From Planctomycetota bacterium (GTDB taxonomy: Bacteria > Planctomycetota > Phycisphaerae > Sedimentisphaerales > Anaerohalosphaeraceae), in assembly GCA_013349435.1 (NCBI GenBank), contig DUZQ01000004.1:1-64000 (forward strand): a DNA stretch of 64,000 nt. Direction: 5' to 3'. Within the stretch, counting starts at the first letter, position 1, and every line of letters starts with the position of its first letter. The position numbers and the translations under genes were made by a program. A model generated the notes under the pieces. It saw nothing but the letters and a program-made list of their open reading frames with translations. It was not told the DNA's origin and did not search any database. Shown one piece after another: positions 1 to 64,000 of this stretch.

Positions 1-60
1 CGCCCTCTGTCATTCCCGCGAAGGAATGTCACCCCTGCGGAGGCAGGGGCGGGGATCCAG
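1..60. repeat. Dispersed intergenic repeat, copy A (partial)
   Basis: The reverse complement of this stretch matches the core at about 46010-46110: both contain CTGCCTCCGCAGGGGTGACA followed by an ATTCC..GC..GGA..AATGACA pattern. It carries a short inverted repeat (CCCCTGC..GCAGGGG). The copy may continue beyond the window edge. It lies in the spacer downstream of rplU and overlaps no gene. The rest of the 205-base spacer shows a small inverted repeat (AGCGAT/ATCGCT, about 86-103) without a T-run, and no rpmA. Confidence 0.7.
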
Positions 61-205
61 TTTTTTTACCGTATCCTGGAACGTGAGCGATATAGAAATC
101 GCTGTTGCACAGTAACCTGCATCGCAACAAACGCATATATTAAATCCAATTGGTATTATTGGCTTGACCGGGCTGAGACAGAGTGGAGTTGCCGTTTATA
201 TTATA

Positions 206-535
206 TTAAGCATGTATCGATTCAATCGTTACTTGCAGGTATTTTTGACGATGACCTATCTTTCGGCTGCTGTTTTTTCGCCTTCGAAAGTGCGTTGGAT
301 ATAACTTCGGTCCTTTAACCTGCGCTCCTTGTGCGCCGGTTTTAAAGGTGCCGATGACTTTTGCCTTTTCAAGATAAGGTGTGCCCATCTGAATCTTTTC
401 GCCGTCACTTATAAACAGTACCTTATCCATCTCCATAGTCTCAGCGGTTGGCGGAACATCCGCAAGTTCAATATTAATTACATCACCCGCCGAAACCTTA
501 TATTGCTTGCCGCCCTGCTCTATCACAGCATACAT
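206..535 (-). CDS. rplU: 50S ribosomal protein L21
   Basis: Large-subunit ribosomal protein that binds 23S rRNA. The 109 residues match the usual bacterial length; the N-terminus MYAVIEQGGKQYKV and the basic GHRQKY segment near the C-terminus are diagnostic of the family. The ATG at 535 is preceded by AAGGAG (542-547, minus strand), which fixes the start. An insertion sequence begins at 564, only 16 bases beyond this ribosome binding site, so the native leader and promoter now lie more than 1.6 kb away or transcription begins inside the element. The usual partner rpmA (L27) is not found in the 205 bases downstream that are visible. Confidence 0.96.
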   Translation of the reverse strand: MYAVIEQGGKQYKVSAGDVINIELADVPPTAETMEMDKVLFISDGEKIQMGTPYLEKAKVIGTFKTGAQGAQVKGPKLYPTHFRRRKNSSRKIGHRQKYLQVTIESIHA

Positions 536-549
536 ACAAAACTCCTTAT

Positions 550-563
550 TTATAAGAAACTAA
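550..563. repeat. Left 14-bp direct repeat flanking the IS
   Basis: TTATAAGAAACTAA here is repeated exactly at 2213-2226 in the same orientation, immediately outside the two inverted ends of the element. This is what a target-site duplication looks like. Long duplications are known in the IS1182 family. Confidence 0.8.
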
Positions 564-2212
564 GCCTTCTGTAAAATACACAAATCTATATTAAATAACG
601 ACTTACAGTCATTATTTTCTTGCAATCTCCTCCATCTTGCGTATTATGTAACTGTCGTTAAAACAATAACTTAAACACAAAACAAAGGAGATTTTACTAT
701 GCAACATTTTCAGACATCTTTCTTTTATGACATCCGGGAGCTTATCAAAAATGCTCCGCTAATCCGAAAATATTTCTACATCTTCAAATCTCTAAATCTC
801 TCAGCACTACAAGACAGAAATGACTCCTCAGGCAGAACCGGACACTCTCGACATGCCATATTGCGGGCATTTGTTGTAAAACATCTTGAGGGGATAAAAT
901 CCGTTCCGCAACTAATCAGATACCTCAACTCAATTCCGCCCCTGGCGGAAATGTGCGGCTTTGACTTAGGAGCCCTGCCTGATGAATCACAGTTTTACCG
1001 GTTCTTAAAGAACACGAAAAACTCAATCTTAAAAACCATTCACAAAACTGCCAATGATTTACTTATCGAAGAAGGATTAGTTTCGCTTGATGAATTCATG
1101 CTTGACTCAAAACCCATACAGGCCGCTACAAAAGAAAATAACTTTAAGAACCCAAACAGAAATACGACCAATAAGTTAAGAAAAGCAAAACGTAATCCAC
1201 AGGCAACGTTAAGCTATTATTCCTGTCAGGTAATAAACGGCAAAAAGCAGAATATGATTTTCTTTTGGGGGTTTAGAACGCATGCCGTAGTTACCAAAGA
1301 AGGAATATGCCTGGTCGAGAAAACACTCTCGAACAACATAACCGACTCCGATGCCGCATTTAGCCTTATCAAGGAATTGAAACGTAGATATCGTTTTAAG
1401 AAAGGGGCTATCTTCCTCGCTGATAAAGCATACGATGTCAGAGAGCTTTACACTTTCATCGTTGAGCAAATGAAATCAACTCCATATATCCCCATCAATC
1501 CGAGAAACAGTAAAAACGATAAAACGTTTGGTCCGCACGGCTGTCCAATCTGCGATGGGGGTTTCGAGATGAAATCGGTTGGCAGGTGGACTGAAGGTAA
1601 CAGGGAAAGACTCAAGTTCCACTGTCCAATAAAGGCAAGCAAAAAGTTCGCTCAAAAACACGGCGATATTTGTCCTGTCAACCACCCATCATTCAATACC
1701 GGCAAATGTTACGGTTGCACAAAGTATCTCGATGTTACCGATGATGCCCGTTCAAGAGTTCCAAGAGACAGTAAACAGTTCAAAGAAACATTCAAGAACA
1801 GACAGATCGTTGAGCAGTACTTCTCTCGCCTTGGTGACAGAGAAGTCGAACAGACAACCCATTACAGTGTTACCGCCATAAGCAATCAGATGACTATTGC
1901 ACATCTTACCGCCAGCCTTATAGCCGTAGCAGCCGGAATACACTTGAAACAGCCGGACAAAATCAGATGCTATCAAACATTTGCTGATCGGCCCGAGTTA
2001 CGTAGAACCGGCTGACCAACCTGGTTAGTGCTGAAAGATTAACTTTTAAAAGAGCTATGACAAAGCCATCAGAGATGCTCTGCCCAAAAACAGGCCCAAA
2101 AGCCTTAAATTACATCAAAACCACTTTTTTCATTCCAAAATCTATTTCAACTGTTGCTATCAGGCCCTGATGCAAACGAATCAGTCAAAATCTCACTCAT
2201 TTTGCAGGAGTC
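564..2212 (+). mobile_element. Complete insertion sequence, IS1182-like
   Basis: A 1649-bp element bounded by imperfect 14-bp inverted repeats: GCCTTCTGTAAAAT at 564-577 and the reverse complement of GACTCCTGCAAAAT at 2199-2212 (11 of 14 identical). It is flanked by exact 14-bp direct repeats. It holds one intact transposase gene. The element is AT-rich compared with its surroundings and appears undamaged, so insertion was probably recent. It separates rplU from its original upstream region. Assignment to IS1182 rests on transposase type, size and long duplication; I cannot check it against a database. Confidence 0.85.
699..2015 (+). CDS. DDE transposase, IS1182-like
   Basis: A 438-residue transposase of the IS4/IS5-related DDE superfamily. 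An N-terminal DUF772-like helical domain (about 45-125) is followed by an RNase H-like core. The probable catalytic triad is D136 (MLDSKP), D242 (LADKAYD) and E372 (RQIVEQYF). Between the second Asp and the Glu there is a Cys-rich insertion (C282/C285, C309, C325, C337/C340) that could bind zinc, as seen in IS1182-type enzymes. The ATG at 699 is preceded by AAAGGAG (684-690). The reading frame is intact, so the element may still be active. It is transcribed away from rplU. Confidence 0.9.
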   Translation: MQHFQTSFFYDIRELIKNAPLIRKYFYIFKSLNLSALQDRNDSSGRTGHSRHAILRAFVVKHLEGIKSVPQLIRYLNSIPPLAEMCGFDLGALPDESQFYRFLKNTKNSILKTIHKTANDLLIEEGLVSLDEFMLDSKPIQAATKENNFKNPNRNTTNKLRKAKRNPQATLSYYSCQVINGKKQNMIFFWGFRTHAVVTKEGICLVEKTLSNNITDSDAAFSLIKELKRRYRFKKGAIFLADKAYDVRELYTFIVEQMKSTPYIPINPRNSKNDKTFGPHGCPICDGGFEMKSVGRWTEGNRERLKFHCPIKASKKFAQKHGDICPVNHPSFNTGKCYGCTKYLDVTDDARSRVPRDSKQFKETFKNRQIVEQYFSRLGDREVEQTTHYSVTAISNQMTIAHLTASLIAVAAGIHLKQPDKIRCYQTFADRPELRRTG

Positions 2213-2226
2213 TTATAAGAAACTAA
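2213..2226. repeat. Right 14-bp direct repeat flanking the IS
   Basis: Exact copy of 550-563, directly adjoining the right inverted end. Beyond it (2227-2367) lies the displaced original upstream region of rplU, where no further gene is evident. Confidence 0.8.
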
Positions 2227-2367
2227 CAGCCTCGTAATGTAACCGGCTGTGCGCCTGTTGTAAAGATAAATTCGGCTCTTTTTTATATTTTTTGTCTAAA
2301 GTTCCAAAAATAAAATGGTCAATACCTAAAACCGACGGCTTTGTAAGCTTCTCAGGGCCACCAAATG

Positions 2368-4455
2368 TTACTGTCCCTGAGGCATCATGCCTCTGCCGTA
2401 ACGGCCCATGCCTCTGCGCATCATCATATCCATTCTCTCGCGACTGCGAGGGGCGACACCAGGCCTTCCGGTCGGCAAACCAACACCCGGTTGAACACCC
2501 GATCCCCGGGCTCTTATCTGTACAAGCTCTTTTTCCGACGCTTTAATCAAATTGAACTGCTCCTGCAAATCTTCAGGCCAGTTCCTGCTCTTCACCGCAA
2601 GATGCGATATCACTGAACCATCCTCGCTGTAAAGGACGTCCGCATATTCACGTTCCTGAAGCCTGTTTATACCCGTCCAGTCACTTGTCTGGACCACGTC
2701 AACGACAGAAGCGTTGGTGCTGAAATCAATCTTCTCGACACCATTTGTCGAGTAACCACCTCCTCCAATATCTCCGTAACCGCCTCTGAAACCCCCGTAA
2801 CCACCAACCATGCCCAAATCACCCGTCTCCGGCTTTCTTTCGACAACCTTACCTATCATCTCACCGGGGCGAACCTGGAAATCCTCGCTACGCCACTTAC
2901 CATGATGAAATTTGCCAACCTTGATATTTACCACCTTTTCTTCTTTTGCCACGACGTCAAGCGGAAAAAAGTGCATCATCAAAGGGATTTTTACCGTCTC
3001 GGTTACTCTCGAATATCCACTCCACAGAATCGGTTTGTCTTTGTAATCTTCCTGCTCCTCCATGAACCAGTCCCGACCTGCTATCGGATTAAATACTCCC
3101 AGTCGTATCCTGTACTGATAGCTCTCGCCCGGAACTACCGTATCATCGTGAGCCCAGAAAGCCAGCTCGCTCATCTTGCCGGGATTGCTCTTTTCAGTCA
3201 GCCGAACCCTCTGAAAGTCTTTATATACATCGCTGGGCTCTCGCTCCTTCTTTTGCCTGCTGCGTTGATCCGTAAGTTGTGAATCCCTATAACGCCCGGT
3301 GTCTAACCTGCCGCGAGCCGACATCCTGCCCGTATTGGAACCACGACGACCGGTGGTGCCTCGCCTGTCTCTACCGGCCGCTCCTCCCGCCCTTCCGCCT
3401 CGGCCTCCAAGCGTCCCGGTCCGACTCCTCCCACCCAAATTTGCTCCTCTTGCCCCTCGACCGCCAGCTGCACCCATACGACCGGCACCCGTCCTGCCTG
3501 TTTGAAGCCCGCGGTCGATTCCCCTGTCAAGCTTTTGTTGCTCCCTGCGCTGTCTATCGGCCTCCTCCTTCATAAGTTTCGCATATTCCTCATGCAGCTT
3601 CGGCGGCAGCCAATCATCATTTGACGCCGCAAAATCATACGTCGAAGGCTGAAGGATACCTTTACGAACAGCAAACTCGTCAAACTTTACCATCAGCAAA
3701 TTAGTTGTGTGCTTATCATCTATCTTTTCCGGTATCCCTTCGAGCATAGTTTTAAGGGTGTCAACCCTTGTTCGACCAATTTCGGCCCACTCACTAAAGC
3801 TGCCGTCGGACAGCCGGCGACGCCTTTGGAGCCCGACCGATGCAAAAACCGGTTTGGCAAGATTCTTATCCTGCCAGTCGCGACGCACCAGTCTGCCCGA
3901 AAAACTCTGTTCAAAGTTCTTGTATAAATCTGAAGCATCAAAAGACGCCTCAACCGTTACAAGATCGATATCGCCCAAATCCGTCAGGGCCATATTGTAT
4001 GGATTTTCAGGTCCGACAGGTTCTGCCGGAACATACACGACCGACCTGTAATGCTCAATCGCTACATCACTGACCTCGCCGATTTCAGGAAGGACGTAAA
4101 GCCGGGCATCGGGAGATACCTTACCTGCATAACCCGGAATAGGTAAAAACACATCCTCATTAATGTTGTCTATTGAGCATGCATACATCTTTTCGATCTT
4201 TGGAAACTTCTTCCTTATTTTATCATAAACCTTCGGCTTTGGTGGCTCTTCAAGCTTCGATAACAGTTGCTGTACCTCCTGCTGCTCTATATAGTTGTCG
4301 ATCTCGCCGGCACCAAGCTTCCGGCCGTCGTATTCTGCCGCGTAAGGATTGCCTAAAACAAAAATCCACAAAAGCCACAACGATAAAAGACCTGATACAC
4401 CAAGCACTACTTTGTCAATGTAACGCTCGAATAAATTGTCACCTTTTTTGCTCAT
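2368..4455 (-). CDS. Large membrane-anchored protein of the PilM-type operon, Arg/Gly-rich centre
   Basis: Third gene of the operon beginning at 8269. The 695-residue protein has a short cytoplasmic N-terminus, one membrane segment at about residues 16-34 (VVLGVSGLLSLWLLWIFVLG) and a long, probably periplasmic, remainder. A stretch at about 310-400 is almost entirely Gly, Arg, Ala and Thr (RGG-like, very basic). After it comes a probable beta domain (about 420-540, with VPGESYQYRIRLG) and a Gly/Tyr-rich patch (GGYGGFRGGYGDIGGGG). I recognise no named family. By position it could be the PilP-like member of a PilMNOP-type inner-membrane complex, but this is inference. It lies 109 bases downstream of the preceding gene. 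Confidence 0.75.
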   Translation of the reverse strand: MSKKGDNLFERYIDKVVLGVSGLLSLWLLWIFVLGNPYAAEYDGRKLGAGEIDNYIEQQEVQQLLSKLEEPPKPKVYDKIRKKFPKIEKMYACSIDNINEDVFLPIPGYAGKVSPDARLYVLPEIGEVSDVAIEHYRSVVYVPAEPVGPENPYNMALTDLGDIDLVTVEASFDASDLYKNFEQSFSGRLVRRDWQDKNLAKPVFASVGLQRRRRLSDGSFSEWAEIGRTRVDTLKTMLEGIPEKIDDKHTTNLLMVKFDEFAVRKGILQPSTYDFAASNDDWLPPKLHEEYAKLMKEEADRQRREQQKLDRGIDRGLQTGRTGAGRMGAAGGRGARGANLGGRSRTGTLGGRGGRAGGAAGRDRRGTTGRRGSNTGRMSARGRLDTGRYRDSQLTDQRSRQKKEREPSDVYKDFQRVRLTEKSNPGKMSELAFWAHDDTVVPGESYQYRIRLGVFNPIAGRDWFMEEQEDYKDKPILWSGYSRVTETVKIPLMMHFFPLDVVAKEEKVVNIKVGKFHHGKWRSEDFQVRPGEMIGKVVERKPETGDLGMVGGYGGFRGGYGDIGGGGYSTNGVEKIDFSTNASVVDVVQTSDWTGINRLQEREYADVLYSEDGSVISHLAVKSRNWPEDLQEQFNLIKASEKELVQIRARGSGVQPGVGLPTGRPGVAPRSRERMDMMMRRGMGRYGRGMMPQGQ

Positions 4456-4564
4456 TTACGACTCCTGTATGTCCCTGTTTTTCCCACTGTACAACTACTT
4501 GCAATTTCCGTATAGCCGAGACTTCTCGCTTTCGTCAAAGCTTTGCGACTGCTTCGGAACACCC

Positions 4565-5827
4565 CTAAGGCGACTTCTTCTGCGAAGCATCCTTCTTCGC
4601 CTCTGACTGACCCAAAAGCTCCTTCACCGGTTCAGGCTTAATGACGTCGTAGCCGCTCCGGTGAAAAATATATTCACAAACAAGGCTCATCTGCACTACG
4701 GCACCATCACCGTAACGATAGTATTCGTGCTGCGTTGACGCACGGTCCACCGGCTCAATTCTGCTCTTCAAAACGGTTATCTGGTTGTGTCTGAAAATCC
4801 TTTCCTGCCCGCTCGCCGAATAGCCTTCTTTGAACCGGTGCTCCTTTTCCGAGCAAAGTTCCCTGATGAACGACATAAATGACTTCGAATCAACTACTAC
4901 ACTGACACAAAAGTGAACTACATCGACGGCATCGTCACAAATTCGACCCGTCCACGGCTCAACACCTAATATGCTCGCACCTTTATCGATAATGTAAGCC
5001 GGTTCATCGGCCAGAGAAGTCGCAATATTAACTGGCTCAACATATTCAACAGGCCTGCTGAAACTTACCCCCACAAGACGCTTCACACTGGAATTATAAA
5101 CGCAATCGCTACCGGAATTCAGTGTCTTTATCGTCGAAATAACATCCTCGTAAATCCAGTACGCCACCTGAGAATTCCAGCAGTCCTTCAATGCGGTAGT
5201 CAAACTGCTGTACTTATAATCCGACCAAAAGCCGTACCAGGCTAAAGAATTAGGGTTCGCATATACCAATATAGACTCGGCACGCTTGTCACAAACAGCA
5301 CCAACTATAATATCCCGAGACCCATTCTTCTTAATTGAACTGCTGTGCGTACCCAGTCTGCCGAACCGTCCTCCCGTAACACGTCCGGTCCCACCCGTCT
5401 CGAGTTCGGTCTCCTTTCTTATGTCAATATCACTCGGTGCATCAAGAGCACCCATACTTTTGATCAAGTCCTCTATCGCAGCTCTGTATTTGGCACCGAA
5501 ATTAGCAAATACCTGTTGCGATGTGTCCTTCGGCTTTGGAAATATCCCGTAATCTATCAAATCTCGCTGTGTGCTTCGCCTGGACAATTGCAATATCTCA
5601 TCTACATCCTTCTTGTGCTCACTCTGATAAACCTTTTCAACTTCCGCCTGCATTTTAGGAGGTGTGTTGCTGCGCATTGATTTGAGCTTATTACCCTGTG
5701 AAATGCTGGCCTCTAACTCCTTATTGATTGAACGACCCGTCAAAAAAGTCGGGATAAAAAGAATCACAGAGAAAATTGTTATACCTACCGGCGCCAGAAA
5801 CACCAAATATCTTCGAATAAAATTCAT
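4565..5827 (-). CDS. PilO-like inner-membrane protein
   Basis: Second gene of the PilM-type operon. The 420-residue protein has one N-terminal membrane helix (about 9-29), then a charged helical stretch likely to form a coiled coil (about 33-90), then a mixed alpha/beta region. This is the topology of PilO/PilN-type proteins of type IV pilus and type II secretion inner-membrane complexes, although it is longer and the sequence match is weak by eye. It begins 78 bases after the PilM/PilN fusion gene, in the same direction. A partner of that fusion in a planctomycetal pilus or secretion platform is the likeliest role. The C-terminus is Lys-rich (KKDASQKKSP). Confidence 0.65.
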   Translation of the reverse strand: MNFIRRYLVFLAPVGITIFSVILFIPTFLTGRSINKELEASISQGNKLKSMRSNTPPKMQAEVEKVYQSEHKKDVDEILQLSRRSTQRDLIDYGIFPKPKDTSQQVFANFGAKYRAAIEDLIKSMGALDAPSDIDIRKETELETGGTGRVTGGRFGRLGTHSSSIKKNGSRDIIVGAVCDKRAESILVYANPNSLAWYGFWSDYKYSSLTTALKDCWNSQVAYWIYEDVISTIKTLNSGSDCVYNSSVKRLVGVSFSRPVEYVEPVNIATSLADEPAYIIDKGASILGVEPWTGRICDDAVDVVHFCVSVVVDSKSFMSFIRELCSEKEHRFKEGYSASGQERIFRHNQITVLKSRIEPVDRASTQHEYYRYGDGAVVQMSLVCEYIFHRSGYDVIKPEPVKELLGQSEAKKDASQKKSP

Positions 5828-5905
5828 TTCTTAAACCCTCAGAAAAATATTCAGCACCGCTTCAAACCCGCGGTTCTCAGTAACATCCAACCGTATACCA
5901 ACATA

Positions 5906-8269
5906 TCAGCCCTTCCTGTAGGTAATTACGCTCGGACCGGATTTCTTTTCCGGTTTGGCGGCACCCTTCCACAAAAACTTAACTTTCAATCTGAACCAGT
6001 GGTCCCTCACCAAATACTTCGGTTGACCAAAATCCGTGTACCTCTTCTTGCCCAAATCCAACTCCGACAGGCCCGGATCTGCCTCGATATCTTCCTGTGT
6101 TATAAGGTCAAACGTCTTGCTTATTTCCTCGTCGGTCATAGGGTCAACCAGCACCTTCTCAACGTACAACCTGTCCTCCAGACCACCGAATCCGTACCCC
6201 GGTGTACGAATACGGGTAGTGGTCTTTTCTTCGGCAGGCGCCCTTTCAATCTCTTTTTCAAGCCCTATACCGGCCGGCATGTCTGAAAGTCCGATTTCAA
6301 CTTCACCTGTCTCACACTTGAAATGCGTCACATTGTTTTTCTCAAAAAGCTCAAACGGAATATCGGGAATTATCTTGGACAGGTTTTCAAACCGCGTTAC
6401 AAGACCCCATTTGCTTTTATCATTACCAACACCCGACGGGTCTAAAAGCTCGTCAATGTTCTTATAAGGACTATAGCCCTCTATTATTACAAGAAAGCCC
6501 GGTCCGTCTTTTCCGGTTGCGGCCTTGTCCTTGTCCGACGGGGTTGTAACTGAAGGACGTCCCATCATGGGGTCAAACTGCCGTCCACCGGCAGAAGGCA
6601 TTCGACCAGGAAAACGTGCGAAACGACCCCTAAGAGCCATCCGAGCCATACGATCCATCATTCCTGTTGACTTTCTGGTGGATTGAGACTGGGTTCCCGT
6701 TGCCCGCTTAATCTGTTCAAATGAAGCACCGGCCAAATTCTGGGAGTAATCCACCGTAACGGAAGTTACAAACAACTGCTTACGGGTATCGCGAACATAC
6801 GAAACCACTTTATCTACATTGCCGGAAGAAAACGCTTCGTATAGCTGGGCTTGTTCGGGGTTGTGATGCTCGTTCGGCAAAGAACTTATTATCGCCTCAT
6901 TCAGCAAAGGTACTACATCACGGCACCTGAAGTATTCCATCTCGTTTTGTATCTTATTCTCAAGAACAGCATCTTTGCCCATCTCTGTTTTAAGATTATT
7001 GATCGCGCTCTGTGCGGAACTGATTGCACTTCTGATTGCCCCTCGTGCACGCTCGCCTCGGGCATATTTGCTCTTCTCATGTGACGCTCGGGCAAAACTC
7101 AATATCGACACAAGCAACAGAATACTCGCTGCAATCGTAAATACCTTCCCCTTGCGCCTCCAGGACATCGTACGAGCGATCCGACGGGGAAGAAGATTAC
7201 ACTTTATCGTGGCCTCACCCAACAATTGTAGTGCAAGGCCGTACACCACGGAAAAATCAGATATGTTTTCATGGAATTTCGCCGATGACACCTCCGAAGA
7301 CATTACAAGTCGCTCAAATGATTCCGGCTTAATCACCGCAATGCTCAGTGTCTGCTGCAAGTATTTTGCAAGACCCTGAAGCTTCATACCTCCACCCAGT
7401 GCTATTAACTTCGAAAAGCCTTTATCACGCCCCGGGCCGCTGCTGCTGTAAAATCCCAGGCTGCGCTGTATCTCGCTGCCCAAATCGGTGAACACAGGCC
7501 TCATCGCTGTAAATATCTGACGAATGTATTTGCTTGTTGGTGCGGTACGTTTCAGTTTCTCGGCCTTTTGAAATCTCAACTTAAATGCTTCAGCAATAGA
7601 CTCGGTAAAAGCATTACCTCCAATGCGTATACTTCTTTGCCATACACCCGATTTTGTGCACACTACCAATGTCGTATTCTCTGTGCCAACATCCACTATT
7701 ATCGTTGGTTTCTCATCTGAAACCTTCACGTCCTGCCGGTCATACATCGCGTAGTTGTATAGAGCCAAAGGTGAAATCTGCACGCACGTAACTTCAATAT
7801 TTGGGCTCGTGAACAGTTCAATCACACTATTTATCACTTCCTTCTTTATCGCAAATATCCCCAACATCACGTCCGGACTGTCCGAGCTTTCCATAATCTG
7901 CCAGTCCCATTCCACCTCGTTTATATCAAAAGGTATTTGCTGAATCGCTTCCTGAGGTATGATTTTCGGAATAATTTTCTTTTCTACAGGCGGTAATTTT
8001 ACAAACCTTGCGAAGCTGTTGTGACCCGCAATTGAAATTGCCACTTCATCATTGCCGAATTCGTTATTCTCAGCTAACTTATGTATGGTTTCGGAGATAA
8101 TATCCGCTCGTTCACCTTCAGTTACACCCTCGCCGGACAGTATTTTGCTGTGTTCTATATAATCAAATCCAATTACTTCCAAACTTTTTTCACCACGGCT
8201 CAACCGCAGCGCCTTTATCGCGTTATCCCCTATATCTACCGCCCATACACCTTTTATACCCGAAGCCAT
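5906..8269 (-). CDS. pilM: PilM-PilN-type fusion protein, pilus/secretion assembly ATPase-fold
   Basis: First gene of the operon. Residues 1 to about 350 form a PilM/FtsA-type actin-like domain: VWAVDIGDNAIKALRL (phosphate 1), IIVDVGTENTTLVV (phosphate 2) and LGGGMKLQGL (adenosine) are all visible. PilM normally binds the N-terminus of PilN. Here the chain continues through a membrane helix at about 378-397 (VFTIAASILLLVSILSFA) into a long coiled-coil and periplasmic part, so the PilN-like part appears fused to PilM. At 787 residues it is twice PilM length. I chose ATG 8269 (MASGIKGVWAVD) because AAGGAG stands nine bases upstream; an in-frame start at 8314 lacks such a site. Confidence 0.85.
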   Translation of the reverse strand: MASGIKGVWAVDIGDNAIKALRLSRGEKSLEVIGFDYIEHSKILSGEGVTEGERADIISETIHKLAENNEFGNDEVAISIAGHNSFARFVKLPPVEKKIIPKIIPQEAIQQIPFDINEVEWDWQIMESSDSPDVMLGIFAIKKEVINSVIELFTSPNIEVTCVQISPLALYNYAMYDRQDVKVSDEKPTIIVDVGTENTTLVVCTKSGVWQRSIRIGGNAFTESIAEAFKLRFQKAEKLKRTAPTSKYIRQIFTAMRPVFTDLGSEIQRSLGFYSSSGPGRDKGFSKLIALGGGMKLQGLAKYLQQTLSIAVIKPESFERLVMSSEVSSAKFHENISDFSVVYGLALQLLGEATIKCNLLPRRIARTMSWRRKGKVFTIAASILLLVSILSFARASHEKSKYARGERARGAIRSAISSAQSAINNLKTEMGKDAVLENKIQNEMEYFRCRDVVPLLNEAIISSLPNEHHNPEQAQLYEAFSSGNVDKVVSYVRDTRKQLFVTSVTVDYSQNLAGASFEQIKRATGTQSQSTRKSTGMMDRMARMALRGRFARFPGRMPSAGGRQFDPMMGRPSVTTPSDKDKAATGKDGPGFLVIIEGYSPYKNIDELLDPSGVGNDKSKWGLVTRFENLSKIIPDIPFELFEKNNVTHFKCETGEVEIGLSDMPAGIGLEKEIERAPAEEKTTTRIRTPGYGFGGLEDRLYVEKVLVDPMTDEEISKTFDLITQEDIEADPGLSELDLGKKRYTDFGQPKYLVRDHWFRLKVKFLWKGAAKPEKKSGPSVITYRKG

Positions 8270-8408
8270 TCGACTAAACTCCTTATTAATACCTGTCTTA
8301 AAACCATCCAACACAATTTTTATTCATTTTACAATACTCCGCTGCCCGATCTGCCCCGCTTTAAGCCCTCGGTCAAATATATACTTGTTTGATTACCCGA
8401 CCGATTCT

Positions 8409-8414
8409 ATTATA
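8409..8414 (-). promoter_or_regulatory. Possible -10 element for the PilM operon
   Basis: TATAAT on the minus strand about 140 bases upstream of the PilM start. The -35 region at suitable spacing (TGGCAA) is a poor match, so this is only a candidate. Confidence 0.3.
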
Positions 8415-8495
8415 ACATATTGTGGTTTCTTTTGCCACCTTCTTATAGAAGAGTCGTATTTCTAAAGTTTTTGTCCTAATTTCCTTGTTGTGTTT

Positions 8496-9872
8496 ATGAA
8501 AAAATTTTTTGTTAAATCCTTCGGCTGCAAAGTCAACCAATACGAAGGCCGACAGATAAGGCAGTTCCTTGAGCAATTCGGCCTCTCTTATGCTCGGATG
8601 AATGGTAAAGCAGACCTTGTGGTGGTCAATACCTGCTGTGTTACTCATAACGCATCAGCAAAAAGCCGTCAATTCATCCGAAAGGCCCAAAAAAAACATC
8701 CTGGTGCCACTGTTGTTGTAGCTGGTTGTCTTCCGGTAGGACAGCCCGGGGAGCTAAAAATGATTAACGGAACCGTCCATATTGTCAGACGCAAGAAGGA
8801 CTTAGCCGGAATCCTTGCCAGCCTGGTTGAAACAGACATTAGGCACAAAGACCCTGACAACAACGTATATCACACAAGCTCAACATTCAAAAGAACACCT
8901 GCTCATAACCTCTCGAAATCATCCAACTATAACTGCCATAATAACTTATCAACCCAAAAACACACGACACAACAATCACAATTTGAGTTTAGTCCGCTGA
9001 TTTCGTACGCCGGGAAGTGCCGGGCGTTTTTGAAGATACAGGATGGCTGTGATGGTTATTGTACATACTGCATCATACCCAAAATTCGCAAACAACTTTA
9101 CAGTAAACCCGCAAGTATAGTGCTGCAAGAGGCTTACAATTTTATATACTCTGGTCATAAAGAAATTGTTCTGACCGGTATATTTTTAGGAGCTTACGGA
9201 CAGGATACCGTACGACGAAGCCTGTGGGAGCCATCCAAGAAAGACGCCCTCGCTGATATTGTTGACCAAGTAGCGCAACTACCGCATCTTGAAAGACTTA
9301 GACTAAGTTCGCTTGAGCCGGCCGATGTTACCGATAAGCTTTTAGAAGTTTTCTGCAAGCACCGCAACATTATGCCTCACCTGCACTTGCCTCTCCAGTC
9401 AGGCTCAGAGCGGATATTGAGGAAGATGCGAAGGCAATACACAGCAGCGGAATTTATGCAAGTTGTTGAGAAGCTTAAGGTTACGTTGGATCGTCCTGCC
9501 ATTACAACCGACATTATTGTCGGCTTTCCGGGTGAGACAGACGAGGATTTTGAGCAAACATTAGAAGTTGCAAAAACTGTTAAGTTTTCTAAGATTCATG
9601 TTTTCAGCTTTAGCCCAAGGTCAGGGACGGCTGCCGCAAAGATGCAACCTGCGGTAAAATCAGAAGTTATGAAAGAACGTTCTGGGCGGCTTCGTGAGTT
9701 GGACCTCCATTTACAGGCCGAATTCAGGGCACAATTTTCGGGTGAAAAGGCAAGCATTATTGTAGAGGGTACGGGACCTTTGAGGGGCAGAACAGAACGT
9801 TATTTTATGGTAGAGCTCGATGGAAAAGATGCCGTCAAACGGGGGCAATTCATTCCAGCAGTTAATATATAG
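8496..9872 (+). CDS. mtaB: tRNA t6A37 methylthiotransferase MtaB
   Basis: Radical SAM enzyme that converts t6A37 to ms2t6A37 in ANN-decoding tRNAs. It has the N-terminal UPF0004 domain with its three cluster cysteines (FGCKVNQYEG, VNTCCVTHNA, VAGCLPVG), then the radical SAM triad in GCDGYCTYCIIPKIR, and a C-terminal TRAM-like region (SIIVEGTGPLRGRTERYFMV). FGCKVNQYEG with an HNASAKSR segment is typical of MtaB rather than MiaB or RimO. A linker of about 40 residues rich in Asn, Ser, Thr and His precedes the SAM domain. ATG 8496 is preferred; a GTG lies two codons upstream, and no clear ribosome binding site decides between them. Confidence 0.92.
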   Translation: MKKFFVKSFGCKVNQYEGRQIRQFLEQFGLSYARMNGKADLVVVNTCCVTHNASAKSRQFIRKAQKKHPGATVVVAGCLPVGQPGELKMINGTVHIVRRKKDLAGILASLVETDIRHKDPDNNVYHTSSTFKRTPAHNLSKSSNYNCHNNLSTQKHTTQQSQFEFSPLISYAGKCRAFLKIQDGCDGYCTYCIIPKIRKQLYSKPASIVLQEAYNFIYSGHKEIVLTGIFLGAYGQDTVRRSLWEPSKKDALADIVDQVAQLPHLERLRLSSLEPADVTDKLLEVFCKHRNIMPHLHLPLQSGSERILRKMRRQYTAAEFMQVVEKLKVTLDRPAITTDIIVGFPGETDEDFEQTLEVAKTVKFSKIHVFSFSPRSGTAAAKMQPAVKSEVMKERSGRLRELDLHLQAEFRAQFSGEKASIIVEGTGPLRGRTERYFMVELDGKDAVKRGQFIPAVNI

Positions 9873-9910
9873 TGGGCCGGTGATAAGCATGAAACGGGAA
9901 AATGACTGAA

Positions 9911-9939
9911 TTGACAAGTTATAAAAAAGTTGTGTTACT
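9911..9939 (+). promoter_or_regulatory. Possible promoter for hisF
   Basis: TTGACA at 9911-9916 followed after 17 bases by GTTACT, a weak -10. It lies about 140 bases before hisF. Confidence 0.3.
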
Positions 9940-10079
9940 TTCTTTACGCTATCCAATGGGCGGCGGTAAGGTTATAATCGTACACTTTACATTAAATAGA
10001 ATCCTTAAATGTATCCCGGTAAATCAATACTTTTGCTCAGGGTTACGACGCGAATTTTAGATATTAAGGAGAAGTAGCT

Positions 10080-10841
10080 ATGTCAAAACCAATCAGGATA
10101 ATGCCCTGCCTTGATATGCAAAACGGCCGGGTTGTCAAAGGTGTGCACTTTGTTGACATTCGTGATGCGGGCGACCCGGTCGAATGTGCAAAGGCATATT
10201 GCAAGGCGGGGGCGGACGAGCTTGCCCTTTTGGATATAACGGCAACGGTTGAAAACCGCCCGACTATGCTCGAAGTTGTAAGACAGGTATCCGCCGCTGC
10301 AACAATCCCGTTTACTGTCGGCGGCGGTATCAGCGATGTCGCATCGGCGGCAGCAGTACTGGAGGCAGGTGCCGACAAGATTTCTACCAGTAGCGCCGCC
10401 TTTCGCAAACCCGAAATTATCAAGGACATGGTAGCCGAGTTCGGCCCCGACAGGATTACCGTTGCGATAGATGTTGACGTAAACGAATCGTTACCCTCCG
10501 GTTACGAGGTCTATATCGACGGCGGACGGACTGCTACCGGTGCCGATGCGATAGAGTGGGCGAAAAAGGTTGATGGCTTCGGTGTTTCGGTAATACTGCC
10601 GACCAGCAAGGCCGGGGACGGCGCCCGGACAGGGTATGACCTTCCGGTTATTAGAAAAATGGCCGATGTATGCTCTGCCGAAATTGTGGCTTCGGGAGGT
10701 GCAGGCAAAATGGAACATTTCTACGATGCGGCCCGCGCGGGGGCAACGATTCTTTTGGCAGCCTCGGTATTTCATTTTCATATTATCGATATACCCGAAT
10801 TGAAAGATTACCTACGGGGCCGAGGATTCGAACTAATGTAA
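10080..10841 (+). CDS. hisF: Imidazole glycerol phosphate synthase cyclase subunit HisF, divergent
   Basis: HisF, a (beta/alpha)8 barrel, makes imidazole glycerol phosphate and AICAR from PRFAR in histidine synthesis, using ammonia from HisH. The 253 residues are normal length. The first catalytic Asp is present (PCLDMQNGR, D12), as are the phosphate-binding GGGI and ASGGAGKMEHF motifs and D131 in the VAID motif. The usual GAGEILLTSxDRDGT segment is replaced by GFGVSVILPTSKAGDGARTG (167-186). By my alignment the second catalytic Asp becomes Ala178, with Asp180 nearby. It is either a divergent but working HisF or a paralogue. The start is preceded by AAGGAGAAG. No other his gene adjoins it; hisD and hisG lie elsewhere in the window. 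Confidence 0.82.
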   Translation: MSKPIRIMPCLDMQNGRVVKGVHFVDIRDAGDPVECAKAYCKAGADELALLDITATVENRPTMLEVVRQVSAAATIPFTVGGGISDVASAAAVLEAGADKISTSSAAFRKPEIIKDMVAEFGPDRITVAIDVDVNESLPSGYEVYIDGGRTATGADAIEWAKKVDGFGVSVILPTSKAGDGARTGYDLPVIRKMADVCSAEIVASGGAGKMEHFYDAARAGATILLAASVFHFHIIDIPELKDYLRGRGFELM

Positions 10842-10898
10842 AGGATCGAGCAGTGGAATAAGGTTCTTAGCAAAACATAATCTGCAGGCGGTTATTTG

Positions 10899-11243
10899 AT
10901 GAAGAAATGTCCTTTTTGTGCGGAAGAAATTCAGTCCGAGGCGATTAAGTGCCGGTTCTGTGGTGAATGGCTCAGGCCAGACGCCGACATCCCCGATGCC
11001 AAGACAGCGGCTCCCAAGACGAAATGGTACTATTCCACAGGCGCCATTGTCATCGCTATTTTGTGTCTCGGTCCGTTCGTACTTCCACTGATATGGAACA
11101 ATCCGCGATACAAGATGAAAACCAAGGTGGTCGTTACGGTGGCTGTCACGGTGTTCACCATCTTGATTATTATCCTGTTCTTAATGCTTATGGCTTATAT
11201 TTACAGCAATCTCAGGGCGCAGTTCGGGGTACTGGGTGGTTAA
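10899..11243 (+). CDS. Zinc-ribbon protein with two membrane helices
   Basis: A 114-residue protein. An N-terminal zinc ribbon, [21 protein letters not shown] (four Cys, residues 4-22), is followed by a short polar linker and two hydrophobic helices (about 45-66 and 76-101). Such zinc ribbon-membrane proteins are common and mostly uncharacterised. ATG 10899 was chosen; a TTG one codon upstream is equally possible. It follows hisF by 57 bases and could be cotranscribed with it, but no functional link is evident. Confidence 0.75.
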
Positions 11244-11264
11244 TACCGGGTGCCGACGAGCCGG

Positions 11265-11470
11265 TAACTTGTCACTCCGGCAGGAGCGCAAAAAGAATTC
11301 CCCCTGTCATTCCAGACGGAACGCAGAAAGACATGTGGGCGCTCAGAATGACATATGTGTGCGGAGGGTTGAGATTCTTTCCTTCGACAAGCTCAGGACA
11401 GGCTAACTGCGCCACAGAATGACGTTTGTGTGCACAGAATGACATGTGGGCGCTCGGAATGACGGTGGTG
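11265..11470. repeat. Dispersed intergenic repeat, copy B, in the zinc-ribbon/purF spacer
   Basis: Several short repeat units follow each other: forms of GACATGTGGGCGCTCAGAATGAC (about 11330 and 11440), CAGAATGAC units at about 11417 and 11438, and TTCGACAAGCTCAGGACAGG at about 11383-11402. The same core words recur at 46130-46245 and 53150-53240. The spacer from 11244 to 11609 holds nothing else recognisable. Confidence 0.75.
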
Positions 11471-11609
11471 CGGTTATTCGGGTTTTTTCGGTTGGGACGA
11501 CAGTGTGTGTTATATCGCATTAATTCGGTCGGGTTGACAAAGAATGAGAAAGGCATCACTCGGGCTCAAATTAAAGCAGCCCCGACCGGCCCCCTACAAC
11601 AAAATCGGA

Positions 11610-11638
11610 TTGACTTGGTATCCCGTATTTTATAGACT
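11610..11638 (+). promoter_or_regulatory. Probable promoter for purF-purM
   Basis: TTGACT (11610-11615), 17 bases, TAGACT (11633-11638), with an alternative TATAGA two bases earlier. It is 42 bases before the purF start. Confidence 0.45.
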
Positions 11639-11679
11639 ACTCGTTTAGTCCTTTTTGTTTTGTTCTAATTCGAGGATTT

Positions 11680-13125
11680 ATGTCAGAAAAGAAAGAGTAT
11701 TGCGGCCTTTTCGGTATTTTCGGCGACTCCGAAGCGGTCCAGAAGACGTATCTGGGCCTGCACAGCCTTCAGCATAGGGGGCAGGAGTCGGCGGGTATAG
11801 CCTCATCCGACGGGCAAAACATCCTTTGCTATACCGGTATGGGCAGGGTAAGCAGAGTGTTTCGCGCAGGTAGCGGCATCCTCGAACAGTTGAAAAGCCC
11901 CGTAGCAATCGGACACGTGCGTTACTCGACAAGCGGCTCGAGTAATCCCGCTAATTCACAGCCTTTTCTTGGCGAATACTCAAGCGGGCAGGTGGCTGTG
12001 GCCCATAACGGCAATCTTATTAACGCCGCTTTGCTCCGCGAAGAATACCAATCGCACGGCCATATTTTTAAAAGTACAAACGACACGGAAATCATCGTTC
12101 ATCTGCTGGCAAAACCAGCACATGTTGCCAAGCCCGACTCATTAGGTCACGTATTGAATCACCTGCAGGGGGCTTACTCGCTTCTGTTGCTTTTTAACGA
12201 CCGCATAGAGGCGGCTCGCGACCCTTACGGTATAAGGCCCCTGTGCATCGGTAAAACTGTGAACGGCTGCTATTGTGTCGCCAGCGAGACGTGCGCCTTT
12301 GATATGACAGGGGCCGAGTATGTCCGCGACGTTGAGCCGGGCGAGATTGTTACTTTAAGTAAAGACGGCCTGAGTAGCAGGTTCTTTGTGGAGCCGGGCG
12401 CAACTGCCCCGGCGCACTGCGCCTTTGAACACGTATATTTTGCCAAGCAAAGCAGCCTGGTCTTCGGCGAAAATGTTCACGAGGTCCGCAAAAAGCTCGG
12501 CGTCCGGCTTGCCGAAGAACACCCGGCTGAGGCGGACGTTGTTACGCCTGTGCCCGATTCGGGAACCTCAGCGGCGATAGGCTACGCAAAACAGGCAGGT
12601 ATTCCCTTCGATATGGGTTTTGTGCGCAGCCACTATGTAGGCAGAACTTTTATATCGCCCACGCAGGATAAGCGGGACCTCGGCGTAAAGCTGAAACTGG
12701 CGGTGATAAGGGATGTTGTAAAAGGCAAACGGGTGGTCGTGGTTGATGATTCTATCGTCCGGGGCACCACTACGAAGGGTAAAATTCGCTCACTTCGTGA
12801 TGCCGGCGCCAGGGAAATCCACATGCGGATATCCTGCCCGCCTATTACAAATCCGTGTTTCTACGGCGTGGATTTTCCAACCAAAGAAGAACTGCTCGCC
12901 GGCAGCCGCAACCTGGAGCAGATACGAGACTATCTTGAAGTGGACAGCATCGGCTATATTTCGCTCGAAGGCCTGCTGTCGTGCCTGTCGCTCCCGGCCG
13001 ACCACTACTGTACCGCCTGCTGGAGCGGGAAGTACCGGATACCAATTACAACGGTCGTGAACAAGTTTTCGATGGAACGCTACCAGATGCAGATGTTTGA
13101 CAATGTGGAGTCATACGATGTCTGA
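11680..13125 (+). CDS. purF: Amidophosphoribosyltransferase, Fe-S type
   Basis: First committed step of purine synthesis: PRPP + glutamine to 5-phosphoribosylamine. The N-terminal Ntn glutaminase domain begins after a short propeptide, MSEKKEY, which would be cut to expose Cys8 (CGLFGIFG); HRGQESAGIA follows. The C-terminal phosphoribosyltransferase domain has the PRPP loop VVVVDDSIVRGTT. Cysteines equivalent to the 4Fe-4S ligands of the Bacillus type are visible (HCAFEHVYFA, ISCPPITNPC, YCTACWSGKY), so this is the Fe-S-containing, oxygen-sensitive class. The 481 residues are usual. It overlaps purM by eight bases. Confidence 0.95.
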   Translation: MSEKKEYCGLFGIFGDSEAVQKTYLGLHSLQHRGQESAGIASSDGQNILCYTGMGRVSRVFRAGSGILEQLKSPVAIGHVRYSTSGSSNPANSQPFLGEYSSGQVAVAHNGNLINAALLREEYQSHGHIFKSTNDTEIIVHLLAKPAHVAKPDSLGHVLNHLQGAYSLLLLFNDRIEAARDPYGIRPLCIGKTVNGCYCVASETCAFDMTGAEYVRDVEPGEIVTLSKDGLSSRFFVEPGATAPAHCAFEHVYFAKQSSLVFGENVHEVRKKLGVRLAEEHPAEADVVTPVPDSGTSAAIGYAKQAGIPFDMGFVRSHYVGRTFISPTQDKRDLGVKLKLAVIRDVVKGKRVVVVDDSIVRGTTTKGKIRSLRDAGAREIHMRISCPPITNPCFYGVDFPTKEELLAGSRNLEQIRDYLEVDSIGYISLEGLLSCLSLPADHYCTACWSGKYRIPITTVVNKFSMERYQMQMFDNVESYDV

Positions 13126-14191
13126 ATCCGAATACATGACCTACGCCCGTTCAGGTGTAAGCATCGATGCCGGCGAACGGATGGTGGAGCGTATCGCAGG
13201 AGCCGTTGCGAGCACGCACGGCCCGCGGGTGATTAATCTTGAAAACGGATTTGCAGGCTTCTTCCGGCTGGACTATGATGAAAAACTCTTCAAAAAAAAT
13301 TATAAAAATCCTGTGCTCGTGGCGTGCAGTGACGGTGTGGGCACAAAGATTAAGATCGGCCACATGGCCGGCCGGTTAGACACCGTTGGTATCGACCTGG
13401 TTGCAATGAACGTCAACGATATGATTGTCCACGGAGCCGAACCTTTGTTTTTTCTTGATTACCTTGCTGTTAACAAACTCGAACCGGAGGGCGTCGCGCA
13501 GATGGTGGAGGGCGTCGCTGCCGGGTGCAGGCAGGCAAATTGCGCGCTGATTGGCGGTGAGACCGCCGAGATGCCCGACATCTATCGCAGGGGCGAATTC
13601 GATATGGCCGGCTTCGCCGTCGGTGTAGTAGAAAAAGGCAGGATAATCAACGGCGCTAATATGCAAAAGGGCGATGTTATCTTAGGTCTTGCCTCAAGCG
13701 GACTTCACAGCAACGGATATACTCTTGCACGAGATATATGCTTCAACAAAGCCGGTCTTAAAGTCAATGATACTGTAGATGAACTGGATGGTGCGGTATT
13801 GGGTGATGTTTTGCTTGAGCCGACACGGATATATGTCAAGCCGATAGTAAAGCTGTTAGCTCAATACAAGGTCAAGAAAGTCGTTCGCGCGATGGCTCAC
13901 ATAACCGGCGGCGGATTAGTCGGTAATATTCCGAGGGTATTACCGAAGGAGTGCAACGCCGTTATAAACAAATCAAGCTGGACCGTTCCGGGAGTGTTTT
14001 CATTTCTGCAAAAGGCCGGCCCGGTCGAAGAAAACGAGATGTTCAGAGTCTTTAATATGGGAATCGGTTATGTGCTTATAGTCGCGCCGGATTTTGCCGG
14101 CTCGATTGCCAAAAAACTTAAGCGCTACGGCGAAACTGTGTATAAAATCGGCACAATAACCACAGGCATCGGCAAGGTCGTCCTCAAGTAA
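13118..14191 (+). CDS. purM: Phosphoribosylformylglycinamidine cyclo-ligase (AIR synthetase)
   Basis: Fifth step of purine synthesis: ATP-dependent closure of FGAM to AIR. Family signatures visible are YARSGVSIDAGE at the N-terminus, VACSDGVGTKIKIG, GIDLVAMNVNDMIVHGAEPLFFLDY (shown in part by its DMIVHGAEP core), LIGGETAEMPD and ITGGGLVGNIPR. I chose ATG 13118 rather than an in-frame TTG at 13097: it gives the normal N-terminus (357 residues) and has GGAG seven bases upstream. The start overlaps the end of purF (ATGTCTGA), pointing to translational coupling. Confidence 0.95.
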   Translation: MSESEYMTYARSGVSIDAGERMVERIAGAVASTHGPRVINLENGFAGFFRLDYDEKLFKKNYKNPVLVACSDGVGTKIKIGHMAGRLDTVGIDLVAMNVNDMIVHGAEPLFFLDYLAVNKLEPEGVAQMVEGVAAGCRQANCALIGGETAEMPDIYRRGEFDMAGFAVGVVEKGRIINGANMQKGDVILGLASSGLHSNGYTLARDICFNKAGLKVNDTVDELDGAVLGDVLLEPTRIYVKPIVKLLAQYKVKKVVRAMAHITGGGLVGNIPRVLPKECNAVINKSSWTVPGVFSFLQKAGPVEENEMFRVFNMGIGYVLIVAPDFAGSIAKKLKRYGETVYKIGTITTGIGKVVLK

Positions 14192-14227
14192 ACATCTCAA
14201 TAGATAAAGATTAGAATAACGCTTAGG

Positions 14228-16795
14228 ATGATTGGCGCAGTGAGAAAAACAACCATACTGTTGTTTATTTTTGTATTAGCACAGATAGTCTCGGCTCAAG
14301 ATATAGTTCATTTTGCCGACCCCACACTTAAGGGTCTGATAGAAGACCAACTGGGTATCACCGATCCAAATGCTGCCCAATTGCTTGCCTTGACCGAACT
14401 TGACGCTGACCACGGAGAAATTGTTAGCCTGGAGGGTCTTGAGCATGCTCAAAACCTGAAAATACTTCGACTACACTCAAATAAAATCGAAGGTATCTCT
14501 CCGATAACAAAGCTGACCAAGCTTACGTATCTCAGTTTAGGAAGTAATTTCATTACTGATATTTCGGCTATATCTGGCCTAAAGAATTTGACAGTACTGA
14601 ACCTTTACAGTAACCAGGTCAACGACCTGTCCCCTATGTCCGACTTGACTAACCTGGAGGATGTCTGGTTGAACTTCAACAGCATCACCGATATCTCTGC
14701 GTTAGGAGATCTCGCAAAACTGGAAAGCATTTATCTGTCAGGTAACCTAATTAAGAATATTACCGCGTTAGGGAACTTGAAAAATCTCAATTTCATAGAA
14801 TTATCAAATAACCGGATACGTGACATATCTCCCATCTCGCAGCTAACGAATCTAAAAACTCTCAAACTACACGAAAACCCATTGAACGTAATGGCTTATT
14901 TTAAGCACCTTCGAGCGATCCGGAAGAATAATCCGGGAATAAAATTACATTATGACATTAATTCGTTGACAGCAATCTTCATTACTCTATGGGGGTTGCT
15001 TATAGCTGCCTTTATATGGACTGCGATTTCCACTCTTCACAAAAAATACATCAAGACAAAAAAGGCATTAAAACCGGTGGCGCACGAGAAACAGGCAGCA
15101 AAAAAGCCCGGATTGATCCGGAGAGTTCTTAAAGGACTGTTCCTGCTTATCAAACGTTTCTTTATCCTTTTAATAATCCTCCTGCTCGGATTAGCACTAT
15201 ATTTCCAAGCACCCTGGAAAGTATCTACTCTTTTGGCGATGATACTGGCAACCTGCATAGTTGTTCCAAAACATTTTCGAAAGTGGATTTGGGCAGGTGG
15301 AGCCGCTGTTGTGATAGTTCTAATTATCTGGATTTTCCTGCCTGAAAAAGTAAGTGATTGGCAGACATACGATTACGAGAAGGAATTGGCAAAACTCGAA
15401 AGCATGCCTGCAATTGCCCCCGAAGATAATGCCGCAACTATCTATAACGAGTTGTTCAAAACCTATGACGGATACAGAATGTTTTGGCCCGACTTAACCA
15501 ACGTCGACGCCAACGATAAAACCACCACCACTCCTGGTGAGATCGTCAAACTGCTCAAAAAAGGCCGGCCCAAAGAGACATTTTATCCTGACTTCTGGAG
15601 CAGCGAACTTGACCATATAACAATGGTCAATCTCTGGACGAGCAAAGGCTATCCCAAACTTGCCCAATGGCTAAAAAGCAAACAAACTATAATAGAACCG
15701 CTTCTCAGAGCCAGCAAGATTGATAATTGCCTATTCCCAACAACTCTCAAAATGGTCGATACAGAACAATTAGACCGAAAAAATGCTGTGAGATACTGGG
15801 CATTGCTGCTTATTCGGGCGGCAAATAATGATATAGGTGATGGTCGTATTGACCAGGCCCTGGAAAAGTACATCGCTGCTCTCAAAATGGCCGAGCAGCT
15901 AAGACAACAGCCGGAAGCAATGGGTCTCCTGACCGGATTAGGGATAGAACCCCGTGTACTTCGGCAGCTTGATAAATTTGTAGTTTTTGACGATGTAACT
16001 GATGAGCAGCTTGAGCTTATCATGACTGTCCTCGAAAATTTGATTCTGGAAACTGAAGATTGGTCATCGGCCTTTCGGAAAATTCTTGACCATGATAAGA
16101 AGGTGTTGAAGAAAATATTGTTGATGGCCTATGAAGTTAATTCTGAAGGAAAAACAAGGCTAATTCGTGGCATTTCAAAAGAAATAGCATCTCAGCAGGG
16201 ACATCTCCCTACTGTGAAGACAACCGCACGAAAGAGATTGTCGAAGTTAGCCAGCATATTTCTTTGGTTTGTTATACCATCCACCCCACAAAAAGCTGAG
16301 GACGTTATCGATGAGGTATTCAGCAAGCATTATGCGATGTGCAAGCCTGAATTTGACTGGAGAAAAACTGTAGAAAGAATTCCATTTAAGATAAATTACA
16401 GATATTATATCGAGTCAATGATTTACATCTCAGGACACAAAAACACACATGATGGTTATATCCGCGGAATTTCCCGACAAAAGGGGAGCCAAATCATAAT
16501 AGCGTTAAGACGCTACAAAAACGAACACGGAAATTGGCCCAAGAGTCTCGAACAGGCTCGTTTATTTGCTCCACCGGAGGCTTTCATAGATCCAATCAAT
16601 AAAGGTTCTTTTGTGTACCAACCGACCGAGGACGGCTTCGCCCTGTACAGCAAGGGAAGAAATGAGGTTGATGACAATGGCAAATATGTTTGGGAGCCCA
16701 AAGGAGATGAACCCGACGATTTTCTTATTTGGCGCTGGCCACGTGAAGATACTGCAACTGAGGGAACAAAAGCAATGAGAACACCATGGGGGTAA
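14228..16795 (+). CDS. Secreted-type leucine-rich-repeat protein with four membrane helices
   Basis: An 855-residue protein. A signal peptide (about 1-24, cut near SAQD) leads to internalin-like leucine-rich repeats of about 22 residues (about 55-245; units such as LTKLTYLSLGSNFITDIS). Then come membrane helices at about 247-268, 306-326, 330-346 and 353-371, with a Lys-rich loop between the first two. The C-terminal half (about 375-855) is mostly helical and unfamiliar. A surface-exposed recognition part joined to a membrane and helical part suggests envelope sensing or protein binding, which is inference. It begins 36 bases after purM but is functionally unrelated. Confidence 0.8.
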   Translation: MIGAVRKTTILLFIFVLAQIVSAQDIVHFADPTLKGLIEDQLGITDPNAAQLLALTELDADHGEIVSLEGLEHAQNLKILRLHSNKIEGISPITKLTKLTYLSLGSNFITDISAISGLKNLTVLNLYSNQVNDLSPMSDLTNLEDVWLNFNSITDISALGDLAKLESIYLSGNLIKNITALGNLKNLNFIELSNNRIRDISPISQLTNLKTLKLHENPLNVMAYFKHLRAIRKNNPGIKLHYDINSLTAIFITLWGLLIAAFIWTAISTLHKKYIKTKKALKPVAHEKQAAKKPGLIRRVLKGLFLLIKRFFILLIILLLGLALYFQAPWKVSTLLAMILATCIVVPKHFRKWIWAGGAAVVIVLIIWIFLPEKVSDWQTYDYEKELAKLESMPAIAPEDNAATIYNELFKTYDGYRMFWPDLTNVDANDKTTTTPGEIVKLLKKGRPKETFYPDFWSSELDHITMVNLWTSKGYPKLAQWLKSKQTIIEPLLRASKIDNCLFPTTLKMVDTEQLDRKNAVRYWALLLIRAANNDIGDGRIDQALEKYIAALKMAEQLRQQPEAMGLLTGLGIEPRVLRQLDKFVVFDDVTDEQLELIMTVLENLILETEDWSSAFRKILDHDKKVLKKILLMAYEVNSEGKTRLIRGISKEIASQQGHLPTVKTTARKRLSKLASIFLWFVIPSTPQKAEDVIDEVFSKHYAMCKPEFDWRKTVERIPFKINYRYYIESMIYISGHKNTHDGYIRGISRQKGSQIIIALRRYKNEHGNWPKSLEQARLFAPPEAFIDPINKGSFVYQPTEDGFALYSKGRNEVDDNGKYVWEPKGDEPDDFLIWRWPREDTATEGTKAMRTPWG

Positions 16796-16797
16796 TC

Positions 16798-16816
16798 ACA
16801 GGAGGTTTCCTGTTTT
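16798..16816 (+). terminator. Possible intrinsic terminator after the LRR gene
   Basis: ACAGGA, four-base loop, TCCTGT, then a short T-run. The stem is only six pairs, so it is weak. Confidence 0.4.
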
Positions 16817-16922
16817 AACAAACTGGAAATGCATGTATAATACCTCTTCTGCAGATATCTTAATGGATTTAGGATTCCGTAGGCCCTTTTAAGGTGGAAA
16901 TGTTCTAAGAAGAGAAAAGTTT

Positions 16923-17780
16923 ATGGCGAGTCATAATCTGGCACATTTGGTAATTGACGACCTGGATATCATCGGGTATTCGGTGGCCGGCGAGGAGACG
17001 GTGGTGGCTATGCCGCAATTAGATGTCTGCTTTGACGTGGGCCGGGCCCCGGGCGAGATGATTTCCATCAACCACGTTCTGCTTACGCACGGCCACATGG
17101 ACCACGCCGCGGGCATCGCATACTATCTGTCACACCGCAAATTCAGCGGACAAAAGCCCGGCACCGTGCTTGCCCCGGCGAATTTGTTAGGGCCGATACG
17201 CAAGATTATAAACGCCTGGGGCAAACTGGACGGCAACGAGATACCGGCAAATCTCGTCGGCGTAACAGCCGGCGATGAATACCAGGTCAAGCCCAATCTT
17301 TTTGTGAAGGTCTTTCCGACCAAACACAGCAGAGGCTCTGTGGGATATACGGTCATCGAGAGGCGAAAGAAGCTAAAGCCCGAGTACAAAAATCTGACCG
17401 GGCCACAGCTTGTACAGCTTAAGGATAAAGGAATCACCATCGACTATCCGCTCCAATTTCCGATAGTAACCTACTTAGGAGATACGCAATACGTGGATTT
17501 TTCCCGGTTGGATTACATCGCAACCAGCAGAATCCTGATAGCCGAGTGTACATTCTTCGAGGATGAGCATTCAGGACGAGCTGATGCGGGCAGGCACATG
17601 CATATCGATGAGTTCGCCGTCCTCGTCGGCAGGTTGCAAAATGAGCACATCATCATCACCCACCTGACACAGCGCACAGGCATGACCGAGATTCGCCGGA
17701 TATTGAAGCAGAAAATCGGGAAAGAATGCTACGAAAAGACTGTCATGCTGATGGACAGCAGGAACAGACGCCGCCGCTGA
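16923..17780 (+). CDS. RNase Z-like metallo-beta-lactamase-fold hydrolase
   Basis: A 285-residue protein of the MBL fold. The metal-binding motif LLTHGHMDHAAG (H56, H58, D60, H61) is intact; further ligands are likely H114 (TKHSRGS), D of YLGDTQYVD and H of IIITHLTQR near the C-terminus. The overall order resembles the tRNase Z/ElaC branch, which trims tRNA 3' ends, but the exosite arm typical of that enzyme is not obvious. It could be the tRNA 3' processing enzyme or another phosphodiesterase. The start is ATG 16923, with AAGAAGAGAAAAG upstream. It stands alone. Confidence 0.8.
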   Translation: MASHNLAHLVIDDLDIIGYSVAGEETVVAMPQLDVCFDVGRAPGEMISINHVLLTHGHMDHAAGIAYYLSHRKFSGQKPGTVLAPANLLGPIRKIINAWGKLDGNEIPANLVGVTAGDEYQVKPNLFVKVFPTKHSRGSVGYTVIERRKKLKPEYKNLTGPQLVQLKDKGITIDYPLQFPIVTYLGDTQYVDFSRLDYIATSRILIAECTFFEDEHSGRADAGRHMHIDEFAVLVGRLQNEHIIITHLTQRTGMTEIRRILKQKIGKECYEKTVMLMDSRNRRRR

Positions 17781-17942
17781 AACTCAAACAAACAAAAAAT
17801 CATTCCGCTAATCCGCATTTCTCACAGCCTGTGATTTTGAGAGGTTTTAACTGTACCCACAGGATGACTGTGGTGGTGGTCGGAACATATTCGTCGCTCG
17901 TTGCTCGTATTGCGTGATGCGTATTGTGTATTGTGTTAAGGC

Positions 17943-18080
17943 CGGATTCGGCCGCTTGATTCGGCCGCTTGCGCGGCTCGGCTTCTGTTAATATTATCCC
18001 GCGGCTCGGCTTCTGTTAATATTATCCCGCGGCTCGGCTTCTGTTGATATTCTAAAACGGCTCGGTTTGCTTGAGCATCA
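17943..18080. repeat. Tandem repeats in a convergent spacer
   Basis: A 28-bp unit beginning GCGGCTCGGCTTCTGTTAAT stands at 17973-18000 and, identically, at 18001-18028. A degraded third copy is at 18029-18056 and a fragment (CGGCTCGG) follows at about 18058. Just before them GATTCGGCCGCTT occurs twice (17945 and 17958). The spacer 17781-18120 separates two convergent genes and holds nothing else. Confidence 0.8.
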
Positions 18081-18120
18081 AGCCGGCGGCGTCGAATCAA
18101 TTGAATTTGATAAGGGCAAA

Positions 18121-18462
18121 CTAACTTAGGGCGGCTTCGGCGGGTTCTTTTTTGAACGACTCAAGCGACCTGGGCTCTGCGACCTTTCTGTAGCCCAGCG
18201 CCTTTATGACCTCTAAAACCTCCGTCCAGGTGGGAAACGGTCTTTGATTTGCCTTTTTATATGTATCAATTGCCATGAGAAACTCGAACTGCTCATCGGT
18301 CATTTGACCTTCTTCGGCGGCTTTTCTCTCATCACTTCTGCGCCGGCCGGGCCCCCTGCGCCGGTCGAGACCCAGTCGCCTGTCAAGACCCAATCGCCTG
18401 TCAACGGTGTACTTTCTGCGTTCGATGAAGCTGCTGTCTGATTTACTGTTCTTTTCAGCCAT
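18121..18462 (-). CDS. Small Arg-rich DRR-repeat protein
   Basis: A 113-residue protein of unknown function. The N-terminal third carries a charged tandem motif of seven residues, DRRLGLD repeated, then RRRGPGRRR (about residues 20-45). The C-terminal part (about 55-95) looks like a small helical domain ([26 protein letters not shown] in the region 54-79). Proteins with repeated DRR motifs recur in planctomycetes as far as I know, but no role is established. ATG 18462 has GAGGG upstream and is preferred to an ATG five codons earlier. A nucleic-acid- or membrane-binding role is guesswork. Confidence 0.7.
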
Positions 18463-18523
18463 TGGCCGGACCCTCAAAGATTAACTACCCCAAACTCGTG
18501 ATAAGAACGTAAGAGTAATCCCT

Positions 18524-18853
18524 TTAGAACTCGTCATAGACCTCATTGTCATCTTCGAAATCTTCGGTCATATCCTCCTGCTCCTGAAAGGCCATATCGT
18601 AAAAGTCGGTGTATGCGCCCTGTGATTCAATCAGGACATGAGCTTCGTCCAGATGATCCTCGGGCACCATAACGGCGATACCCGGAAAACCCGAGGACGA
18701 CTCCGGCTGCGCCTTTATTACAGTGGGAATATCGTCGTCAATTAACATTTTCTTGTATTGCTTGGCCAGGTCCATATCCTCGGCAAAGGCCACCGTGACA
18801 AACTCCTTCAACGGTGTCCTTGTATTTCGTTTTTTGTTACGACTATTCGCCAT
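18524..18853 (-). CDS. DUF2007-like small signalling-type protein
   Basis: A 109-residue protein. A basic N-terminus (NSRNKKRNTRTPLK) precedes an alpha/beta domain with the pattern VTVAFAEDMDLAKQYKKML..IPTVIK..GIAVMVPEDHLDEAHVLIE, which resembles the DUF2007/putative signal-transducing family. The tail is very acidic (about 88-109: Glu/Asp-rich). ATG 18853 follows GGAG at nine bases; an upstream ATG at 18877 lacks one. The next gene downstream (18121-18462) runs the same way, 61 bases away, so the two may form one unit. Confidence 0.75.
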   Translation of the reverse strand: MANSRNKKRNTRTPLKEFVTVAFAEDMDLAKQYKKMLIDDDIPTVIKAQPESSSGFPGIAVMVPEDHLDEAHVLIESQGAYTDFYDMAFQEQEDMTEDFEDDNEVYDEF

Positions 18854-19169
18854 GCCATCTTCTCCGTTATACTTCAAAATACCGATTCTGTGAGATAACC
18901 ACTTTGTGGTTCATCGTCAAAAGGCCACCTTACATTAATCAAAATTGCCGCAACAGCTCCACCAAAAGCTTATTTCGTGAGCCACGTATCTAACGAAAAT
19001 ACGGGATTTTCAGGTTATAGGTTCTGTAGGTGCAAAATTTTGTATTTTTCAACAATTTTTTTGTTGCAAAACCGGTTCCGAGTATTCAAAATACCACCAG
19101 AGTTGACGGCCGGTAAGTCCGTCGCAGGTCAGGTTTATGAAAACTTTATTTAACACGGAGGTACCGAAT
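18854..19169. other. Divergent spacer before the histone gene
   Basis: Spacer between the DUF2007-like gene (minus) and the histone gene (plus). It is AT-rich in the middle and holds an inverted repeat CAACAA-TTTTT-TTGTTG at 19050-19066, next to a near-palindrome TGCAAAATTTTGTA. TTGCAA (19064-19069) with CAAAAT 17 bases later is a possible weak promoter for the histone gene. It might also bind a dyad-recognising regulator. No gene is seen. Confidence 0.45.
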
Positions 19170-19367
19170 ATGGCAAAAAAGAAAGGCGGCAAGAAAGAGG
19201 TTCTGGTTGTGGCAAGTAAGGTCAAGGCGTATATCAAGAGCAAAGGCGCAATGACGTCTTCCGATGCGATTGGCTCCTTGAATGAGCATGTCCATGCGAT
19301 ACTTGACGCAGCCGTTAAGCGAACAAAAGCCAACCGTCGAAGCACGGTAAAGCCACAGGACCTGTGA
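19170..19367 (+). CDS. Bacterial histone-fold protein
   Basis: A 65-residue basic protein matching the bacterial single-histone-fold family exemplified by Bdellovibrio Bd0055: a Lys-rich N-terminus (MAKKKGGKKE), then VLVVASKVKAYIKSKG (helix 1), a longer central helix (about 28-52; SLNEHVHAILDAAVKRTK) and the ending RRSTVKPQDL, which parallels the loop and third helix of archaeal histones (compare RKTVKPED). It probably dimerises and binds DNA, possibly as a nucleoid protein. ATG 19170 has a near-perfect ribosome binding site ACGGAGGT, suggesting strong expression; an in-frame ATG 11 codons upstream is rejected. It is monocistronic. Confidence 0.85.
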   Translation: MAKKKGGKKEVLVVASKVKAYIKSKGAMTSSDAIGSLNEHVHAILDAAVKRTKANRRSTVKPQDL

Positions 19368-19391
19368 TTCGGAGGTGGCATCCGGTCTCTT

Positions 19392-19438
19392 AGAGGCAGC
19401 GGCCGGCCCGTCAAATAAGGGACGGCTCGTCTGCCTCT
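19392..19438 (+). ncRNA. Structured region downstream of the histone gene
   Basis: AGAGGCAG (19392-19399) pairs perfectly with CTGCCTCT (19431-19438), and inside this CCGTC (19408-19412) pairs with GACGG (19421-19425). The resulting two-stage hairpin begins 24 bases after the histone stop codon. No T-run follows, so it is not a simple terminator. It may stabilise the histone mRNA or be part of a small RNA running to the terminator near 19620. Confidence 0.4.
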
Positions 19439-19580
19439 GGAGACATGAATCATTAGGCCGAAAGGGCACGGTCCGAGGCCGGCGAAAGCTTCAAACCAAA
19501 ATAGTTTATTGTCTTGTAAAGCAAGGGCCCTGTTTTAGCCGATATTGTTTGCATACACCTCTTTGAGATGTTGAAACGCC

Positions 19581-19635
19581 GGGGCTGCAATTGAAATAAT
19601 TACTCACTTCAGCCCCAAAATTTTTATTTTATTTG
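19581..19635 (+). terminator. Probable terminator of the histone transcript
   Basis: GGGGCTG (19581-19587) and CAGCCCC (19610-19616) form a seven-pair stem with a 22-base loop, followed by AAAATTTTTATTTTATTT. The large loop lowers confidence. The rest of 19368-19777 shows no gene. Confidence 0.5.
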
Positions 19636-19777
19636 AGTTTTTTCTGGACTAAGGCTGCAAACCGGCTTTATAATGCCGGAATCAGCTAAAGAACGGGCAA
19701 AAAGTGCTTGGACAATATAGACAAAAGGACCTTAACAAATCTGAAGGAGCAGGTATGTTGATTACGGGGGGTGCAGA

Positions 19778-21073
19778 ATGAAAATATTTATGCTGGGTTG
19801 GGAATTTCCGCCTTTCATCAGTGGCGGTCTGGGCACAGCATGTCACGGCCTCACCAAAGCAATGAGTAAGATTGGAGTTGAGGTGATATTCGTTCTGCCA
19901 AAACCAATCGACCCGGCTTTCTCCACTCATGTAACAATGCTCAGTCCACTCCAGGCAAGAGGTGTGGATGATTTAACAACAGAACAATCCGAGCTGAAAA
20001 ATGTCCGTTTCCGCCCGATAGAATCTCCTTTGCAGCCCTATTCTACACCCGAATACTACCACAGGCACCTTGAAGAGATAATCAAACAAAAACGCCTGGT
20101 CGAGCTTGAGGAAATTGATACGACTTACAGTGATACCAGCCAGTATTGCGGCGATATGCTTACCGAGGTCAGTCGATATGCGGCCGCGGCGGTCAGGCTT
20201 GCACAACAGGAAGAATTTGACGTCATACACGCTCATGACTGGATGACCTACCCGGCCGGGATCGCCGTTGCGGCGGTTACCGGCAAACCACTGGTGGTCC
20301 ACGTCCATTCGACCGAATTTGACCGCAGCGGCGAGCATGTAAACCAGCCACTCTATGACATCGAGCGGCGGGGAATGCATGCAGCCGACAAAATCATCGC
20401 GGTCAGCCATTTAACCCGTAATATCATAATCACCCGATACGGTGTAAAAGGTGAAAAAGTCGAAGTGGTCTATAATGGCGTTGACAGGGAGCTTAGCAGT
20501 CTGAATTTTGACAAGATGGGGAGTATAAAAAGCGACGAAAAGATAGTGCTGTTTCTTGGCCGGATTACGATGCAAAAAGGCCCGGAATACTTTCTCATGG
20601 CGGCCAAGCAAGTGCTCGAGGTGATGGATAATGTGAAGTTTGTCATGGCCGGAGCAGGGGATATGATGGGCCGAACCATCGAAATGGCTGCTGCTATGGG
20701 AATCGGCCAAAAGGTTTTGTTCACCGGATTCCTGCAGGGCCAGGACGTCCAGAAGGTCTTTGAGATGGCCGACCTTTATGTTATGCCGTCCGTTTCCGAG
20801 CCTTTTGGAATAGCTCCTTTAGAGGCGCTCAATCACGATGTGCCGGTTCTGATAAGCAAGCAGAGCGGTGTAGCCGAGGTACTGACCCATGTTCTGAAGG
20901 TGGATTTCTGGGACGTAAAAGAGATGGCCAACAAGATTCTGGCGGTCCTGAGATACCCGCCTTTGCACATGACCCTGCGTGAGCACGGGAATTTCGAGGT
21001 ACGCAAACTGGCGTGGGAAGACACGGCCGCAAAGTGCCTGGCCGTATATGAAGGCTTAATGGTACAAGTATAA
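19778..21073 (+). CDS. GT4-type glycogen synthase-like glycosyltransferase
   Basis: A 431-residue GT-B glycosyltransferase. The N-terminus MKIFMLGWEFPPFISGGLGT carries the glycogen/starch synthase hallmark (E-F-P-P with a GGLGT loop binding the sugar nucleotide). VIHAHDWMTYPAGI, VHVHSTEFDR and the C-terminal EPFGIAPLEAL (E..FG..xLEA, nucleotide binding) complete the GT4 pattern. It probably extends alpha-1,4-glucan from ADP- or UDP-glucose, as in archaeal-type synthases. It heads a three-gene run with a GH57 enzyme (24 bases later) and a debranching enzyme, which supports the glycogen assignment. Confidence 0.85.
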   Translation: MKIFMLGWEFPPFISGGLGTACHGLTKAMSKIGVEVIFVLPKPIDPAFSTHVTMLSPLQARGVDDLTTEQSELKNVRFRPIESPLQPYSTPEYYHRHLEEIIKQKRLVELEEIDTTYSDTSQYCGDMLTEVSRYAAAAVRLAQQEEFDVIHAHDWMTYPAGIAVAAVTGKPLVVHVHSTEFDRSGEHVNQPLYDIERRGMHAADKIIAVSHLTRNIIITRYGVKGEKVEVVYNGVDRELSSLNFDKMGSIKSDEKIVLFLGRITMQKGPEYFLMAAKQVLEVMDNVKFVMAGAGDMMGRTIEMAAAMGIGQKVLFTGFLQGQDVQKVFEMADLYVMPSVSEPFGIAPLEALNHDVPVLISKQSGVAEVLTHVLKVDFWDVKEMANKILAVLRYPPLHMTLREHGNFEVRKLAWEDTAAKCLAVYEGLMVQV

Positions 21074-21097
21074 CTTTTTTGACGGATCGATTTTATT

Positions 21098-22306
21098 ATG
21101 CCATCTGTATGTTTCTACTTTCAGGTACACCAACCGTTCAGGCTCAGACACTACACGGTTTTCGACGACTCAACCTCGTATTTCGATGAGTTTAAGAACG
21201 CCTCGGTTTGCAGAAAGGTGGCAAACAAGTGTTATCTGCCGACAAACCGTCTTCTTCTCGATACTATCAGACGCTTTGACGGTCGGTTCAAGGTGGCATA
21301 CAGCATAACCGGCGTTCTGCTGGAGCAACTGCACGAGTACTGTCCGGAGGTTGTCAGCACGTTTGACGCCCTGGCGCAAACAGGTTGTGTCGAGTTTCTT
21401 GCCGAGACGTATTATCACAGCTTAAGCTGGCTGTATTCGCCTGAGGAGTTCGTCGAGCAAGTCGAAAAGCACATCGAAACGGTAGAGCATCTTTTCGGGC
21501 AAACCCCCCGTATTTTCAGAAATACCGAGCTGATATACAACAACGATCTGGCAAAGGCGATAAGTGCCACCGGAAGGTTTGACGCAATAATAGCAGAAGG
21601 CGTTGACCATATCCTTGGATACAGAAGCCCGAACTTTGTTTACCGGCCTCCTGATTGTGATAACCTGAAGCTGCTGCTGAAGAATTACGCCCTCAGCGAT
21701 GACATAGCGTTCAGGTTTTCAAATCGGAACTGGGCCGAGTTTCCGCTAATGGCCGAGAAGTACGCCAACTGGATACACGATGTAAACGGAAACGGAAATG
21801 TAGTGAACCTCTTTATGGACTACGAGACATTCGGTGAACATCAATGGCAGGATACGGGGATATTCAACTTTATGCAGCGGCTGCCTTATGAGATTCTCAA
21901 GCATCCCGATAACGACTTCAAGACGCCTTCGGAGGTAGCAGCCAGCTATGACGCAGTTGATACGGTCGATATGCCGCATATAACAAGCTGGGCGGATATT
22001 GAACGAGACCTGTCGGCGTGGCTCGGCAATGCAATGCAGTCAAATGCACTTCACGAGCTTTATCGCCTTGAGAAACGTGTAAAAGAAACGGGAGATAAGA
22101 ATACAATCAACGACTGGCGGAGGCTTCAGACATCGGACCACTTTTACTATATGTGCACAAAGTATTTTTCAGACGGTGATGTACATAAATACTTTAACCC
22201 ATACGACTCACCTTACGATTCTTATATAAACTTCATGAATGTACTGAACAATCTTACCAGTCGCTGTACAGGAGTCGATGCGGCCGAAGCAAAAGTGGCC
22301 GGCTAA
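21098..22306 (+). CDS. GH57 family glycoside hydrolase (alpha-amylase-like)
   Basis: A 402-residue family 57 enzyme. MPSVCFYFQVHQPFRLR contains the family's N-terminal HQP motif; FRNTELIYNNDLA includes the region of the probable nucleophile Glu; FMDYETFGEHQW carries the probable acid/base Asp motif. GH57 members cleave or rearrange alpha-1,4-glucans in the cytoplasm. Placed between a glycogen synthase-like gene and a debranching enzyme, it most likely trims or remodels glycogen. Whether it hydrolyses or transfers cannot be told from sequence alone. Confidence 0.88.
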   Translation: MPSVCFYFQVHQPFRLRHYTVFDDSTSYFDEFKNASVCRKVANKCYLPTNRLLLDTIRRFDGRFKVAYSITGVLLEQLHEYCPEVVSTFDALAQTGCVEFLAETYYHSLSWLYSPEEFVEQVEKHIETVEHLFGQTPRIFRNTELIYNNDLAKAISATGRFDAIIAEGVDHILGYRSPNFVYRPPDCDNLKLLLKNYALSDDIAFRFSNRNWAEFPLMAEKYANWIHDVNGNGNVVNLFMDYETFGEHQWQDTGIFNFMQRLPYEILKHPDNDFKTPSEVAASYDAVDTVDMPHITSWADIERDLSAWLGNAMQSNALHELYRLEKRVKETGDKNTINDWRRLQTSDHFYYMCTKYFSDGDVHKYFNPYDSPYDSYINFMNVLNNLTSRCTGVDAAEAKVAG

Positions 22307-22348
22307 ACACAAACGCCGGCGCCAGCGAGCCGGGCAAGGACCGTCGTG

Positions 22349-24364
22349 ATGCTGATGTCAAAGAACAGCCTTAGTCGCCGAAGTTTATCACTCACCCTGG
22401 AATCCTCAAGAATAGACAAACTGCTTGAGACCGAGTGGTTGTTGACCAACAGTCGCGGTGGTTTTGCATCCGGCACAATCGCCGGCTGCAATACGAGGAG
22501 GTATCACGGCCTTTTAATCGGCTCACTTGACCCCCCTGCAAACAGAATTGCCGCCCTTGCAAACTGTCATGAGGCAATAAAGATTGGCGGTCGTCTGCTC
22601 GAACCGGGGTGTTTTGAGTTTGAAGGCGGGCTTCGGGCGGATGCTGCGCAACTCCCGGCCAGGTTCAGCAGGGATATCGGTGCACATTTTGATTATGAGT
22701 TTGGATTTGCAAAGCTGACAAAATCCATATATCTGCTGCCCGACAGCGACATCGCCGCAATTGTTTACGAGTTTTCAGATATAGACGCCGAGTTTGACTT
22801 TTTCGTCCGCCCCCTGGCGGCAATGAGAGATTTCCATTCGCTTCAGAACTCCGATTCGGAATTTCTCTCGCTATGGAACGATTACGGAATAACCGTAAGA
22901 AGCCGAAGTACGCCCGGCTGTGAGCTTGTGCTCTACACCGACCAGATGTCTTTCGCCCAGGACCGGCAGTGGTGGTACAACTTCCTGTATCGAAAGGATA
23001 GACAGCGGGGACAGGACTACATCGAGGATCTGTGGTCACCGGGTTTTTTCAGATGCAGCGTAGATTTGCCCGTAAGGTTGGTCCTGTGGGCGGGTCTGAG
23101 CCGACAGGACGCCCCCCCCGATGTCCAGGACCTCGACATCGACATCGTCCTCGACAGTCTTATCCTCAAAGAGAAGGAATTAACCAGGGCCGCAAAACAT
23201 GACGACAAATACTCCGGGATACTTTATTCAGCCGCGGGCGAGTTTGTGGTTGAACGGCAAATTTCACACAGGCCCTGCACCACAATATTAGCCGGCTATC
23301 CCTGGTTCCTGGATTGGGGCAGAGATACTTTCATCGCCCTGCCCGGTCTGCTTTTATGTACCAAAAGGCTTAACGAGGCCGCCGATGTCCTGAAAACCTT
23401 CGCCGGCGCGGTAAACGAAGGGATGATTCCCAACCGTTTTGACGATTACGGCTTTGAGCCTCACTATAACAGTATCGACGCGTCCCTCTGGTTCGTTCAC
23501 GCGGCCTTTGAATATCTGCGCAAAAGCTGCGACGCCGCAACATTCAGTGTTGACCTGCTGCCTGCGGTAAGGTGGGTAACAGAGTCTTATCGTACCGGCA
23601 CAAGGTTCGGAATCCGCGAAGACTCCGACGGACTTATAACCGGCGGAAGCGCAGACACTCAACTTACCTGGATGGACGCTAAATACGGTGGTGTGGTGTT
23701 TACGCCGAGGCACGGAAAGGCGGTCGAGGTAAATGCTCTTTGGTACAACCAGTTGTGCAATCTTGCGGATTACTATATGGGCCGCAACGAAGATTTGGAA
23801 AATCGATACAAACAGTTGGCCCAAAAGGTAAAGCAAAGTTTTGTCCGAGTCTTCTGGAATGAAGAAAAGGGCTATCTAAACGACTGTATCGGCCCGGACG
23901 GGACGGTCGATGACAGCTTAAGGCCGAACCAGATATATGCGGTTTCACTGCCCTTTTCGCCCTTGGCTGACCGGCAACAAAAACGGGTGGTTGAAGTCGT
24001 AAAAAATGAGCTTTTGACACCATTCGGCCTGCGTTCGCTCAATAAAGGCGACGAGCGTTTTGTGGGCCGATACGAAGGCGACCAAAGGCAGCGTGATTCG
24101 GCCTACCACAACGGCACGGCCTGGCCTTATCTGATTGGGCCTTTTATCGAGGCATATCTCAGGGTCAACAGCTTCAGCAAACCCAGCAGAAGAAAGGCAA
24201 TGCGATATTTAAGGCCCCTGCTTAAACACCTGACCTGCGACGGCTGCATCCAAAGCATATCCGAGATATTCGACGGCGACCAGCCGCAAAGGCCGAGAGG
24301 CTGTTTCGCCCAGGCCTGGAGCGTCGCCGAGGTACTGCGGGCATACCTGTTGATTACTCATTGA
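22349..24364 (+). CDS. Glycogen debranching enzyme (amylo-alpha-1,6-glucosidase type)
   Basis: About 671 residues. The N-terminal GDE_N domain (LLETEWLLTNSRGGFASGTIAG region, with NTRRYHGLLI) is followed by the (alpha/alpha)6 catalytic domain: GYPWFLDWGRDTFIALPGLL, PNRFDDYGFEPHYNSIDASLW (core DASLWF) and the AYHNGTAWPYLIGPFIEA segment near the end, all typical of GH133-type debranching enzymes. It removes alpha-1,6 branches from glycogen. Candidate starts are GTG 22346, ATG 22349 and ATG 22355; AAGGA lies upstream of all three. It is third in the glycogen operon, 42 bases after the GH57 gene. Confidence 0.92.
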   Translation: MLMSKNSLSRRSLSLTLESSRIDKLLETEWLLTNSRGGFASGTIAGCNTRRYHGLLIGSLDPPANRIAALANCHEAIKIGGRLLEPGCFEFEGGLRADAAQLPARFSRDIGAHFDYEFGFAKLTKSIYLLPDSDIAAIVYEFSDIDAEFDFFVRPLAAMRDFHSLQNSDSEFLSLWNDYGITVRSRSTPGCELVLYTDQMSFAQDRQWWYNFLYRKDRQRGQDYIEDLWSPGFFRCSVDLPVRLVLWAGLSRQDAPPDVQDLDIDIVLDSLILKEKELTRAAKHDDKYSGILYSAAGEFVVERQISHRPCTTILAGYPWFLDWGRDTFIALPGLLLCTKRLNEAADVLKTFAGAVNEGMIPNRFDDYGFEPHYNSIDASLWFVHAAFEYLRKSCDAATFSVDLLPAVRWVTESYRTGTRFGIREDSDGLITGGSADTQLTWMDAKYGGVVFTPRHGKAVEVNALWYNQLCNLADYYMGRNEDLENRYKQLAQKVKQSFVRVFWNEEKGYLNDCIGPDGTVDDSLRPNQIYAVSLPFSPLADRQQKRVVEVVKNELLTPFGLRSLNKGDERFVGRYEGDQRQRDSAYHNGTAWPYLIGPFIEAYLRVNSFSKPSRRKAMRYLRPLLKHLTCDGCIQSISEIFDGDQPQRPRGCFAQAWSVAEVLRAYLLITH

Positions 24365-24402
24365 TGGATGGGTGTTTCTCGGCTACCCTGCACTTTTCCG
24401 GG

Positions 24403-24431
24403 TTGACAAATCCGGTCAGACCGCATAAAAT
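24403..24431 (+). promoter_or_regulatory. Strong sigma70-like promoter
   Basis: TTGACA (24403-24408), 17-base spacer, TAAAAT (24426-24431), with the next gene starting at 24455. Confidence 0.7.
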
Positions 24432-24454
24432 AGCATATCCTCAGGGATATAATC

Positions 24455-25270
24455 ATGTTAAATTACAAGGACAGAAAAAACAGGGTTCACATTATCACTC
24501 TGGATAGTGTTCTTGCAGCCGATGTTTGTGAAAGACTCAAAACCAGCCCCAAAATACATCGCGCTGAGATTGTTTTACCGACCGACATCGAAAATTCGGA
24601 AATCGTCGTCCAGGATATTGATAATCTGGCACTGGAGACAATGGCGTCTCGATTGTTAATAATGGATGTGCGCAGCCACACCCTGCCCAGACTTCAGCAG
24701 GCCTATAATAAAATCGTAGGGTACAACCGCGCCGATTTTAATCTGTATTGTTATACGGTTCTTATCGGTGACGGACCTGCCAGTCTTTTTGAGCAAGGCG
24801 GTGATATAGACGATTTTTCGGAGCTGCTTGCCAGGCTCAGAATCGATTACAGCCCGGCTGTATTTTTCTACGACCCCCTGCTCCATTACAGCCATAAAGA
24901 AAAACTCGCGATGGGAATCGACCGGGATAACTCCATACCACAGACTATACCCCACCGTCTGGAAAAAGGATTCGAATCCCAGGGCGAGCACATAACGGTT
25001 GAAGACGTCCGCAGGTATTTCAGGGCCGAAGGTGCACCCGATGATAAAAAAAGGGCCAAGAAAAGAAGGCGATTAGGGAGATTGGCGAAACTGTATCGCA
25101 AGAAAATCGCAAAGGAATTTCCCCAGGTCGCAGACGAGTTTGTAAAATGCCTTCAAAAAAGCGGCTATAGCTTCACCGGCGAAGCCCTGCCGCTTAATAC
25201 ATACCCTTTTTACTTCGAGGAATTAGTAGCCGACCTCCTCGAAAAAGCAAAAACAGCCGTCTCGTCATAA
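24455..25270 (+). CDS. Conserved-looking protein of unknown function
   Basis: A 271-residue soluble protein that I do not recognise. The N-terminal 150 residues look alpha/beta (HIITLDSVLAADVCERL, LLIMDVRSHTLP, CYTVLIGDGPASLFEQGG), reminiscent of a receiver or Rossmann-like fold but without a clear motif. The C-terminal part (about 175-271) is basic and helical (RAKKRRRLGRLAKLYRKK). It has its own strong promoter at 24403-24431, and holA follows 121 bases later. The basic region could contact nucleic acid; that is speculation. Confidence 0.7.
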   Translation: MLNYKDRKNRVHIITLDSVLAADVCERLKTSPKIHRAEIVLPTDIENSEIVVQDIDNLALETMASRLLIMDVRSHTLPRLQQAYNKIVGYNRADFNLYCYTVLIGDGPASLFEQGGDIDDFSELLARLRIDYSPAVFFYDPLLHYSHKEKLAMGIDRDNSIPQTIPHRLEKGFESQGEHITVEDVRRYFRAEGAPDDKKRAKKRRRLGRLAKLYRKKIAKEFPQVADEFVKCLQKSGYSFTGEALPLNTYPFYFEELVADLLEKAKTAVSS

Positions 25271-25356
25271 AAATGTCAACAATGACAGATAATTCGGATG
25301 CAAAGACTATAAAAAAACCCCGGGGGCAAGTTCGCTTTAATTTTGCAAAAACAGGT

Positions 25357-25385
25357 TTGTTTCAGTTCCGTTTGCGCTGTAATAT
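25357..25385 (+). promoter_or_regulatory. Candidate promoter placing the start site at the holA ATG
   Basis: TTGTTT (25357-25362), 17 bases, TAATAT (25380-25385). The ATG at 25392 lies seven bases after the -10, so a transcript from here would be leaderless or nearly so. No strong ribosome binding site precedes the ATG. Confidence 0.4.
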
Positions 25386-25391
25386 AGAGAT

Positions 25392-26396
25392 ATGGCGGCA
25401 AAAGCGAAGAAAACCAAACAGCACGCAAAGAGCGTCTGCGTTGTGTGCGGCAAGGATGAGTTCCTTGTCGCAAACCGTTGCGAGGCTCTCGTGGACGAGC
25501 TGTTAACACCCGAGCAGAGGCCGATGTGTCTTTATCAGCCCAGGGCGGATGAGGTAGCCGCCGCGGATGTGTTCGATGAGCTTCGGACGTTGCCGTTTTT
25601 GGCTGACAGAAGGGTCGTTCTGATACGAGATGCCGATAAGTTCGTCTCAGCCAATCGCGGGATTCTTGAGAAATACTTCGACGACCCCAGCCCGACTGGT
25701 GTGTTGATTCTCACCGTCGCAAGCTGGCCCGGTAACACGAAACTCGCCAAAAAACTGCCTAAAGTCGGCGAGCTTGTCAAGGTAACCGACATAGCCCGCC
25801 GCAGCCTTGCAGGGTATGTCGCCGGCTACACAAGGGACAAACACGGCAAGACCTTCGCCCCCGGTGCGGCACAACTTCTGGTGGAGCTTGCCGGCGATGA
25901 GCCGGGAAGATTATGCAGCGAAGCTGATAAGCTGGCGATGTACGTCGGCGATGAAAAAAATGTTACTGTCAAAGATGTAGAAGCGCTGACAGGCCGAAAC
26001 AGGATGTTCAACGCCTTTGCCGTGATAGACGCCGTTACCGAAGGCAACGTGGCCGCAGCAGTCGGACGATTGCGAAATATGTTCGCCTCGGACAAACAGG
26101 CCGAGTACAAGGTTGTCGGCGCGTTCGCATACCATTTTCGCCGGATGTTCAAGGCCGCAGCGATGCTCGACAAGGGTGCAAATAGAAATCAGGTGGCCAG
26201 ACAATTAGGCCTTTGGCACAATGTGGACGGGTTCTTTGGCCAGATTTCGAGGATAAGTCTCAAAGGTATCGGATGTGTGCTGACCCGGTTAGCCAGAATC
26301 GATTATCTCACAAAGACCGGACAGGCAGACGTCAAAATCGCAGTCGAACAACTCATCCTGAGCCTGACTGCTAAACAAAAAAATGAGGCAGGGTAA
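25392..26396 (+). CDS. holA: DNA polymerase III subunit delta
   Basis: The clamp-loader subunit that opens the sliding clamp during replication. At 334 residues it has family length. The N-terminal AAA-like domain shows VCVVCGKDEFLVANRCEALV, PFLADRRVVLIRDADKF and GVLILTVASWPGNTKLAKKL; the middle has GAAQLLVELAGDEPGRLCSEADKLAMY, whose core LAGDEPGRLCSEADKL is a typical delta signature; the collar domain ends with IAVEQLILSL. An N-terminal Lys-rich extension (MAAKAKKTKQ) is slightly unusual. It is probably transcribed alone. Confidence 0.9.
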   Translation: MAAKAKKTKQHAKSVCVVCGKDEFLVANRCEALVDELLTPEQRPMCLYQPRADEVAAADVFDELRTLPFLADRRVVLIRDADKFVSANRGILEKYFDDPSPTGVLILTVASWPGNTKLAKKLPKVGELVKVTDIARRSLAGYVAGYTRDKHGKTFAPGAAQLLVELAGDEPGRLCSEADKLAMYVGDEKNVTVKDVEALTGRNRMFNAFAVIDAVTEGNVAAAVGRLRNMFASDKQAEYKVVGAFAYHFRRMFKAAAMLDKGANRNQVARQLGLWHNVDGFFGQISRISLKGIGCVLTRLARIDYLTKTGQADVKIAVEQLILSLTAKQKNEAG

Positions 26397-26446
26397 ATAC
26401 GAACTTAAAACGGCAGATTAATAACTATCATAGGGTTAATTTGACT

Positions 26447-27340
26447 TTAATCTCCCTGCATTTTCCTTAGCCACGCCAGATCTCGTGATATTACAAGTTC
26501 GTATTTTTTGGTATGGTGTGTTGTCTTCATCAAAACTCTTTCTAATTCAAGGTCGTGTTTGCAAGCGAGCTTTTCTATATCAGGGGCATCATCGTAGGTT
26601 ATGAGGAATGCGCCGCGAATGTTCCCTGCCAAATGAAAAAGCTCCTCATGGTCGATGTTATAATATTTATACAGTCGTCTTCCCGCCTTGGTATATGGTG
26701 GGTCAATGAAAAAAGCAGTATTGGACAGGTCCATATTTTTCTTTATAACATCAAGGCCATCACCTTCGATGAACTTGATTTTGTTCTTTATCATGGTAAT
26801 ATCCATGATTCGCTTTTTGAGCGTACCCGGATACCATCGGGATTTAAGGCCTTTACCATTTTCCCCGTTTTTTATAAGTCCTGAACCATGCGCCAAGATT
26901 CCGCCATGATGTAACCTGTTTCTCAGAATAGTGAAAAACGCTCTTTGTTTTGTGGAATTTGGATGAAGACTCAGCAAAGTTTGTACATTTTCAAGATTGA
27001 CCTCGAAATTTACAATTTGGTCCGCAAGCCATTTGCCCCCCTGTCCAAGAATAGTCTTCCATACAGCGGCTATATCTTCATCCTTTTCAATCATTATGAT
27101 TTTTCGAGCCAGATTCTCAAATCCCGCTGTAAGACTTATAATCCCACCTCCTGCAAAAGGCTCTATTAATTCGATGTTGCTATCCAAACTTTTCAACCAT
27201 TTTCGAACATACGGGACAAACCATGTTTTTCCGCCGGGATATCTGAAGGGGCTGCGCATAGGCACAGATGCAACATTCACGGGTTTTACTGTTGTATCGC
27301 AATCAAACAGTTTTAACTGACCCATCGTTTTTCCTGACAT
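26447..27340 (-). CDS. D12-class adenine-specific DNA methyltransferase
   Basis: A 297-residue N6-adenine methyltransferase of the Dam/D12 class. FRYPGGKTWFVPYV (substrate and SAM-binding motif), LIEPFAGGGIISL (61-66, SAM motif I) and the catalytic FFIDPPYTKAG (DPPY at 213-216) are all present. Its ATG follows the TAA of the upstream endonuclease gene directly (TAAATG), so the two are translated together. It should protect the host from that endonuclease, which implies a recognition site containing adenine. The pair is AT-rich relative to neighbours, suggesting horizontal acquisition. Confidence 0.92.
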   Translation of the reverse strand: MSGKTMGQLKLFDCDTTVKPVNVASVPMRSPFRYPGGKTWFVPYVRKWLKSLDSNIELIEPFAGGGIISLTAGFENLARKIIMIEKDEDIAAVWKTILGQGGKWLADQIVNFEVNLENVQTLLSLHPNSTKQRAFFTILRNRLHHGGILAHGSGLIKNGENGKGLKSRWYPGTLKKRIMDITMIKNKIKFIEGDGLDVIKKNMDLSNTAFFIDPPYTKAGRRLYKYYNIDHEELFHLAGNIRGAFLITYDDAPDIEKLACKHDLELERVLMKTTHHTKKYELVISRDLAWLRKMQGD

Positions 27341-28219
27341 TTATTGCAGAACCGTATCGGCTAAAGTCGGAGCTTCCGGAGGATTTTGGTCAAGCCTTTC
27401 ATCGAGTTTAGACTGAAGGATTTGTATAAATTCTTCGACCCTTCCCGGCTTTGGTGTAATGATAGTGTCTAAGGCGGGTCCAAACTTTGTATAGACAACT
27501 TCTTCTTCGACCAGATTAAAGAGGTTTGCCTTGGAATCTTTCTTCAGGTCATAAAGAAACCAAGCTATGTCTGCTTGTTCAGCGTTAACTTGTGGTATTT
27601 CCGGCAAAGTCTCAAAGAAGCTTTTTTGTAAAGCAACAGTCTGCTTCTTTCCCCACGCTTTAAGTATACCACCCTTATATAATACCTGTGGAATCAGTCT
27701 CTTTCGAGAAGAGGATAAAAAATCCGGTTTTGGATAATTCGGCTTTCTTTTCCAAATCATTCCTTTTCGGGTGTTTGGGGATCCCATATAATATTCGAAT
27801 GGACTCCGTATATTACCTGAAATGTAAACGGCCTGGATTTCAAGCGAACAGAAATCAGTAACATGCCCACGATCATCATATGCCACAAGCACCAGGTCAA
27901 TATTGCCCGCCGACTTACCGTTTTTATCAGTAAGTCTTACCTCGGCGATAGATGTCCATGAAGCACTTTTTTCGAAGCAAAACCTCGCTGCCTTTTCCGC
28001 AATCACCCAGCTTTGTCGGAAGCGGACAGGGCAGGTTATTACGGGATTCCCATCATCGAATATACTGCAAACCCCAAGAGGATTCTTCGCCTTGTCTTTA
28101 GTGCAGGAAGGCACCTTGTTATTAAAAGGACAAAGTTTATTCCTTCTAAATCGCTTAGCCTCTTTCGTAAAATTGGTGATAGGAAACCCGAATACTTCTG
28201 CCAAAGGATGGCTTGGCAT
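27341..28219 (-). CDS. NotI-family type II restriction endonuclease
   Basis: A 292-residue protein resembling NotI (PF12183). The N-terminus has PLAEVFGFPI and a four-Cys cluster (C30, C39, C51, C63), equivalent to the iron-binding site of NotI; RFRQSWVIAEKAARFCF follows. The PD-(D/E)xK-type core appears as NIDLVLV (D108) and SLEIQAVY (E127, Q129), with Q replacing the usual Lys as I recall for this family. The cut site cannot be read from sequence. It is coupled to the adenine methyltransferase immediately downstream. NotI itself targets GCGGCCGC, which has no adenine, so the site here should differ. Confidence 0.85.
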   Translation of the reverse strand: MPSHPLAEVFGFPITNFTKEAKRFRRNKLCPFNNKVPSCTKDKAKNPLGVCSIFDDGNPVITCPVRFRQSWVIAEKAARFCFEKSASWTSIAEVRLTDKNGKSAGNIDLVLVAYDDRGHVTDFCSLEIQAVYISGNIRSPFEYYMGSPNTRKGMIWKRKPNYPKPDFLSSSRKRLIPQVLYKGGILKAWGKKQTVALQKSFFETLPEIPQVNAEQADIAWFLYDLKKDSKANLFNLVEEEVVYTKFGPALDTIITPKPGRVEEFIQILQSKLDERLDQNPPEAPTLADTVLQ

Positions 28220-28497
28220 ATTTTCTTTCTCCGAAAACTTACTTATTTCTCAAAATCATCATTAATAATGCCGTAGAAAATCCGAGCCGCTGAAAACAAA
28301 TATGGTAAACAAAAATTTTATTTTAGTCAAATAATAAGCTGATATTCCAAGGGAAATTAAAGTCGGTCTGTTTACAGATGGTCTTCGCCCAAAAACGTGC
28401 GTTGGCCAATAGTAAATAGAAAGTCTCCCCTAACAACCAGGTTCGAATTGTCTTCTGTCTTGCACCCATTGTTTTAAACCCAATTATCAATTACCCG

Positions 28498-29412
28498 TTA
28501 CTGGTGGCCACCTTCGAATTTTGACGTTGAGATAGCCCCATCCTGCGCAGCATTGTTTGAAAGCTTCAGTTGCAGTTGAGGTTCTCCGGATTCAGGTTTT
28601 TTGCCCCGTCTGGACTTTTCCATCCCCAAAACATCACCCATCGAGTACAGGCCGGGCTTTTTGCCGACTATCCACCTTGCCGCCCGAAGAGCACCGCTTG
28701 CGAACGTGTACCGATTGTGCGCCCGGTGTGCCAGCGTTACCGTCTCACCCAACGTGCTGAAAATCACCGAGTGCTCACCGGTAATATCCCCCGCCCGCAC
28801 CGCGTGAATCCCAATCGTACCCGCCTGCCTGAGAGCGTCCTTACCTTTCCTGCCATGCACCGCGCACCCCGGCCAGTCCCGGCCTGTCTGGCCGGCAATA
28901 TTCCTGGCTAACGTAATCGCCGACCCGCTCGGCGCATCTTTCTTATACCTGTGGTGCGTTTCGACAATCTCTGCGTCATAGTCATCCCCCAGCATCTGCG
29001 CGACCTTGCCGACCAGGCGAAACAGTACATTCATCCCCACGCTCATATTACTGGCCCACACAATCGCTGTTTTTTTGCCCGCCGCCTGCAGTTTCCGGAC
29101 CTGCTCATCGCTCAGCCCGGTCGTTCCCATCACCAGCGCCACCTTGTTTTGTGCGCAGTACTTGATGACCTTATCCGTCGCCTGAGCCAAAGAAAAATCA
29201 ATCATAACGTCCGCCCCGGCTGGATACTCGCTGCCCAGTTTAAGACCTGTCTGGGCAACACCCGCTACCAAACCTGCATCTTTACCGATATCCGCGTGCC
29301 CGGCAGCCTCGGCCGCTCCAACTATCTCAAAAAAGCCACCCTCAATCGCCAAAGCCACTATCCGCCGGCCCATACGACCCGCCGCACCGTTAATTATCAG
29401 CCTCTTTTTCAT
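28498..29412 (-). CDS. dapB: 4-hydroxy-tetrahydrodipicolinate reductase
   Basis: Lysine and diaminopimelate synthesis: NAD(P)H reduction of HTPA. The N-terminus MKKRLIINGAAGRMGRRIV is the dinucleotide-binding loop; ETHHRYKKDAPSGSA is the catalytic and substrate motif; GTTGLSDEQ and AGDITGEHSV are further family landmarks. At 304 residues it has a C-terminal extension of about 35 residues (Lys/Gln/Ser-rich) beyond the usual length. ATG 29412 with AAGGAG nine bases upstream is chosen; an in-frame ATG at 29550 would add 46 unrelated residues. No lysine-pathway neighbours are visible. Confidence 0.94.
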   Translation of the reverse strand: MKKRLIINGAAGRMGRRIVALAIEGGFFEIVGAAEAAGHADIGKDAGLVAGVAQTGLKLGSEYPAGADVMIDFSLAQATDKVIKYCAQNKVALVMGTTGLSDEQVRKLQAAGKKTAIVWASNMSVGMNVLFRLVGKVAQMLGDDYDAEIVETHHRYKKDAPSGSAITLARNIAGQTGRDWPGCAVHGRKGKDALRQAGTIGIHAVRAGDITGEHSVIFSTLGETVTLAHRAHNRYTFASGALRAARWIVGKKPGLYSMGDVLGMEKSRRGKKPESGEPQLQLKLSNNAAQDGAISTSKFEGGHQ

Positions 29413-29588
29413 AAAATTCGCTCCTTTTTTCTTCAAAAACACACCTCTATCAGCCGATAAGTATAGCAGACTATATGAAATACGCAATTTAGAACCTGTG
29501 AACGCCCGGACTATTTTGACAGTATAATTTGTATGACGACAAGATGGCATGTAAATAATGTTAAAATTAAAGAATGAGGAGACACGAA

Positions 29589-29999
29589 ATGCTCAAGTAC
29601 CTCGTAACATTTGCAATTCCGGCAACCCTGGCAGTAATGCTGGCAATTTTTACAGGTTGCGAAACTGATGCGCAAAACACCGCGCTTCTCGGCACCGCTG
29701 TGGGCGCAGGCGTGGGTGCCCTGGCCGGCGGCGATACCGAAGGCGCCCTTATCGGCGCTGCAGTAGGTGGAGGAACCGGCTATATCGTCGGCAACGAATC
29801 CGACAAGCAAAAAACCAGGGATGAAATGGCCTCGATAAGGGCTGAGCAAAATACCGTTACCGTCTGGATAACCAACAGTAACGGCTCGACTACACCCGTA
29901 AAACTCCGCCGAAGCGGCCCAGGCTACATCGGCCCCAGAGGCGAACATTACGCCCAGATGCCGACGCCGGATGACCTGGCAAAAGTTTACGGCTTCTAA
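29589..29999 (+). CDS. Glycine-zipper lipoprotein
   Basis: A 136-residue exported protein. The signal sequence ends in a lipobox (AIFTGC), so Cys23 or thereabouts is probably lipidated. It is followed by a Gly/Ala-rich amphipathic stretch, LLGTAVGAGVGALAGG and IGAAVGGGTGYIVG, typical of YMGG/glycine-zipper outer-membrane proteins. The C-terminal part is a small domain with VTVWITNSNGSTTPVKL and a Tyr/Pro-rich end. ATG 29589 has GAGGAG eight bases upstream. Such proteins are envelope components of unclear role. Confidence 0.8.
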   Translation: MLKYLVTFAIPATLAVMLAIFTGCETDAQNTALLGTAVGAGVGALAGGDTEGALIGAAVGGGTGYIVGNESDKQKTRDEMASIRAEQNTVTVWITNSNGSTTPVKLRRSGPGYIGPRGEHYAQMPTPDDLAKVYGF

Positions 30000-30230
30000 A
30001 CGCCCCGGCTGTCATTGCTCAAGAGCTTGTTGCTTTTGTCCGGACGGCCTATCGGCGAAGCTGAAAGCGGGGTATTTTGCTTATTGTAATGTGATGAGTC
30101 TGCAACTCTGCAAACAGTTTTCGCTACACCATCCCTTCCTCGGCGTTAGTTAGGGGGCTGGAAGTGAAGGGTTGGCATTAAATTTTATGACTTAGTCAAA
30201 TTGCTGCGCCGGTGGTTCGTTTCCATCATA

Positions 30231-31031
30231 CTATAAAGGGTGATAGTGTTTTTCGCGATGGTCGTCTTCCGGCTTCGGCTGGTCGGGCCAGTGCATTACG
30301 TTGAACAAAAACTTGCAGCCCTGGCGAATCATCGTGCTCGGCATACAGGGAAACATCTCGAAAGAACCAATAACATCGTTATCATATTTCGTCAGACCGT
30401 TTAAAAGATAGTCCCAGTTTTTGTGGGACATACCGCCCCTGACACCTGGGGGTTCGTGATCATCTAAAGTGCCGTAATTATCGGTCAAATGAAGGTGTGT
30501 GGTTCTTTCGGCTAATTTGTCAACATACTCATTAAAGCTGTGTTTGCGGTCCAGATATGCATAGCCGGTATCGAGACAGTAATGTATAGAATCAAATTTT
30601 TCGCCCACCTGCAGAAGCGCGGGAAGAGAGCCGGTCTCAAGACAGAGCAATACCCCGTTTTTAGCGGCAATTTCGACAACCTCGCCCGTAAAACCCCAAT
30701 CTGCTATACCCAGGTCCTGGGATATGCACAAGCTTCGCAGGTCCGCCACAATACAGGCGCCGAGCATCTTGGCACACTCGATTTGCTCGGCCCACTCCTT
30801 GATAGTCGGGCCGTCGTTGCGGGAGTTCATCGAGACCAGCATACCTTTTGTGGCTTCGGCGAGGCGGGTCCAGTTACGCCGGGCGTATCTGCAGTCATTA
30901 TCGCCCTTCCGCGTCGGCCATAATTCTACACCAAATCCGAGAGATTTTAGATATTCGCACTCCTGTTCAAAGGACAGGTGCGTCTCCCGCCACCAAAAGA
31001 CCATTGTCGATACGACGTATCTCATACGCAT
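30231..31031 (-). CDS. Sugar phosphate isomerase/epimerase-like TIM-barrel protein
   Basis: A 266-residue protein of the xylose isomerase-like (AP endonuclease 2) superfamily. Possible metal ligands appear along the barrel: E in LCLETGSLPAL, D in HYCLDTGYAYLD, H in THLHLTDNYGTLDDHEPPG and E in IGSFEMFPC. The HLTDN..DDH motif is characteristic of the sugar isomerase branch. The substrate is unknown. The start may be ATG 31031 or ATG 31025; GGAG lies upstream of both. It stands alone. Confidence 0.82.
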   Translation of the reverse strand: MRMRYVVSTMVFWWRETHLSFEQECEYLKSLGFGVELWPTRKGDNDCRYARRNWTRLAEATKGMLVSMNSRNDGPTIKEWAEQIECAKMLGACIVADLRSLCISQDLGIADWGFTGEVVEIAAKNGVLLCLETGSLPALLQVGEKFDSIHYCLDTGYAYLDRKHSFNEYVDKLAERTTHLHLTDNYGTLDDHEPPGVRGGMSHKNWDYLLNGLTKYDNDVIGSFEMFPCMPSTMIRQGCKFLFNVMHWPDQPKPEDDHREKHYHPL

Positions 31032-31437
31032 GGATTCTGTCTCCAGCCATCCCCAACAACACCTCCCTGCATTATATACACTGTCCCCCGTACTACGTGT
31101 TCATACTCTATTGGATTTCTCGGCTGAAAATGTATTGAGCTTGAATTTTGGGTTAAAAAAGGGTGTTTCAATACGACAATTCAGCGTTATACAGGGATTA
31201 TAAGACGTTCTTTATAGCCGATATTTCGATAGGTTGGAAGCGGTGTGAGCAGGCTTAGATAGAATATATATACTTAGACACAGAGAGATATAACCTATAA
31301 TAATCCGGTATATTATCGAAGAATACCATATAGGTATCGGCACGTGCAGGAATAAGAAGGATGTTATATGTCGGCTTTCTGTAAATGGTGTTTCTGCCCT
31401 GCCGGTTCCTTTGCCAAGTCTGGGTCGGGCGGCTTGC
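31032..31437. other. Spacer without a recognised gene
   Basis: AT-rich sequence between the TIM-barrel gene and the tandem repeats. I see no conserved gene, RNA or promoter of good quality. Confidence 0.5.
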
Positions 31438-31577
31438 GCCGCCACGCTTTTGTTGAAAAACTGCAGATTGTGCCGCCACGCTTTTGTTGAAAAACTGTGG
31501 ATTGTGCCAATGCGCTTTTGTTGAAAAACAAATGCATTTGTACCGTCAAGCTTTTACAAAAAAACAAACTCCTTTGT
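31438..31577. repeat. Four tandem 34-36 bp repeats
   Basis: Units at 31438-31471 and 31472-31505 differ at two positions (both begin GCCGCCACGCTTTTGTTGAA). Two diverged 36-bp units follow at 31506-31541 and 31542-31577. They lie just downstream of the alkaline-phosphatase-fold gene on the minus strand. The third unit contains the palindrome ACAAATGCATTTGT, which on the minus strand is followed by TTTT and could act as a weak terminator. Confidence 0.85.
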
Positions 31578-31599
31578 ATGCAGTACTTTTAACTTCGGT

Positions 31600-32616
31600 T
31601 TAATCATAATAACCGAGGGATTTTAGTTTTCGTTTCAGTTCTTCCTGTTCGGTCTCTGTTTCTGCCCCATCGGCCGGCCCGGCTGTTCTTTGGGACGGCT
31701 TTTCGTCCGCACCAGGATGGGTAAATTCAATTTTCGTGCTCGGTTTTTCGGTATCTGTATCTTTTTGTCCTTTTTCAATGATTAGCCAGGGAACTTCGAT
31801 AAGCGTAGGATTCAGCGAGCCGTAGGGATGGGCGTAGAGGCGGTTTTCGCCTAATAGTTCACCGTGGTCAGCAGTGATTACGATTCGGCCGGTCAGGTGT
31901 TTCAATAATACGGCGACCTGTGCGAGTGTGCGGTCGAGCGTGGCTTCGTAGGCCTTCGGAAGCATTTTTCGGCCGTATTTTCTTCTGGCTGCATCCATCG
32001 CACAACCGGGAGGCATAAGCAACAGTTGTCTTAGTATCCATTCAGGATAATTAGTCAGGATGTTGGTGTTTTTGAAGAGTTTGAGCAGGTTCTTCAGAAG
32101 CCATTTTTTCAGGGCTGAAGATTTGCCGTATTTGTCCGAACCTGCGAGCCTCTTGGGCGCATGTATATCACCGGTATCGTATCCGTGCGGCTCGATTTCG
32201 GGCATCAGATACGGTGCGTGAGGCTGAAGATAATGAATAATAAATCTTTTGCCCGGGTTATCTTTGATTATCTCGACAGCGGCCTTTGTTAAGGTTTCAG
32301 GCAGGACGGTTCCTGTTTCGCTGTCCCAGCCGGTCTTCCAGATTTCGTGGACCTTGTGGAAATGTTCGGAGGCAAGGTAACCATAGACGGGCAGATTCGC
32401 GGATATCTGTGGATTGGCGGAGATGTAAACAACATCATCGTAATAATCCGGAAAGGATTTATCCCGCCATTCGTTGGTACAGGAGCCGATGGATGTCTTT
32501 TTCATCAATCGTCCGTCGAAGTATTTGCGGTGGAGCCGGTCGAAATAATCATACCGACAGGCATCGAGGATTATCAGGCAATCCCACTGCTCGCTCATTA
32601 TGTCGGTTCTATCCAT
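31600..32616 (-). CDS. Alkaline phosphatase/sulfatase-fold enzyme
   Basis: A 338-residue member of the alkaline phosphatase superfamily. LIILDACRYDYFD gives the first metal Asp and a Cys at the nucleophile area; FIIHYLQPHAPYL and ITADHGELLGEN (the DHGE..G metal motif) are classic. It could be a sulfatase, phosphoglycerol transferase or phosphodiesterase; sequence alone does not decide. It is the last gene of the polysaccharide operon and overlaps the preceding gene by eight bases. The C-terminal 40 residues are Glu/Lys-rich and probably disordered. Confidence 0.82.
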   Translation of the reverse strand: MDRTDIMSEQWDCLIILDACRYDYFDRLHRKYFDGRLMKKTSIGSCTNEWRDKSFPDYYDDVVYISANPQISANLPVYGYLASEHFHKVHEIWKTGWDSETGTVLPETLTKAAVEIIKDNPGKRFIIHYLQPHAPYLMPEIEPHGYDTGDIHAPKRLAGSDKYGKSSALKKWLLKNLLKLFKNTNILTNYPEWILRQLLLMPPGCAMDAARRKYGRKMLPKAYEATLDRTLAQVAVLLKHLTGRIVITADHGELLGENRLYAHPYGSLNPTLIEVPWLIIEKGQKDTDTEKPSTKIEFTHPGADEKPSQRTAGPADGAETETEQEELKRKLKSLGYYD

Positions 32617-34522
32617 TTTTGCTCACAACTTTTACGAACCCCATCTTCGGAACCACAAACTTGCGGTTTGTGGCAAGTCTTCTGTTGACGGTATCGATGA
32701 TTTCCATATCAACAGCTTCGTCGAGCGATTTTAGCATAACTTTCTGGTCTTTGTCAGTGGGATTTATGATAAAAGCCTTTATGTTTTCGCCTGCTGCGGG
32801 GGCGGATATAATCACATCTTCATTATCGATGCGCAACGTCAAAGAAGTGTTGGTGATAAATGGATCGGCCAGGATGTTGACCGGCACGGCGGAATTTTCT
32901 TTTTGAAAACGAGACAAAAACCAGGGCAAAAGCGGCAGATACTGCTGGTCCACTATATCAGAGTACAGGATGAGGATATCGAGAAAGAGAATTGCCTTTG
33001 GCTCCCGCCTGAGGACGTAGTCGGCCAGGCCGCTGTCAACAGTGTATTTGACGCTTTTTGTGATAATTTTCCGGAGCCAGTCCGCCCTTGTCAGCTTGCA
33101 GAGTATCAAAATATCTTCGAGATTCCTGAAATGGTAGAAGTCGGACAGCGCCGAGTAAGTCAGGTCCCTTTCAATAAAGCCGTTGGGTATAACGAGCCGG
33201 GGAAATTTTTTCTTCAGAAACGGCAACAGATGTCTCATGAGGATGAGGGTCCAGACTTTGTTCAGCTTTTTTGCAAGTTTATTTTCCGTTTTTGTGCAGC
33301 GCCTGATAAGTAAGTCTCTGGTCCCGTACACGCTGTAGAACAACAAATCGGCCGGTTTTGCGCCCAGCACCTGTTTCAGCGCATTAAGCCCCTTTTCAAA
33401 ACAAGTACCGTATTGCCCGGCAGGAGCAATCCCGTTAAGTCTGTCAAGAGCGATTAGGGTTGTAATATGCGAATTAAGGCAAAGTGTGTTTGAGTCCGAT
33501 TTACCGAAGGCGCCGGATGGAAAAATTTTGTAGAAAAGGCCCGAATCGGACATGTTGGTTTCAAGGGTGTCGTGGAGGAACCAGATTTTGTCATCGGATA
33601 AATTGTCGGCGATGGAAATGAGAAAGTTCATGGCGTCTTTTGCTTTCTGCAAAAAGACCTCACGCCCGGTTCGCTGGTAGTATGACAGCAGGATATGTAT
33701 GCCCGCAATCTGATGAACGGTATGTGTTTCAGATATATCCGTCCAGACACCGTGGCGCCAACGATTGTCGGCAGGCAGGCTTAACATAAGTGAATATGCA
33801 AGCAAGTCGCGCAGGACAGAATATATCTGTTTATCTGTTTGGTTGCCGAGATAATCCAGATAATAATAGAGCACAAAAGCTACGTTCTGGGACTCGAAAC
33901 CCTTTCTATAGACCCGATGTGCGGTGCTGAAAATCTTTGTTCCTATGAAGTAGTCCCAGACATCATTTACTCCCTCGTAACAAAACCAGTCGGACCGGAT
34001 AACTTTTCTGAGTTCAACAGGTCGCAAATTAAGCAGTTCCCTGCTGAATGACTCAACATTTTTTGTGAAGATTACGATAGCAAATTCGAGCCTGTGTCCG
34101 GCATTACCTTTAACTGTCAGGCAATACCGGCCGTTGCTTATCTTCGTTTCAAAAGGAACCATTCTTGCATGTTCGATTCGCCCGCTATCGTCGTATATTC
34201 TTTCGGCGGGGTCTTTGGGTATCCAGCAGAAATAGTGTTCCCGACCGAAGTTTATGATTTTTCCCAAAGAGCGATAAATTTCCTCGGCCGGGTCGAAAAC
34301 AAAGTTCAGCTCCGACTCTTCTAAGAGATTTGCCGAAATATGACAGCAACTTACGCCGGATTCTTCAATACTGTCTATTATAATGTCAAGGCGGGCGGAT
34401 GGGCAGGCTTTTATATCTGCGGTTTCTCTCCTGAAGTATTCATCTTCATAAACCATCCGACGGTCGCAGCGCGCCTGCGCCCCCAGCAGTTCACCAATGT
34501 TTATGTATTGAGCTTGGGGCAT
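32609..34522 (-). CDS. Large protein of unknown function in polysaccharide operon, probable alpha/alpha-barrel
   Basis: A 637-residue protein. An N-terminal beta-rich part (about 1-190) precedes a helical region (about 200-500) with motifs such as HGVWTDISETHTVHQIAGIH and LCLNSHITTLIALDRL that recall (alpha/alpha)6 barrel lyases and epimerases acting on uronates, for example glucuronyl C5-epimerase. A beta-like C-terminal domain (about 540-637) follows. I cannot name the family with certainty. The start codon follows the flippase stop codon directly (TAAATG), and it overlaps the next gene, so it surely works with them, probably on an exported glycan. Confidence 0.7.
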   Translation of the reverse strand: MPQAQYINIGELLGAQARCDRRMVYEDEYFRRETADIKACPSARLDIIIDSIEESGVSCCHISANLLEESELNFVFDPAEEIYRSLGKIINFGREHYFCWIPKDPAERIYDDSGRIEHARMVPFETKISNGRYCLTVKGNAGHRLEFAIVIFTKNVESFSRELLNLRPVELRKVIRSDWFCYEGVNDVWDYFIGTKIFSTAHRVYRKGFESQNVAFVLYYYLDYLGNQTDKQIYSVLRDLLAYSLMLSLPADNRWRHGVWTDISETHTVHQIAGIHILLSYYQRTGREVFLQKAKDAMNFLISIADNLSDDKIWFLHDTLETNMSDSGLFYKIFPSGAFGKSDSNTLCLNSHITTLIALDRLNGIAPAGQYGTCFEKGLNALKQVLGAKPADLLFYSVYGTRDLLIRRCTKTENKLAKKLNKVWTLILMRHLLPFLKKKFPRLVIPNGFIERDLTYSALSDFYHFRNLEDILILCKLTRADWLRKIITKSVKYTVDSGLADYVLRREPKAILFLDILILYSDIVDQQYLPLLPWFLSRFQKENSAVPVNILADPFITNTSLTLRIDNEDVIISAPAAGENIKAFIINPTDKDQKVMLKSLDEAVDMEIIDTVNRRLATNRKFVVPKMGFVKVVSKNG

Positions 34523-36013
34523 TTAATTGAGTCCCTTTCGTATATCACGAAAAAGTGCAATAACGTTATACTCCGGGCGGAACAAGCCGGCCAATAAGAT
34601 TAAAATAATATAGACGGACCCGCCGAGGCACACGAGAAAACCTAAGGATACCAGGCCTATCGTGTCAAACGACCTTTTCGCTGCAAAGACACAAAGCATC
34701 ATAATTAATGTTGCTCCTATCGGCAAGCAAAGCAGTACGGCGACGTTTTTGAATTTTGCTCCGATAAGCTTTTCAAGGCAGTAAAAGGCAAAAGGCTGAG
34801 AAGATAAAGACGCCGCCAGGACGGAAAGTGAAGTGCCTGTCATGCCGAGTTTTTTGGTCATTGGATATATGGTAAGCGCCAGGACTATAAACCTGATGCA
34901 CGATAACTTCAGGATGATGTCGGGTCTGCCGAGGGCCCTGAAGGCCGGTGCTCTTTGAAAACACTTCAGCAGCCCGAGGACACAAAGTATCTGCATAGCC
35001 GGCACCATGGGCAGCCACTGCTCGCCCAGGACCAGATGTGTGAATTCGTATGCGCAAACTATTATACCGCCGGCAATAGGGAACACGACTAAACTTACAA
35101 CCTGAATTGTTTTGAAGTAGCCGGCCCTTAGCTTGTCCATATTGTCCTGCAGCTTTGAGTAGGCGCTGAATGCGACCTGGGCTATCATGTCGCTGATTTC
35201 TGTGGCGGTCATATTGGAGATACGATAGGCGTATCGATAAAGGCCGAGAGTTTCCTTGCCTAACATCTTGGCCAGCACGAGGTCATCGCCCTGAAGGATA
35301 AAGAATTGCAATATTGAAGAACCCATTATGTGTCTTCCGAATTTCCAAAGTTCGAGCGCTTTTTTCGTATCTATCGCAAACCTGGGCCGGTATGGGTGCA
35401 TGAGGTAGCTTGCTGAGAGCCTCACACAGCTTGAAGCCAGTTTTCCCGCCACGAGTGCCCACACGCTTTTGTATATTACAGCGAAGCTTACAGCAAAGAC
35501 GGTGTCTGCAAAAGTCGCGCTGGTGTGGAACAAGAATTCCTTCTTAAAGACCAGTTCTTTGCGGAAGTAAGTAACGCCGATATTATTAAGCGCATCCAAC
35601 AGAACAGTTAAAGAAATGACACGAACAATATTTACCGTTTGGGCTTCATCAAAGAAAACCGCCGCATAAGGAGCCGACAGGTACAGGATTATAACAAGTA
35701 AAACAGCCCGAATGACGCCCATTGTCCATGCAGTGTCAAGATAACTTTTTATGTCATCTTTTCTCTGGATAAGGGCGGCGTCGAAGCCGACCTGTGTAAA
35801 GCTGTTGAGGATTGCCAGCATTAGCAATGCTATGCCCAGCAGGCCGACATACTCCGGGCCCAGAAGACGGGCTATGACTACAAGTTTTGCGAAGACCAGC
35901 AGAATTGTTGCCAGCCTGAGCATGAGGACCCAGACGCCGCCTTTTACAGCAAGGGCGAAGATGTCTGTGTTGGGCTTCTGGTTATTTGCCTTATTAGAGG
36001 CTATTTCCTGCAT
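34523..36013 (-). CDS. Polysaccharide flippase, WzxC-like (MOP superfamily)
   Basis: A 496-residue integral membrane protein with about 12-14 hydrophobic helices. It belongs to the polysaccharide transporter branch: residues about 24-66 show VWVLMLRLATILLVFAKL and ARLLGPEYVGLLGIALL, the N-terminal signature of WzxC/TuaB-type lipid-linked oligosaccharide exporters (LxPxxyG), and GFDAALIQRKD follows. It should flip undecaprenyl-linked glycans to the periplasm. It is the first gene of the three-gene operon, with a good promoter 80 bases upstream. Polymerase and glycosyltransferase genes are not in this window. Confidence 0.9.
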   Translation of the reverse strand: MQEIASNKANNQKPNTDIFALAVKGGVWVLMLRLATILLVFAKLVVIARLLGPEYVGLLGIALLMLAILNSFTQVGFDAALIQRKDDIKSYLDTAWTMGVIRAVLLVIILYLSAPYAAVFFDEAQTVNIVRVISLTVLLDALNNIGVTYFRKELVFKKEFLFHTSATFADTVFAVSFAVIYKSVWALVAGKLASSCVRLSASYLMHPYRPRFAIDTKKALELWKFGRHIMGSSILQFFILQGDDLVLAKMLGKETLGLYRYAYRISNMTATEISDMIAQVAFSAYSKLQDNMDKLRAGYFKTIQVVSLVVFPIAGGIIVCAYEFTHLVLGEQWLPMVPAMQILCVLGLLKCFQRAPAFRALGRPDIILKLSCIRFIVLALTIYPMTKKLGMTGTSLSVLAASLSSQPFAFYCLEKLIGAKFKNVAVLLCLPIGATLIMMLCVFAAKRSFDTIGLVSLGFLVCLGGSVYIILILLAGLFRPEYNVIALFRDIRKGLN

Positions 36014-36093
36014 TTAGTCTTATTCACCAGTATCTGAAGTCATTTGCCGAATCCTTGAAGCACTGTTTTGCAAAGGGGCCGGATTAGTGTCAA

Positions 36094-36122
36094 AGTATAA
36101 GGATTCGAGCAGAACGAGTCAA
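36094..36122 (-). promoter_or_regulatory. Promoter of the polysaccharide operon
   Basis: On the minus strand TTGACT (36117-36122), 17 bases, TATACT (36094-36099). The transcript would start near 36087 and have a leader of about 75 bases before the flippase. Confidence 0.65.
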
Positions 36123-36216
36123 CTTTCAGCCCAAATAGAAATTGTTTTTGGTCTTGGTTTGTGGTAGGGTTAAAGGGGTGCATTCGGACGTTATTGCAGG
36201 GTCAAGGAACTAAGTA

Positions 36217-38202
36217 ATGGGGAAAACATTAACATATAAGATACTCGAGAAGCATTTGGCTGCCGGCGAGCTTGTCGCCGGTGAGCCGATTGGGATTCGT
36301 ATAGACCAGACGCTCACACAGGATGCAACGGGAACGACTGCGTTTTTGCTGTTTGAATCGATGGGCGTGCGCCGGGTAAAAACGGAGCTTTCCGTTAGTT
36401 ATGTTGACCACAATATGAGCCAGTTCGGCCCGGAGAACCACAACGACCATTTGTATCTCCAGACGGCGGCAGCCAGGGCGGGTGCTTATCACTCGCGCCC
36501 CGGAAACGGAATATGCCATCAGGTCCATCTCGAACGGTTCGCAAGGCCCGGCGCGACCCTGCTCGGCAGCGATTCACATACCCCCACGTGCGGTGGTATG
36601 GGGATGCTTGCTATCGGAGCGGGCGGGATGGATGTGGCGGCGGCGATGGCCGGGGGCGTGTTTTACCTTACCTGTCCTAAAGTTTTGGGAGTGAAACTTA
36701 AAGGCAAACTGAAAGACTGGGTGGCAGGCAAAGATGTGATTTTCAAGCTGCTTGGTATCCTTTCAACAAAGGGAAACGTAGGTTGGGTGGTGGAGTATTT
36801 CGGCGAAGGTGCAGGGAGTCTAACCGTGCCGCAGCGGGCAACTATTACCAATATGGGCGCCGAGCTTGGTGTTACAACGAGTATGTTTGCCTCTGACGAA
36901 CAGACAAAATGGTTCCTGGGTGCCGAGGGGCGCGAGGATGTTTACGAGTATTTAACCGCCGACGAAGGCGCCGAGTATGACCGTGTCATAGAAATCGACC
37001 TTTCGGCCCTGGAGCCTTTGGCGGCGTGCCCGTCTTCACCGGATAATATAAGTCCCGTGAGCGAGATAGCCGGGCTGCAAGTCGCCCAGGTTATCATCGG
37101 CAGTTGTACAAATTCCAGTTATGCCGATTTGATGATGGCCGCAGAGGTACTAAAAGGCAGGCGGACGGACCCGATGGTGGAGTTTGCAGTCGCTTGCGGG
37201 AGCAGAGGTGTGCTGAATATGCTGGCAAAGAACGGCGCCCTTTCGGATATTATCTCGGCCGGTGCGAGAGTTCTGGAAAGCGGGTGCGGCCCTTGTATCG
37301 GACAGGGTTTCTCGCCTGCCGAGGGTGTGGTGAGCCTGCGGACGTTTAACAGAAATTTTTCCGGCAGAAGCGGCACAAGAGACGACCAGGTGTATTTAGT
37401 CAGCCCCGAAACGGCGGTGGCATCGGCGATTATGGGCCGAATAACCGACCCGAGAATGCTTAAAACCGTGATGGGCGTAAAGTACCCGAAGATTGAGCTG
37501 CCGCGCCGGTTCCTGGTTGACGACGGCATGATAGTCAAGCCTCTCACCGAGGCCGAGGCCGCTAAAACCAAAGTGATTCGCGGCTCGACTATCGTGGTGC
37601 CCCAAAAGCCGTCCCGATTGACCGATAAACTTACCGGCAGGATATTGCTCAAATGCGCCGACAAGGTAACAACGGACCATATTATGCCGGCAGGCGCGTT
37701 TCTGAAATACCGCTCGAATGTGCCTGAATATGCGAAGGTGGTATTTGACTGCTTCAATGAGCCGGAAAAACCCACGTTTGCCGACCGGGCACTTGCGCTC
37801 AAGGCCGAAGGAATCGCCGGGATAGTAGTGGCCGGCGAAAGTTACGGGCAAGGCTCCAGCAGAGAGCACGCGGCGCTTTGCCCGATGTACCTCGGAGTCA
37901 GGGCGGTTATCGCAAAGAGTATCGAGCGGATTCATAAGGCGAATCTGATTAATTTTGCTATTGTACCGCTGGAATTCGCCGATGTTGACGATTACGACAG
38001 AATCGCAGCAGGTGACGAGCTTGAGATAGACAATCTTTTGGAAGGTATTGAAAAAGCTGACCAGGTATTGGTCAAGGACAGGACAAGCGGTTTCGATTTT
38101 GCCGCAAAGCTGACACTTCCCCGACGTGCCAGAGATATACTGTTAGCCGGGGGTATGCTCAACTTTATCGGTTCGGAGGTCGGAAAAGATGACCGTCGGT
38201 GA
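36217..38202 (+). CDS. acn: Aconitate hydratase, short (Aquifex-type) form
   Basis: TCA-cycle enzyme interconverting citrate and isocitrate. The 661 residues fit the short aconitase class rather than the roughly 890-residue AcnA. Fe-S cluster ligands are C297 (IGSCTNSS), C357 and C360 (SGCGPCIGQG). LGSDSHTPTCGGMGMLAIG is the substrate motif, and the swivel domain has TTDHIMPAG and GESYGQGSSREHAAL with the catalytic Ser. It overlaps the next gene by 14 bases. It heads a run with a LOG-like gene, a secreted protein and hisD. Confidence 0.93.
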   Translation: MGKTLTYKILEKHLAAGELVAGEPIGIRIDQTLTQDATGTTAFLLFESMGVRRVKTELSVSYVDHNMSQFGPENHNDHLYLQTAAARAGAYHSRPGNGICHQVHLERFARPGATLLGSDSHTPTCGGMGMLAIGAGGMDVAAAMAGGVFYLTCPKVLGVKLKGKLKDWVAGKDVIFKLLGILSTKGNVGWVVEYFGEGAGSLTVPQRATITNMGAELGVTTSMFASDEQTKWFLGAEGREDVYEYLTADEGAEYDRVIEIDLSALEPLAACPSSPDNISPVSEIAGLQVAQVIIGSCTNSSYADLMMAAEVLKGRRTDPMVEFAVACGSRGVLNMLAKNGALSDIISAGARVLESGCGPCIGQGFSPAEGVVSLRTFNRNFSGRSGTRDDQVYLVSPETAVASAIMGRITDPRMLKTVMGVKYPKIELPRRFLVDDGMIVKPLTEAEAAKTKVIRGSTIVVPQKPSRLTDKLTGRILLKCADKVTTDHIMPAGAFLKYRSNVPEYAKVVFDCFNEPEKPTFADRALALKAEGIAGIVVAGESYGQGSSREHAALCPMYLGVRAVIAKSIERIHKANLINFAIVPLEFADVDDYDRIAAGDELEIDNLLEGIEKADQVLVKDRTSGFDFAAKLTLPRRARDILLAGGMLNFIGSEVGKDDRR

Positions 38203-38728
38203 GAGGATTATAACTGTATTCGGCACAGGCAAAGCCGGGCCGGGTGACGAAGTGTTTCAACTTGCTTACGAGGTGGGTAATGTCCTGGCACGGAGGGGAT
38301 TTGTCGTGGCAAACGGCGGATACGGCGGGACAATGTCGGCAGCGGCAAAAGGGGCGAGGCAGGTCGGCGGTGAGGTTGTCGGCGTAACATGCACAGCCTT
38401 TGGGCGGGGCGGGGCAAATGAATATGTAACGAAGGAAATTTTAACCGAGTCCTTAGACGAGCGGTTAGAGAAGCTGGTCGAACTTGGCGATGCATACGTG
38501 GTATTGGCTGGCGGGACGGGGACTCTGCTTGAATTGGCATACGTGTGGGAGTTTAAGAACAAGGGCTTTTTATCAGCGGACAGACCGATTATAATAGTGG
38601 GCCGGTTCTGGAAGTCTCTTTTAGAGTTGATTGACACGATGGACCCGGACAGCAGCAGATGCCTGGAAGTTGTCCCAGGCGCGACAGAGGTAGTGGAAAT
38701 TTTGGCTGGAAGGGCAAATGAGAGCTGA
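38189..38728 (+). CDS. LOG-family (TIGR00725-like) nucleotide-binding protein
   Basis: A 179-residue Rossmann-like protein related to LOG/lysine-decarboxylase-like proteins. VANGGYGGTMSAAAKGA is the first family motif and VVLAGGTGTLLEL (residues 104-116) the second; the classic PGGxGTxxE reads AGGTGTLLE here. LOG enzymes release cytokinin-like bases from nucleoside monophosphates, but many bacterial members have unknown substrates. The start lies within the end of the aconitase gene (14-base overlap), and the stop overlaps the following gene by 11 bases, so expression is coupled. Confidence 0.85.
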   Translation: MTVGERIITVFGTGKAGPGDEVFQLAYEVGNVLARRGFVVANGGYGGTMSAAAKGARQVGGEVVGVTCTAFGRGGANEYVTKEILTESLDERLEKLVELGDAYVVLAGGTGTLLELAYVWEFKNKGFLSADRPIIIVGRFWKSLLELIDTMDPDSSRCLEVVPGATEVVEILAGRANES

Positions 38729-39596
38729 AACAGCGGTTATCCTGATACTGAGCCTTACCGGGGGTATGAGAGCCTTCGGCGCAGAAGAAACTACTCAGGC
38801 CCGGGACGCAAAGACATTTGGTTTTATCAGAGAAGGTTTTGTGCTCGATGGTGTTGAAGGCACGGTTACCCGGTCCCCGGCAGGCGACAGGTGGCTCTTT
38901 GCCGCCGACGATGATATAAGCGACGGCAGGGGCGTTATCAAAGCGGGCTGCAAGACTGAGCTTTTACCTTCGGGGACTCTTGAAAAAATTGAAGCGCAGA
39001 TTAACCGGGGCCGGGCGAGCACCGATGTCAGATTGTGGGCGATTTTTACAAGGTACAGTAACAGGCACCGTCTCGGAGGCACCGGGCGGGATAAACCTTC
39101 GGACGATAAAGAATTCTTCGACAGAAATTTTCTGTTTGTGTGGTACTTTATTCCAATGAGTGCCGCCGAGAGCAGGCCGGATGAAATCGAGGATGAGACA
39201 GAAGACCAGCGCAAGGCCGAAGCAACAGATGAAGAAGATTCGATAATACCTGATGATGTGATGGCGATGCTCAAACCCAAGCGGATGGTGAATCTTGCAA
39301 GGCTGAAGAAGCTGGATATCGAAGGGGATATGATGCTGGCCGACCGGACCGGCTTTATTGTTTCAGATGAAACAGGCAGGTCTTTTAAGCTTGACGGTCT
39401 CGGCAGGAACGTCGAAGATGTTTCATTTCGACTTTTAGAGTCTGAGGTACTGGAGCGGGTTGAGGCGGATTTGGCCTACTCACCTTATCGGCAAAGGTAC
39501 CGCGCAGCCGGCAGAATAACAAAATACAATGGCGGGTTCTATATGCTTCTGCAGCGGGCGGTAAGAACATACAGCCACGGAAACTTTGCAAGATAA
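38718..39596 (+). CDS. Secreted protein of unknown function
   Basis: A 292-residue protein with a signal peptide (about 1-21, probable cut after AFGA). The mature part has two similar beta-rich segments: GTVTRSPAGDRWLFA..LLPSGTLEKIEA early and RTGFIVSDETGRSFKL..LLESEVLERVEADLAYSP late, separated by an acidic loop (about 155-180). The recurrence suggests an internal duplication of one domain. I do not recognise the family. It overlaps the LOG-like gene and is followed at once by hisD, whose probable ribosome binding site spans its stop codon. Confidence 0.7.
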   Translation: MRAETAVILILSLTGGMRAFGAEETTQARDAKTFGFIREGFVLDGVEGTVTRSPAGDRWLFAADDDISDGRGVIKAGCKTELLPSGTLEKIEAQINRGRASTDVRLWAIFTRYSNRHRLGGTGRDKPSDDKEFFDRNFLFVWYFIPMSAAESRPDEIEDETEDQRKAEATDEEDSIIPDDVMAMLKPKRMVNLARLKKLDIEGDMMLADRTGFIVSDETGRSFKLDGLGRNVEDVSFRLLESEVLERVEADLAYSPYRQRYRAAGRITKYNGGFYMLLQRAVRTYSHGNFAR

Positions 39597-39606
39597 AGGA
39601 GTTATC

Positions 39607-40911
39607 TTGAGCCGCAGATTCGACCAAATACTAATCTCTCACAAACAAACTGACTTTGTCAAGAGATTGAGAGATTTACGTTTTGCAATAGTTCATGCAA
39701 CAAGATTTAAGCTGTATTCAAAAGACCACCAAGCCCTGCAGCGGATTATGCAGGATGTTTTTGAAAAGAAAGATGCAGCATTAGCTGAATACACTTCGAA
39801 ATTTGATGGTGTACTTCTTAAACCCGAGCAATTCCGGGTGGACGTATCAGAATTAGAAAAAGCTCACAAGCAGATTGACCAGGCTCTTTTGGCTTCTGCT
39901 CGTAGGGCAATTGACAATGTAAGAGAGTACCAGGAAAAAATCTTCATCGGCAAAAGCATTTCCGGTAAGGTCAAGTACACTCCCATCAAGCGAGTCGGTA
40001 TTTGTGTGCCGGGCGCATCAGCCCCGCTTCCCTCTACTGTAATAATGACTGCGGTCCCTGCACAGGTCGCGGGCGTTGAAGAAATCGTAGTGGTTTCTCC
40101 TCCGCGGTATAATGGAACTATTCATCCAGTGATTCTTGCAATTTGTCATGAACTTGGAATTAAGGAGGTTTATCGTATCGGCGGAGCCCAGGCGGTGGCC
40201 GCACTTGCGCAGGGTACCGACACAATTAAAAAAGTTTATAAAATTGTCGGCCCGGGGAACCGGTGGGTTTCAATGGCAAAACGAGAAGTACTTGGGTTGG
40301 TTGATATTGATTCGGTTGCAGGGCCGAGCGAGGTCTTGATAATAGCCGACGACAGAGCAAATCCCGCATTTCTGGCTGCTGATATGCTTAGCCAGGCAGA
40401 GCATGACCCGGGAAGTGCGATTTTATTTACGGATTCGGAAAATCTCGCTGAAAAAGTCTGTTACGAGCTTGAAAAACAAGTCGCCCAGTTAGACCGTGCG
40501 GAAGGAACGGCACGCTGCCTGAAAGAATTTAGCGGGATTTTTATATTTGAGAATTTAGATGATGCCGCTTTTTGGGCAGATGATTTTGCAGCCGAGCATC
40601 TACAGATTCAGTGCGGCAAAAAGAGCAGGGAAATAGCAGACAAAATAGAAAATGCCGGTGCGATATTTATCGGCGCCTATTCGCCGGTTGCTGTTGGAGA
40701 TTATTGGGCGGGGCCCAGTCATACGTTGCCGACAGGGATGACTGCAAAGTTTTTTAGTGCCCTAAGCGCAAATGATTTTGTCAAGTCCACGAGCATTATC
40801 GAGTACAGCAGGGAGCAGTTGGAAGCCGGTTCCGATGATATTATTCGCCTGGCGATGGTTGAGGGTCTTGACGCACACGCAAAAAGCGTTCAAATCCGCT
40901 GTGAGAAATAG
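39607..40911 (+). CDS. hisD: Histidinol dehydrogenase
   Basis: Last two oxidations of histidine synthesis, histidinol to histidine with NAD+. Landmarks: VGICVPGASAPLPSTVIMTA (in place of the usual VGxYVPGGxAxYPS), YRIGGAQAVAALAQGT, IVGPGN, IDSVAGPSEVLIIAD, the zinc region MLSQAEHDPGSAILFT and AAEHLQI, and VGDYWAGPSHTLPTG. I chose TTG 39607 because AAAGGAG (39595-39601) is well placed; this gives 434 residues, normal for HisD. It is the fourth gene of the aconitase run, not in a his operon. Confidence 0.95.
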   Translation: MSRRFDQILISHKQTDFVKRLRDLRFAIVHATRFKLYSKDHQALQRIMQDVFEKKDAALAEYTSKFDGVLLKPEQFRVDVSELEKAHKQIDQALLASARRAIDNVREYQEKIFIGKSISGKVKYTPIKRVGICVPGASAPLPSTVIMTAVPAQVAGVEEIVVVSPPRYNGTIHPVILAICHELGIKEVYRIGGAQAVAALAQGTDTIKKVYKIVGPGNRWVSMAKREVLGLVDIDSVAGPSEVLIIADDRANPAFLAADMLSQAEHDPGSAILFTDSENLAEKVCYELEKQVAQLDRAEGTARCLKEFSGIFIFENLDDAAFWADDFAAEHLQIQCGKKSREIADKIENAGAIFIGAYSPVAVGDYWAGPSHTLPTGMTAKFFSALSANDFVKSTSIIEYSREQLEAGSDDIIRLAMVEGLDAHAKSVQIRCEK

Positions 40912-40981
40912 CGACACTTTGCAGCGTAGGTTAAGAGAAAAAAATATACCCGGATGAGCATGCGCTTTCAAAGATGACCGA

Positions 40982-41833
40982 TTAAAAACCGTTGTTGTAG
41001 TACTCCCGGTGGCCGTCATCGCTGTCATAGCTAACGGGTTGTGCAACGGTCTCGGTGATTTGAATCCGCTGAATGCTCTCTGCGCATCTGGTTGTGCTGT
41101 CGATCGTCACCAGAACCGCACTCATTCGGACGTCGCCGGTAGCTATCTCAAACGGATACGGCATTTGCGTTCTAAACGCCTTTATTACACTCTCGACTTT
41201 TCTGCCCAAAACCGAATCATGCGCCCCCGTCATTCCCACGTCAGTAATGTATGCGGTACCTTTGGGCAGGATTTTCTCATCCGCCGTGGTTATGTGTGTA
41301 TGCGAACCGAAGACACAACTGACCTTACCGTCGAGATAGTAACCCATCGCGACCTTTTCACTGGTCGCCTCGGCATGCATATCAACCACGATTATATCCG
41401 CCTGTCGCTGCAGCCGGCCTAATATATCGTCGATTTTAGCGTATGGACAATCAGCAGGTTTCATAAACATCCGACCGATGAGCGCCACGACACCTACAAC
41501 CGCGCCTTTATGCGTCTGATACAGTGCAAAATCCTTCCCCGCCGCCTGTGGTGACAAGTTGGCCGGGCGAACGATGTTGTTCGCCGACTCCAGAATCGGG
41601 ATGATTTCCTTCTTGCGGTACGTATGGTCGCCAAGTGTAATAAGGTCGGCACCGTACTTAAGCAGCTTGTCGTAAATCTGTGTAGTAAGCCCGGACCCCC
41701 CCGCCGCGTTTTCCGCATTGACCACCACACAGTCAATATTATTGTCCCTTACCACCCCGGACAACCTCTGCGAGAGGATATGCCTTCCGGGCCGACCCAC
41801 GACATCGCCAACACAAAGAATGTTTACCTTCAT
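40982..41833 (-). CDS. ymdB: YmdB-family metallophosphoesterase
   Basis: A 283-residue member of the TIGR00282 family. ILCVGDVVGRPGR, VVNAENAAGGSGLT (GENAxGG-like), ITLGDHTYRKKEI and FGSHTHITTADEKIL are the metal-binding motifs. The Bacillus protein is a 2',3'-cyclic nucleotide phosphodiesterase that affects motility and biofilm choice. A Tyr/Asp-rich C-terminal tail of about 20 residues is added. It follows rny by 77 bases in the same direction, the common rny-ymdB pairing. Confidence 0.92.
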   Translation of the reverse strand: MKVNILCVGDVVGRPGRHILSQRLSGVVRDNNIDCVVVNAENAAGGSGLTTQIYDKLLKYGADLITLGDHTYRKKEIIPILESANNIVRPANLSPQAAGKDFALYQTHKGAVVGVVALIGRMFMKPADCPYAKIDDILGRLQRQADIIVVDMHAEATSEKVAMGYYLDGKVSCVFGSHTHITTADEKILPKGTAYITDVGMTGAHDSVLGRKVESVIKAFRTQMPYPFEIATGDVRMSAVLVTIDSTTRCAESIQRIQITETVAQPVSYDSDDGHREYYNNGF

Positions 41834-41910
41834 ATCAAAATCCCAATCCGCCGCCGAACAAGACGGATACAGAAATAAACAGAAAATGGTAAATAGTCAA
41901 CAGTCAATTC

Positions 41911-43482
41911 TCAGCGGGCATATTCCACGCAACGAAGCTCACGAAGCAAAGTTACTTTAATCTCCCCGGGATACGTCATTTGTTCCTCAATCTTTTTTGC
42001 GATGTCGCGGGCAATCTTCACGGCGGACTCATCGTCAACATTCTCGGCGTCAACGATAACTCGAACCTCTCGACCGGCCTGAATCGCATAGCAGTTCTCA
42101 ACACCTTTGAAACCACTTGAAATTTCCTCCAGCTTTTCAAGCCTTTTGATATACCTTTCCAGCGTTTCCCGTCTTGCACCCGGACGAGAGGCGCTGATGG
42201 CGTCAGCGGCAGCCACCAGAGGCGTATATGGATTGTCGGCGGGGATATCCCCGTGGTGGCCTTCAACCGCATTCAATATCACAGGCGACTCCCTGAAACG
42301 CTTCAGATAATTCGCACCGATTGTGGGGTGTCCTCCTTCCATCTCGCGATCCATAGCCTTGCCGATGTCGTGCAGAAATCCCGCTCTCCTGGCTATAGTA
42401 CCGTCAAGATTCAGTTCGTCGGCCATCACCTGCGTCAGAAACGCCACCTCTATACTGTGCCTAAGAACATTTTGTCCATAGCTCGTCCTGTAGTGCAGAG
42501 AGCCCATCCGCGACAGAATCTTGTTGTTAAGACCCCGAACGTCCACCTCAACCGCCGCTTCCTTGCCCAGCCGCAGGACCTTCTGGTTGACGTCCTTTTT
42601 GGTCTGAGCCACTAATTCTTCAATTCGACTCGGATGAATCCGGCCGTCCTGAATAAGCCTCTCCATGCTTTGCCTTGCTACTTCGCGTCTTATGGGGTTG
42701 AATCCACTGACAACGATTACACCCGGTGTATCATCCACAATCACATCAACACCGGTGGCCTTCTCAAACGCCCGGATATTCCTGCCTTCTCTGCCGATAA
42801 TTCTGCCTTTCATCTCGTCGTTGGGAATATCCACGGTCGAAACACTCGCCTCGCACGTCTGCTCCGCGGCGTATCGCTGAATAGCTGTGTTAATAATCTC
42901 TCTGCTTTTTACCTCCGCTTTCTCCTCGGCCTCTGCAACCTTGCGCTGAATCACCGCGTTCATTTCGTGTTCACACTCGTCCTCAAGCCGGGATAGCAGA
43001 AGCTCTTTAGCGGTCTCAATATCCATTGAAGCAATCTTCAGCAACTGGTTCTTCTGCTGTGCTATCAGGTTCGAAAGCTGTTTGTTTCTTGCATCATAAC
43101 TTTGTTTCTTCCGGTCCAGCTCATGCTCGGTTTCCCGCAACTGTTTCTCACGCTGACCAAGTTGTTCGCTCTGACGGTCCAGGACGTCTTCACGTTTACT
43201 GAGTCTTTTTTCCTGACCACGAAGCTGGGACCGTGTCTGATTCACCTCGGCGGCAAACTCCTCTTTCTTCTTAATTAGCTCCTCTGCCACCTCCATTTGA
43301 GCCGACTTGACAATGCTTTCCGCCTGGTGCTTGGCGCTGTCTATGCGTCTTTCCAACTCATCTTCGGCGCTCTTTACCTTTCGCCTGAAGATAAGCTGCT
43401 GCGTCAAAACCGCAATCGCCCCCCCCGAGATAACACCTAAAATCCCTATGAATATTGCATCAATTTGTTCCGGTATGTTCAT
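41911..43482 (-). CDS. rny: Ribonuclease Y
   Basis: Membrane-bound endoribonuclease starting mRNA decay. N-terminal membrane helix (about 11-33), long coiled coil (about 35-190), KH domain with [17 protein letters not shown], and HD domain with [10 protein letters not shown] and [13 protein letters not shown] carrying the catalytic His-Asp pair. The ending [14 protein letters not shown] resembles the usual VTVIRExRAVEYAK. The 523 residues match the family. A promoter candidate lies about 540 bases upstream, implying a long leader. Confidence 0.95.
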
Positions 43483-44432
43483 CGTTCTTACCTTTCCGTT
43501 ACGTACCCCTAATCAGTTAATCAATATACTCATTCGGCGTCTGCGCGAATTCGAGGTCCGCTCGCGCTGTTGGCAGGAAAAGCTAACAAAGAAATGTAAT
43601 ATGGTAGATGTAGTCTATCTTAAAAAAAAGCGTTAACGACACGGCGCACTATTAAACCATAGAAGGCTTAGTCTTCTTCGTATCGATGAATTTCGTTTTC
43701 TTGACAAGCCCGTCAAGCTTACTCTCCACAACAAGCCCATCCGTTCCTTGGCCGGGCAAACGCCTTTATACACAGATTTCCAAATCACCATACTCACCGA
43801 CACTTCGGAAAATCCGGACTCGGCAAAGTTATTTAACTCTATCTGACAAAATGCCTTTCGCCCTTTCCTTATGCTGCCGGTGTTCTTATAGCTTTGCTAC
43901 CAGTTCAAGCCTTTCAAAGATGCCTTTATTTTTATTACACAATATTACAAAACAGCGCGAAAAAAACACTACTCCATTCACGAGAACGCTCGCGCTTCAG
44001 ACCCGTATATATTGGGCCTCAAACTTTATCATACAATATTTTACGTTTCAGTCAAGGTAAAAAAGCAGCCAAAGCCTTATTTTTCATAAATTGAGTGCTT
44101 TTGCTCTCGGCTTTAAAGTGCGGAGGTTTCACAATCTCAAGCCGGGGAAGTTCTCATTTTCTCAGCCTGATTAGACCTGTCAGACGCTTTATGCAGAACT
44201 AAAAACCGTCAACCGGCGATTTATTATGGGACCTGCAGATACTGGCGCCTCGCCTGCAACGAAAAAAAATACATTTTTGCCAAATCTAACTGAAATCGCC
44301 CCCCAATTGCGCCGAATAAAGCTACGCAGGAAGAACCGGACAGAGGTGTTGATGCGGATACTTTTGCCGGTCTAAGCCCGCAAGATTATGTTTTTCGTCC
44401 GCTTTGCGACGTCGGGATATGGGTGTTTCGAT
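43483..44432. other. 950-base spacer upstream of rny
   Basis: No convincing gene was found; frames here are short and of poor coding character. On the minus strand a good promoter (44028-44055) would give a leader of about 540 bases before rny. Within it AGCGCGA/TCGCGCT (43990-43996 with 43954-43960) can form a stem, followed on the minus strand by a T-rich stretch. The proximal part may hold a short minus-strand peptide ending KKTKFIDTKKTKPSMV (stop near 43654), but its start is unclear. Confidence 0.4.
44028..44055 (-). promoter_or_regulatory. Candidate promoter toward rny
   Basis: Minus strand TTGACT (44050-44055), 16 bases, TATGAT (44028-44033). The transcript would run from about 44021 to rny at 43482. 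Confidence 0.5.
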
Positions 44433-45011
44433 ATGCAAAAAAGAAAAGACGTTTTAACGACCGGACAGGTCGCTCAGATATGTAAGGTAGCGCCTCGCAC
44501 AGTTACTAAATGGTTCGACTCCGGCCAGTTAAAGGGCTACCGCATACCAGGCTCGAGAGACAGAAGAATCCCCACCAGCGAACTGATTCGTTTTATGAAG
44601 GCTCACAATATCCCTACCGATGCGGTCGAAGTCGGAAAGATGCGAATCCTCGTTATCGACAGCGACTGGGAAGCCGCCGAAAATCTTGCCAAAGCGCTTC
44701 AGACCAAGAGTAATTACGAATTACAGACCGCACATAACGGTTTTGACGCCGGCCTGATTGCACAAAAGCTCGTTCCGCATGTCATCATAATAAATCTTAT
44801 GGCCAGCGACATCGACGCCACTCAGGTCTGTAAATACGTCAGGACCAATGAAGACCTGGGCGGCACAAAGGTTGTCGCCATGGCCAACAAGCTAAGCGAA
44901 GGCGAAATCGAAGCACTCCATCAAAAAGGCTTCGATGCGGTCATCACAGATCCCGCCGACATCTATAAAATCATCGGAACCATCGAAGAAGTTACCGCCA
45001 TCATTTACTGA
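44433..45011 (+). CDS. HTH (MerR/excisionase-type) regulator with a degenerate receiver domain
   Basis: A 192-residue protein. Residues about 5-58 form a MerR/BldC-type helix-turn-helix (LTTGQVAQICKVAPRTVTKWF, then GYRIPGSRDRRIP as the wing). Residues about 70-190 form a receiver-like domain starting MRILVIDSDWEAAENLAKAL. The acidic pair is kept (D76, D78), but the phosphoacceptor Asp is Asn121 (HVIIINLMASDID), and the Lys that normally precedes the Pro near the end is Asp (ITDPAD). It is therefore a pseudo-receiver, probably controlled without phosphorylation. ATG 44433 is chosen; an in-frame start 15 codons upstream adds no domain. Confidence 0.85.
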   Translation: MQKRKDVLTTGQVAQICKVAPRTVTKWFDSGQLKGYRIPGSRDRRIPTSELIRFMKAHNIPTDAVEVGKMRILVIDSDWEAAENLAKALQTKSNYELQTAHNGFDAGLIAQKLVPHVIIINLMASDIDATQVCKYVRTNEDLGGTKVVAMANKLSEGEIEALHQKGFDAVITDPADIYKIIGTIEEVTAIIY

Positions 45012-45136
45012 AAACCGATTTGGTAATTGGTTATAGAAACAATTGTCAATCGCAGCCAAAAAACATATAATCTTCATTTGCCGAACTAAACAAGTTACGT
45101 GTGCCTTTGTTTTACCCTTTGTTACTGGGCTGTGGA

Positions 45137-45841
45137 ATGAAAATTAAAAGCCGGGTCATCTACTTAACCGTTATAACCGTCGCGATGTGCATAATCACCG
45201 GTTGCAAAGCATCACCTGCTTCACCAACAGCCTTCATTCAGAACCATCAGATAATGACCGAAGACGGAAAATCACCGTTTCATCGTGTCTGGTACGACCC
45301 AAACACCAGTTGGGAGGGATACAATCGGATATTAATTAAGCCGGTAAGTACCTCTTACATCATCAAAGCCGGATGGTGGCAAGGTATCACTTTCGCGGTT
45401 GACCGTAAGAAAGATTCGAAGCGAATAGCAGATTATATGTGGACCAGGCTTTGCGGAGCCTTTGAATCAGACCCTGACGAGCGTTTTAAACCGGCCTATA
45501 TGCCCGGCCCGCATACGCTTATACTGGAGACGGCCCTGGTCGAACTTGTTCCCACCAAGGTCTGGCTAAATGCAGTCGGCACGGTCTTTGCATTAAGCAT
45601 TGATTACGGCTCTGTAGCTATGGAAACGAGGATCCGGGACGGAATAACCGGCAAAGTCATCGCAACTTTTGCCGACCGTGAGCACGGCAAGGCTTCATTG
45701 ATAAGCGTTGCCAATCTGACATGGTACTCGCACGCCAGACATATAATCGACGACTGGGCGCAGCAGATAGTGCAGGTACTAAAAACCGGCGGCTCAGAAC
45801 CCGTCCCCGACTCGCCGGCCTTTACCCTCCAGCCGTGGTGA
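45137..45841 (+). CDS. DUF3313-like lipoprotein
   Basis: A 234-residue exported protein. The signal peptide ends in a lipobox (IITGC), giving lipidation at about Cys21. The mature part resembles the DUF3313 family: NRILIKPVSTSYI near the start, then RIADYMWTRLCGAFE, HTLILETALVELVPTK and a C-terminal AxxIIDDWAQQIVQVL. Its role is unknown; such proteins are envelope lipoproteins. ATG 45137 is used. It is followed by more than a kilobase of non-coding DNA. Confidence 0.78.
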   Translation: MKIKSRVIYLTVITVAMCIITGCKASPASPTAFIQNHQIMTEDGKSPFHRVWYDPNTSWEGYNRILIKPVSTSYIIKAGWWQGITFAVDRKKDSKRIADYMWTRLCGAFESDPDERFKPAYMPGPHTLILETALVELVPTKVWLNAVGTVFALSIDYGSVAMETRIRDGITGKVIATFADREHGKASLISVANLTWYSHARHIIDDWAQQIVQVLKTGGSEPVPDSPAFTLQPW

Positions 45842-45859
45842 GATTTGATGAACTTTGCG

Positions 45860-46250
45860 AGTTGTCATCGCGAGGCCGGCGAAGTCCGGCATATCCCGAT
45901 ACATCGGAATACGCCGAACGAAGAATCTCGACCGTTCGACTACTGTCATTCCAAACCCATTCGGCTTTGCTCAGGGCAGGCTTGATTTGGAATCCATTCT
46001 CGCACCAAAGGTCGTGGATTCCAGCTCCCTGCCCCTGCCTCCGCAGGGGTGACATTCCTCCGCAGGGGCAGCATTCCTTCGCAGGGACAAGCTTAGCTGG
46101 AATGACAATTATACGCACCAGATTCTTCACCCCGCTTCGCTCCGTTCAGAATGACAGGGGCTACGTCTGTCGCTCCGTTCAGAATGACAGGGTGTTATGT
46201 CATTCTGAGCGCCCACATGTCATTCTGAGCGCAGCGAAGAATCTCAATTC
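45860..46250. repeat. Dispersed intergenic repeat, copy C (largest cluster)
   Basis: A mosaic of repeat words: ATCCCGATACATCGGAATAC at 45892-45911 followed by GCCGAACGAAGAATCT, CCTGCCTCCGCAGGGGTGAC at about 46034-46053, CGCTCCGTTCAGAATGACAG twice (about 46139 and 46170), and ATGTCATTCTGAGCGC twice (about 46198 and 46217), ending GCAGCGAAGAATCTC. Matching pieces occur at 1-60, 11265-11470 and 53147-53245, in both orientations. The cluster has no coding sequence. Confidence 0.85.
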
Positions 46251-46415
46251 AATATAAAATCTAAAATCTACAATGCTTGTGGCCGCGCACCCGTCGAGCC
46301 GCGGTCTCGCCGCGGCTGAAGTGGGCGAATTAATAGGCAGGATAATGTATCTATCCGCCAGCTCGTCCGTCCACCATCCACCGTCCACCGAAGGCGGATT
46401 CCACATTTTTGCATT

Positions 46416-46442
46416 CTCAAACTGGCCATCGGTCAGTTTGAG
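46416..46442. other. Strong hairpin
   Basis: CTCAAACTGGCC, loop ATC, GGTCAGTTTGAG: a 12-pair stem with one G-U pair. No T-run follows on either strand, so its role is uncertain; it could be the end of a mobile repeat. Confidence 0.6.
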
Positions 46443-46467
46443 TAAATTAAATATATGGCGGTTTTTG

Positions 46468-46494
46468 GGCCTTTTTTTGATGTAAGGCCTTTTT
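46468..46494 (+). terminator. Possible intrinsic terminator upstream of the nusA promoter
   Basis: GGCCTT (46468-46473) and AAGGCC (46484-46489) with a 10-base loop, then TTTTT. It would insulate the nusA operon from upstream transcription. Confidence 0.4.
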
Positions 46495-46654
46495 GGGACT
46501 GTAGTTATGAAGAATGTTATGTTTTTTCAAGAACGGCAGTTTATCGGAGGCTTTTCCCGGCGATTAATCCGAACAGGCTGTATTTGAGGGCTGAAATCGG
46601 CCAAATTTGGCTACAAAACGGCTCTTATCTTCAGAAATAAATTTTTTATAAAAG

Positions 46655-46682
46655 TTGACACTTTGTCGATTTAGGTTATAAT
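46655..46682 (+). promoter_or_regulatory. Consensus promoter of the nusA-infB leader
   Basis: TTGACA (46655-46660), 16 bases, TATAAT (46677-46682). Both hexamers are perfect consensus, the best promoter in the window. The start site should be near 46689. Confidence 0.85.
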
Positions 46683-46726
46683 TATTTGTGTTGAAGTGGT
46701 TTTAACGTTAGTGTGAGGGTGTTCAA

Positions 46727-46765
46727 ATGCGTTATAAAGGATTTTTCAGCCGTGCATACGCATAG
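46727..46765 (+). CDS. Possible 12-codon leader peptide MRYKGFFSRAYA
   Basis: ATG at 46727 preceded by GAGGGTG (46715-46721) at suitable spacing and closed by TAG. It lies at the 5' end of the nusA leader, and its 3' part overlaps the first stem (46747-46752), so ribosomes here could change leader folding. No run of codons for one amino acid is present. Translation is unproven. Confidence 0.4.
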   Translation: MRYKGFFSRAYA

Positions 46766-46959
46766 CTGCCAAGGGTGGTTTGCGGCTGCACATTTGCGTC
46801 AGGACCGGCGCAAGAGTGTGTATGAATACTTTCAGGGAACCTGTGGACGAAGCGTGCATCGCGGGAGGGCAATGGTAATGCCCTGATAAGCGATAAAGTT
46901 TGTTTGGTTTCAAGGGGCGATATACGCCCTGCGAATACTGGTTTTAGTACGACAAGTCC

Positions 46960-46989
46960 AAGTGGGAACCTGAAGGTTTCCACTTTTTT
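46960..46989 (+). terminator. Intrinsic terminator/attenuator before nusA
   Basis: AAGTGGGAACC, loop TGAA, GGTTTCCACTT (11 pairs, one G-U), followed by a six-T run. It ends 25 bases before the nusA start, so readthrough is required for nusA expression from the upstream promoter. Confidence 0.85.
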
Positions 46990-47014
46990 GTTGTTGCAGT
47001 AGGAAAGATCGATA

Positions 47015-48262
47015 ATGAGTCAGGAACTGTTGAGAATAGTTGAGAATATCGCCCGGGACAAGAATATAGACAAAGAATCGATATTCCAGGATCTGGAGGC
47101 GGCGATGGCGTCTGCTACGAGAAAACACTTCGGCAATCCTGATATCGAGGTTGCAGTGAACATTGACCGGGGTACGGGCGAAATCAGCGTCTATAAGGAC
47201 GAGGCTCAAATTGATATACGTCAGCTTGGACGCATCCCCGCTCAGACAGCCAAGCAGGTAATGATCCAGAAGATCCGTGCGGATGAGCGGGACAGTATTT
47301 TCGCCGACTTTGTCCAGAGAAAGGGTGAAATTGTCAACGGCATAGCCGGGCGCTATGAAAGCGGAACTCTTGTTGTGACGCTTGACAATCGGGCAGAGGG
47401 CTTCATGCCGAAGACCGAGCAGATAAGCGGCGAGGTTAATCATCCGGGTGAGCGAATTCGGTGCCTGATTCTCAATGTTCGCGAGGCCTCGAGTCAGGTA
47501 AAGATAATACTTTCCCGAACTCACCCAGATTTTATCAAGAGGCTTTTTGAACTGGAGGTTCCGGAGGTGGCCGAAGGCATTATCGAGATAAAGTCTCTTG
47601 CCCGGGAGGCTGGTTACCGTACCAAGATAGCCGTGCTGTCGCATGACGACAAGGTTGATGCGGTCGGTGCCTGCGTTGGAGTAAGAGGCAGCAGAATAAG
47701 AAGCATTGTAGATGAGTTGGGAGGCGAGAAGATAGATATAGTCAGATGGAGCGACTCGTCTCAGGTTCTGATTTCAAATGCGCTGATGCCGGCAAAGGCC
47801 AGCGAGATAGCCCTTTGCTTCGAGCTTGGTCGGGCTACGGTGGTGGTCAGCGAGGACCAGCTCAGCCTTGCTATAGGAAAGCACGGTCAAAACGTACGCC
47901 TTGCGGCGAGGCTGACGGGTTGGGATATCGACATTTTAACACCTGTAGAATACAACAAGGAAGTGGATAGCCTGTCATCCAGTTTAAAGAACATCGAAGA
48001 AGTTGACGATACTTTCGTTGACAAACTACTGGCATTGGGGATTGTTAGCGTACTGGATCTGGAAGAAGTTGGCACCGAGCCTTTGGTTAAGGAACTTGAA
48101 CTTGATGAGGAATTGGCACGGAAGATAGTTGCCGCAGCGAGCGAAGAGGCCAGGAAGATGGCTTCGGAGAAGAGCAGGAAGCAGGCTGAGGACATCATGG
48201 CGCAAGAGCAACAGGAGCAGGAGGTTCTCGAATCTGATGAAACATCTGAGGAGGGACAGTGA
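47015..48262 (+). CDS. nusA: Transcription termination/antitermination factor NusA
   Basis: Binds RNA polymerase and nascent RNA, affecting pausing, termination and antitermination. Order visible: N-terminal polymerase-binding domain (about 1-125, QELLRIVENIARDKNI), S1 domain (about 133-200, GEIVNGIAGRYESGTLVV), then KH1 (VGACVGVRGSRIRSIVDELGG) and KH2 (LAIGKHGQNVRLAARLTGWDI), and a C-terminal Ala/Glu/Lys-rich helical part with a single HhH-like AR segment (DTFVDKLLALGI). AGGAAAG precedes ATG 47015. The usual rimP is not upstream; instead there is a leader with a terminator, a place where NusA could regulate itself. Confidence 0.95.
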   Translation: MSQELLRIVENIARDKNIDKESIFQDLEAAMASATRKHFGNPDIEVAVNIDRGTGEISVYKDEAQIDIRQLGRIPAQTAKQVMIQKIRADERDSIFADFVQRKGEIVNGIAGRYESGTLVVTLDNRAEGFMPKTEQISGEVNHPGERIRCLILNVREASSQVKIILSRTHPDFIKRLFELEVPEVAEGIIEIKSLAREAGYRTKIAVLSHDDKVDAVGACVGVRGSRIRSIVDELGGEKIDIVRWSDSSQVLISNALMPAKASEIALCFELGRATVVVSEDQLSLAIGKHGQNVRLAARLTGWDIDILTPVEYNKEVDSLSSSLKNIEEVDDTFVDKLLALGIVSVLDLEEVGTEPLVKELELDEELARKIVAAASEEARKMASEKSRKQAEDIMAQEQQEQEVLESDETSEEGQ

Positions 48263-48281
48263 ATTTTTCGTGTTTAACGTG

Positions 48282-48320
48282 ATGAATTTATTGGAGTTTA
48301 GGAAAAACTGGTTTGCCTAA
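48282..48320 (+). CDS. Possible 12-codon frame overlapping the infB start
   Basis: ATG 48282 opens a frame ([12 protein letters not shown]) whose TAA at 48318 overlaps the beginning of infB (TTG 48313). Ribosomes ending here would stand on the infB start, a layout used for translational coupling. It lacks a clear ribosome binding site of its own. Confidence 0.25.
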   Translation: MNLLEFRKNWFA

Positions 48321-50970
48321 GAGCACGACAAGAGTCCATTTGTTAGCCAAGGAATTGGGCGTAAAGAGCAAGTCGATTGTCGAAAAGTGCCAGGCTGAAG
48401 GTCTGGACGTTAAGAACCACATGTCCACAATTTCTGCGGGGCTTGCCGCGACCATACGCGAGTGGTTCAGTGAAGGTGAGCATGCTACCACGGTCGAGAG
48501 GGCCGAGAAGGTCGACCTGAAAAAGGTTCGTGTTCGCAAGAAGCGCAAAAAGGCAGTGAAGAAAGACGAAACCGCCACCCGGGTCGAGACGACTACGGAG
48601 CCTTTGGCTGTCGCCGAAGGACAGGCCGAAACGGTGGCTGAGCCGGCCAAGGCGAAGGCTAAGCCCAAGGCCAAGGCCAAGGCGAAGGCTAAACCCAAGG
48701 CCAAGGCGAAGGCTAAACCCAAGGCCAAGGCGAAGGCTAAGCCCAAGGCCAAAGCTAAGGATAAAACCAAGGTTGAGCCTGAGCCTATAGTACCTGCGGG
48801 GCCGATGCTTGAAAAACCGAAGCCTGCGGAATTAGCAGGCCCGAAGGTGGTTCGTGTTGAAAAGGTCGAGCCCCACGAGGTTAGGCCGCCAAAACCAAAA
48901 ACATCAGTGCCGGGCAGGCCGAGATACGATGAGCCTATCTCAGAACCTCTGATTGTACCCGGTATGGAAATACCGGGCTTAACGAAAGGCAAAAGAGGGG
49001 CTAAAGAGAAGACTCGTGGACGTCGTAAGGATCAGGATGTCATAAGTGAGGAGGCCAAGCGGGCGCGTCTTTTCAGCAAAAGGATGCGAGCCAGAGACTT
49101 CGAGGAAAGGCAGGCCCGTTTAGCGGCGGCAAGGGGTGAGACCCTCAGGTCAAGGCCTGTGCGGCGTATCGAGACCAAGCATCCATCGGAAGTTTCCCCC
49201 GTGGAAAGACCCGAAAAGGCGGTAATAAGTGAGCCGATTACGGTGAAAGACCTTTCAGCGGTTTTAGCTGTTAAGTCCGGTGATATTATTGAGAAACTGA
49301 TGGGGCAGGGTGTGATGGCGACGGCCAACCAGGTGATTTCGACAGAAGTGGCGGAGCTTGTTGCGCTGGATTTCGGGACGGAGTTGATTGTCGAACTGAA
49401 GCAGACTCTCCAGACACAGATAGAGGCTGAATTCAAGTCCAGGGAACGCAAGAACCTGCAACGGCGTCCGCCTGTAGTAACAATGCTTGGTCATGTTGAC
49501 CACGGCAAGACGAGCCTTTTGGATCGCATCAGGTCAACGAATGTGGCTAAGGGGGAAGCGGGAGGTATAACACAACATACAGGAGCATATCAGGTTGAAT
49601 GGAAGGGTCGCAAGGTAACCTTTTTGGACACACCCGGTCATGAGGCGTTCACAGCTATGCGTGCAAGGGGGGCGAATGTTACTGATATAGTTGTTCTGGT
49701 GGTGGCTGCGGACGATGGAGTGATGCCTCAGACGGTCGAAGCTATTCATCACGTCGAGGCGGCTGGTGTTGATATGATAGTTGCCCTTAATAAAATCGAC
49801 TTAGCCGGTGTGGATATCAATCGAGTTTATGGTCAACTGTCCGAGCATGGGCTTACTCCGACGGAGTGGGGTGGCCAGGTCGAGGTGTGTAAGACCAGTG
49901 CTTTAACCGGCGAAGGCATAGAGGATTTGATAGAGCATCTCGACTATATTGCGGAGCTTCGCGAGTTCACGTCCGATTCCCAGATACCTGCAACAGGTTG
50001 GGTAATCGAGGCGAAGATGACACCGACCCGCGGTGCTGTTGCGACTATTCTTGTTAAAGAAGGGGTCGTGAACAAGGGTGATATAGTTCTTGCCGGCGGC
50101 GGTTACGGCAGGGTTCGGACGCTGAGGGACAGTCGCGGAAAGAGTATAAAAAAAGCCACCAGTTCAATGCCGGCGGAAATCTCAGGTCTTAGTGATGTAC
50201 CCCAGGCCGGAGACAGATTTTTCTGTATTGACGATATTAACAAGGCAAAGGAAGCCGCCGAACAAAACAAGATGCGAACAAGGCAAAGATCTCTGGCTCG
50301 CCGCTCACGTATTACGCTTGACAATTTGTTCAGCCAGATTGAAGCCGGTAACATCAAGGAATTGAATCTTGTTATCAAGGCCGATGTTCAAGGCTCGGTG
50401 GATGTACTGACCAAGTATCTTAACGAGCTGAGTACGGATGAGGTAAAGATAAGGATTCTTCACGCGGCGGTCGGTGGAATAAGCGAAGGAGACGTTGTGT
50501 TGGCGGACGCATCCGAGGCGATTGTTATCGGATTTAACGTCGTGCCGGACGATCGGGTGAGGGAAATCGCCGAGTCAAGCGGTGTGGATATAAGGCTATA
50601 CAACGTGATTTACCGGATAACGGAGGATTTGAAGGACGCGATGGCCGGTCTGCTGGAGCCTGAATTTGAGGAGAACGAGCTTGGCAAAGCGGTTGTCAGA
50701 AATACTTTCAAGATTTCCGGCCTTGGCACGGTGGCCGGCTGCCATGTGAACAGCGGCGTGATAAACAAAAGCGCGAAGGTTAAGCTCATACGTGACAATA
50801 TTGTTATCAAAGACAAGTGCTCAATTGAGTCGCTTCGTCATTTCAAAGACGATGTTCGTGAGGTGAAGGCAGGTCTGGAATGCGGTATAAAGATAGCCGG
50901 CTTTGACGATGTCAAGATTGACGATGTTTTGGAGGCATACGAAATCGTTGAAGTAGCCAGGACACTTTGA
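48313..50970 (+). CDS. infB: Translation initiation factor IF-2
   Basis: GTPase that brings initiator tRNA to the 30S subunit. The 885 residues comprise an IF2_N helical domain (about 1-60, [19 protein letters not shown]), a long linker with about 40 residues of alternating Lys, Ala and Pro (about 115-155), a second IF2_N-like domain (about 315-380), the G domain ([27 protein letters not shown]) and the C-terminal beta-barrel and IF2-C domains. The most plausible start is TTG 48313 ([16 protein letters not shown]); TAGGAAAA lies 13 bases upstream. It follows nusA by 50 bases. Confidence 0.96.
48645..48770 (+). repeat. Lys-Ala-Pro coding repeat in infB
   Basis: Short tandem units of the AAGGCGAAGGCTAAGCCC kind (Lys-Ala-Lys-Ala-Lys-Pro), repeated with silent changes for about 120 bases. 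Encodes the disordered basic linker of IF-2. Likely to vary in length between strains. Confidence 0.85.
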
Positions 50971-51120
50971 CGGTTGTAAAGCATGTTGCATATTAACTGA
51001 GAGGATGTCAGTGTTTTCCACACGGTCAAACAATTCTTCGGCTACTTTCAGGACGCGGTTTGACCGAGCGTGACACCGGTGAGCTGAATGTCAGGTTTTC
51101 AATAGATGATTGGGATTGTG

Positions 51121-51516
51121 ATGCCATCGAGAAGGCAGGAAAAGATAGCTCGTGTCGTTCGGGAATCAGTAAGTGATACGATTTCCAACCGGCTCAACGA
51201 CCCTCGGATTGAGGGATTTGTGAGTGTTACAGAGGTCGATGTTTCGCCTGATTTGCGCAATGCGGTTGTTTTTTTGAGCGTTATGTCCGATGACGAGTCT
51301 TCCCATCACAAGACATTTTACGCAATTGAGCATGCGACCAGGCACATACAGGCCAGGCTCAGTCACAAAATGACTTCCAGGTTTTGTCCTCGTTTACATT
51401 TTCGTGAAGATACGAAGATAAAGAATACTCTCGAGACACTCAAGATAATTGAAAAGGCTGCAAAGGAGCTGGAGGCGAGCAATTCGGAGCGTTTGGAGGT
51501 TGAAAATTCAGATTAA
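51121..51516 (+). CDS. rbfA: 30S ribosome-binding factor RbfA
   Basis: Ribosome maturation factor that binds the 30S subunit near 16S rRNA helix 1. The N-terminus MPSRRQEKIARVVRESVSDT matches the family; the KH-like core is RIEGFVSVTEVDVSPDLRNAVVFLSV, with the C-terminal FREDTKIKNTLETLKIIEKA. ATG 51121 is preferred to 51106 because it gives the standard start; neither has a strong ribosome binding site. It lies 150 bases after infB, in the classical nusA-infB-rbfA order. truB and rpsO do not follow. Confidence 0.94.
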   Translation: MPSRRQEKIARVVRESVSDTISNRLNDPRIEGFVSVTEVDVSPDLRNAVVFLSVMSDDESSHHKTFYAIEHATRHIQARLSHKMTSRFCPRLHFREDTKIKNTLETLKIIEKAAKELEASNSERLEVENSD

Positions 51517-51540
51517 GGTTTGGTCGGTAGCGGGAATTTT

Positions 51541-52218
51541 ATGAAGGACAGCAAAACTTATAGTCAGAAAATAATTAAACTTTTCCGTTCACTCAAACAA
51601 AAGCACGCCGGCGTCAAGGAAGTCGGATATGAGGATCCCGCCTATGCGGTGGTTTATGCGATTGTCAGTGAGCACACTCATGGAAAGACAGCGAAGACCG
51701 TATTGCGAAGGATAGAGAAACATTGTGTTGACCTGAACGACCTGCGTGTTTCCAGAACAGAGGAGGTCCTCGATTTGCTTGGTTCCAGGGGCGAGGAATC
51801 CCGCAAGACCGCCAGGGTACTGACGCAGGTACTGAATTCCATTTATAACAGATACAATATGGTCAGCTTATCATCTCTTTTGTCGGTCGGCAAAAGGCAG
51901 GCCAGGAAACAACTGGAAAAGCTTGAAGGTCTTAGCCGTTTTGCCGTCAGCTATTGTTTTCTTACGGCTTTGCGGGGCCATTCGATACCTCTTACAGACA
52001 AGATGATATCTTATTTAAGGGCGAGGGAACTTGTTCATCCGGACGCGACCGAGGATGAGATATCCGGTTTTCTTGAAAGGCAGATCACAGCGGCGAAAGC
52101 GTACGAATTCTACCGGCTTCTCAGGCGGGAAAGCGAAAAAGCCAGGAAGTCAAGGAGTAAAAAGGCAAAGAAGGCCACAAAGAAACCGGACAACAAAAGC
52201 GGCGGTAAGGACGGTTAG
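51541..52218 (+). CDS. HhH-GPD (endonuclease III-like) protein, divergent
   Basis: A 225-residue helical protein that resembles endonuclease III-type glycosylases in outline: an N-terminal helical domain (YAVVYAIVSEHTHGKTAKTVLRRI), a probable helix-hairpin-helix region (VLDLLGSRGEESRKTARVLTQVLN), then LSRFAVSYCFLTALRGHSIPLTDKMISYLRARELV, where the Asp of LTDK sits where the catalytic Asp of the PVDTHV motif would be. The four-Cys Fe-S loop is absent and the C-terminus is a Lys-rich tail. It could be a DNA-repair or nucleic-acid-binding protein; activity is uncertain. It starts 24 bases after rbfA. Confidence 0.65.
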   Translation: MKDSKTYSQKIIKLFRSLKQKHAGVKEVGYEDPAYAVVYAIVSEHTHGKTAKTVLRRIEKHCVDLNDLRVSRTEEVLDLLGSRGEESRKTARVLTQVLNSIYNRYNMVSLSSLLSVGKRQARKQLEKLEGLSRFAVSYCFLTALRGHSIPLTDKMISYLRARELVHPDATEDEISGFLERQITAAKAYEFYRLLRRESEKARKSRSKKAKKATKKPDNKSGGKDG

Positions 52219-52248
52219 AATCAAAGATTTATCCAAAGGAGTCAGACT

Positions 52249-53124
52249 TTGTCGGAACAGGTATTAAATTTGGGTATTCCCAAGGGCAGTTTGGAAGAGG
52301 CGACACTGGATTTGCTTACAAAGGCCGGTTTCAAAATATCCGACTACGGGAGGAGTTACTTCCCCCGGATTGACGACGATGCCATTCGCCTGATTATGCT
52401 TCGGGCGCAGGAGATGAGCCGATATGTTGAAGACGGGGTGTTGGATGCCGGATTTACCGGGCACGACTGGATCGAGGAAAACAGTTCCGAGGTTCATGAG
52501 GTATGCGAACTGCTCTACAGCAAGACGACAAGCAGACCGGCACGCTGGGTGCTTGCGGTACCGAGCGAATCGAAAGTCCGCGAGCCGGGCGACCTTGAGG
52601 GGGGGATAATCGCTACGGAATTAGTTAACGCCACGAGGAGATATTTCAAAGCCAGGCACATAAACGTTAAGGTCGAATTCAGTTGGGGAGCGACCGAGGT
52701 CAAGGCGAGGCTTGTGGATGGTATCGTGGAATTGACCGAAACCGGGTCATCTCTGCGGGCGAATGATTTGAGGATTGTTGATACCGTAATGACGTCCACT
52801 ACGAGGTTCATCGCCAACAAGGAATCGTGGAAGGACAAATTCAAACGCCGCAAGATTGAGAACATTGCTATTCTTCTTAATGCCGCCATAGACGCCAAGA
52901 CAATGGTGGGAATGAAGATGAACGTTAAAAAGTCGGATATTGACAAGGTATTGAAGGTTTTACCGGCGGAGAAAAGCCCGACGGTTTCGCCTCTGGCTGA
53001 CTGCGACTACGTAGCGGTTGAGATTTTAATAGAAGATGAGGTTGAGCGGCGTTTGATCCCGAAGTTGAAGCGTGTGGGAGCATCGGGAATAATCACATAC
53101 CCGTTAAACAAGGTAATTCATTAG
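52249..53124 (+). CDS. hisG: ATP phosphoribosyltransferase, long form
   Basis: First step of histidine synthesis, ATP + PRPP to phosphoribosyl-ATP. At 291 residues it is the long, self-regulated form with a C-terminal ACT-like domain (about 215-291), so HisZ is not needed. Catalytic-domain landmarks: LGIPKGSLEEATLDLL, GVLDAGFTGHDWI, ATELVNATRRYF and VDGIVELTETGSSLRAN (the PRPP-binding ExTGxTLxxN-like motif). TTG 52249 is preceded by AAAGGAG at a good distance. It stands 30 bases after the HhH-GPD-like gene. Confidence 0.95.
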   Translation: MSEQVLNLGIPKGSLEEATLDLLTKAGFKISDYGRSYFPRIDDDAIRLIMLRAQEMSRYVEDGVLDAGFTGHDWIEENSSEVHEVCELLYSKTTSRPARWVLAVPSESKVREPGDLEGGIIATELVNATRRYFKARHINVKVEFSWGATEVKARLVDGIVELTETGSSLRANDLRIVDTVMTSTTRFIANKESWKDKFKRRKIENIAILLNAAIDAKTMVGMKMNVKKSDIDKVLKVLPAEKSPTVSPLADCDYVAVEILIEDEVERRLIPKLKRVGASGIITYPLNKVIH

Positions 53125-53146
53125 GTGGATATCTCAAAACTGTCAC

Positions 53147-53245
53147 CCTGAGCGAAGCGAAGGGTCTTGGTTGAATTAAGTAGATTCTTCGTCCGGCGTA
53201 TTCCGGTACATCGGGATACACGACGGACTCAGAATGACAATAAAA
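53147..53245. repeat. Dispersed intergenic repeat, copy D
   Basis: CACCCTGAGCGAAGCGAAGGGT followed by AGATTCTTCGTCCGGCGTAT, TCCGGTACATCGGGATA and ACTCAGAATGAC. The central part is the reverse complement (with four or five changes) of 45892-45929. It fills the hisG-yebC spacer. Confidence 0.85.
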
Positions 53246-53265
53246 AATCTTTTAAGGGTGTAAGG

Positions 53266-54018
53266 ATGTCGGGACATTCACACTGGGCTGGAATAAAGTA
53301 TAAAAAGGCGGCCAACGACGCCAAGCGTGGAAGGATATGGAGCAAGATAGCTCGTTCTATCATAGTAGCGGCCAAGGCGGGTGGCGGTGACCCGACCCAG
53401 AATCTCACTCTTCGCTACGCGATAGACAAGGCCAAAGCGGCTAATATGCCCAAGGACACCATCGAAAAGGCCATCAAGAAGGGGACCGGCGAACTGGGTG
53501 TCGTCAACTATGACGAGGTGCTTTATGAGGGTTATGGGCCGGGGGGTGTCGCTATTATGATGGACGGCCTTACCGATAATCGCAACCGCACGGGACCGGA
53601 GATAAAAAAAATATTTGAAAAGCGGGGTGGCTCGCTGGGCGCAAGTGGATGTGTGAGCTGGATGTTCAGCAAGAAGGGGTTGATTACCATCAGGACGGAC
53701 GCCGTCGGCGAGAACGAGTTGATGGAACTGGCCCTCTCGGCGGGCGCCGATGATATGGAGCAGGTGGGTGATATTTATGAGCTGACGTGTGACCCTGCTG
53801 CATACGAGCAGCTCAAAAAAGCTCTTCGTGAAAGACAGATTCCAATGGAAGTCGCCGAAATATCGATGGTGCCGCAAAACAATGTGCCGGTAAAAGATGT
53901 TGAAACGGCCAAGAAGGTACTTGGCCTGATGGAGGAATTTGAAGACCACGAAGACGTTCAGAATGTCTATGCAAACTTCGACATCCCCGACGAAATAGTC
54001 AAACAGGTCGAAGAATAA
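53266..54018 (+). CDS. yebC: YebC/PmpR family regulator
   Basis: A 250-residue member of the YebC family, recently linked to easing ribosome stalling and earlier described as DNA-binding regulators. The start MSGHSHWAGIKYKKAANDAK is the family signature (normally HSKWxxIKxxK), followed by LRYAIDKAKAANMPKDTIEKAI, YEGYGPGGVAIM and TDNRNRT. ATG 53266 is used although the frame is open upstream into the repeat; AAGG lies just before it. The usual ruvC neighbour is absent. Confidence 0.95.
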   Translation: MSGHSHWAGIKYKKAANDAKRGRIWSKIARSIIVAAKAGGGDPTQNLTLRYAIDKAKAANMPKDTIEKAIKKGTGELGVVNYDEVLYEGYGPGGVAIMMDGLTDNRNRTGPEIKKIFEKRGGSLGASGCVSWMFSKKGLITIRTDAVGENELMELALSAGADDMEQVGDIYELTCDPAAYEQLKKALRERQIPMEVAEISMVPQNNVPVKDVETAKKVLGLMEEFEDHEDVQNVYANFDIPDEIVKQVEE

Positions 54019-54115
54019 TTCGGGCAGAGGGTGATTCCATCTCCGGATAACTGCATGCCACCCAAAAAGGAGGATATACCCCGACTTTCAAAATTCAACT
54101 CCCAATACGCAAATA

Positions 54116-55948
54116 TCAGGATAGTTTTTTGACTTTATTGAGGGCCGAGACGGTAAAAATGAAAGGGTAGAGCTTTTCGAAGTACCAGAGCCTTGCAAAA
54201 TACAGGCCGATGGGGGCCGGATGCATATTGTTTCCCTTGTCGGTTTTATCCGCCAGTGAAGCTGCACCGCGCAAAAGGACGCGTTCTATAGTTCCTTTCA
54301 GCGACTCATAATTATCGGGAAATGAAAAAACAGATACACCTGCAAGTGCATCGAGAGCAACAGCGCTTTCTTCTATGGATGATTTGACGGCTTTTGCCGG
54401 TCCCCAGCCGCCGTCATGATTCTGTACGGACAATAGCCACCCCACTGCTTTTGCAATCGGCAGGGCGCAGCAGTTAAGATACGACTGAGGGGTCTTCTGC
54501 AGAGCTGTAAGGACGCGGCTTGTTCCGTAAACCGGATTCGCATGGTGTGGTGCGGACTCGTTGCCGAACCATAACGGAACCCATGAACCGTCATCGGCCT
54601 GGACGTTTACCAGGTATTTTATGCCTTTTACGATTGAGGTGCTTATTCGGCGGCTTAGGGCTTTTGTTAGCTTATCCTGCCAAAGGGCCATAGCAGAAAC
54701 GGCATGCGAGGTCAAATCGGGCGAGCTTCTGTCGAACGGCAGCTTCAGCCGGCCCCTGCAGAAGGTCGGGAAACCTCCATCGCGATTCTGCTGGCCCAGG
54801 AGCCACTTGACTCCGGCTGCTGCTGCCTTTATTACGCGCTCGTCAATCAGGTTGAGGTTGGCAAGAGCAATTAAAGCAGCCGCCGTATCATCGGCATCGG
54901 GCACGCCCCCGGACAGGTGTGTCCACGCCCAGCCGCCCGGCGGGGTGTGAGTGTAAGGGTGAACGCGGGTGTATTGTTGCAAGAGGAGCTGGTCCTGAAT
55001 CATTTTCCGCTCAGGCAGCGGAAGGATATTTTCAAAGTCGCTTCCGGCTGCAAGGGCATTTACCGACAGGGTGGTCAGCCATGTTGCAAGATTTGTATCT
55101 ATCGGCCAACTGCCGTCATCCCTGACAGAGTTGCGCAGAAACTCAATACCTTTTGAGACAACGGGGCTGTCATCTCGGCCGGCTGCGGCAAGGCTCATAA
55201 CCACAAAAGCCGTCAGCGGAACCGCTTCAAGAAAGCCGCCACCTGCAGGTTGGATGTTTTCCAATACCGCAAGGGTCTTTGCCCTTGTTGCGTGTCGCAG
55301 GAGTCTTAAGAGCGGATTTGCGGGTCGGTTTTTATGGTAGTTGACCTGTCCGATTGCTATCAGGGCCGGCAGGGCATAGCTCACCACCGGAAGACGCAGC
55401 CATTTGAATAACTGATGAGGACATGCCGCCAGTTCAAAAGGTAATGGCTTGATATTTGACCAGGCACCGGTCCCGACACCTAATCTGCCGGCAAGGGCAC
55501 ACATAGTCAGAATAGGCACAGAAAAAGTCCTGTCATTTCCGTATTGTTGATTAATTGCGCTTATCAGAAAGTGGGGCTTCAGTGAGTTCGTTTGACGTAC
55601 AATCCAGGATTCTGCCCTGGCGACGACATCCCGCCGGTCAAGCGAATCTTTCTGTGCCGTAAACGCAGCCCAGCAAAGCATCGTTGCAGGCAGATTACTG
55701 CGGCTTAAGATGCTGTCGCCCCATCCTCCATCCGGATTTTGATTTTTGCCGAGCCAATCCAGGCCTGAGTGGATAAGGAATTTATGTTTTTTCTCATCGG
55801 CGATAAACAGAGCAAAGACGGCTGTAGCCGTAGCAAGCGCACTGCCCGACAGGTATCCGGGCCAGTACCCTTCCGGCAGCCGGGCGGCAATGAGGCTCTT
55901 TTTTGCAGCCGAGAGTGTCTGCTCGATGCTTTCAGTTTCAATGTGCAT
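54116..55948 (-). CDS. Squalene-hopene cyclase-like class II terpene cyclase
   Basis: Last gene of the isoprenoid operon. The 610 residues have the double alpha-barrel pattern of squalene-hopene and sporulenol cyclases. The protonating DxDD motif is intact (PDADDTAAALIAL, D351-D354). QW-type repeats are visible at QNPDGGWG (70-77), QNRDGGF (387-393), QADDGSW (450-456) and QNHDGGWG (509-516), and the C-terminus GLYFARLWYFEKLYPFIF is the family's usual ending. It should cyclise a linear polyprenoid by protonation. Whether squalene is the substrate is unknown: no squalene synthase is visible here. It starts two bases after the preceding gene. Confidence 0.88.
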   Translation of the reverse strand: MHIETESIEQTLSAAKKSLIAARLPEGYWPGYLSGSALATATAVFALFIADEKKHKFLIHSGLDWLGKNQNPDGGWGDSILSRSNLPATMLCWAAFTAQKDSLDRRDVVARAESWIVRQTNSLKPHFLISAINQQYGNDRTFSVPILTMCALAGRLGVGTGAWSNIKPLPFELAACPHQLFKWLRLPVVSYALPALIAIGQVNYHKNRPANPLLRLLRHATRAKTLAVLENIQPAGGGFLEAVPLTAFVVMSLAAAGRDDSPVVSKGIEFLRNSVRDDGSWPIDTNLATWLTTLSVNALAAGSDFENILPLPERKMIQDQLLLQQYTRVHPYTHTPPGGWAWTHLSGGVPDADDTAAALIALANLNLIDERVIKAAAAGVKWLLGQQNRDGGFPTFCRGRLKLPFDRSSPDLTSHAVSAMALWQDKLTKALSRRISTSIVKGIKYLVNVQADDGSWVPLWFGNESAPHHANPVYGTSRVLTALQKTPQSYLNCCALPIAKAVGWLLSVQNHDGGWGPAKAVKSSIEESAVALDALAGVSVFSFPDNYESLKGTIERVLLRGAASLADKTDKGNNMHPAPIGLYFARLWYFEKLYPFIFTVSALNKVKKLS

Positions 55949-55950
55949 AG

Positions 55951-56781
55951 CTATTGACTCAAATGGCCCATTGCAAGCAGTGCATAATAAGTGTACTCGC
56001 AGTCGGTTGTTTTTTCAGCGGAACTTGCACAAAATCCGCCCTGAGGGTCCCAAAGGTCGTCAATAAAGTCAAGACATTGCTCTTTTATTTCGAGCAGCGG
56101 CGCCCCTGCTTCAAAGAGTGCATGGATTGCGGTCGCGGTGGAAAGAAGGTCGGGCGGGCCGACCTCGGGCATCACGCAGAAGCCGCCTTTGGGGCTGACG
56201 CAGGAAAACAACCGGTCGATGGCTTGTTCGGGGACCGGTTCGTTCAGATGATGAAGTATTGTTACCGCTGCCGCGGTGCTGGGTGTTGCGGCGACTTTGA
56301 TGTCGGCCTGATTGGCGTATCCGCCATCGGCGGTACGTAAGGAGGCGATACTATCCAAAAAGATTTTTTTGTCGTAAGTCTCAACGGATAAATCCTGATA
56401 GGCACACAGCGCAAGGAAACATTTATAAATCGTGGGGTTTTGTTCGAGAAGGTTTGCGATACGGCGGGCGATATTGCTGTGAATGCCGGGTCGTGCCGGG
56501 TATGAAATATCCGCCCAACAGCGAACAAGACAGGCCAGGTGAACCAGGTCGAGTGATTGGCCCTGCCCGAACTTTGCCAGATAGCCTGTGATTTTGTCCT
56601 TGGGAATCTCTTCTTCCAGTGCCAAAAGGGACTCTATGCCAAAAACGGTGTAATACAAATCGCTCCTGCCGGCCCTGTCCTGGAATCCGCCCTCTTCATT
56701 AAGCTTATCTTTAATGAAATCGACCACGGGCACAACTCGGTCTTTAAGTAATATTTCAGCCCGACCCGCCGCCTTCAGCAT
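55951..56781 (-). CDS. Small prenyltransferase/cyclase-fold (alpha/alpha barrel) protein
   Basis: Fourth gene of the isoprenoid operon; 276 residues from ATG 56781, which has AAGG upstream, or 282 from ATG 56799. Repeats of the prenyltransferase/squalene-oxidase type recur: EEGGFQDRAGRSDLYYTVFGI, LRTADGGYANQ, SPKGGFCVMPEVGPPDLLSTA and DPQGGFCASSAEKTTDCEYTYY. It is a single barrel, like protein prenyltransferase beta subunits, without DxDD. It might bind or cyclise a prenyl chain or help the larger cyclase. It begins inside the preceding gene. Confidence 0.8.
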   Translation of the reverse strand: MLKAAGRAEILLKDRVVPVVDFIKDKLNEEGGFQDRAGRSDLYYTVFGIESLLALEEEIPKDKITGYLAKFGQGQSLDLVHLACLVRCWADISYPARPGIHSNIARRIANLLEQNPTIYKCFLALCAYQDLSVETYDKKIFLDSIASLRTADGGYANQADIKVAATPSTAAAVTILHHLNEPVPEQAIDRLFSCVSPKGGFCVMPEVGPPDLLSTATAIHALFEAGAPLLEIKEQCLDFIDDLWDPQGGFCASSAEKTTDCEYTYYALLAMGHLSQ

Positions 56782-58444
56782 CCGTCGCCTTATACTCATT
56801 GCAACAACCCATCACATCAATATCGCTGAATATTTTACTGATTATCCTTCGCAGAAGGCCTTTCAATGTCGCATTTTGCACAGCCCCGAGAGAGCTTACA
56901 GCCCGCAGCCTGTAGGACTCCATAAGCCCAAGGGCGATGCTTTTGGCTCGCGTTTGGGCAAGTATATTGAGGACTTTATTGAAATCTTTAACTTCGCCGG
57001 CCGATTGCCTCCAGACGAATTCGAGCAATTTTTTGTCGTCTGGGGCGGCTCTTTCAAAAGCAATTGCCAAAAGCACCGACGGCCTGTTTTGGCACAGGTC
57101 GCCGCCGGCGGGTTTTGCATCAAGGTCGTTGACATCATCCATAATCTGATAGGCAATACCGAGCGAGCGGCTGTACTCGGTGAGCGTTTGAGCCAATTGT
57201 TCGTCCCGACCGGCTAAAATTGCACCCAGCCTTAGTGCGACCTCAAAGGCGGGACTTGTCTTATCTTCGAATATATCGATAACCTCAGCGACCCTTAAGG
57301 GCCTGGGCTCGCGCATCCAGAACAGCTCTTTGCCTTGTCCGAGACACAATTGTTTGTGCCCTGCTGAGGCAACCTGCAGCATTTTGGCTCCGCAATCGGT
57401 GGAAGCTTCGGCAAGCAGATGGTATCCCTGCCCGACAAGATAGTCGCCGATATTTATCGCGACAGGAACTCCGTACTCGGCATGGAGGGTCTTTTGGCCG
57501 TAACGCATAATATCGGCGTCTTCAATGTCATCGTGAACAAGAGAAGCTTTGTGAAAACATTCGACTGCCACCGCGACCTTAATCAACTCCTGCGAAAAGG
57601 CCGGCTCGGTGGCTTTTGCCAGAGCCTGGTACGCCGCGACCGCCAGGAAAGGCCGCCACCTTTTCCCCGACCGACCGAGCCACTCGACTGCCGTTTTCGC
57701 GGTCGGGTCCCCGCCCGGCTGCAAAAGCGATATGAGGCGTTCGGTGGTAAAAAGGTCCCGGACTTTTTTTCTCAGGCTATTAAGGTCAATGCGACCGCTA
57801 CGGTCGTCTCCGGTTTCATAGATGGCATCAAGAACCCAGTCAACATCCACACTTGTGTTTTCACAACCATCATACAGAAGCGGTATCGCAATACCCGGGA
57901 CCGCGCCGGCTTCCATATATGGAAAAGTTTTTTCCAGCACATCCAGACAGCTTACGCCGACGATTGCTTCAATCCTACCGGTTTCGATAAGGCTCATCAC
58001 GACAGGCGAGCCCTCGGCAATAAGAACGGCATATCCCAATTGTTCGGCCTGGGCCTGCAATTCGCTCAGGATGCATCTTCCACATCGCCGGCAAACAAGA
58101 CCGACCTCATCAAAATCGGCCGGACAATTGTCCTTGTCCCGCAGGCATTTCGGCAGCAAAAGTAAACGTCTGTTATAAGGTATGCCCGCTACGGTCTGGC
58201 GCCATATCTCATTGTTGAGCAGAACGACTAAAAACTTCAGATGCACATCCTTCAGGCCGTAGGTTTTGATTATCCGGCCGCAGTGTCTGTGCAACTCATC
58301 AAGAGAGACCGGCCCGACAAGACTTGTTTTTACGGCATATTCACGGACAATCCCCAGCACCCTGTTCCTCTGCTGTTTCGTAGAGGGTATATCGGCCTGA
58401 GGCTCTCTGACCGGTCTTATCGAAGCTATAATGTCCCTTCGCAT
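56756..58444 (-). CDS. DUF116-polyprenyl diphosphate synthase fusion
   Basis: A 562-residue two-domain protein. Residues about 30-215 are DUF116-like with clustered cysteines (C100, C107, C118, C121, C124; [12 protein letters not shown]) that could bind a metal or Fe-S cluster. Residues about 240-540 are a trans-isoprenyl diphosphate synthase: GKRWRP (260-265), first Asp-rich motif DDIED (305-309) and second DDVND (436-440). The residue five before the first motif is Ala300, small, as in medium- or long-chain synthases, so a chain longer than C15 is likely. It overlaps the radical SAM gene by 19 bases and the next gene by 26-44. Confidence 0.88.
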
Positions 58445-59997
58445 ACTCGAATCTCTTTAAGGCTGGAATTTTTTTCAATCTGCCTGCCGACCTTCCTGAA
58501 GGTCCTGCGCCATGAAGTTATTTCGCACCTCCCCAGCACCTGCATCAGCGCCCTTTTAATCGGGGACACTCCACCGGCCCGCTGATTGTCGAGAAATAAT
58601 CGCGGCACCCGCCTGAAGTTTATCTCGTAACAGGTTCTGTAAAGCCGCAGATGGTCCTGTCTCATTTTAGCAAGCGTAAATTTTTGCCCCGCCTGTATCT
58701 GTTCGGCTGATAAAGGCTCATAGAAAACGGGGAAAATAGCCGCACGTTGGGTCCCAAGATATTCAACGAGCCTTTGAGTACGGGCGATGTCATCAGGTAT
58801 TTCACCCGGCAGGCCGAGCACTATACTGAAAACGGAAAAGAAGCCGTTTCGGCTCATCTTTTGGGCTGCCTGTCGAACCATGTCGTCCCAGTCATCGGGC
58901 CGAAACGGTGCTACCTTGCCCGGGCAGTTTGCGGCGACGAGATTACCGTTTGCGCTTTCTGCACCCATATTGACCCAAAGGTAATCCGTTTTGGCGCTCC
59001 ATGTAAGCAGTCTTCTGATTTCGGATAATTGTTCATCGGTCAACTGCAGTACGCTGGTGATATTGGCGTGGTCTGTCTGCATAAAAGACAAACCTTTTAT
59101 TCTCCGCATCTTCTGCAGCAAATCGCATAACTTTTCAAAGTCTGGCTTTAGTCCGACTGCACCATAGCGAAAGAAATCCTCGCTGCTGCTGACAACCGAG
59201 GTAATTCCGTTGGCAACGTTTGTTTCGATGTCGGCCAGGATGACCTCCGGACGAAGATGGGCCATTTTTTTTTGGGCCATACTACAGAAACCACAACCTC
59301 TGCCGCAGCCCCTTGAAAGCTCGACAATACCCAACATCGACGCCCCTTTTACAGGCCTGATATTCTCAGCGGAACTATTCTGGTCCGAGATATATCCATC
59401 TACCTGCTTTTCTTCGATAAGGTCGGTGAACAAGTCCGGTCCGCGGTTTTCAAAATAACCATCGAACACTACGTCAATGCACCGTGATGAAGTATCGTCA
59501 TCGTACCTGTCCCACTGCCAGGCCCCGGCCCCGCCGCCGACGACCTTGAACTTGTATTTGTTTTTCGCCTGGCTGATATATTCGAGCATTTGCCTCGTCC
59601 AGTAGCTCGTATATAACTCGCCTTTCCAGAAATTCCTCGTCGTGGTATTGCTCATCGCCGTGCCTAAGGGGTCGCTCGAACTGAAACCGACAACTTTAAC
59701 CCACGGCCCCAACAGACCCGGCAGAGCCTGGGGTGTTGTGCAGACCACGTCATTAGCGGTAAGGCCGGTTAAGTCAAGAAGGGCCGACTCAACCCGCCGA
59801 AGGCCGAGTGGCGCCTGTTTCGCCCTGCCGAATTTATCCGCAGGGACGGCCGGGCAGATAAAAGAACGCATCACAAATTCAGGCACCTGCGTGGTCTGCA
59901 TCGTGGCAAATATGCCTTCGAACAAAACCTTATACGAGGCGCTAAGGGTCCTGTCGGCAACAAGTATCACGGCAGGTCTTGATTTTTTTTCTTTCAC
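58426..59997 (-). CDS. Radical SAM enzyme of the isoprenoid operon
   Basis: About 523 residues. Residues about 10-170 look like a Rossmann-type domain similar to the cobalamin-binding part of many radical SAM enzymes ([32 protein letters not shown]), though the DxHxxG motif is not seen. [17 protein letters not shown] carries the CxxxCxxC cluster, and [10 protein letters not shown] and [15 protein letters not shown] lie in the barrel. The GTG at 59997 follows GGGAGGA and overlaps the previous stop (GTGA), giving tight coupling; TTG 60024 is an alternative. The substrate is probably the lipid made by the operon. Confidence 0.85.
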
Positions 59998-60884
59998 CGC
60001 CGTTCCTCCCTCTTGCACCGGCAATCACATTGGTTTGGTATGGAATCGGGGCGCCCCTGCGATTCTTTGAGCGGGTTGTCCGAATTTTCTTGTGCGCCGG
60101 TTAATGAGTCTATGACTTCCTGCGGGATATCCAGCTCGTTTTGCAGTTTCGAAAAACGAGAAACTTCATGCCCGCTTCCTTTCTTCTGTGAAAAGCTTTG
60201 AATTTTTCCACGCCCCCTGAGCACATCATGAATATCGGCTCCCAGAAGTTCGCTAAGCCTGGTGCCGGTGTCGGTTCGATGCCCGGCATCGGGACCGATT
60301 CGGTCTCCGTTGAACGGGCTTTCGGTATATTTTGGAAAGATAATGGCTTTTTGCGGACACACGCGGGCACATGCGGGACAATTTGTCTTGCAATTAGCGG
60401 GCTTTTGGACCTGTACCTGTCCCTGTTCCGAAAGGCCAAAAACTCCGAAAAGACAGAAATTCAGACACTGTTTGCAGTTTGCACATCGGTCATAGTCAAT
60501 TACGGGAAACCAGGGTATCCATTCTGAGGTCTTGTCGAGCCGGAGCTTTTGATGGCTTTTTTGAGACTTTTCATATTTTGACAGCGATTCAAGGATATCT
60601 TCTACACTGTCGGTTTTCATATTAAAAAACTCTACACCTTGTGCCGGTAACGGTGCACCTGCGGCATGAAAGAGCCATTTGACCGCTCGCTCAAAACATG
60701 CGATTATTTTCAGATTTTCCATTCCGGCCCAGCGTCGAAGTACCGGGTCCCGGCGGGCCGACAGCTCGCACAGGTCCGGCACCGCCTCAAATTCGACACC
60801 TGAGTCCGTAAGTTGCTCGCGCAGGTTTGCCTTTACCCCATCGGGGATGACCTGGGAGTATGCGCAGTTGCAGTAAAGAATCAA
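59994..60884 (-). CDS. 4Fe-4S ferredoxin-like protein
   Basis: First gene of the isoprenoid operon, 296 residues. An N-terminal alpha/beta domain (about 1-90) begins [15 protein letters not shown] and could hold a Cys-ligated site. Two 4Fe-4S motifs follow: [19 protein letters not shown] (CxxCxxCxxxC) and [17 protein letters not shown]. The C-terminal 100 residues are polar and end in a Cys/Arg cluster ([12 protein letters not shown]). It may donate electrons to the radical SAM enzyme encoded next. It starts 39 bases after the propeller gene upstream, so both may share a transcript. Confidence 0.82.
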
Positions 60885-60923
60885 CGAAGGTTTTGATATG
60901 TCCGGCTGTTTATTCAGTTTTGG

Positions 60924-63900
60924 TTATCCTTTGACATTATAGGCCAACAACGTTTCTCCATGACGAATATAGAGTCTGCCGTCGCAAATTACCGGATGCG
61001 CCCAGTGTTCATCCGTCCCTTTTGTTACCGTAAAAGAACTAACGATATCAAAGCCCTCAGGTGAGGCCCTGACAAGAGCAACGGTGCCTTTGTCTTCTTC
61101 GTAACAGTATAACATCCCATCGGCGTATGCGATTGACCCTTTGGAACCGAGCCACCTGGTTTCATACATTACTTTTCCGGTATTCCAGTCAAGACATACC
61201 CAGTCGCCGTATCTGTTGGTTTTCCAGTTTGAGCCGTAAATGTAGCCGTCCACAAGAACCACCCCTCCGTGATGGGTGTCAAGGGTTGTGTCCACCCATT
61301 TTCTGGTTACCTTTGTACCATCGGCGGAAAGAGCAAGCATCGCACCACCGTCATCGTATCCGCTGGTGGTATATACGGCTCCGTCATAATAAAGGGGTGT
61401 GATGGGATTGTTGGGTCTGGCTTCCTGCTGGTAGTCTTCGTATTTATCCTTCCAGAGAACCTCTCCCGTGCCGGCGTCGATACCTGCAACGGAATCGGCT
61501 AACATGGTAACAACAATTTCCCTTGAGCCTCTTTTGACCAGTATCGGCGAGCAGAAAGCACTTGCCTCGGTGAGATTTTCGGTAACCCAAACGGTCTGTC
61601 CGGTTTTTTTGTCAAGGGCGACTATTGAAGCCTTTTCTCCGCCCGGAGTGCAGATGAGTTTATCACCGACGACCAGCAGCGATTCGGCATAGCCCCAACG
61701 TGGTACTTTTCCACTGTACTTTTCTTGCAGGTCCTCTTTCCACTTTACATCGCCGGTCCTGGCATCAAGGCAAGCCGCCGTACCCGTCCCGGTCATTATA
61801 TAGATACTGTCTTCATCGACCGCAGGCGTGCTTCTTGCGCCTGAGTGGGATTTTGTCCACTCCGGTCCGTAGGGCTTTTGCCATTTAATATTTCCTTTCA
61901 TATCAATGGCTGTAAGAACGCCATCTTTACCTTTTCTTCCGGTAATGTATATAAGCCCGTTTGCAACAGATACTGTAGAGAAACCTTCACCGAGATTATC
62001 AACAGACCATAAAAGTTCGGGGCCACCCTCCAGCCAGCTTTTCAAAAGACCGGTCTCGGTGCTTTTACCATCCCTGTAGGGGCCCCGCCACTGCGCCCAG
62101 TTTCCAGGATTGCCCCCGAGGGTAGTTGATGATTCCGGGCTCACATCAAGACAGATAAGCCTGCCTGTGCTGTTGCTGCGGGCATAAATCCTGCCGTTTG
62201 CCAGCACAGGCACGGTCCAGCATCTGCCCGAGAGGATCTGGGCCGATGTAATCTCTTCAAATTCTTTGGGCGAGGCCTCGGCAATTATAAGTTTTCCCTG
62301 TTGTGTTAAGATAATCAACTTGCCGTCCGAAGCCAAAACGCTTGAGCCGTATTCAGCGATTCCTTTTTGTTTCCAGGCTACGCGGCCCGTCTCAAAATCA
62401 AGACACACCAAACCGCCTTTATCAATGCCGTAAATATATCCGTCTAAAAGCACTGAGCTATTCATATGGCTTTGCAGCTTCCTGTTACTCCAGAGCTTTT
62501 CCAGCCTGCCGTCCTCAATCTCAAAGACCCCGCAGCCCCTGTTATATCCGGAGGAGATAAACACCTTATTGCCCGAAATAATTGGGTCGGCTGCATTTAT
62601 ATCATACAATGTTTCCCATGGCGTGCTCCACAATTGCTTTCCGGTAGCAGCATCCAATCCTGCAAGCTCTCTGCAGACGAACATCGCAATACACTTTCTC
62701 TCACCTATATTAAAAGGAACCGCCGAAGCATATCCCGAAGGACCTATTCCGTTTTGCCATATCAGGCTGCCGTTATTCTTATCCAAAGCGATACCGTAAC
62801 TACCTGCATTGTAAATAACCATGTTGTCGATTATCACCGGTGAACTTGACAGACCCCAGGAAGAAGTCTTAATCCCAAGCTCCTGACGCAAATCCTTCTT
62901 CCAGATAACTTCACCGTCGGCGGCATTAAAACAAAATGCCTTTCCTCTTTTGCTAAGGGTATAAACCCTGTCGCCATCGACGGTAGGAGTGGCGCTTGGG
63001 CCTCCCTGATAATCCTGCCCCTCCAGAAGAGCGGGGTATTTATATGTCCAGATCTTTGCGCCGGTTTGGGCATCCAGACAATAGACAATGTCATAGCGCC
63101 CTTTTGCCAATGCTTCAGCGTCATAATCTCGGCCTCTGTCGTCAAAACCTTCATCTCCATCCTCTTGTTCCTCTTGCTGTTCATCATCATCTTCCTGTTC
63201 CTCTTGTTCTTCCTTTTCATCCCCATCCTTTTTCTCTTCGATCGTCTCACGCCCGCTGGTATTACCCATTGTGTAGAGCCGTCCATTGCTGACGGTCATC
63301 GAGGAAAATCCCGTTTCAATTACTGTTTCCCAAAGTGGCTTTACGCCTTCAAAGATTTTACCGGCCACCCAGCCGGTCTCTGTGGATATACCGTCATAAT
63401 TCGGCCCGCGCCAGTTGGGCCAGTCATTTGTAGCGGTAATTGCTGAGGTTTCAGCCTGTAGCTTTGTGCTCTTGGCTACATCAACACAAACCATATCACC
63501 TGCGGCGTTTCGGGCATAGATTCTGCCGTTTGCCAACACCGGAGTTGTCCAGCACTTGCCTTTGAGTATTTGGGCGGATGCAATCTCTTTCAAAGCTGTC
63601 GGCGAGGCCTGGGCGATAACCAGCTTGCCCTTCTCGCTTAGGATAATCAGTTTGCCGTCCGCAGCTATTAAGCTGCCCTTCCCATAATCCTTCGTAGCCC
63701 ATTTTACTTCGCCGGTATTAAAATCCAGACACTTTAGCCGGGCCATATCAAACCCGTAAAAATATCCATCAATCAGTATCGAACTGTTAAAATGGTTTTT
63801 CATATTTTCATTACGCCAGACCTCCCTGACCCTGTCACCTTCAACTTTTAGCAATGCACATCCAGCCAATGACGAAATATATACCTTGTCATCCATAAAT

Positions 63901-64000
63901 ATCGGGTCGGCGACATTCTCATCGGCATGGCTCCGCCATGTATATTTCCAGAGTTTGTCTCCGTTATTGATGTTAACCCCATACAACGCCTTTTGGCCGA
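60924..64000 (-). CDS. PQQ-like beta-propeller repeat protein, 5'-truncated by the window edge
   Basis: At least 1020 residues; the frame is open to the window edge, so the N-terminus is missing. Three related modules follow each other: the end of one (to about residue 188), a full one from WPNWRGPNYDGISTETG (189) and another from WAQWRGPYRDGKSTETG (630). Each has PQQ-like blades such as LDAQTGAKIWTYKYP and LDKNNGSLIWQNG. Residues about 249-290 are an acidic Glu/Asp/Gln insert inside a loop. Such proteins are exported in planctomycetes and probably bind other proteins; no quinoprotein catalytic residues can be assigned. Confidence 0.88.
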   Translation of the reverse strand, partial: GQKALYGVNINNGDKLWKYTWRSHADENVADPIFMDDKVYISSLAGCALLKVEGDRVREVWRNENMKNHFNSSILIDGYFYGFDMARLKCLDFNTGEVKWATKDYGKGSLIAADGKLIILSEKGKLVIAQASPTALKEIASAQILKGKCWTTPVLANGRIYARNAAGDMVCVDVAKSTKLQAETSAITATNDWPNWRGPNYDGISTETGWVAGKIFEGVKPLWETVIETGFSSMTVSNGRLYTMGNTSGRETIEEKKDGDEKEEQEEQEDDDEQQEEQEDGDEGFDDRGRDYDAEALAKGRYDIVYCLDAQTGAKIWTYKYPALLEGQDYQGGPSATPTVDGDRVYTLSKRGKAFCFNAADGEVIWKKDLRQELGIKTSSWGLSSSPVIIDNMVIYNAGSYGIALDKNNGSLIWQNGIGPSGYASAVPFNIGERKCIAMFVCRELAGLDAATGKQLWSTPWETLYDINAADPIISGNKVFISSGYNRGCGVFEIEDGRLEKLWSNRKLQSHMNSSVLLDGYIYGIDKGGLVCLDFETGRVAWKQKGIAEYGSSVLASDGKLIILTQQGKLIIAEASPKEFEEITSAQILSGRCWTVPVLANGRIYARSNSTGRLICLDVSPESSTTLGGNPGNWAQWRGPYRDGKSTETGLLKSWLEGGPELLWSVDNLGEGFSTVSVANGLIYITGRKGKDGVLTAIDMKGNIKWQKPYGPEWTKSHSGARSTPAVDEDSIYIMTGTGTAACLDARTGDVKWKEDLQEKYSGKVPRWGYAESLLVVGDKLICTPGGEKASIVALDKKTGQTVWVTENLTEASAFCSPILVKRGSREIVVTMLADSVAGIDAGTGEVLWKDKYEDYQQEARPNNPITPLYYDGAVYTTSGYDDGGAMLALSADGTKVTRKWVDTTLDTHHGGVVLVDGYIYGSNWKTNRYGDWVCLDWNTGKVMYETRWLGSKGSIAYADGMLYCYEEDKGTVALVRASPEGFDIVSSFTVTKGTDEHWAHPVICDGRLYIRHGETLLAYNVKG

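Follow-up and report, generated by a model that had tools for sequence, protein, structure and literature searches.

A Leptospira HLp-like histone of the FtF type encoded beside a glucan gene cluster in Planctomycetota

FtF histones are defined by a predicted torus tetramer, the conserved residues R48 and N52, and an RxTxxxxD motif; R48 and N52 are absent from bacterial dimers (Schwab et al., PMC11390915). HLp from Leptospira perolatii (PDB 9QT0, 9QT1, 9QT2; PMC12701072), an FtF histone, is the closest solved relative of the protein described here. Its tetramer wraps approximately 60 bp of DNA, and the DNA contacts in its structures are backbone-only and non-specific. Residues A13, S14, K15, K17, K21, T27, G29, T56 and T57 lie at the DNA, and the tetramer interface is made by R49, S52, N53, R55, T61 and F63 (Hu et al., PMC12701072). 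Planctomycetota are listed as FtF carriers (PMC11390915; PMC12701072), and persistent histone genes in the phylum were noted by Hocher et al. (PMC10627809). FtF histones in Planctomycetota are already known; it is the context features below, of locus and of genome, that we did not find in the papers searched. Our literature searches found no paper joining Sedimentisphaer* with histone, and a search on Planctomycetes histone with glycogen and CsrA returned nothing on topic among the papers listed, as judged by title.

The gene lies in a window of 64,000 nucleotides, which is the whole stretch of DNA that was analysed. It and its control region comprise the following features:

19064-19092, plus strand: promoter-like pair, a T-tract with TTGCAA (19064-19069), 17 nt, then CAAAAT (19087-19092); conserved in most relatives
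19093-19169, plus strand: inferred 5' leader of about 77 nt, without the upstream GGA element seen elsewhere in the family
19155-19162, plus strand: Shine-Dalgarno sequence ACGGAGGT, part of the conserved (C)ANGGAGG ribosome site of the histone family
19170-19367, plus strand: FtF alpha3-histone gene, 65 aa (basic tail 1-10, alpha1 15-24, alpha2 31-54, RxTxxxxD motif 57-64, truncated alpha3 62-64/65)
19393-19437, plus strand: nested inverted repeat after the stop, GAGGCAG...CTGCCTC around CCGTC...GACGG, with no T-run

The reading frame at 19170-19367 translates to MAKKKGGKKEVLVVASKVKAYIKSKGAMTSSDAIGSLNEHVHAILDAAVKRTKANRRSTVKPQDL, followed by a stop. That this 65-residue frame is a real gene, as first annotated, is borne out by homologues in the order whose differences fall mainly in third codon positions. 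Specifically, codon position 3 accounts for 69% of the base differences between close homologues, position 1 for 21% and position 2 for 10%, and nine columns are invariant in an alignment of 79 relatives; the gene is thus under selection. An alternative in-frame ATG at 19137 would give 76 aa. Because that start has no ribosome site, and because most relatives begin at MAKK with the same kind of Shine-Dalgarno sequence, the 65-aa form is the likely product. The source genome carries one copy of the histone and one of HU.

Sequence and profile searches and structure searches all match histones, and with the AlphaFold2 model and its structural comparison they support the single-domain bacterial histone fold proposed in the first-pass annotation. 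Searched against solved structures, the sequence matched HLp at 1.6e-19, HBb/Bd0055 of Bdellovibrio bacteriovorus (8FVX, 8CMP, 9EZZ) at about 1e-5, and HTkC of Thermococcus kodakarensis (9F2C) at 0.016; with the family profile, the search that had been proposed as a check, the values were 1.5e-27, 6.4e-12 and 5.5e-8, with HLp again the best. The AlphaFold2 monomer model, built from a 79-sequence alignment, has a pLDDT of 86.5, with low confidence in tail residues 1-7. Its alpha2 is short (31-54) and its alpha3 is a single turn, in keeping with the alpha3 of 3-4 residues and the alpha2 shortened by 4-5 that mark FtF histones. A Foldseek comparison superimposes it on HLp with a TM-score of 0.82, an rmsd of 0.8 Å and 61% identity; HBb (E 1.5e-3) and HTkC rank behind it. 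A single-sequence AlphaFold model was poor, with two helices, and was superseded by the alignment-based run. HTkC shares the alpha3 FtF fold, but it is archaeal and only about 30% identical.

General family databases were less informative. The Pfam profile PF00808 (CBF/NF-Y, archaeal histone) scored 14.8 bits, below its gathering cut-off of 21.4, so this profile by itself would not have picked the protein up. Nothing matched in NCBIfam, or in PHROGs, which gives no link to phage. We ruled out a DUF1931 pseudodimer histone (PF09123), as the protein is a single 65-aa fold with no PF09123 match at E <= 1; that profile scores weakly in 6 of the 79 relatives.

Hallmark residues can be compared directly, since numbering in the protein here equals that of HLp plus 2. 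S16, K17, R51, N55, R57, T59 and D64 (HLp S14, K15, R49, N53, R55, T57 and D62) are invariant in the 79 relatives. These include the FtF dimer-dimer residues R51 and N55 (R48 and N52 in HMM numbering) and all three defining positions of the RxTxxxxD motif, here R57-S-T59-VKPQ-D64. Together, R51, N55, R57, T59 and D64 are the marks of FtF tetramers and of the loop clamp. The HLp counterparts retained are R51, N55, R57, T59, D64, A15, S16, K17, K19, K23 and T29. Among the tetramer, dimer and DNA residues of HLp, S52 is replaced by A54, T61 by Q63, F63 by L65, G29 by S31 and T56 by S58, with further replacements of K54 by R56 and R59 by K61. The likeness to HLp therefore extends over fold, length, the short alpha2, the one-turn alpha3, the RD clamp, the R/N/R tetramer residues, most DNA-contact residues and a basic flexible tail, at about 60% identity; the three interface substitutions at A54, Q63 and L65 set the two apart. 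The lysine-rich start, first read as a hint of DNA binding, is a variable basic tail, a trait familiar from bacterial FtF histones: tails in the relatives span 3-38 residues, and in most of them Lys and Arg make up 25-60%. Tails are generally absent from archaeal FtF histones. The protein has each FtF feature of sequence and fold that we examined and is a genuine bacterial histone of the FtF type, most like HLp, for which we infer the torus tetramer itself.

In the order (Sedimentisphaerales-like), a large group of mostly uncultured planctomycetes, 121 of the 148 genomes sampled have a homologue, including 59 of 66 good genomes, and 160 of 392 genomes across the phylum have a match. Named relatives are mostly metagenome-assembled genomes of Sedimentisphaerales, Phycisphaerae and Planctomycetota, which suggests an origin of the window in that order, possibly close to Anaerohalosphaeraceae; no match was labelled as another order of the same class, although other classes do match. 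Four contigs labelled as Nitrospira, Kuenenia or Actinomycetes assemblies (L049, L071, L085, L090) carry the same histone type; they are possibly mis-binned or mislabelled, or reflect transfer. HU accompanies the histone in the order, being present in 65 of the 66 good genomes, whereas Leptospira has none (PMC12701072). Since HU is present, the main architect of the nucleoid is not necessarily the histone. One genus, g54, has apparently lost the histone: it was not found in any of eight genomes checked (G069, G075, G087, G102, G106, G120, G123, G138), even by profile search, the sole match at E <= 1 being a weak partial one (E 0.12) in G075 inside a 2705-codon frame. All eight have two to four HU matches. 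Thus the histone would not be universally essential in the order. An FtF histone that persists across an order beside HU, with at least one genus that seems to have lost it, offers a natural comparison for learning what such a protein contributes where chromatin is built on HU.

The neighbours of HLp in Leptospira are SMC, MAP and DUF350 genes. Here the histone adjoins a glucan cluster, and the conserved neighbours are listed below with counts over only those loci that have enough flanking sequence:

18121-18477, minus strand: 118-aa protein of no known family, start uncertain (TTG); 63/76 loci
18524-18877, minus strand: DUF2007-like protein, just under the Pfam cut-off; divergent neighbour, 61/77 loci
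19778-21073, plus strand: GT4/GT5 glycogen-synthase-like glycosyltransferase; downstream neighbour in 62/76 loci, all on the same strand
21098-22306, plus strand: GH57 alpha-glucan enzyme; 57/70 loci
22346-24364, plus strand: glycogen debranching enzyme (GDE_N + GDE_C); 52/68 loci

In most loci of the order, then, the histone stands upstream of the three same-strand glucan genes with the DUF2007-like and small proteins on its other side. The 118-aa protein, divergent from the histone, contains repeated RRLGLD units. Beside homologues from other classes, within flanks of about 1.5 kb, the glycosyltransferase was found in 0 of 16 cases and either small gene in 0 of 17, so the linkage appears to be characteristic of this order. 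Plain synteny may account for it, and on its own it does not count as evidence that the genes share a function.

How the protein meets DNA is where our reading departs from the first-pass annotation, which had Bdellovibrio in mind: the bacterial histone stands, the Bdellovibrio kind does not. A bacterial-dimer histone like Bd0055/HBb, bending or coating DNA as a dimer, would share the alpha3-histone fold and the K-rich alpha1, HBb is the second-best match, and Planctomycetota are among the reported carriers of bacterial dimers too (PMC11390915). However, HLp is far closer in the sequence, profile and structure comparisons, by many orders of magnitude in the searches, and the tetramer residues R51 and N55, missing in bacterial dimers, are invariant here. 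We consider a dimer of this kind very unlikely. We give even less credence to a protein that uses the histone fold for local regulation, for instance of the adjoining glucan cluster, in place of a general nucleoid protein. Its deep linkage to the GT/GH57/GDE cluster in the order fits such a role, and HU could cover the general one; but HLp contacts DNA non-specifically through the backbone, the very strong Shine-Dalgarno sequence suggests high output, and homologues in other classes of the phylum have no glycosyltransferase neighbour (0/16).

We favor instead, with a probability of roughly 0.88, an FtF alpha3-histone forming a DNA-wrapping tetramer, as an abundant general nucleoid protein beside HU; wrapping, abundance and any essentiality are read across from HLp and Leptospira. 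By analogy with HLp, in which it has been shown, two copies would pair by the histone handshake; R51, N55, R57 and the C-terminal turn would then link two such dimers at either end, giving a torus-like tetramer. The wrapped DNA, about 60 bp long, would be held by non-specific contacts from A15-S16-K17 at the end of alpha1, K19, K23, T29, R56, T59 and K61, with the lysine tail perhaps contributing loose electrostatic contacts. This is the mode expected from the invariant R51 and N55 and the closeness to HLp. Neither the end-on coating reportedly seen with Bd0055 nor the bending later reported for HBb is expected for this histone.

Expression probably proceeds from the gene's own promoter and strong ribosome site. 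In most relatives, some 105 nt ahead of the ATG, a T-tract and TTGCAA are followed by a spacer of about 17 nt and then by CANAAT or a TAATAA-like element; the leader beyond them is about 75 nt long. A sigma-70 scan did not call the conserved pair here, which we read as hexamers too far from consensus for that scan. The GGAGGT core (19157-19162) lies 7 nt ahead of the ATG, and the very strong ribosome binding site first annotated holds up across the family: GGAGG precedes 84% of histone genes, while for the remaining SD-bearing ORFs of these loci the figure is 11%; the corresponding values are 100% and 42% for ANGGA at the ribosome site and 75% and 4% for CANGGAG, all uncorrected for relatedness.

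ANGGA, placed over a ribosome site, is the established core of the sites that CsrA binds, and both the source genome and 63 of the 66 good genomes have CsrA. We therefore raise, as a hypothesis and a rather unlikely one, that CsrA controls histone translation in the order by binding the ANGGA that overlaps the ribosome site together with, in many species, a further GGA element of the leader. Among the homologous leaders compared (L002-L112), one group has an upstream GGAA[C/T] in 32 of 37 cases against 3.5 expected from shuffles, uncorrected for relatedness; as that element served to define the group, the count is informative only through its surplus over shuffles, and then weakly. In the other group, the leader has an upstream ARGGAU in 14 of 33 against 1.2 expected, again uncorrected for relatedness. 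The source gene's leader has no clear second GGA element. If CsrA control were true, nucleoid packing would be tied to carbon status at a locus fixed beside glycogen genes; the fixed linkage and conserved leader are in any case concrete handles on regulation.

A hairpin in the leader at 19093-19169 is possible. Searching Rfam with the leader turned up nothing beyond chance matches below threshold, and RNAalifold recovered a consensus structure for neither of the two leader groups. Folded singly, the leaders were just slightly more stable than shuffled sequences (mean z -0.8 and -0.7), and hairpin pair counts in group B were barely above shuffles. Given these results, we do not claim a conserved RNA structure. 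At the other end of the gene, a terminator scan did not call the inverted repeat at 19393-19437, which is possibly the 3' end of a monocistronic transcript.

Follow-up and report, generated by a model that had tools for sequence, protein, structure and literature searches.

What does a DUF116 domain do when it is joined to an enzyme of isoprenoid synthesis? This question is raised by a locus in 64,000 nucleotides of DNA from a Planctomycetota bacterium (contig DUZQ01000004.1 of assembly GCA_013349435.1, positions 1 to 64,000), a stretch that we call the window. One minus-strand gene of the window, at 56756..58444, had been annotated from its letters as a fusion of DUF116 and a polyprenyl diphosphate synthase. 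Here, we examined the fusion protein, the genes that surround it and the occurrence of both in other genomes.

DUF116 and a polyprenyl diphosphate synthase in one chain

The gene encodes a protein of 562 aa, which begins with ATG and is read in a single frame, and both of its domains lie above the Pfam cut-offs, in agreement with the initial annotation. DUF116 (PF01976) occupies residues 58-207 (57824..58273, minus strand), with an E value of 6.8e-36, 123.5 bits against a cut-off of 25 and a match to positions 6-154 of the 155 in the profile. The annotation had given it residues 30-215; the placement of the domain is thus upheld, while the range found by Pfam is slightly narrower. The trans-polyprenyl diphosphate synthase domain (PF00348, polyprenyl_synt) occupies residues 256-494 (56963..57679, minus strand; E 6.2e-50, 170.2 bits, cut-off 27). 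An AlphaFold model of the whole protein (mean pLDDT 86) consists of a helical lead-in at residues 23-87, an alpha/beta Rossmann-like DUF116 core at 93-208 and a complete, all-helical prenyl synthase. A fold search with the whole model matched only the synthase part, to GGPP and polyprenyl synthases, and in VIA-align the synthase half was superposed on GGPP synthase 6kd7 with a Z of 33.4 and an rmsd of 2.4 over 312 residues.

We conclude that the fusion is real; it is no artefact of assembly, nor is this the first time that it is seen. A join made by faulty assembly or by a frameshift is ruled out by the presence of the same join in 69 of the 294 Planctomycetota genomes sampled, within one contig in several of them, and in other phyla. 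A scan of named genomes found it in Verrucomicrobiota, Lentisphaerota, Kiritimatiellota, Candidatus Zipacnadia and Bacteroidota, taxon assignments which rest on the genome names, and names of MAGs can be wrong; the carriers among Bacteroidota include Draconibacterium aestuarii as well as Tannerella- and Prolixibacteraceae-like bins. In a tree of 63 fusions, two sides are well supported: most members of one are Planctomycetia-like, and the other is composed of Phycisphaerae, Verrucomicrobia, Lentisphaerae and Bacteroidota. A first report is ruled out as well, since Makarova et al. (2015) state in one sentence that Psta_0175 of Pirellula staleyi is a fusion of DUF116/arCOG02078 and polyprenyl synthetase (PMC5898192). 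The initial annotation took DUF116 to be normally stand-alone; as a novelty, the fusion is not supported, since the join was noted in 2015 and is common in Planctomycetota.

The synthase is complete and has both Asp-rich motifs, as had been annotated. The first, DDIED, is found at residues 305-309 (57518..57532, minus strand), with D305, D306 and D309 invariant in the family; the second, DDVND, is found at residues 436-440 (57125..57139, minus strand), with D437 invariant and D436 replaced by Asn in one large Planctomycetia-like clade. The RRG motif of the IPP site, a membership feature of PF00348 synthases, is lacking. Tyr315 (57500..57502, minus strand) takes the place of its second Arg, so that the window protein reads RYG, and R-Y-[G/D/N/E] is found in 96 of the 97 fusion family members readable at this site; the non-fused relatives that were fetched have RRG, RHG, RHN, RRN or RRR there. 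Since RRG is usual but not universal, some ordinary synthases varying too (RHG), membership of the synthase family rests on the other features. In characterised synthases this second Arg helps to bind IPP, and Tyr315 may alter chain elongation in the fusion.

The length of the product had been predicted from Ala300 (57545-57547, minus strand), five residues before D305, as longer than farnesyl, and this hint gained weight. Position -5 is Ala in 97 of 98 family members, the other being unreadable; it is also Ala in the octaprenyl-diphosphate synthase 4jxn, whereas the GGPP synthases 1wy0 and 5jfq have Tyr or Phe. A product longer than C20 is thus plausible for the fused synthase. An upper limit to the chain may be set by Phe297, at position -8, which is present in 92 of 98 members. 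Two further polyprenyl synthases (PF00348) are encoded in this genome; a housekeeping role for the fused enzyme is for this reason disfavoured, and it is probably not the one that serves general metabolism.

The operon and its class II terpene cyclase

Most of the functional information is carried by the operon, which the initial annotation left out. Five minus-strand genes between 54116 and 60884 overlap or nearly touch, in the order ferredoxin protein, radical SAM protein, DUF116-synthase fusion, single-toroid protein and class II cyclase. The ferredoxin protein (59994..60884, minus strand) combines an N-terminal domain of ~120 aa with a 2[4Fe-4S] ferredoxin domain; 58 of the 63 relatives aligned have all eight ferredoxin-type Cys, and in other genomes the protein is often encoded by two adjacent ORFs. 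The radical SAM gene (58426..60024, minus strand) shares 19 bp with the fusion gene. Its product matches Pfam Radical_SAM with 41.9 bits, weakly resembles TIGR04013 (B12-type radical SAM) and has the CxxxCxxC motif at C240/C244/C247, all three Cys being invariant in 10 relatives. Across 96 fusion loci, 47 have a SPASM-like radical SAM protein and 9 the type found in the window, never both together; the mutual exclusion of two types at the same place in the operon suggests that their function is interchangeable. The toroid gene (55951..56799, minus strand) overlaps the fusion gene by 44 bp, and its position beside the fusion is conserved. It encodes a single alpha-alpha toroid of the Prenyltrans family (PF00432, 51.9 bits), whose similarity in the PDB to Rab GGTase beta is weak; with regard to a role as a Zn-dependent protein prenyltransferase, no conserved set of Asp, Cys and His stands out in it.

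The same gene set surrounds the fusion in Planctomycetota, Verrucomicrobiota, Lentisphaerota and Bacteroidota. A cyclase was found in 72 of the 96 fusion loci, many of which end at contig ends, a ferredoxin in 58, a radical SAM protein in 56 and the toroid protein in 55; in the Planctomycetia-like clade the cyclase precedes the fusion instead of following it. Other genes are met at these loci too. Genes for a GcvH-like protein (lipoyl-carrier type) and a CobW-like GTPase are frequent extra neighbours in other Planctomycetota and Verrucomicrobiota and often head the operon there, e.g., at L065:10859-12466; they are not among the genes read beside the window operon. Also on the minus strand, a large PQQ-repeat-like ORF (60924-63986) stops 40 bp short of the ferredoxin gene; in about 11 other loci, too, the fusion has similar PQQ-like genes in its vicinity.

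The last gene (54116..55948, minus strand) encodes a class II terpene cyclase of the squalene-hopene cyclase (SHC) superfamily (Pfam SQHop_cyclase_C, 133.9 bits), the only SQHop cyclase in this genome. In the alignment with SHC 1gsz, its DADD at residues 351-354 (54887..54898, minus strand) stands against DVDD as the DXDD proton-donor motif, and His415 (54704-54706, minus strand) occupies the position of the conserved SHC His; both the motif and the His are present in 71/71 members of the cyclase family. Fusion and cyclase tend to occur together: 63 of the 294 Planctomycetota genomes have both, 6 the fusion alone, 3 the cyclase alone and 222 neither. Since these counts include related genomes and the test ignores relatedness, the Fisher p of 4e-53 is to be read only as a strong association. 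As for the three cyclase-only genomes, the match begins at a contig end in two, and in the third (G098) a DUF116 match begins after the cyclase.

Planctomycete clusters of polyprenyl synthetase and terpene cyclase have been placed in hopanoid or carotenoid pathways in genome papers (PMC8303584). The corresponding explanation of the present locus would be that the cyclase is an SHC variant acting on squalene made elsewhere, that the synthase makes farnesyl diphosphate or a longer chain for general use and that its place in the operon does no more than assist supply. Apart from the published assignments, this would fit the superfamily of the cyclase and the presence of squalene/phytoene synthase (PF00494) homologues in 50 of the 63 genomes with fusion and cyclase. 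We nevertheless consider it unlikely. The cyclase reaches only 110.9 bits with the SHC model TIGR01507, far under the equivalog cut-off of 431.1, and the genome already has its two other polyprenyl synthases. Moreover, a search for PF00494 gave no match in this genome (92% complete), nor in 12 others of the 63; some of these 13 genomes are incomplete, but not all, G057 and G200 being 99% complete each. PF00494 is also absent from the isolate genome that holds the Draconibacterium aestuarii locus. The known routes to squalene pass through the PF00494 family. Because of these 13 carriers we infer that the cyclase probably takes the linear prenyl diphosphate of the fused synthase rather than squalene; where PF00494 is absent, this is its likeliest substrate.

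The cysteines of DUF116

The Cys cluster C100-C124, to which the initial annotation had drawn attention, is borne out. It comprises C100, C107, C118, C121 and C124, in a loop after the first strand of the DUF116 core (C100/C107/C118-x2-C121-x2-C124; 58073..58147, minus strand), and two additional residues, C166 (57947-57949, minus strand) and C194 (57863-57865, minus strand), complete a set of seven. None of the seven Cys, which include CxxCxxC, varies among 31 DUF116 sequences, both fused and stand-alone, and in a separate alignment each was kept in 42-44 of 45 fusions. From this conservation, DUF116 probably holds an Fe-S cluster. The domain modelled alone reached a mean pLDDT of 92. Foldseek gave no match to this model below E 0.001, and the best match with VIA was a designed 2x2 Rossmann protein (Z 9.1, rmsd 2.4, 94 residues). 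Thus, the fold matches in the PDB are of the generic Rossmann 2x2 type only, in line with Makarova et al., who propose a flavodoxin-like fold and, for DUF116 in general, electron transfer (PMC5898192).

One explanation of the join, raised by the initial annotation, is that DUF116 senses redox state for the synthase, as a switch by which oxidised Cys or an Fe-S cluster would turn chain synthesis on or off. The covalent fusion and the seven invariant Cys would suit such a switch. The pattern of Cys loss points elsewhere. The set is intact in 73/73 fusions beside a cyclase, while six fusions that have lost part or all of it (L100, L101, L121, L181, L182 and L184) have no adjoining cyclase and keep the synthase motifs wherever the contig covers them; L163, cut at a contig end before DUF116, was left out of the count. 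The correlation between Cys loss and the absence of a neighbouring cyclase (Fisher p 1.4e-4, uncorrected for relatedness) may stem from three or four independent events. In addition, the genomes G028 and G087, whose only fusion is Cys-broken, have no gene of this cyclase family at all. Since Cys-broken fusions lack the cyclase and retain their motifs, the Cys set seems to be maintained with the cyclase pathway and not with the synthase as such, which argues against the switch, an explanation that we regard as very improbable, and for an Fe-S role together with the ferredoxin and the radical SAM protein.

Stand-alone forms of DUF116 have other surroundings. In the several loci inspected, the adjacent genes are fmt, rsmB or LytB-UbiA, and the neighbourhood of fmt and rsmB suggests that the short form has another role, in housekeeping. 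In the Brocadiae-like loci L105 and L116 the domain adjoins fmt, and in L105 also rsmB. The initial annotation had proposed a survey for the two domains as separate neighbours; these loci yielded no synthase directly adjacent to a stand-alone DUF116, and one synthase about 4 kb away on the other strand in L116 was taken as chance. DUF116 is linked to isoprenoid enzymes a second time, and independently, at L115:554-3086 (G039:C35). There, 47 bp separate a gene in which IspH (LytB) is fused to a UbiA-like prenyltransferase from that of a stand-alone DUF116, which has a hydrophobic stretch at its N-terminus.

DUF116 could also be catalytic itself, e.g., as an Fe-S reductase acting on an allylic diphosphate or a double bond of the prenyl substrate, for which IspH, which reduces HMBPP, would be the model. 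The fusion to a prenyl synthase, the proximity to the IspH-UbiA gene and the ferredoxin in the same operon are consistent with this. On the other side, the fold of DUF116 matches no known reductase, although a missing match is weak evidence, and elsewhere the domain is found without a prenyl link, with fmt and rsmB or, in archaea, with genes for sulfite reductase or ATPase (PMC5898192). Altogether, we think a catalytic DUF116 improbable.

A proposed pathway and its known relatives

We propose that the five genes form a dedicated terpenoid operon which does not use squalene and in which the fusion, at the core, makes the precursor, a reading of the sequences towards which the balance tips slightly. 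Starting from the domains, motifs, operon, co-occurrence and lack of squalene synthase in some carriers, all seen in the sequences themselves, the route would run as follows. The product of the synthase domain would be an all-trans prenyl diphosphate with a chain that probably exceeds C20. The class II cyclase would protonate the far end of this linear chain via the DXDD acid and close the rings. Electrons for the radical SAM enzyme, which would modify the chain or the cyclised product, would come from the 2[4Fe-4S] ferredoxin and from the Cys-rich DUF116 domain, which probably serves as an Fe-S electron carrier. Finally, the tethering of DUF116 to the synthase would allow substrate and redox chemistry to meet in one complex. 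It weighs against this proposal that squalene could be used in the 50 of 63 carriers that have squalene/phytoene synthase homologues, and that elongation itself may be altered by Tyr315.

More tentatively, and as a possibility rather than an expectation, many bacteria of the PVC group and Bacteroidota may make a squalene-independent polycyclic isoprenoid lipid from a long prenyl diphosphate, by a dedicated class II cyclase and radical SAM/Fe-S tailoring, with DUF116 as an Fe-S module. If true, the producers of such a lipid would include lineages of gut and rumen from which hopanoid-like lipids are not known. DUF116, an orphan family with seven invariant Cys, gains its first strong functional context, and the locus points to an undescribed cyclic-terpenoid pathway where the lack of squalene synthase would predict no such lipid; the current sorting of these clusters as hopanoid or carotenoid may be wrong. 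Draconibacterium aestuarii, a cultured carrier without squalene synthase, makes the pathway directly testable by lipid analysis. A literature search for the operon, with subscription journals mostly outside its reach, returned nothing specific. Thus, while the fusion was already known, its operon context and its squalene-independent distribution appear to be undescribed in the literature searched.

Psta_0175 is like the window protein in having the two domains in a single chain and a planctomycete host; its published account is without the operon, the link to a cyclase, the spread to Bacteroidota and the pattern of Cys loss (PMC5898192). As for the stand-alone DUF116 of anammox bacteria and archaea, the bacterial forms that were aligned share the seven invariant Cys of the fusion; the gene lies between fmt and rsmB in an anammox-like genome and near redox genes in archaea. 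With the synthases 4jxn and 1wy0 the window synthase shares the fold, the first Asp-rich motif and the Lys-Thr and Gln-x3-D motifs, and with 4jxn also the Ala at -5; its family differs from both in the fused DUF116, an HKASL signature, RY in place of RR and, in one clade, NDxxD as the second motif. The cyclase has SHC-type domains, DXDD and the conserved Asp and His behind it in common with SHC (TIGR01507; 1gsz), but falls far below the model cut-off, occurs without squalene synthase and is linked to a prenyl synthase. A parallel in the way of working is the HepPP/SqhC sesquarterpene pathway of Bacillus, where an SHC-family class II cyclase is fed by a long prenyl diphosphate, as the proposed operon route would have it; in Bacillus the first step belongs to a separate class I-like enzyme, and DUF116, radical SAM protein and ferredoxin have no part.
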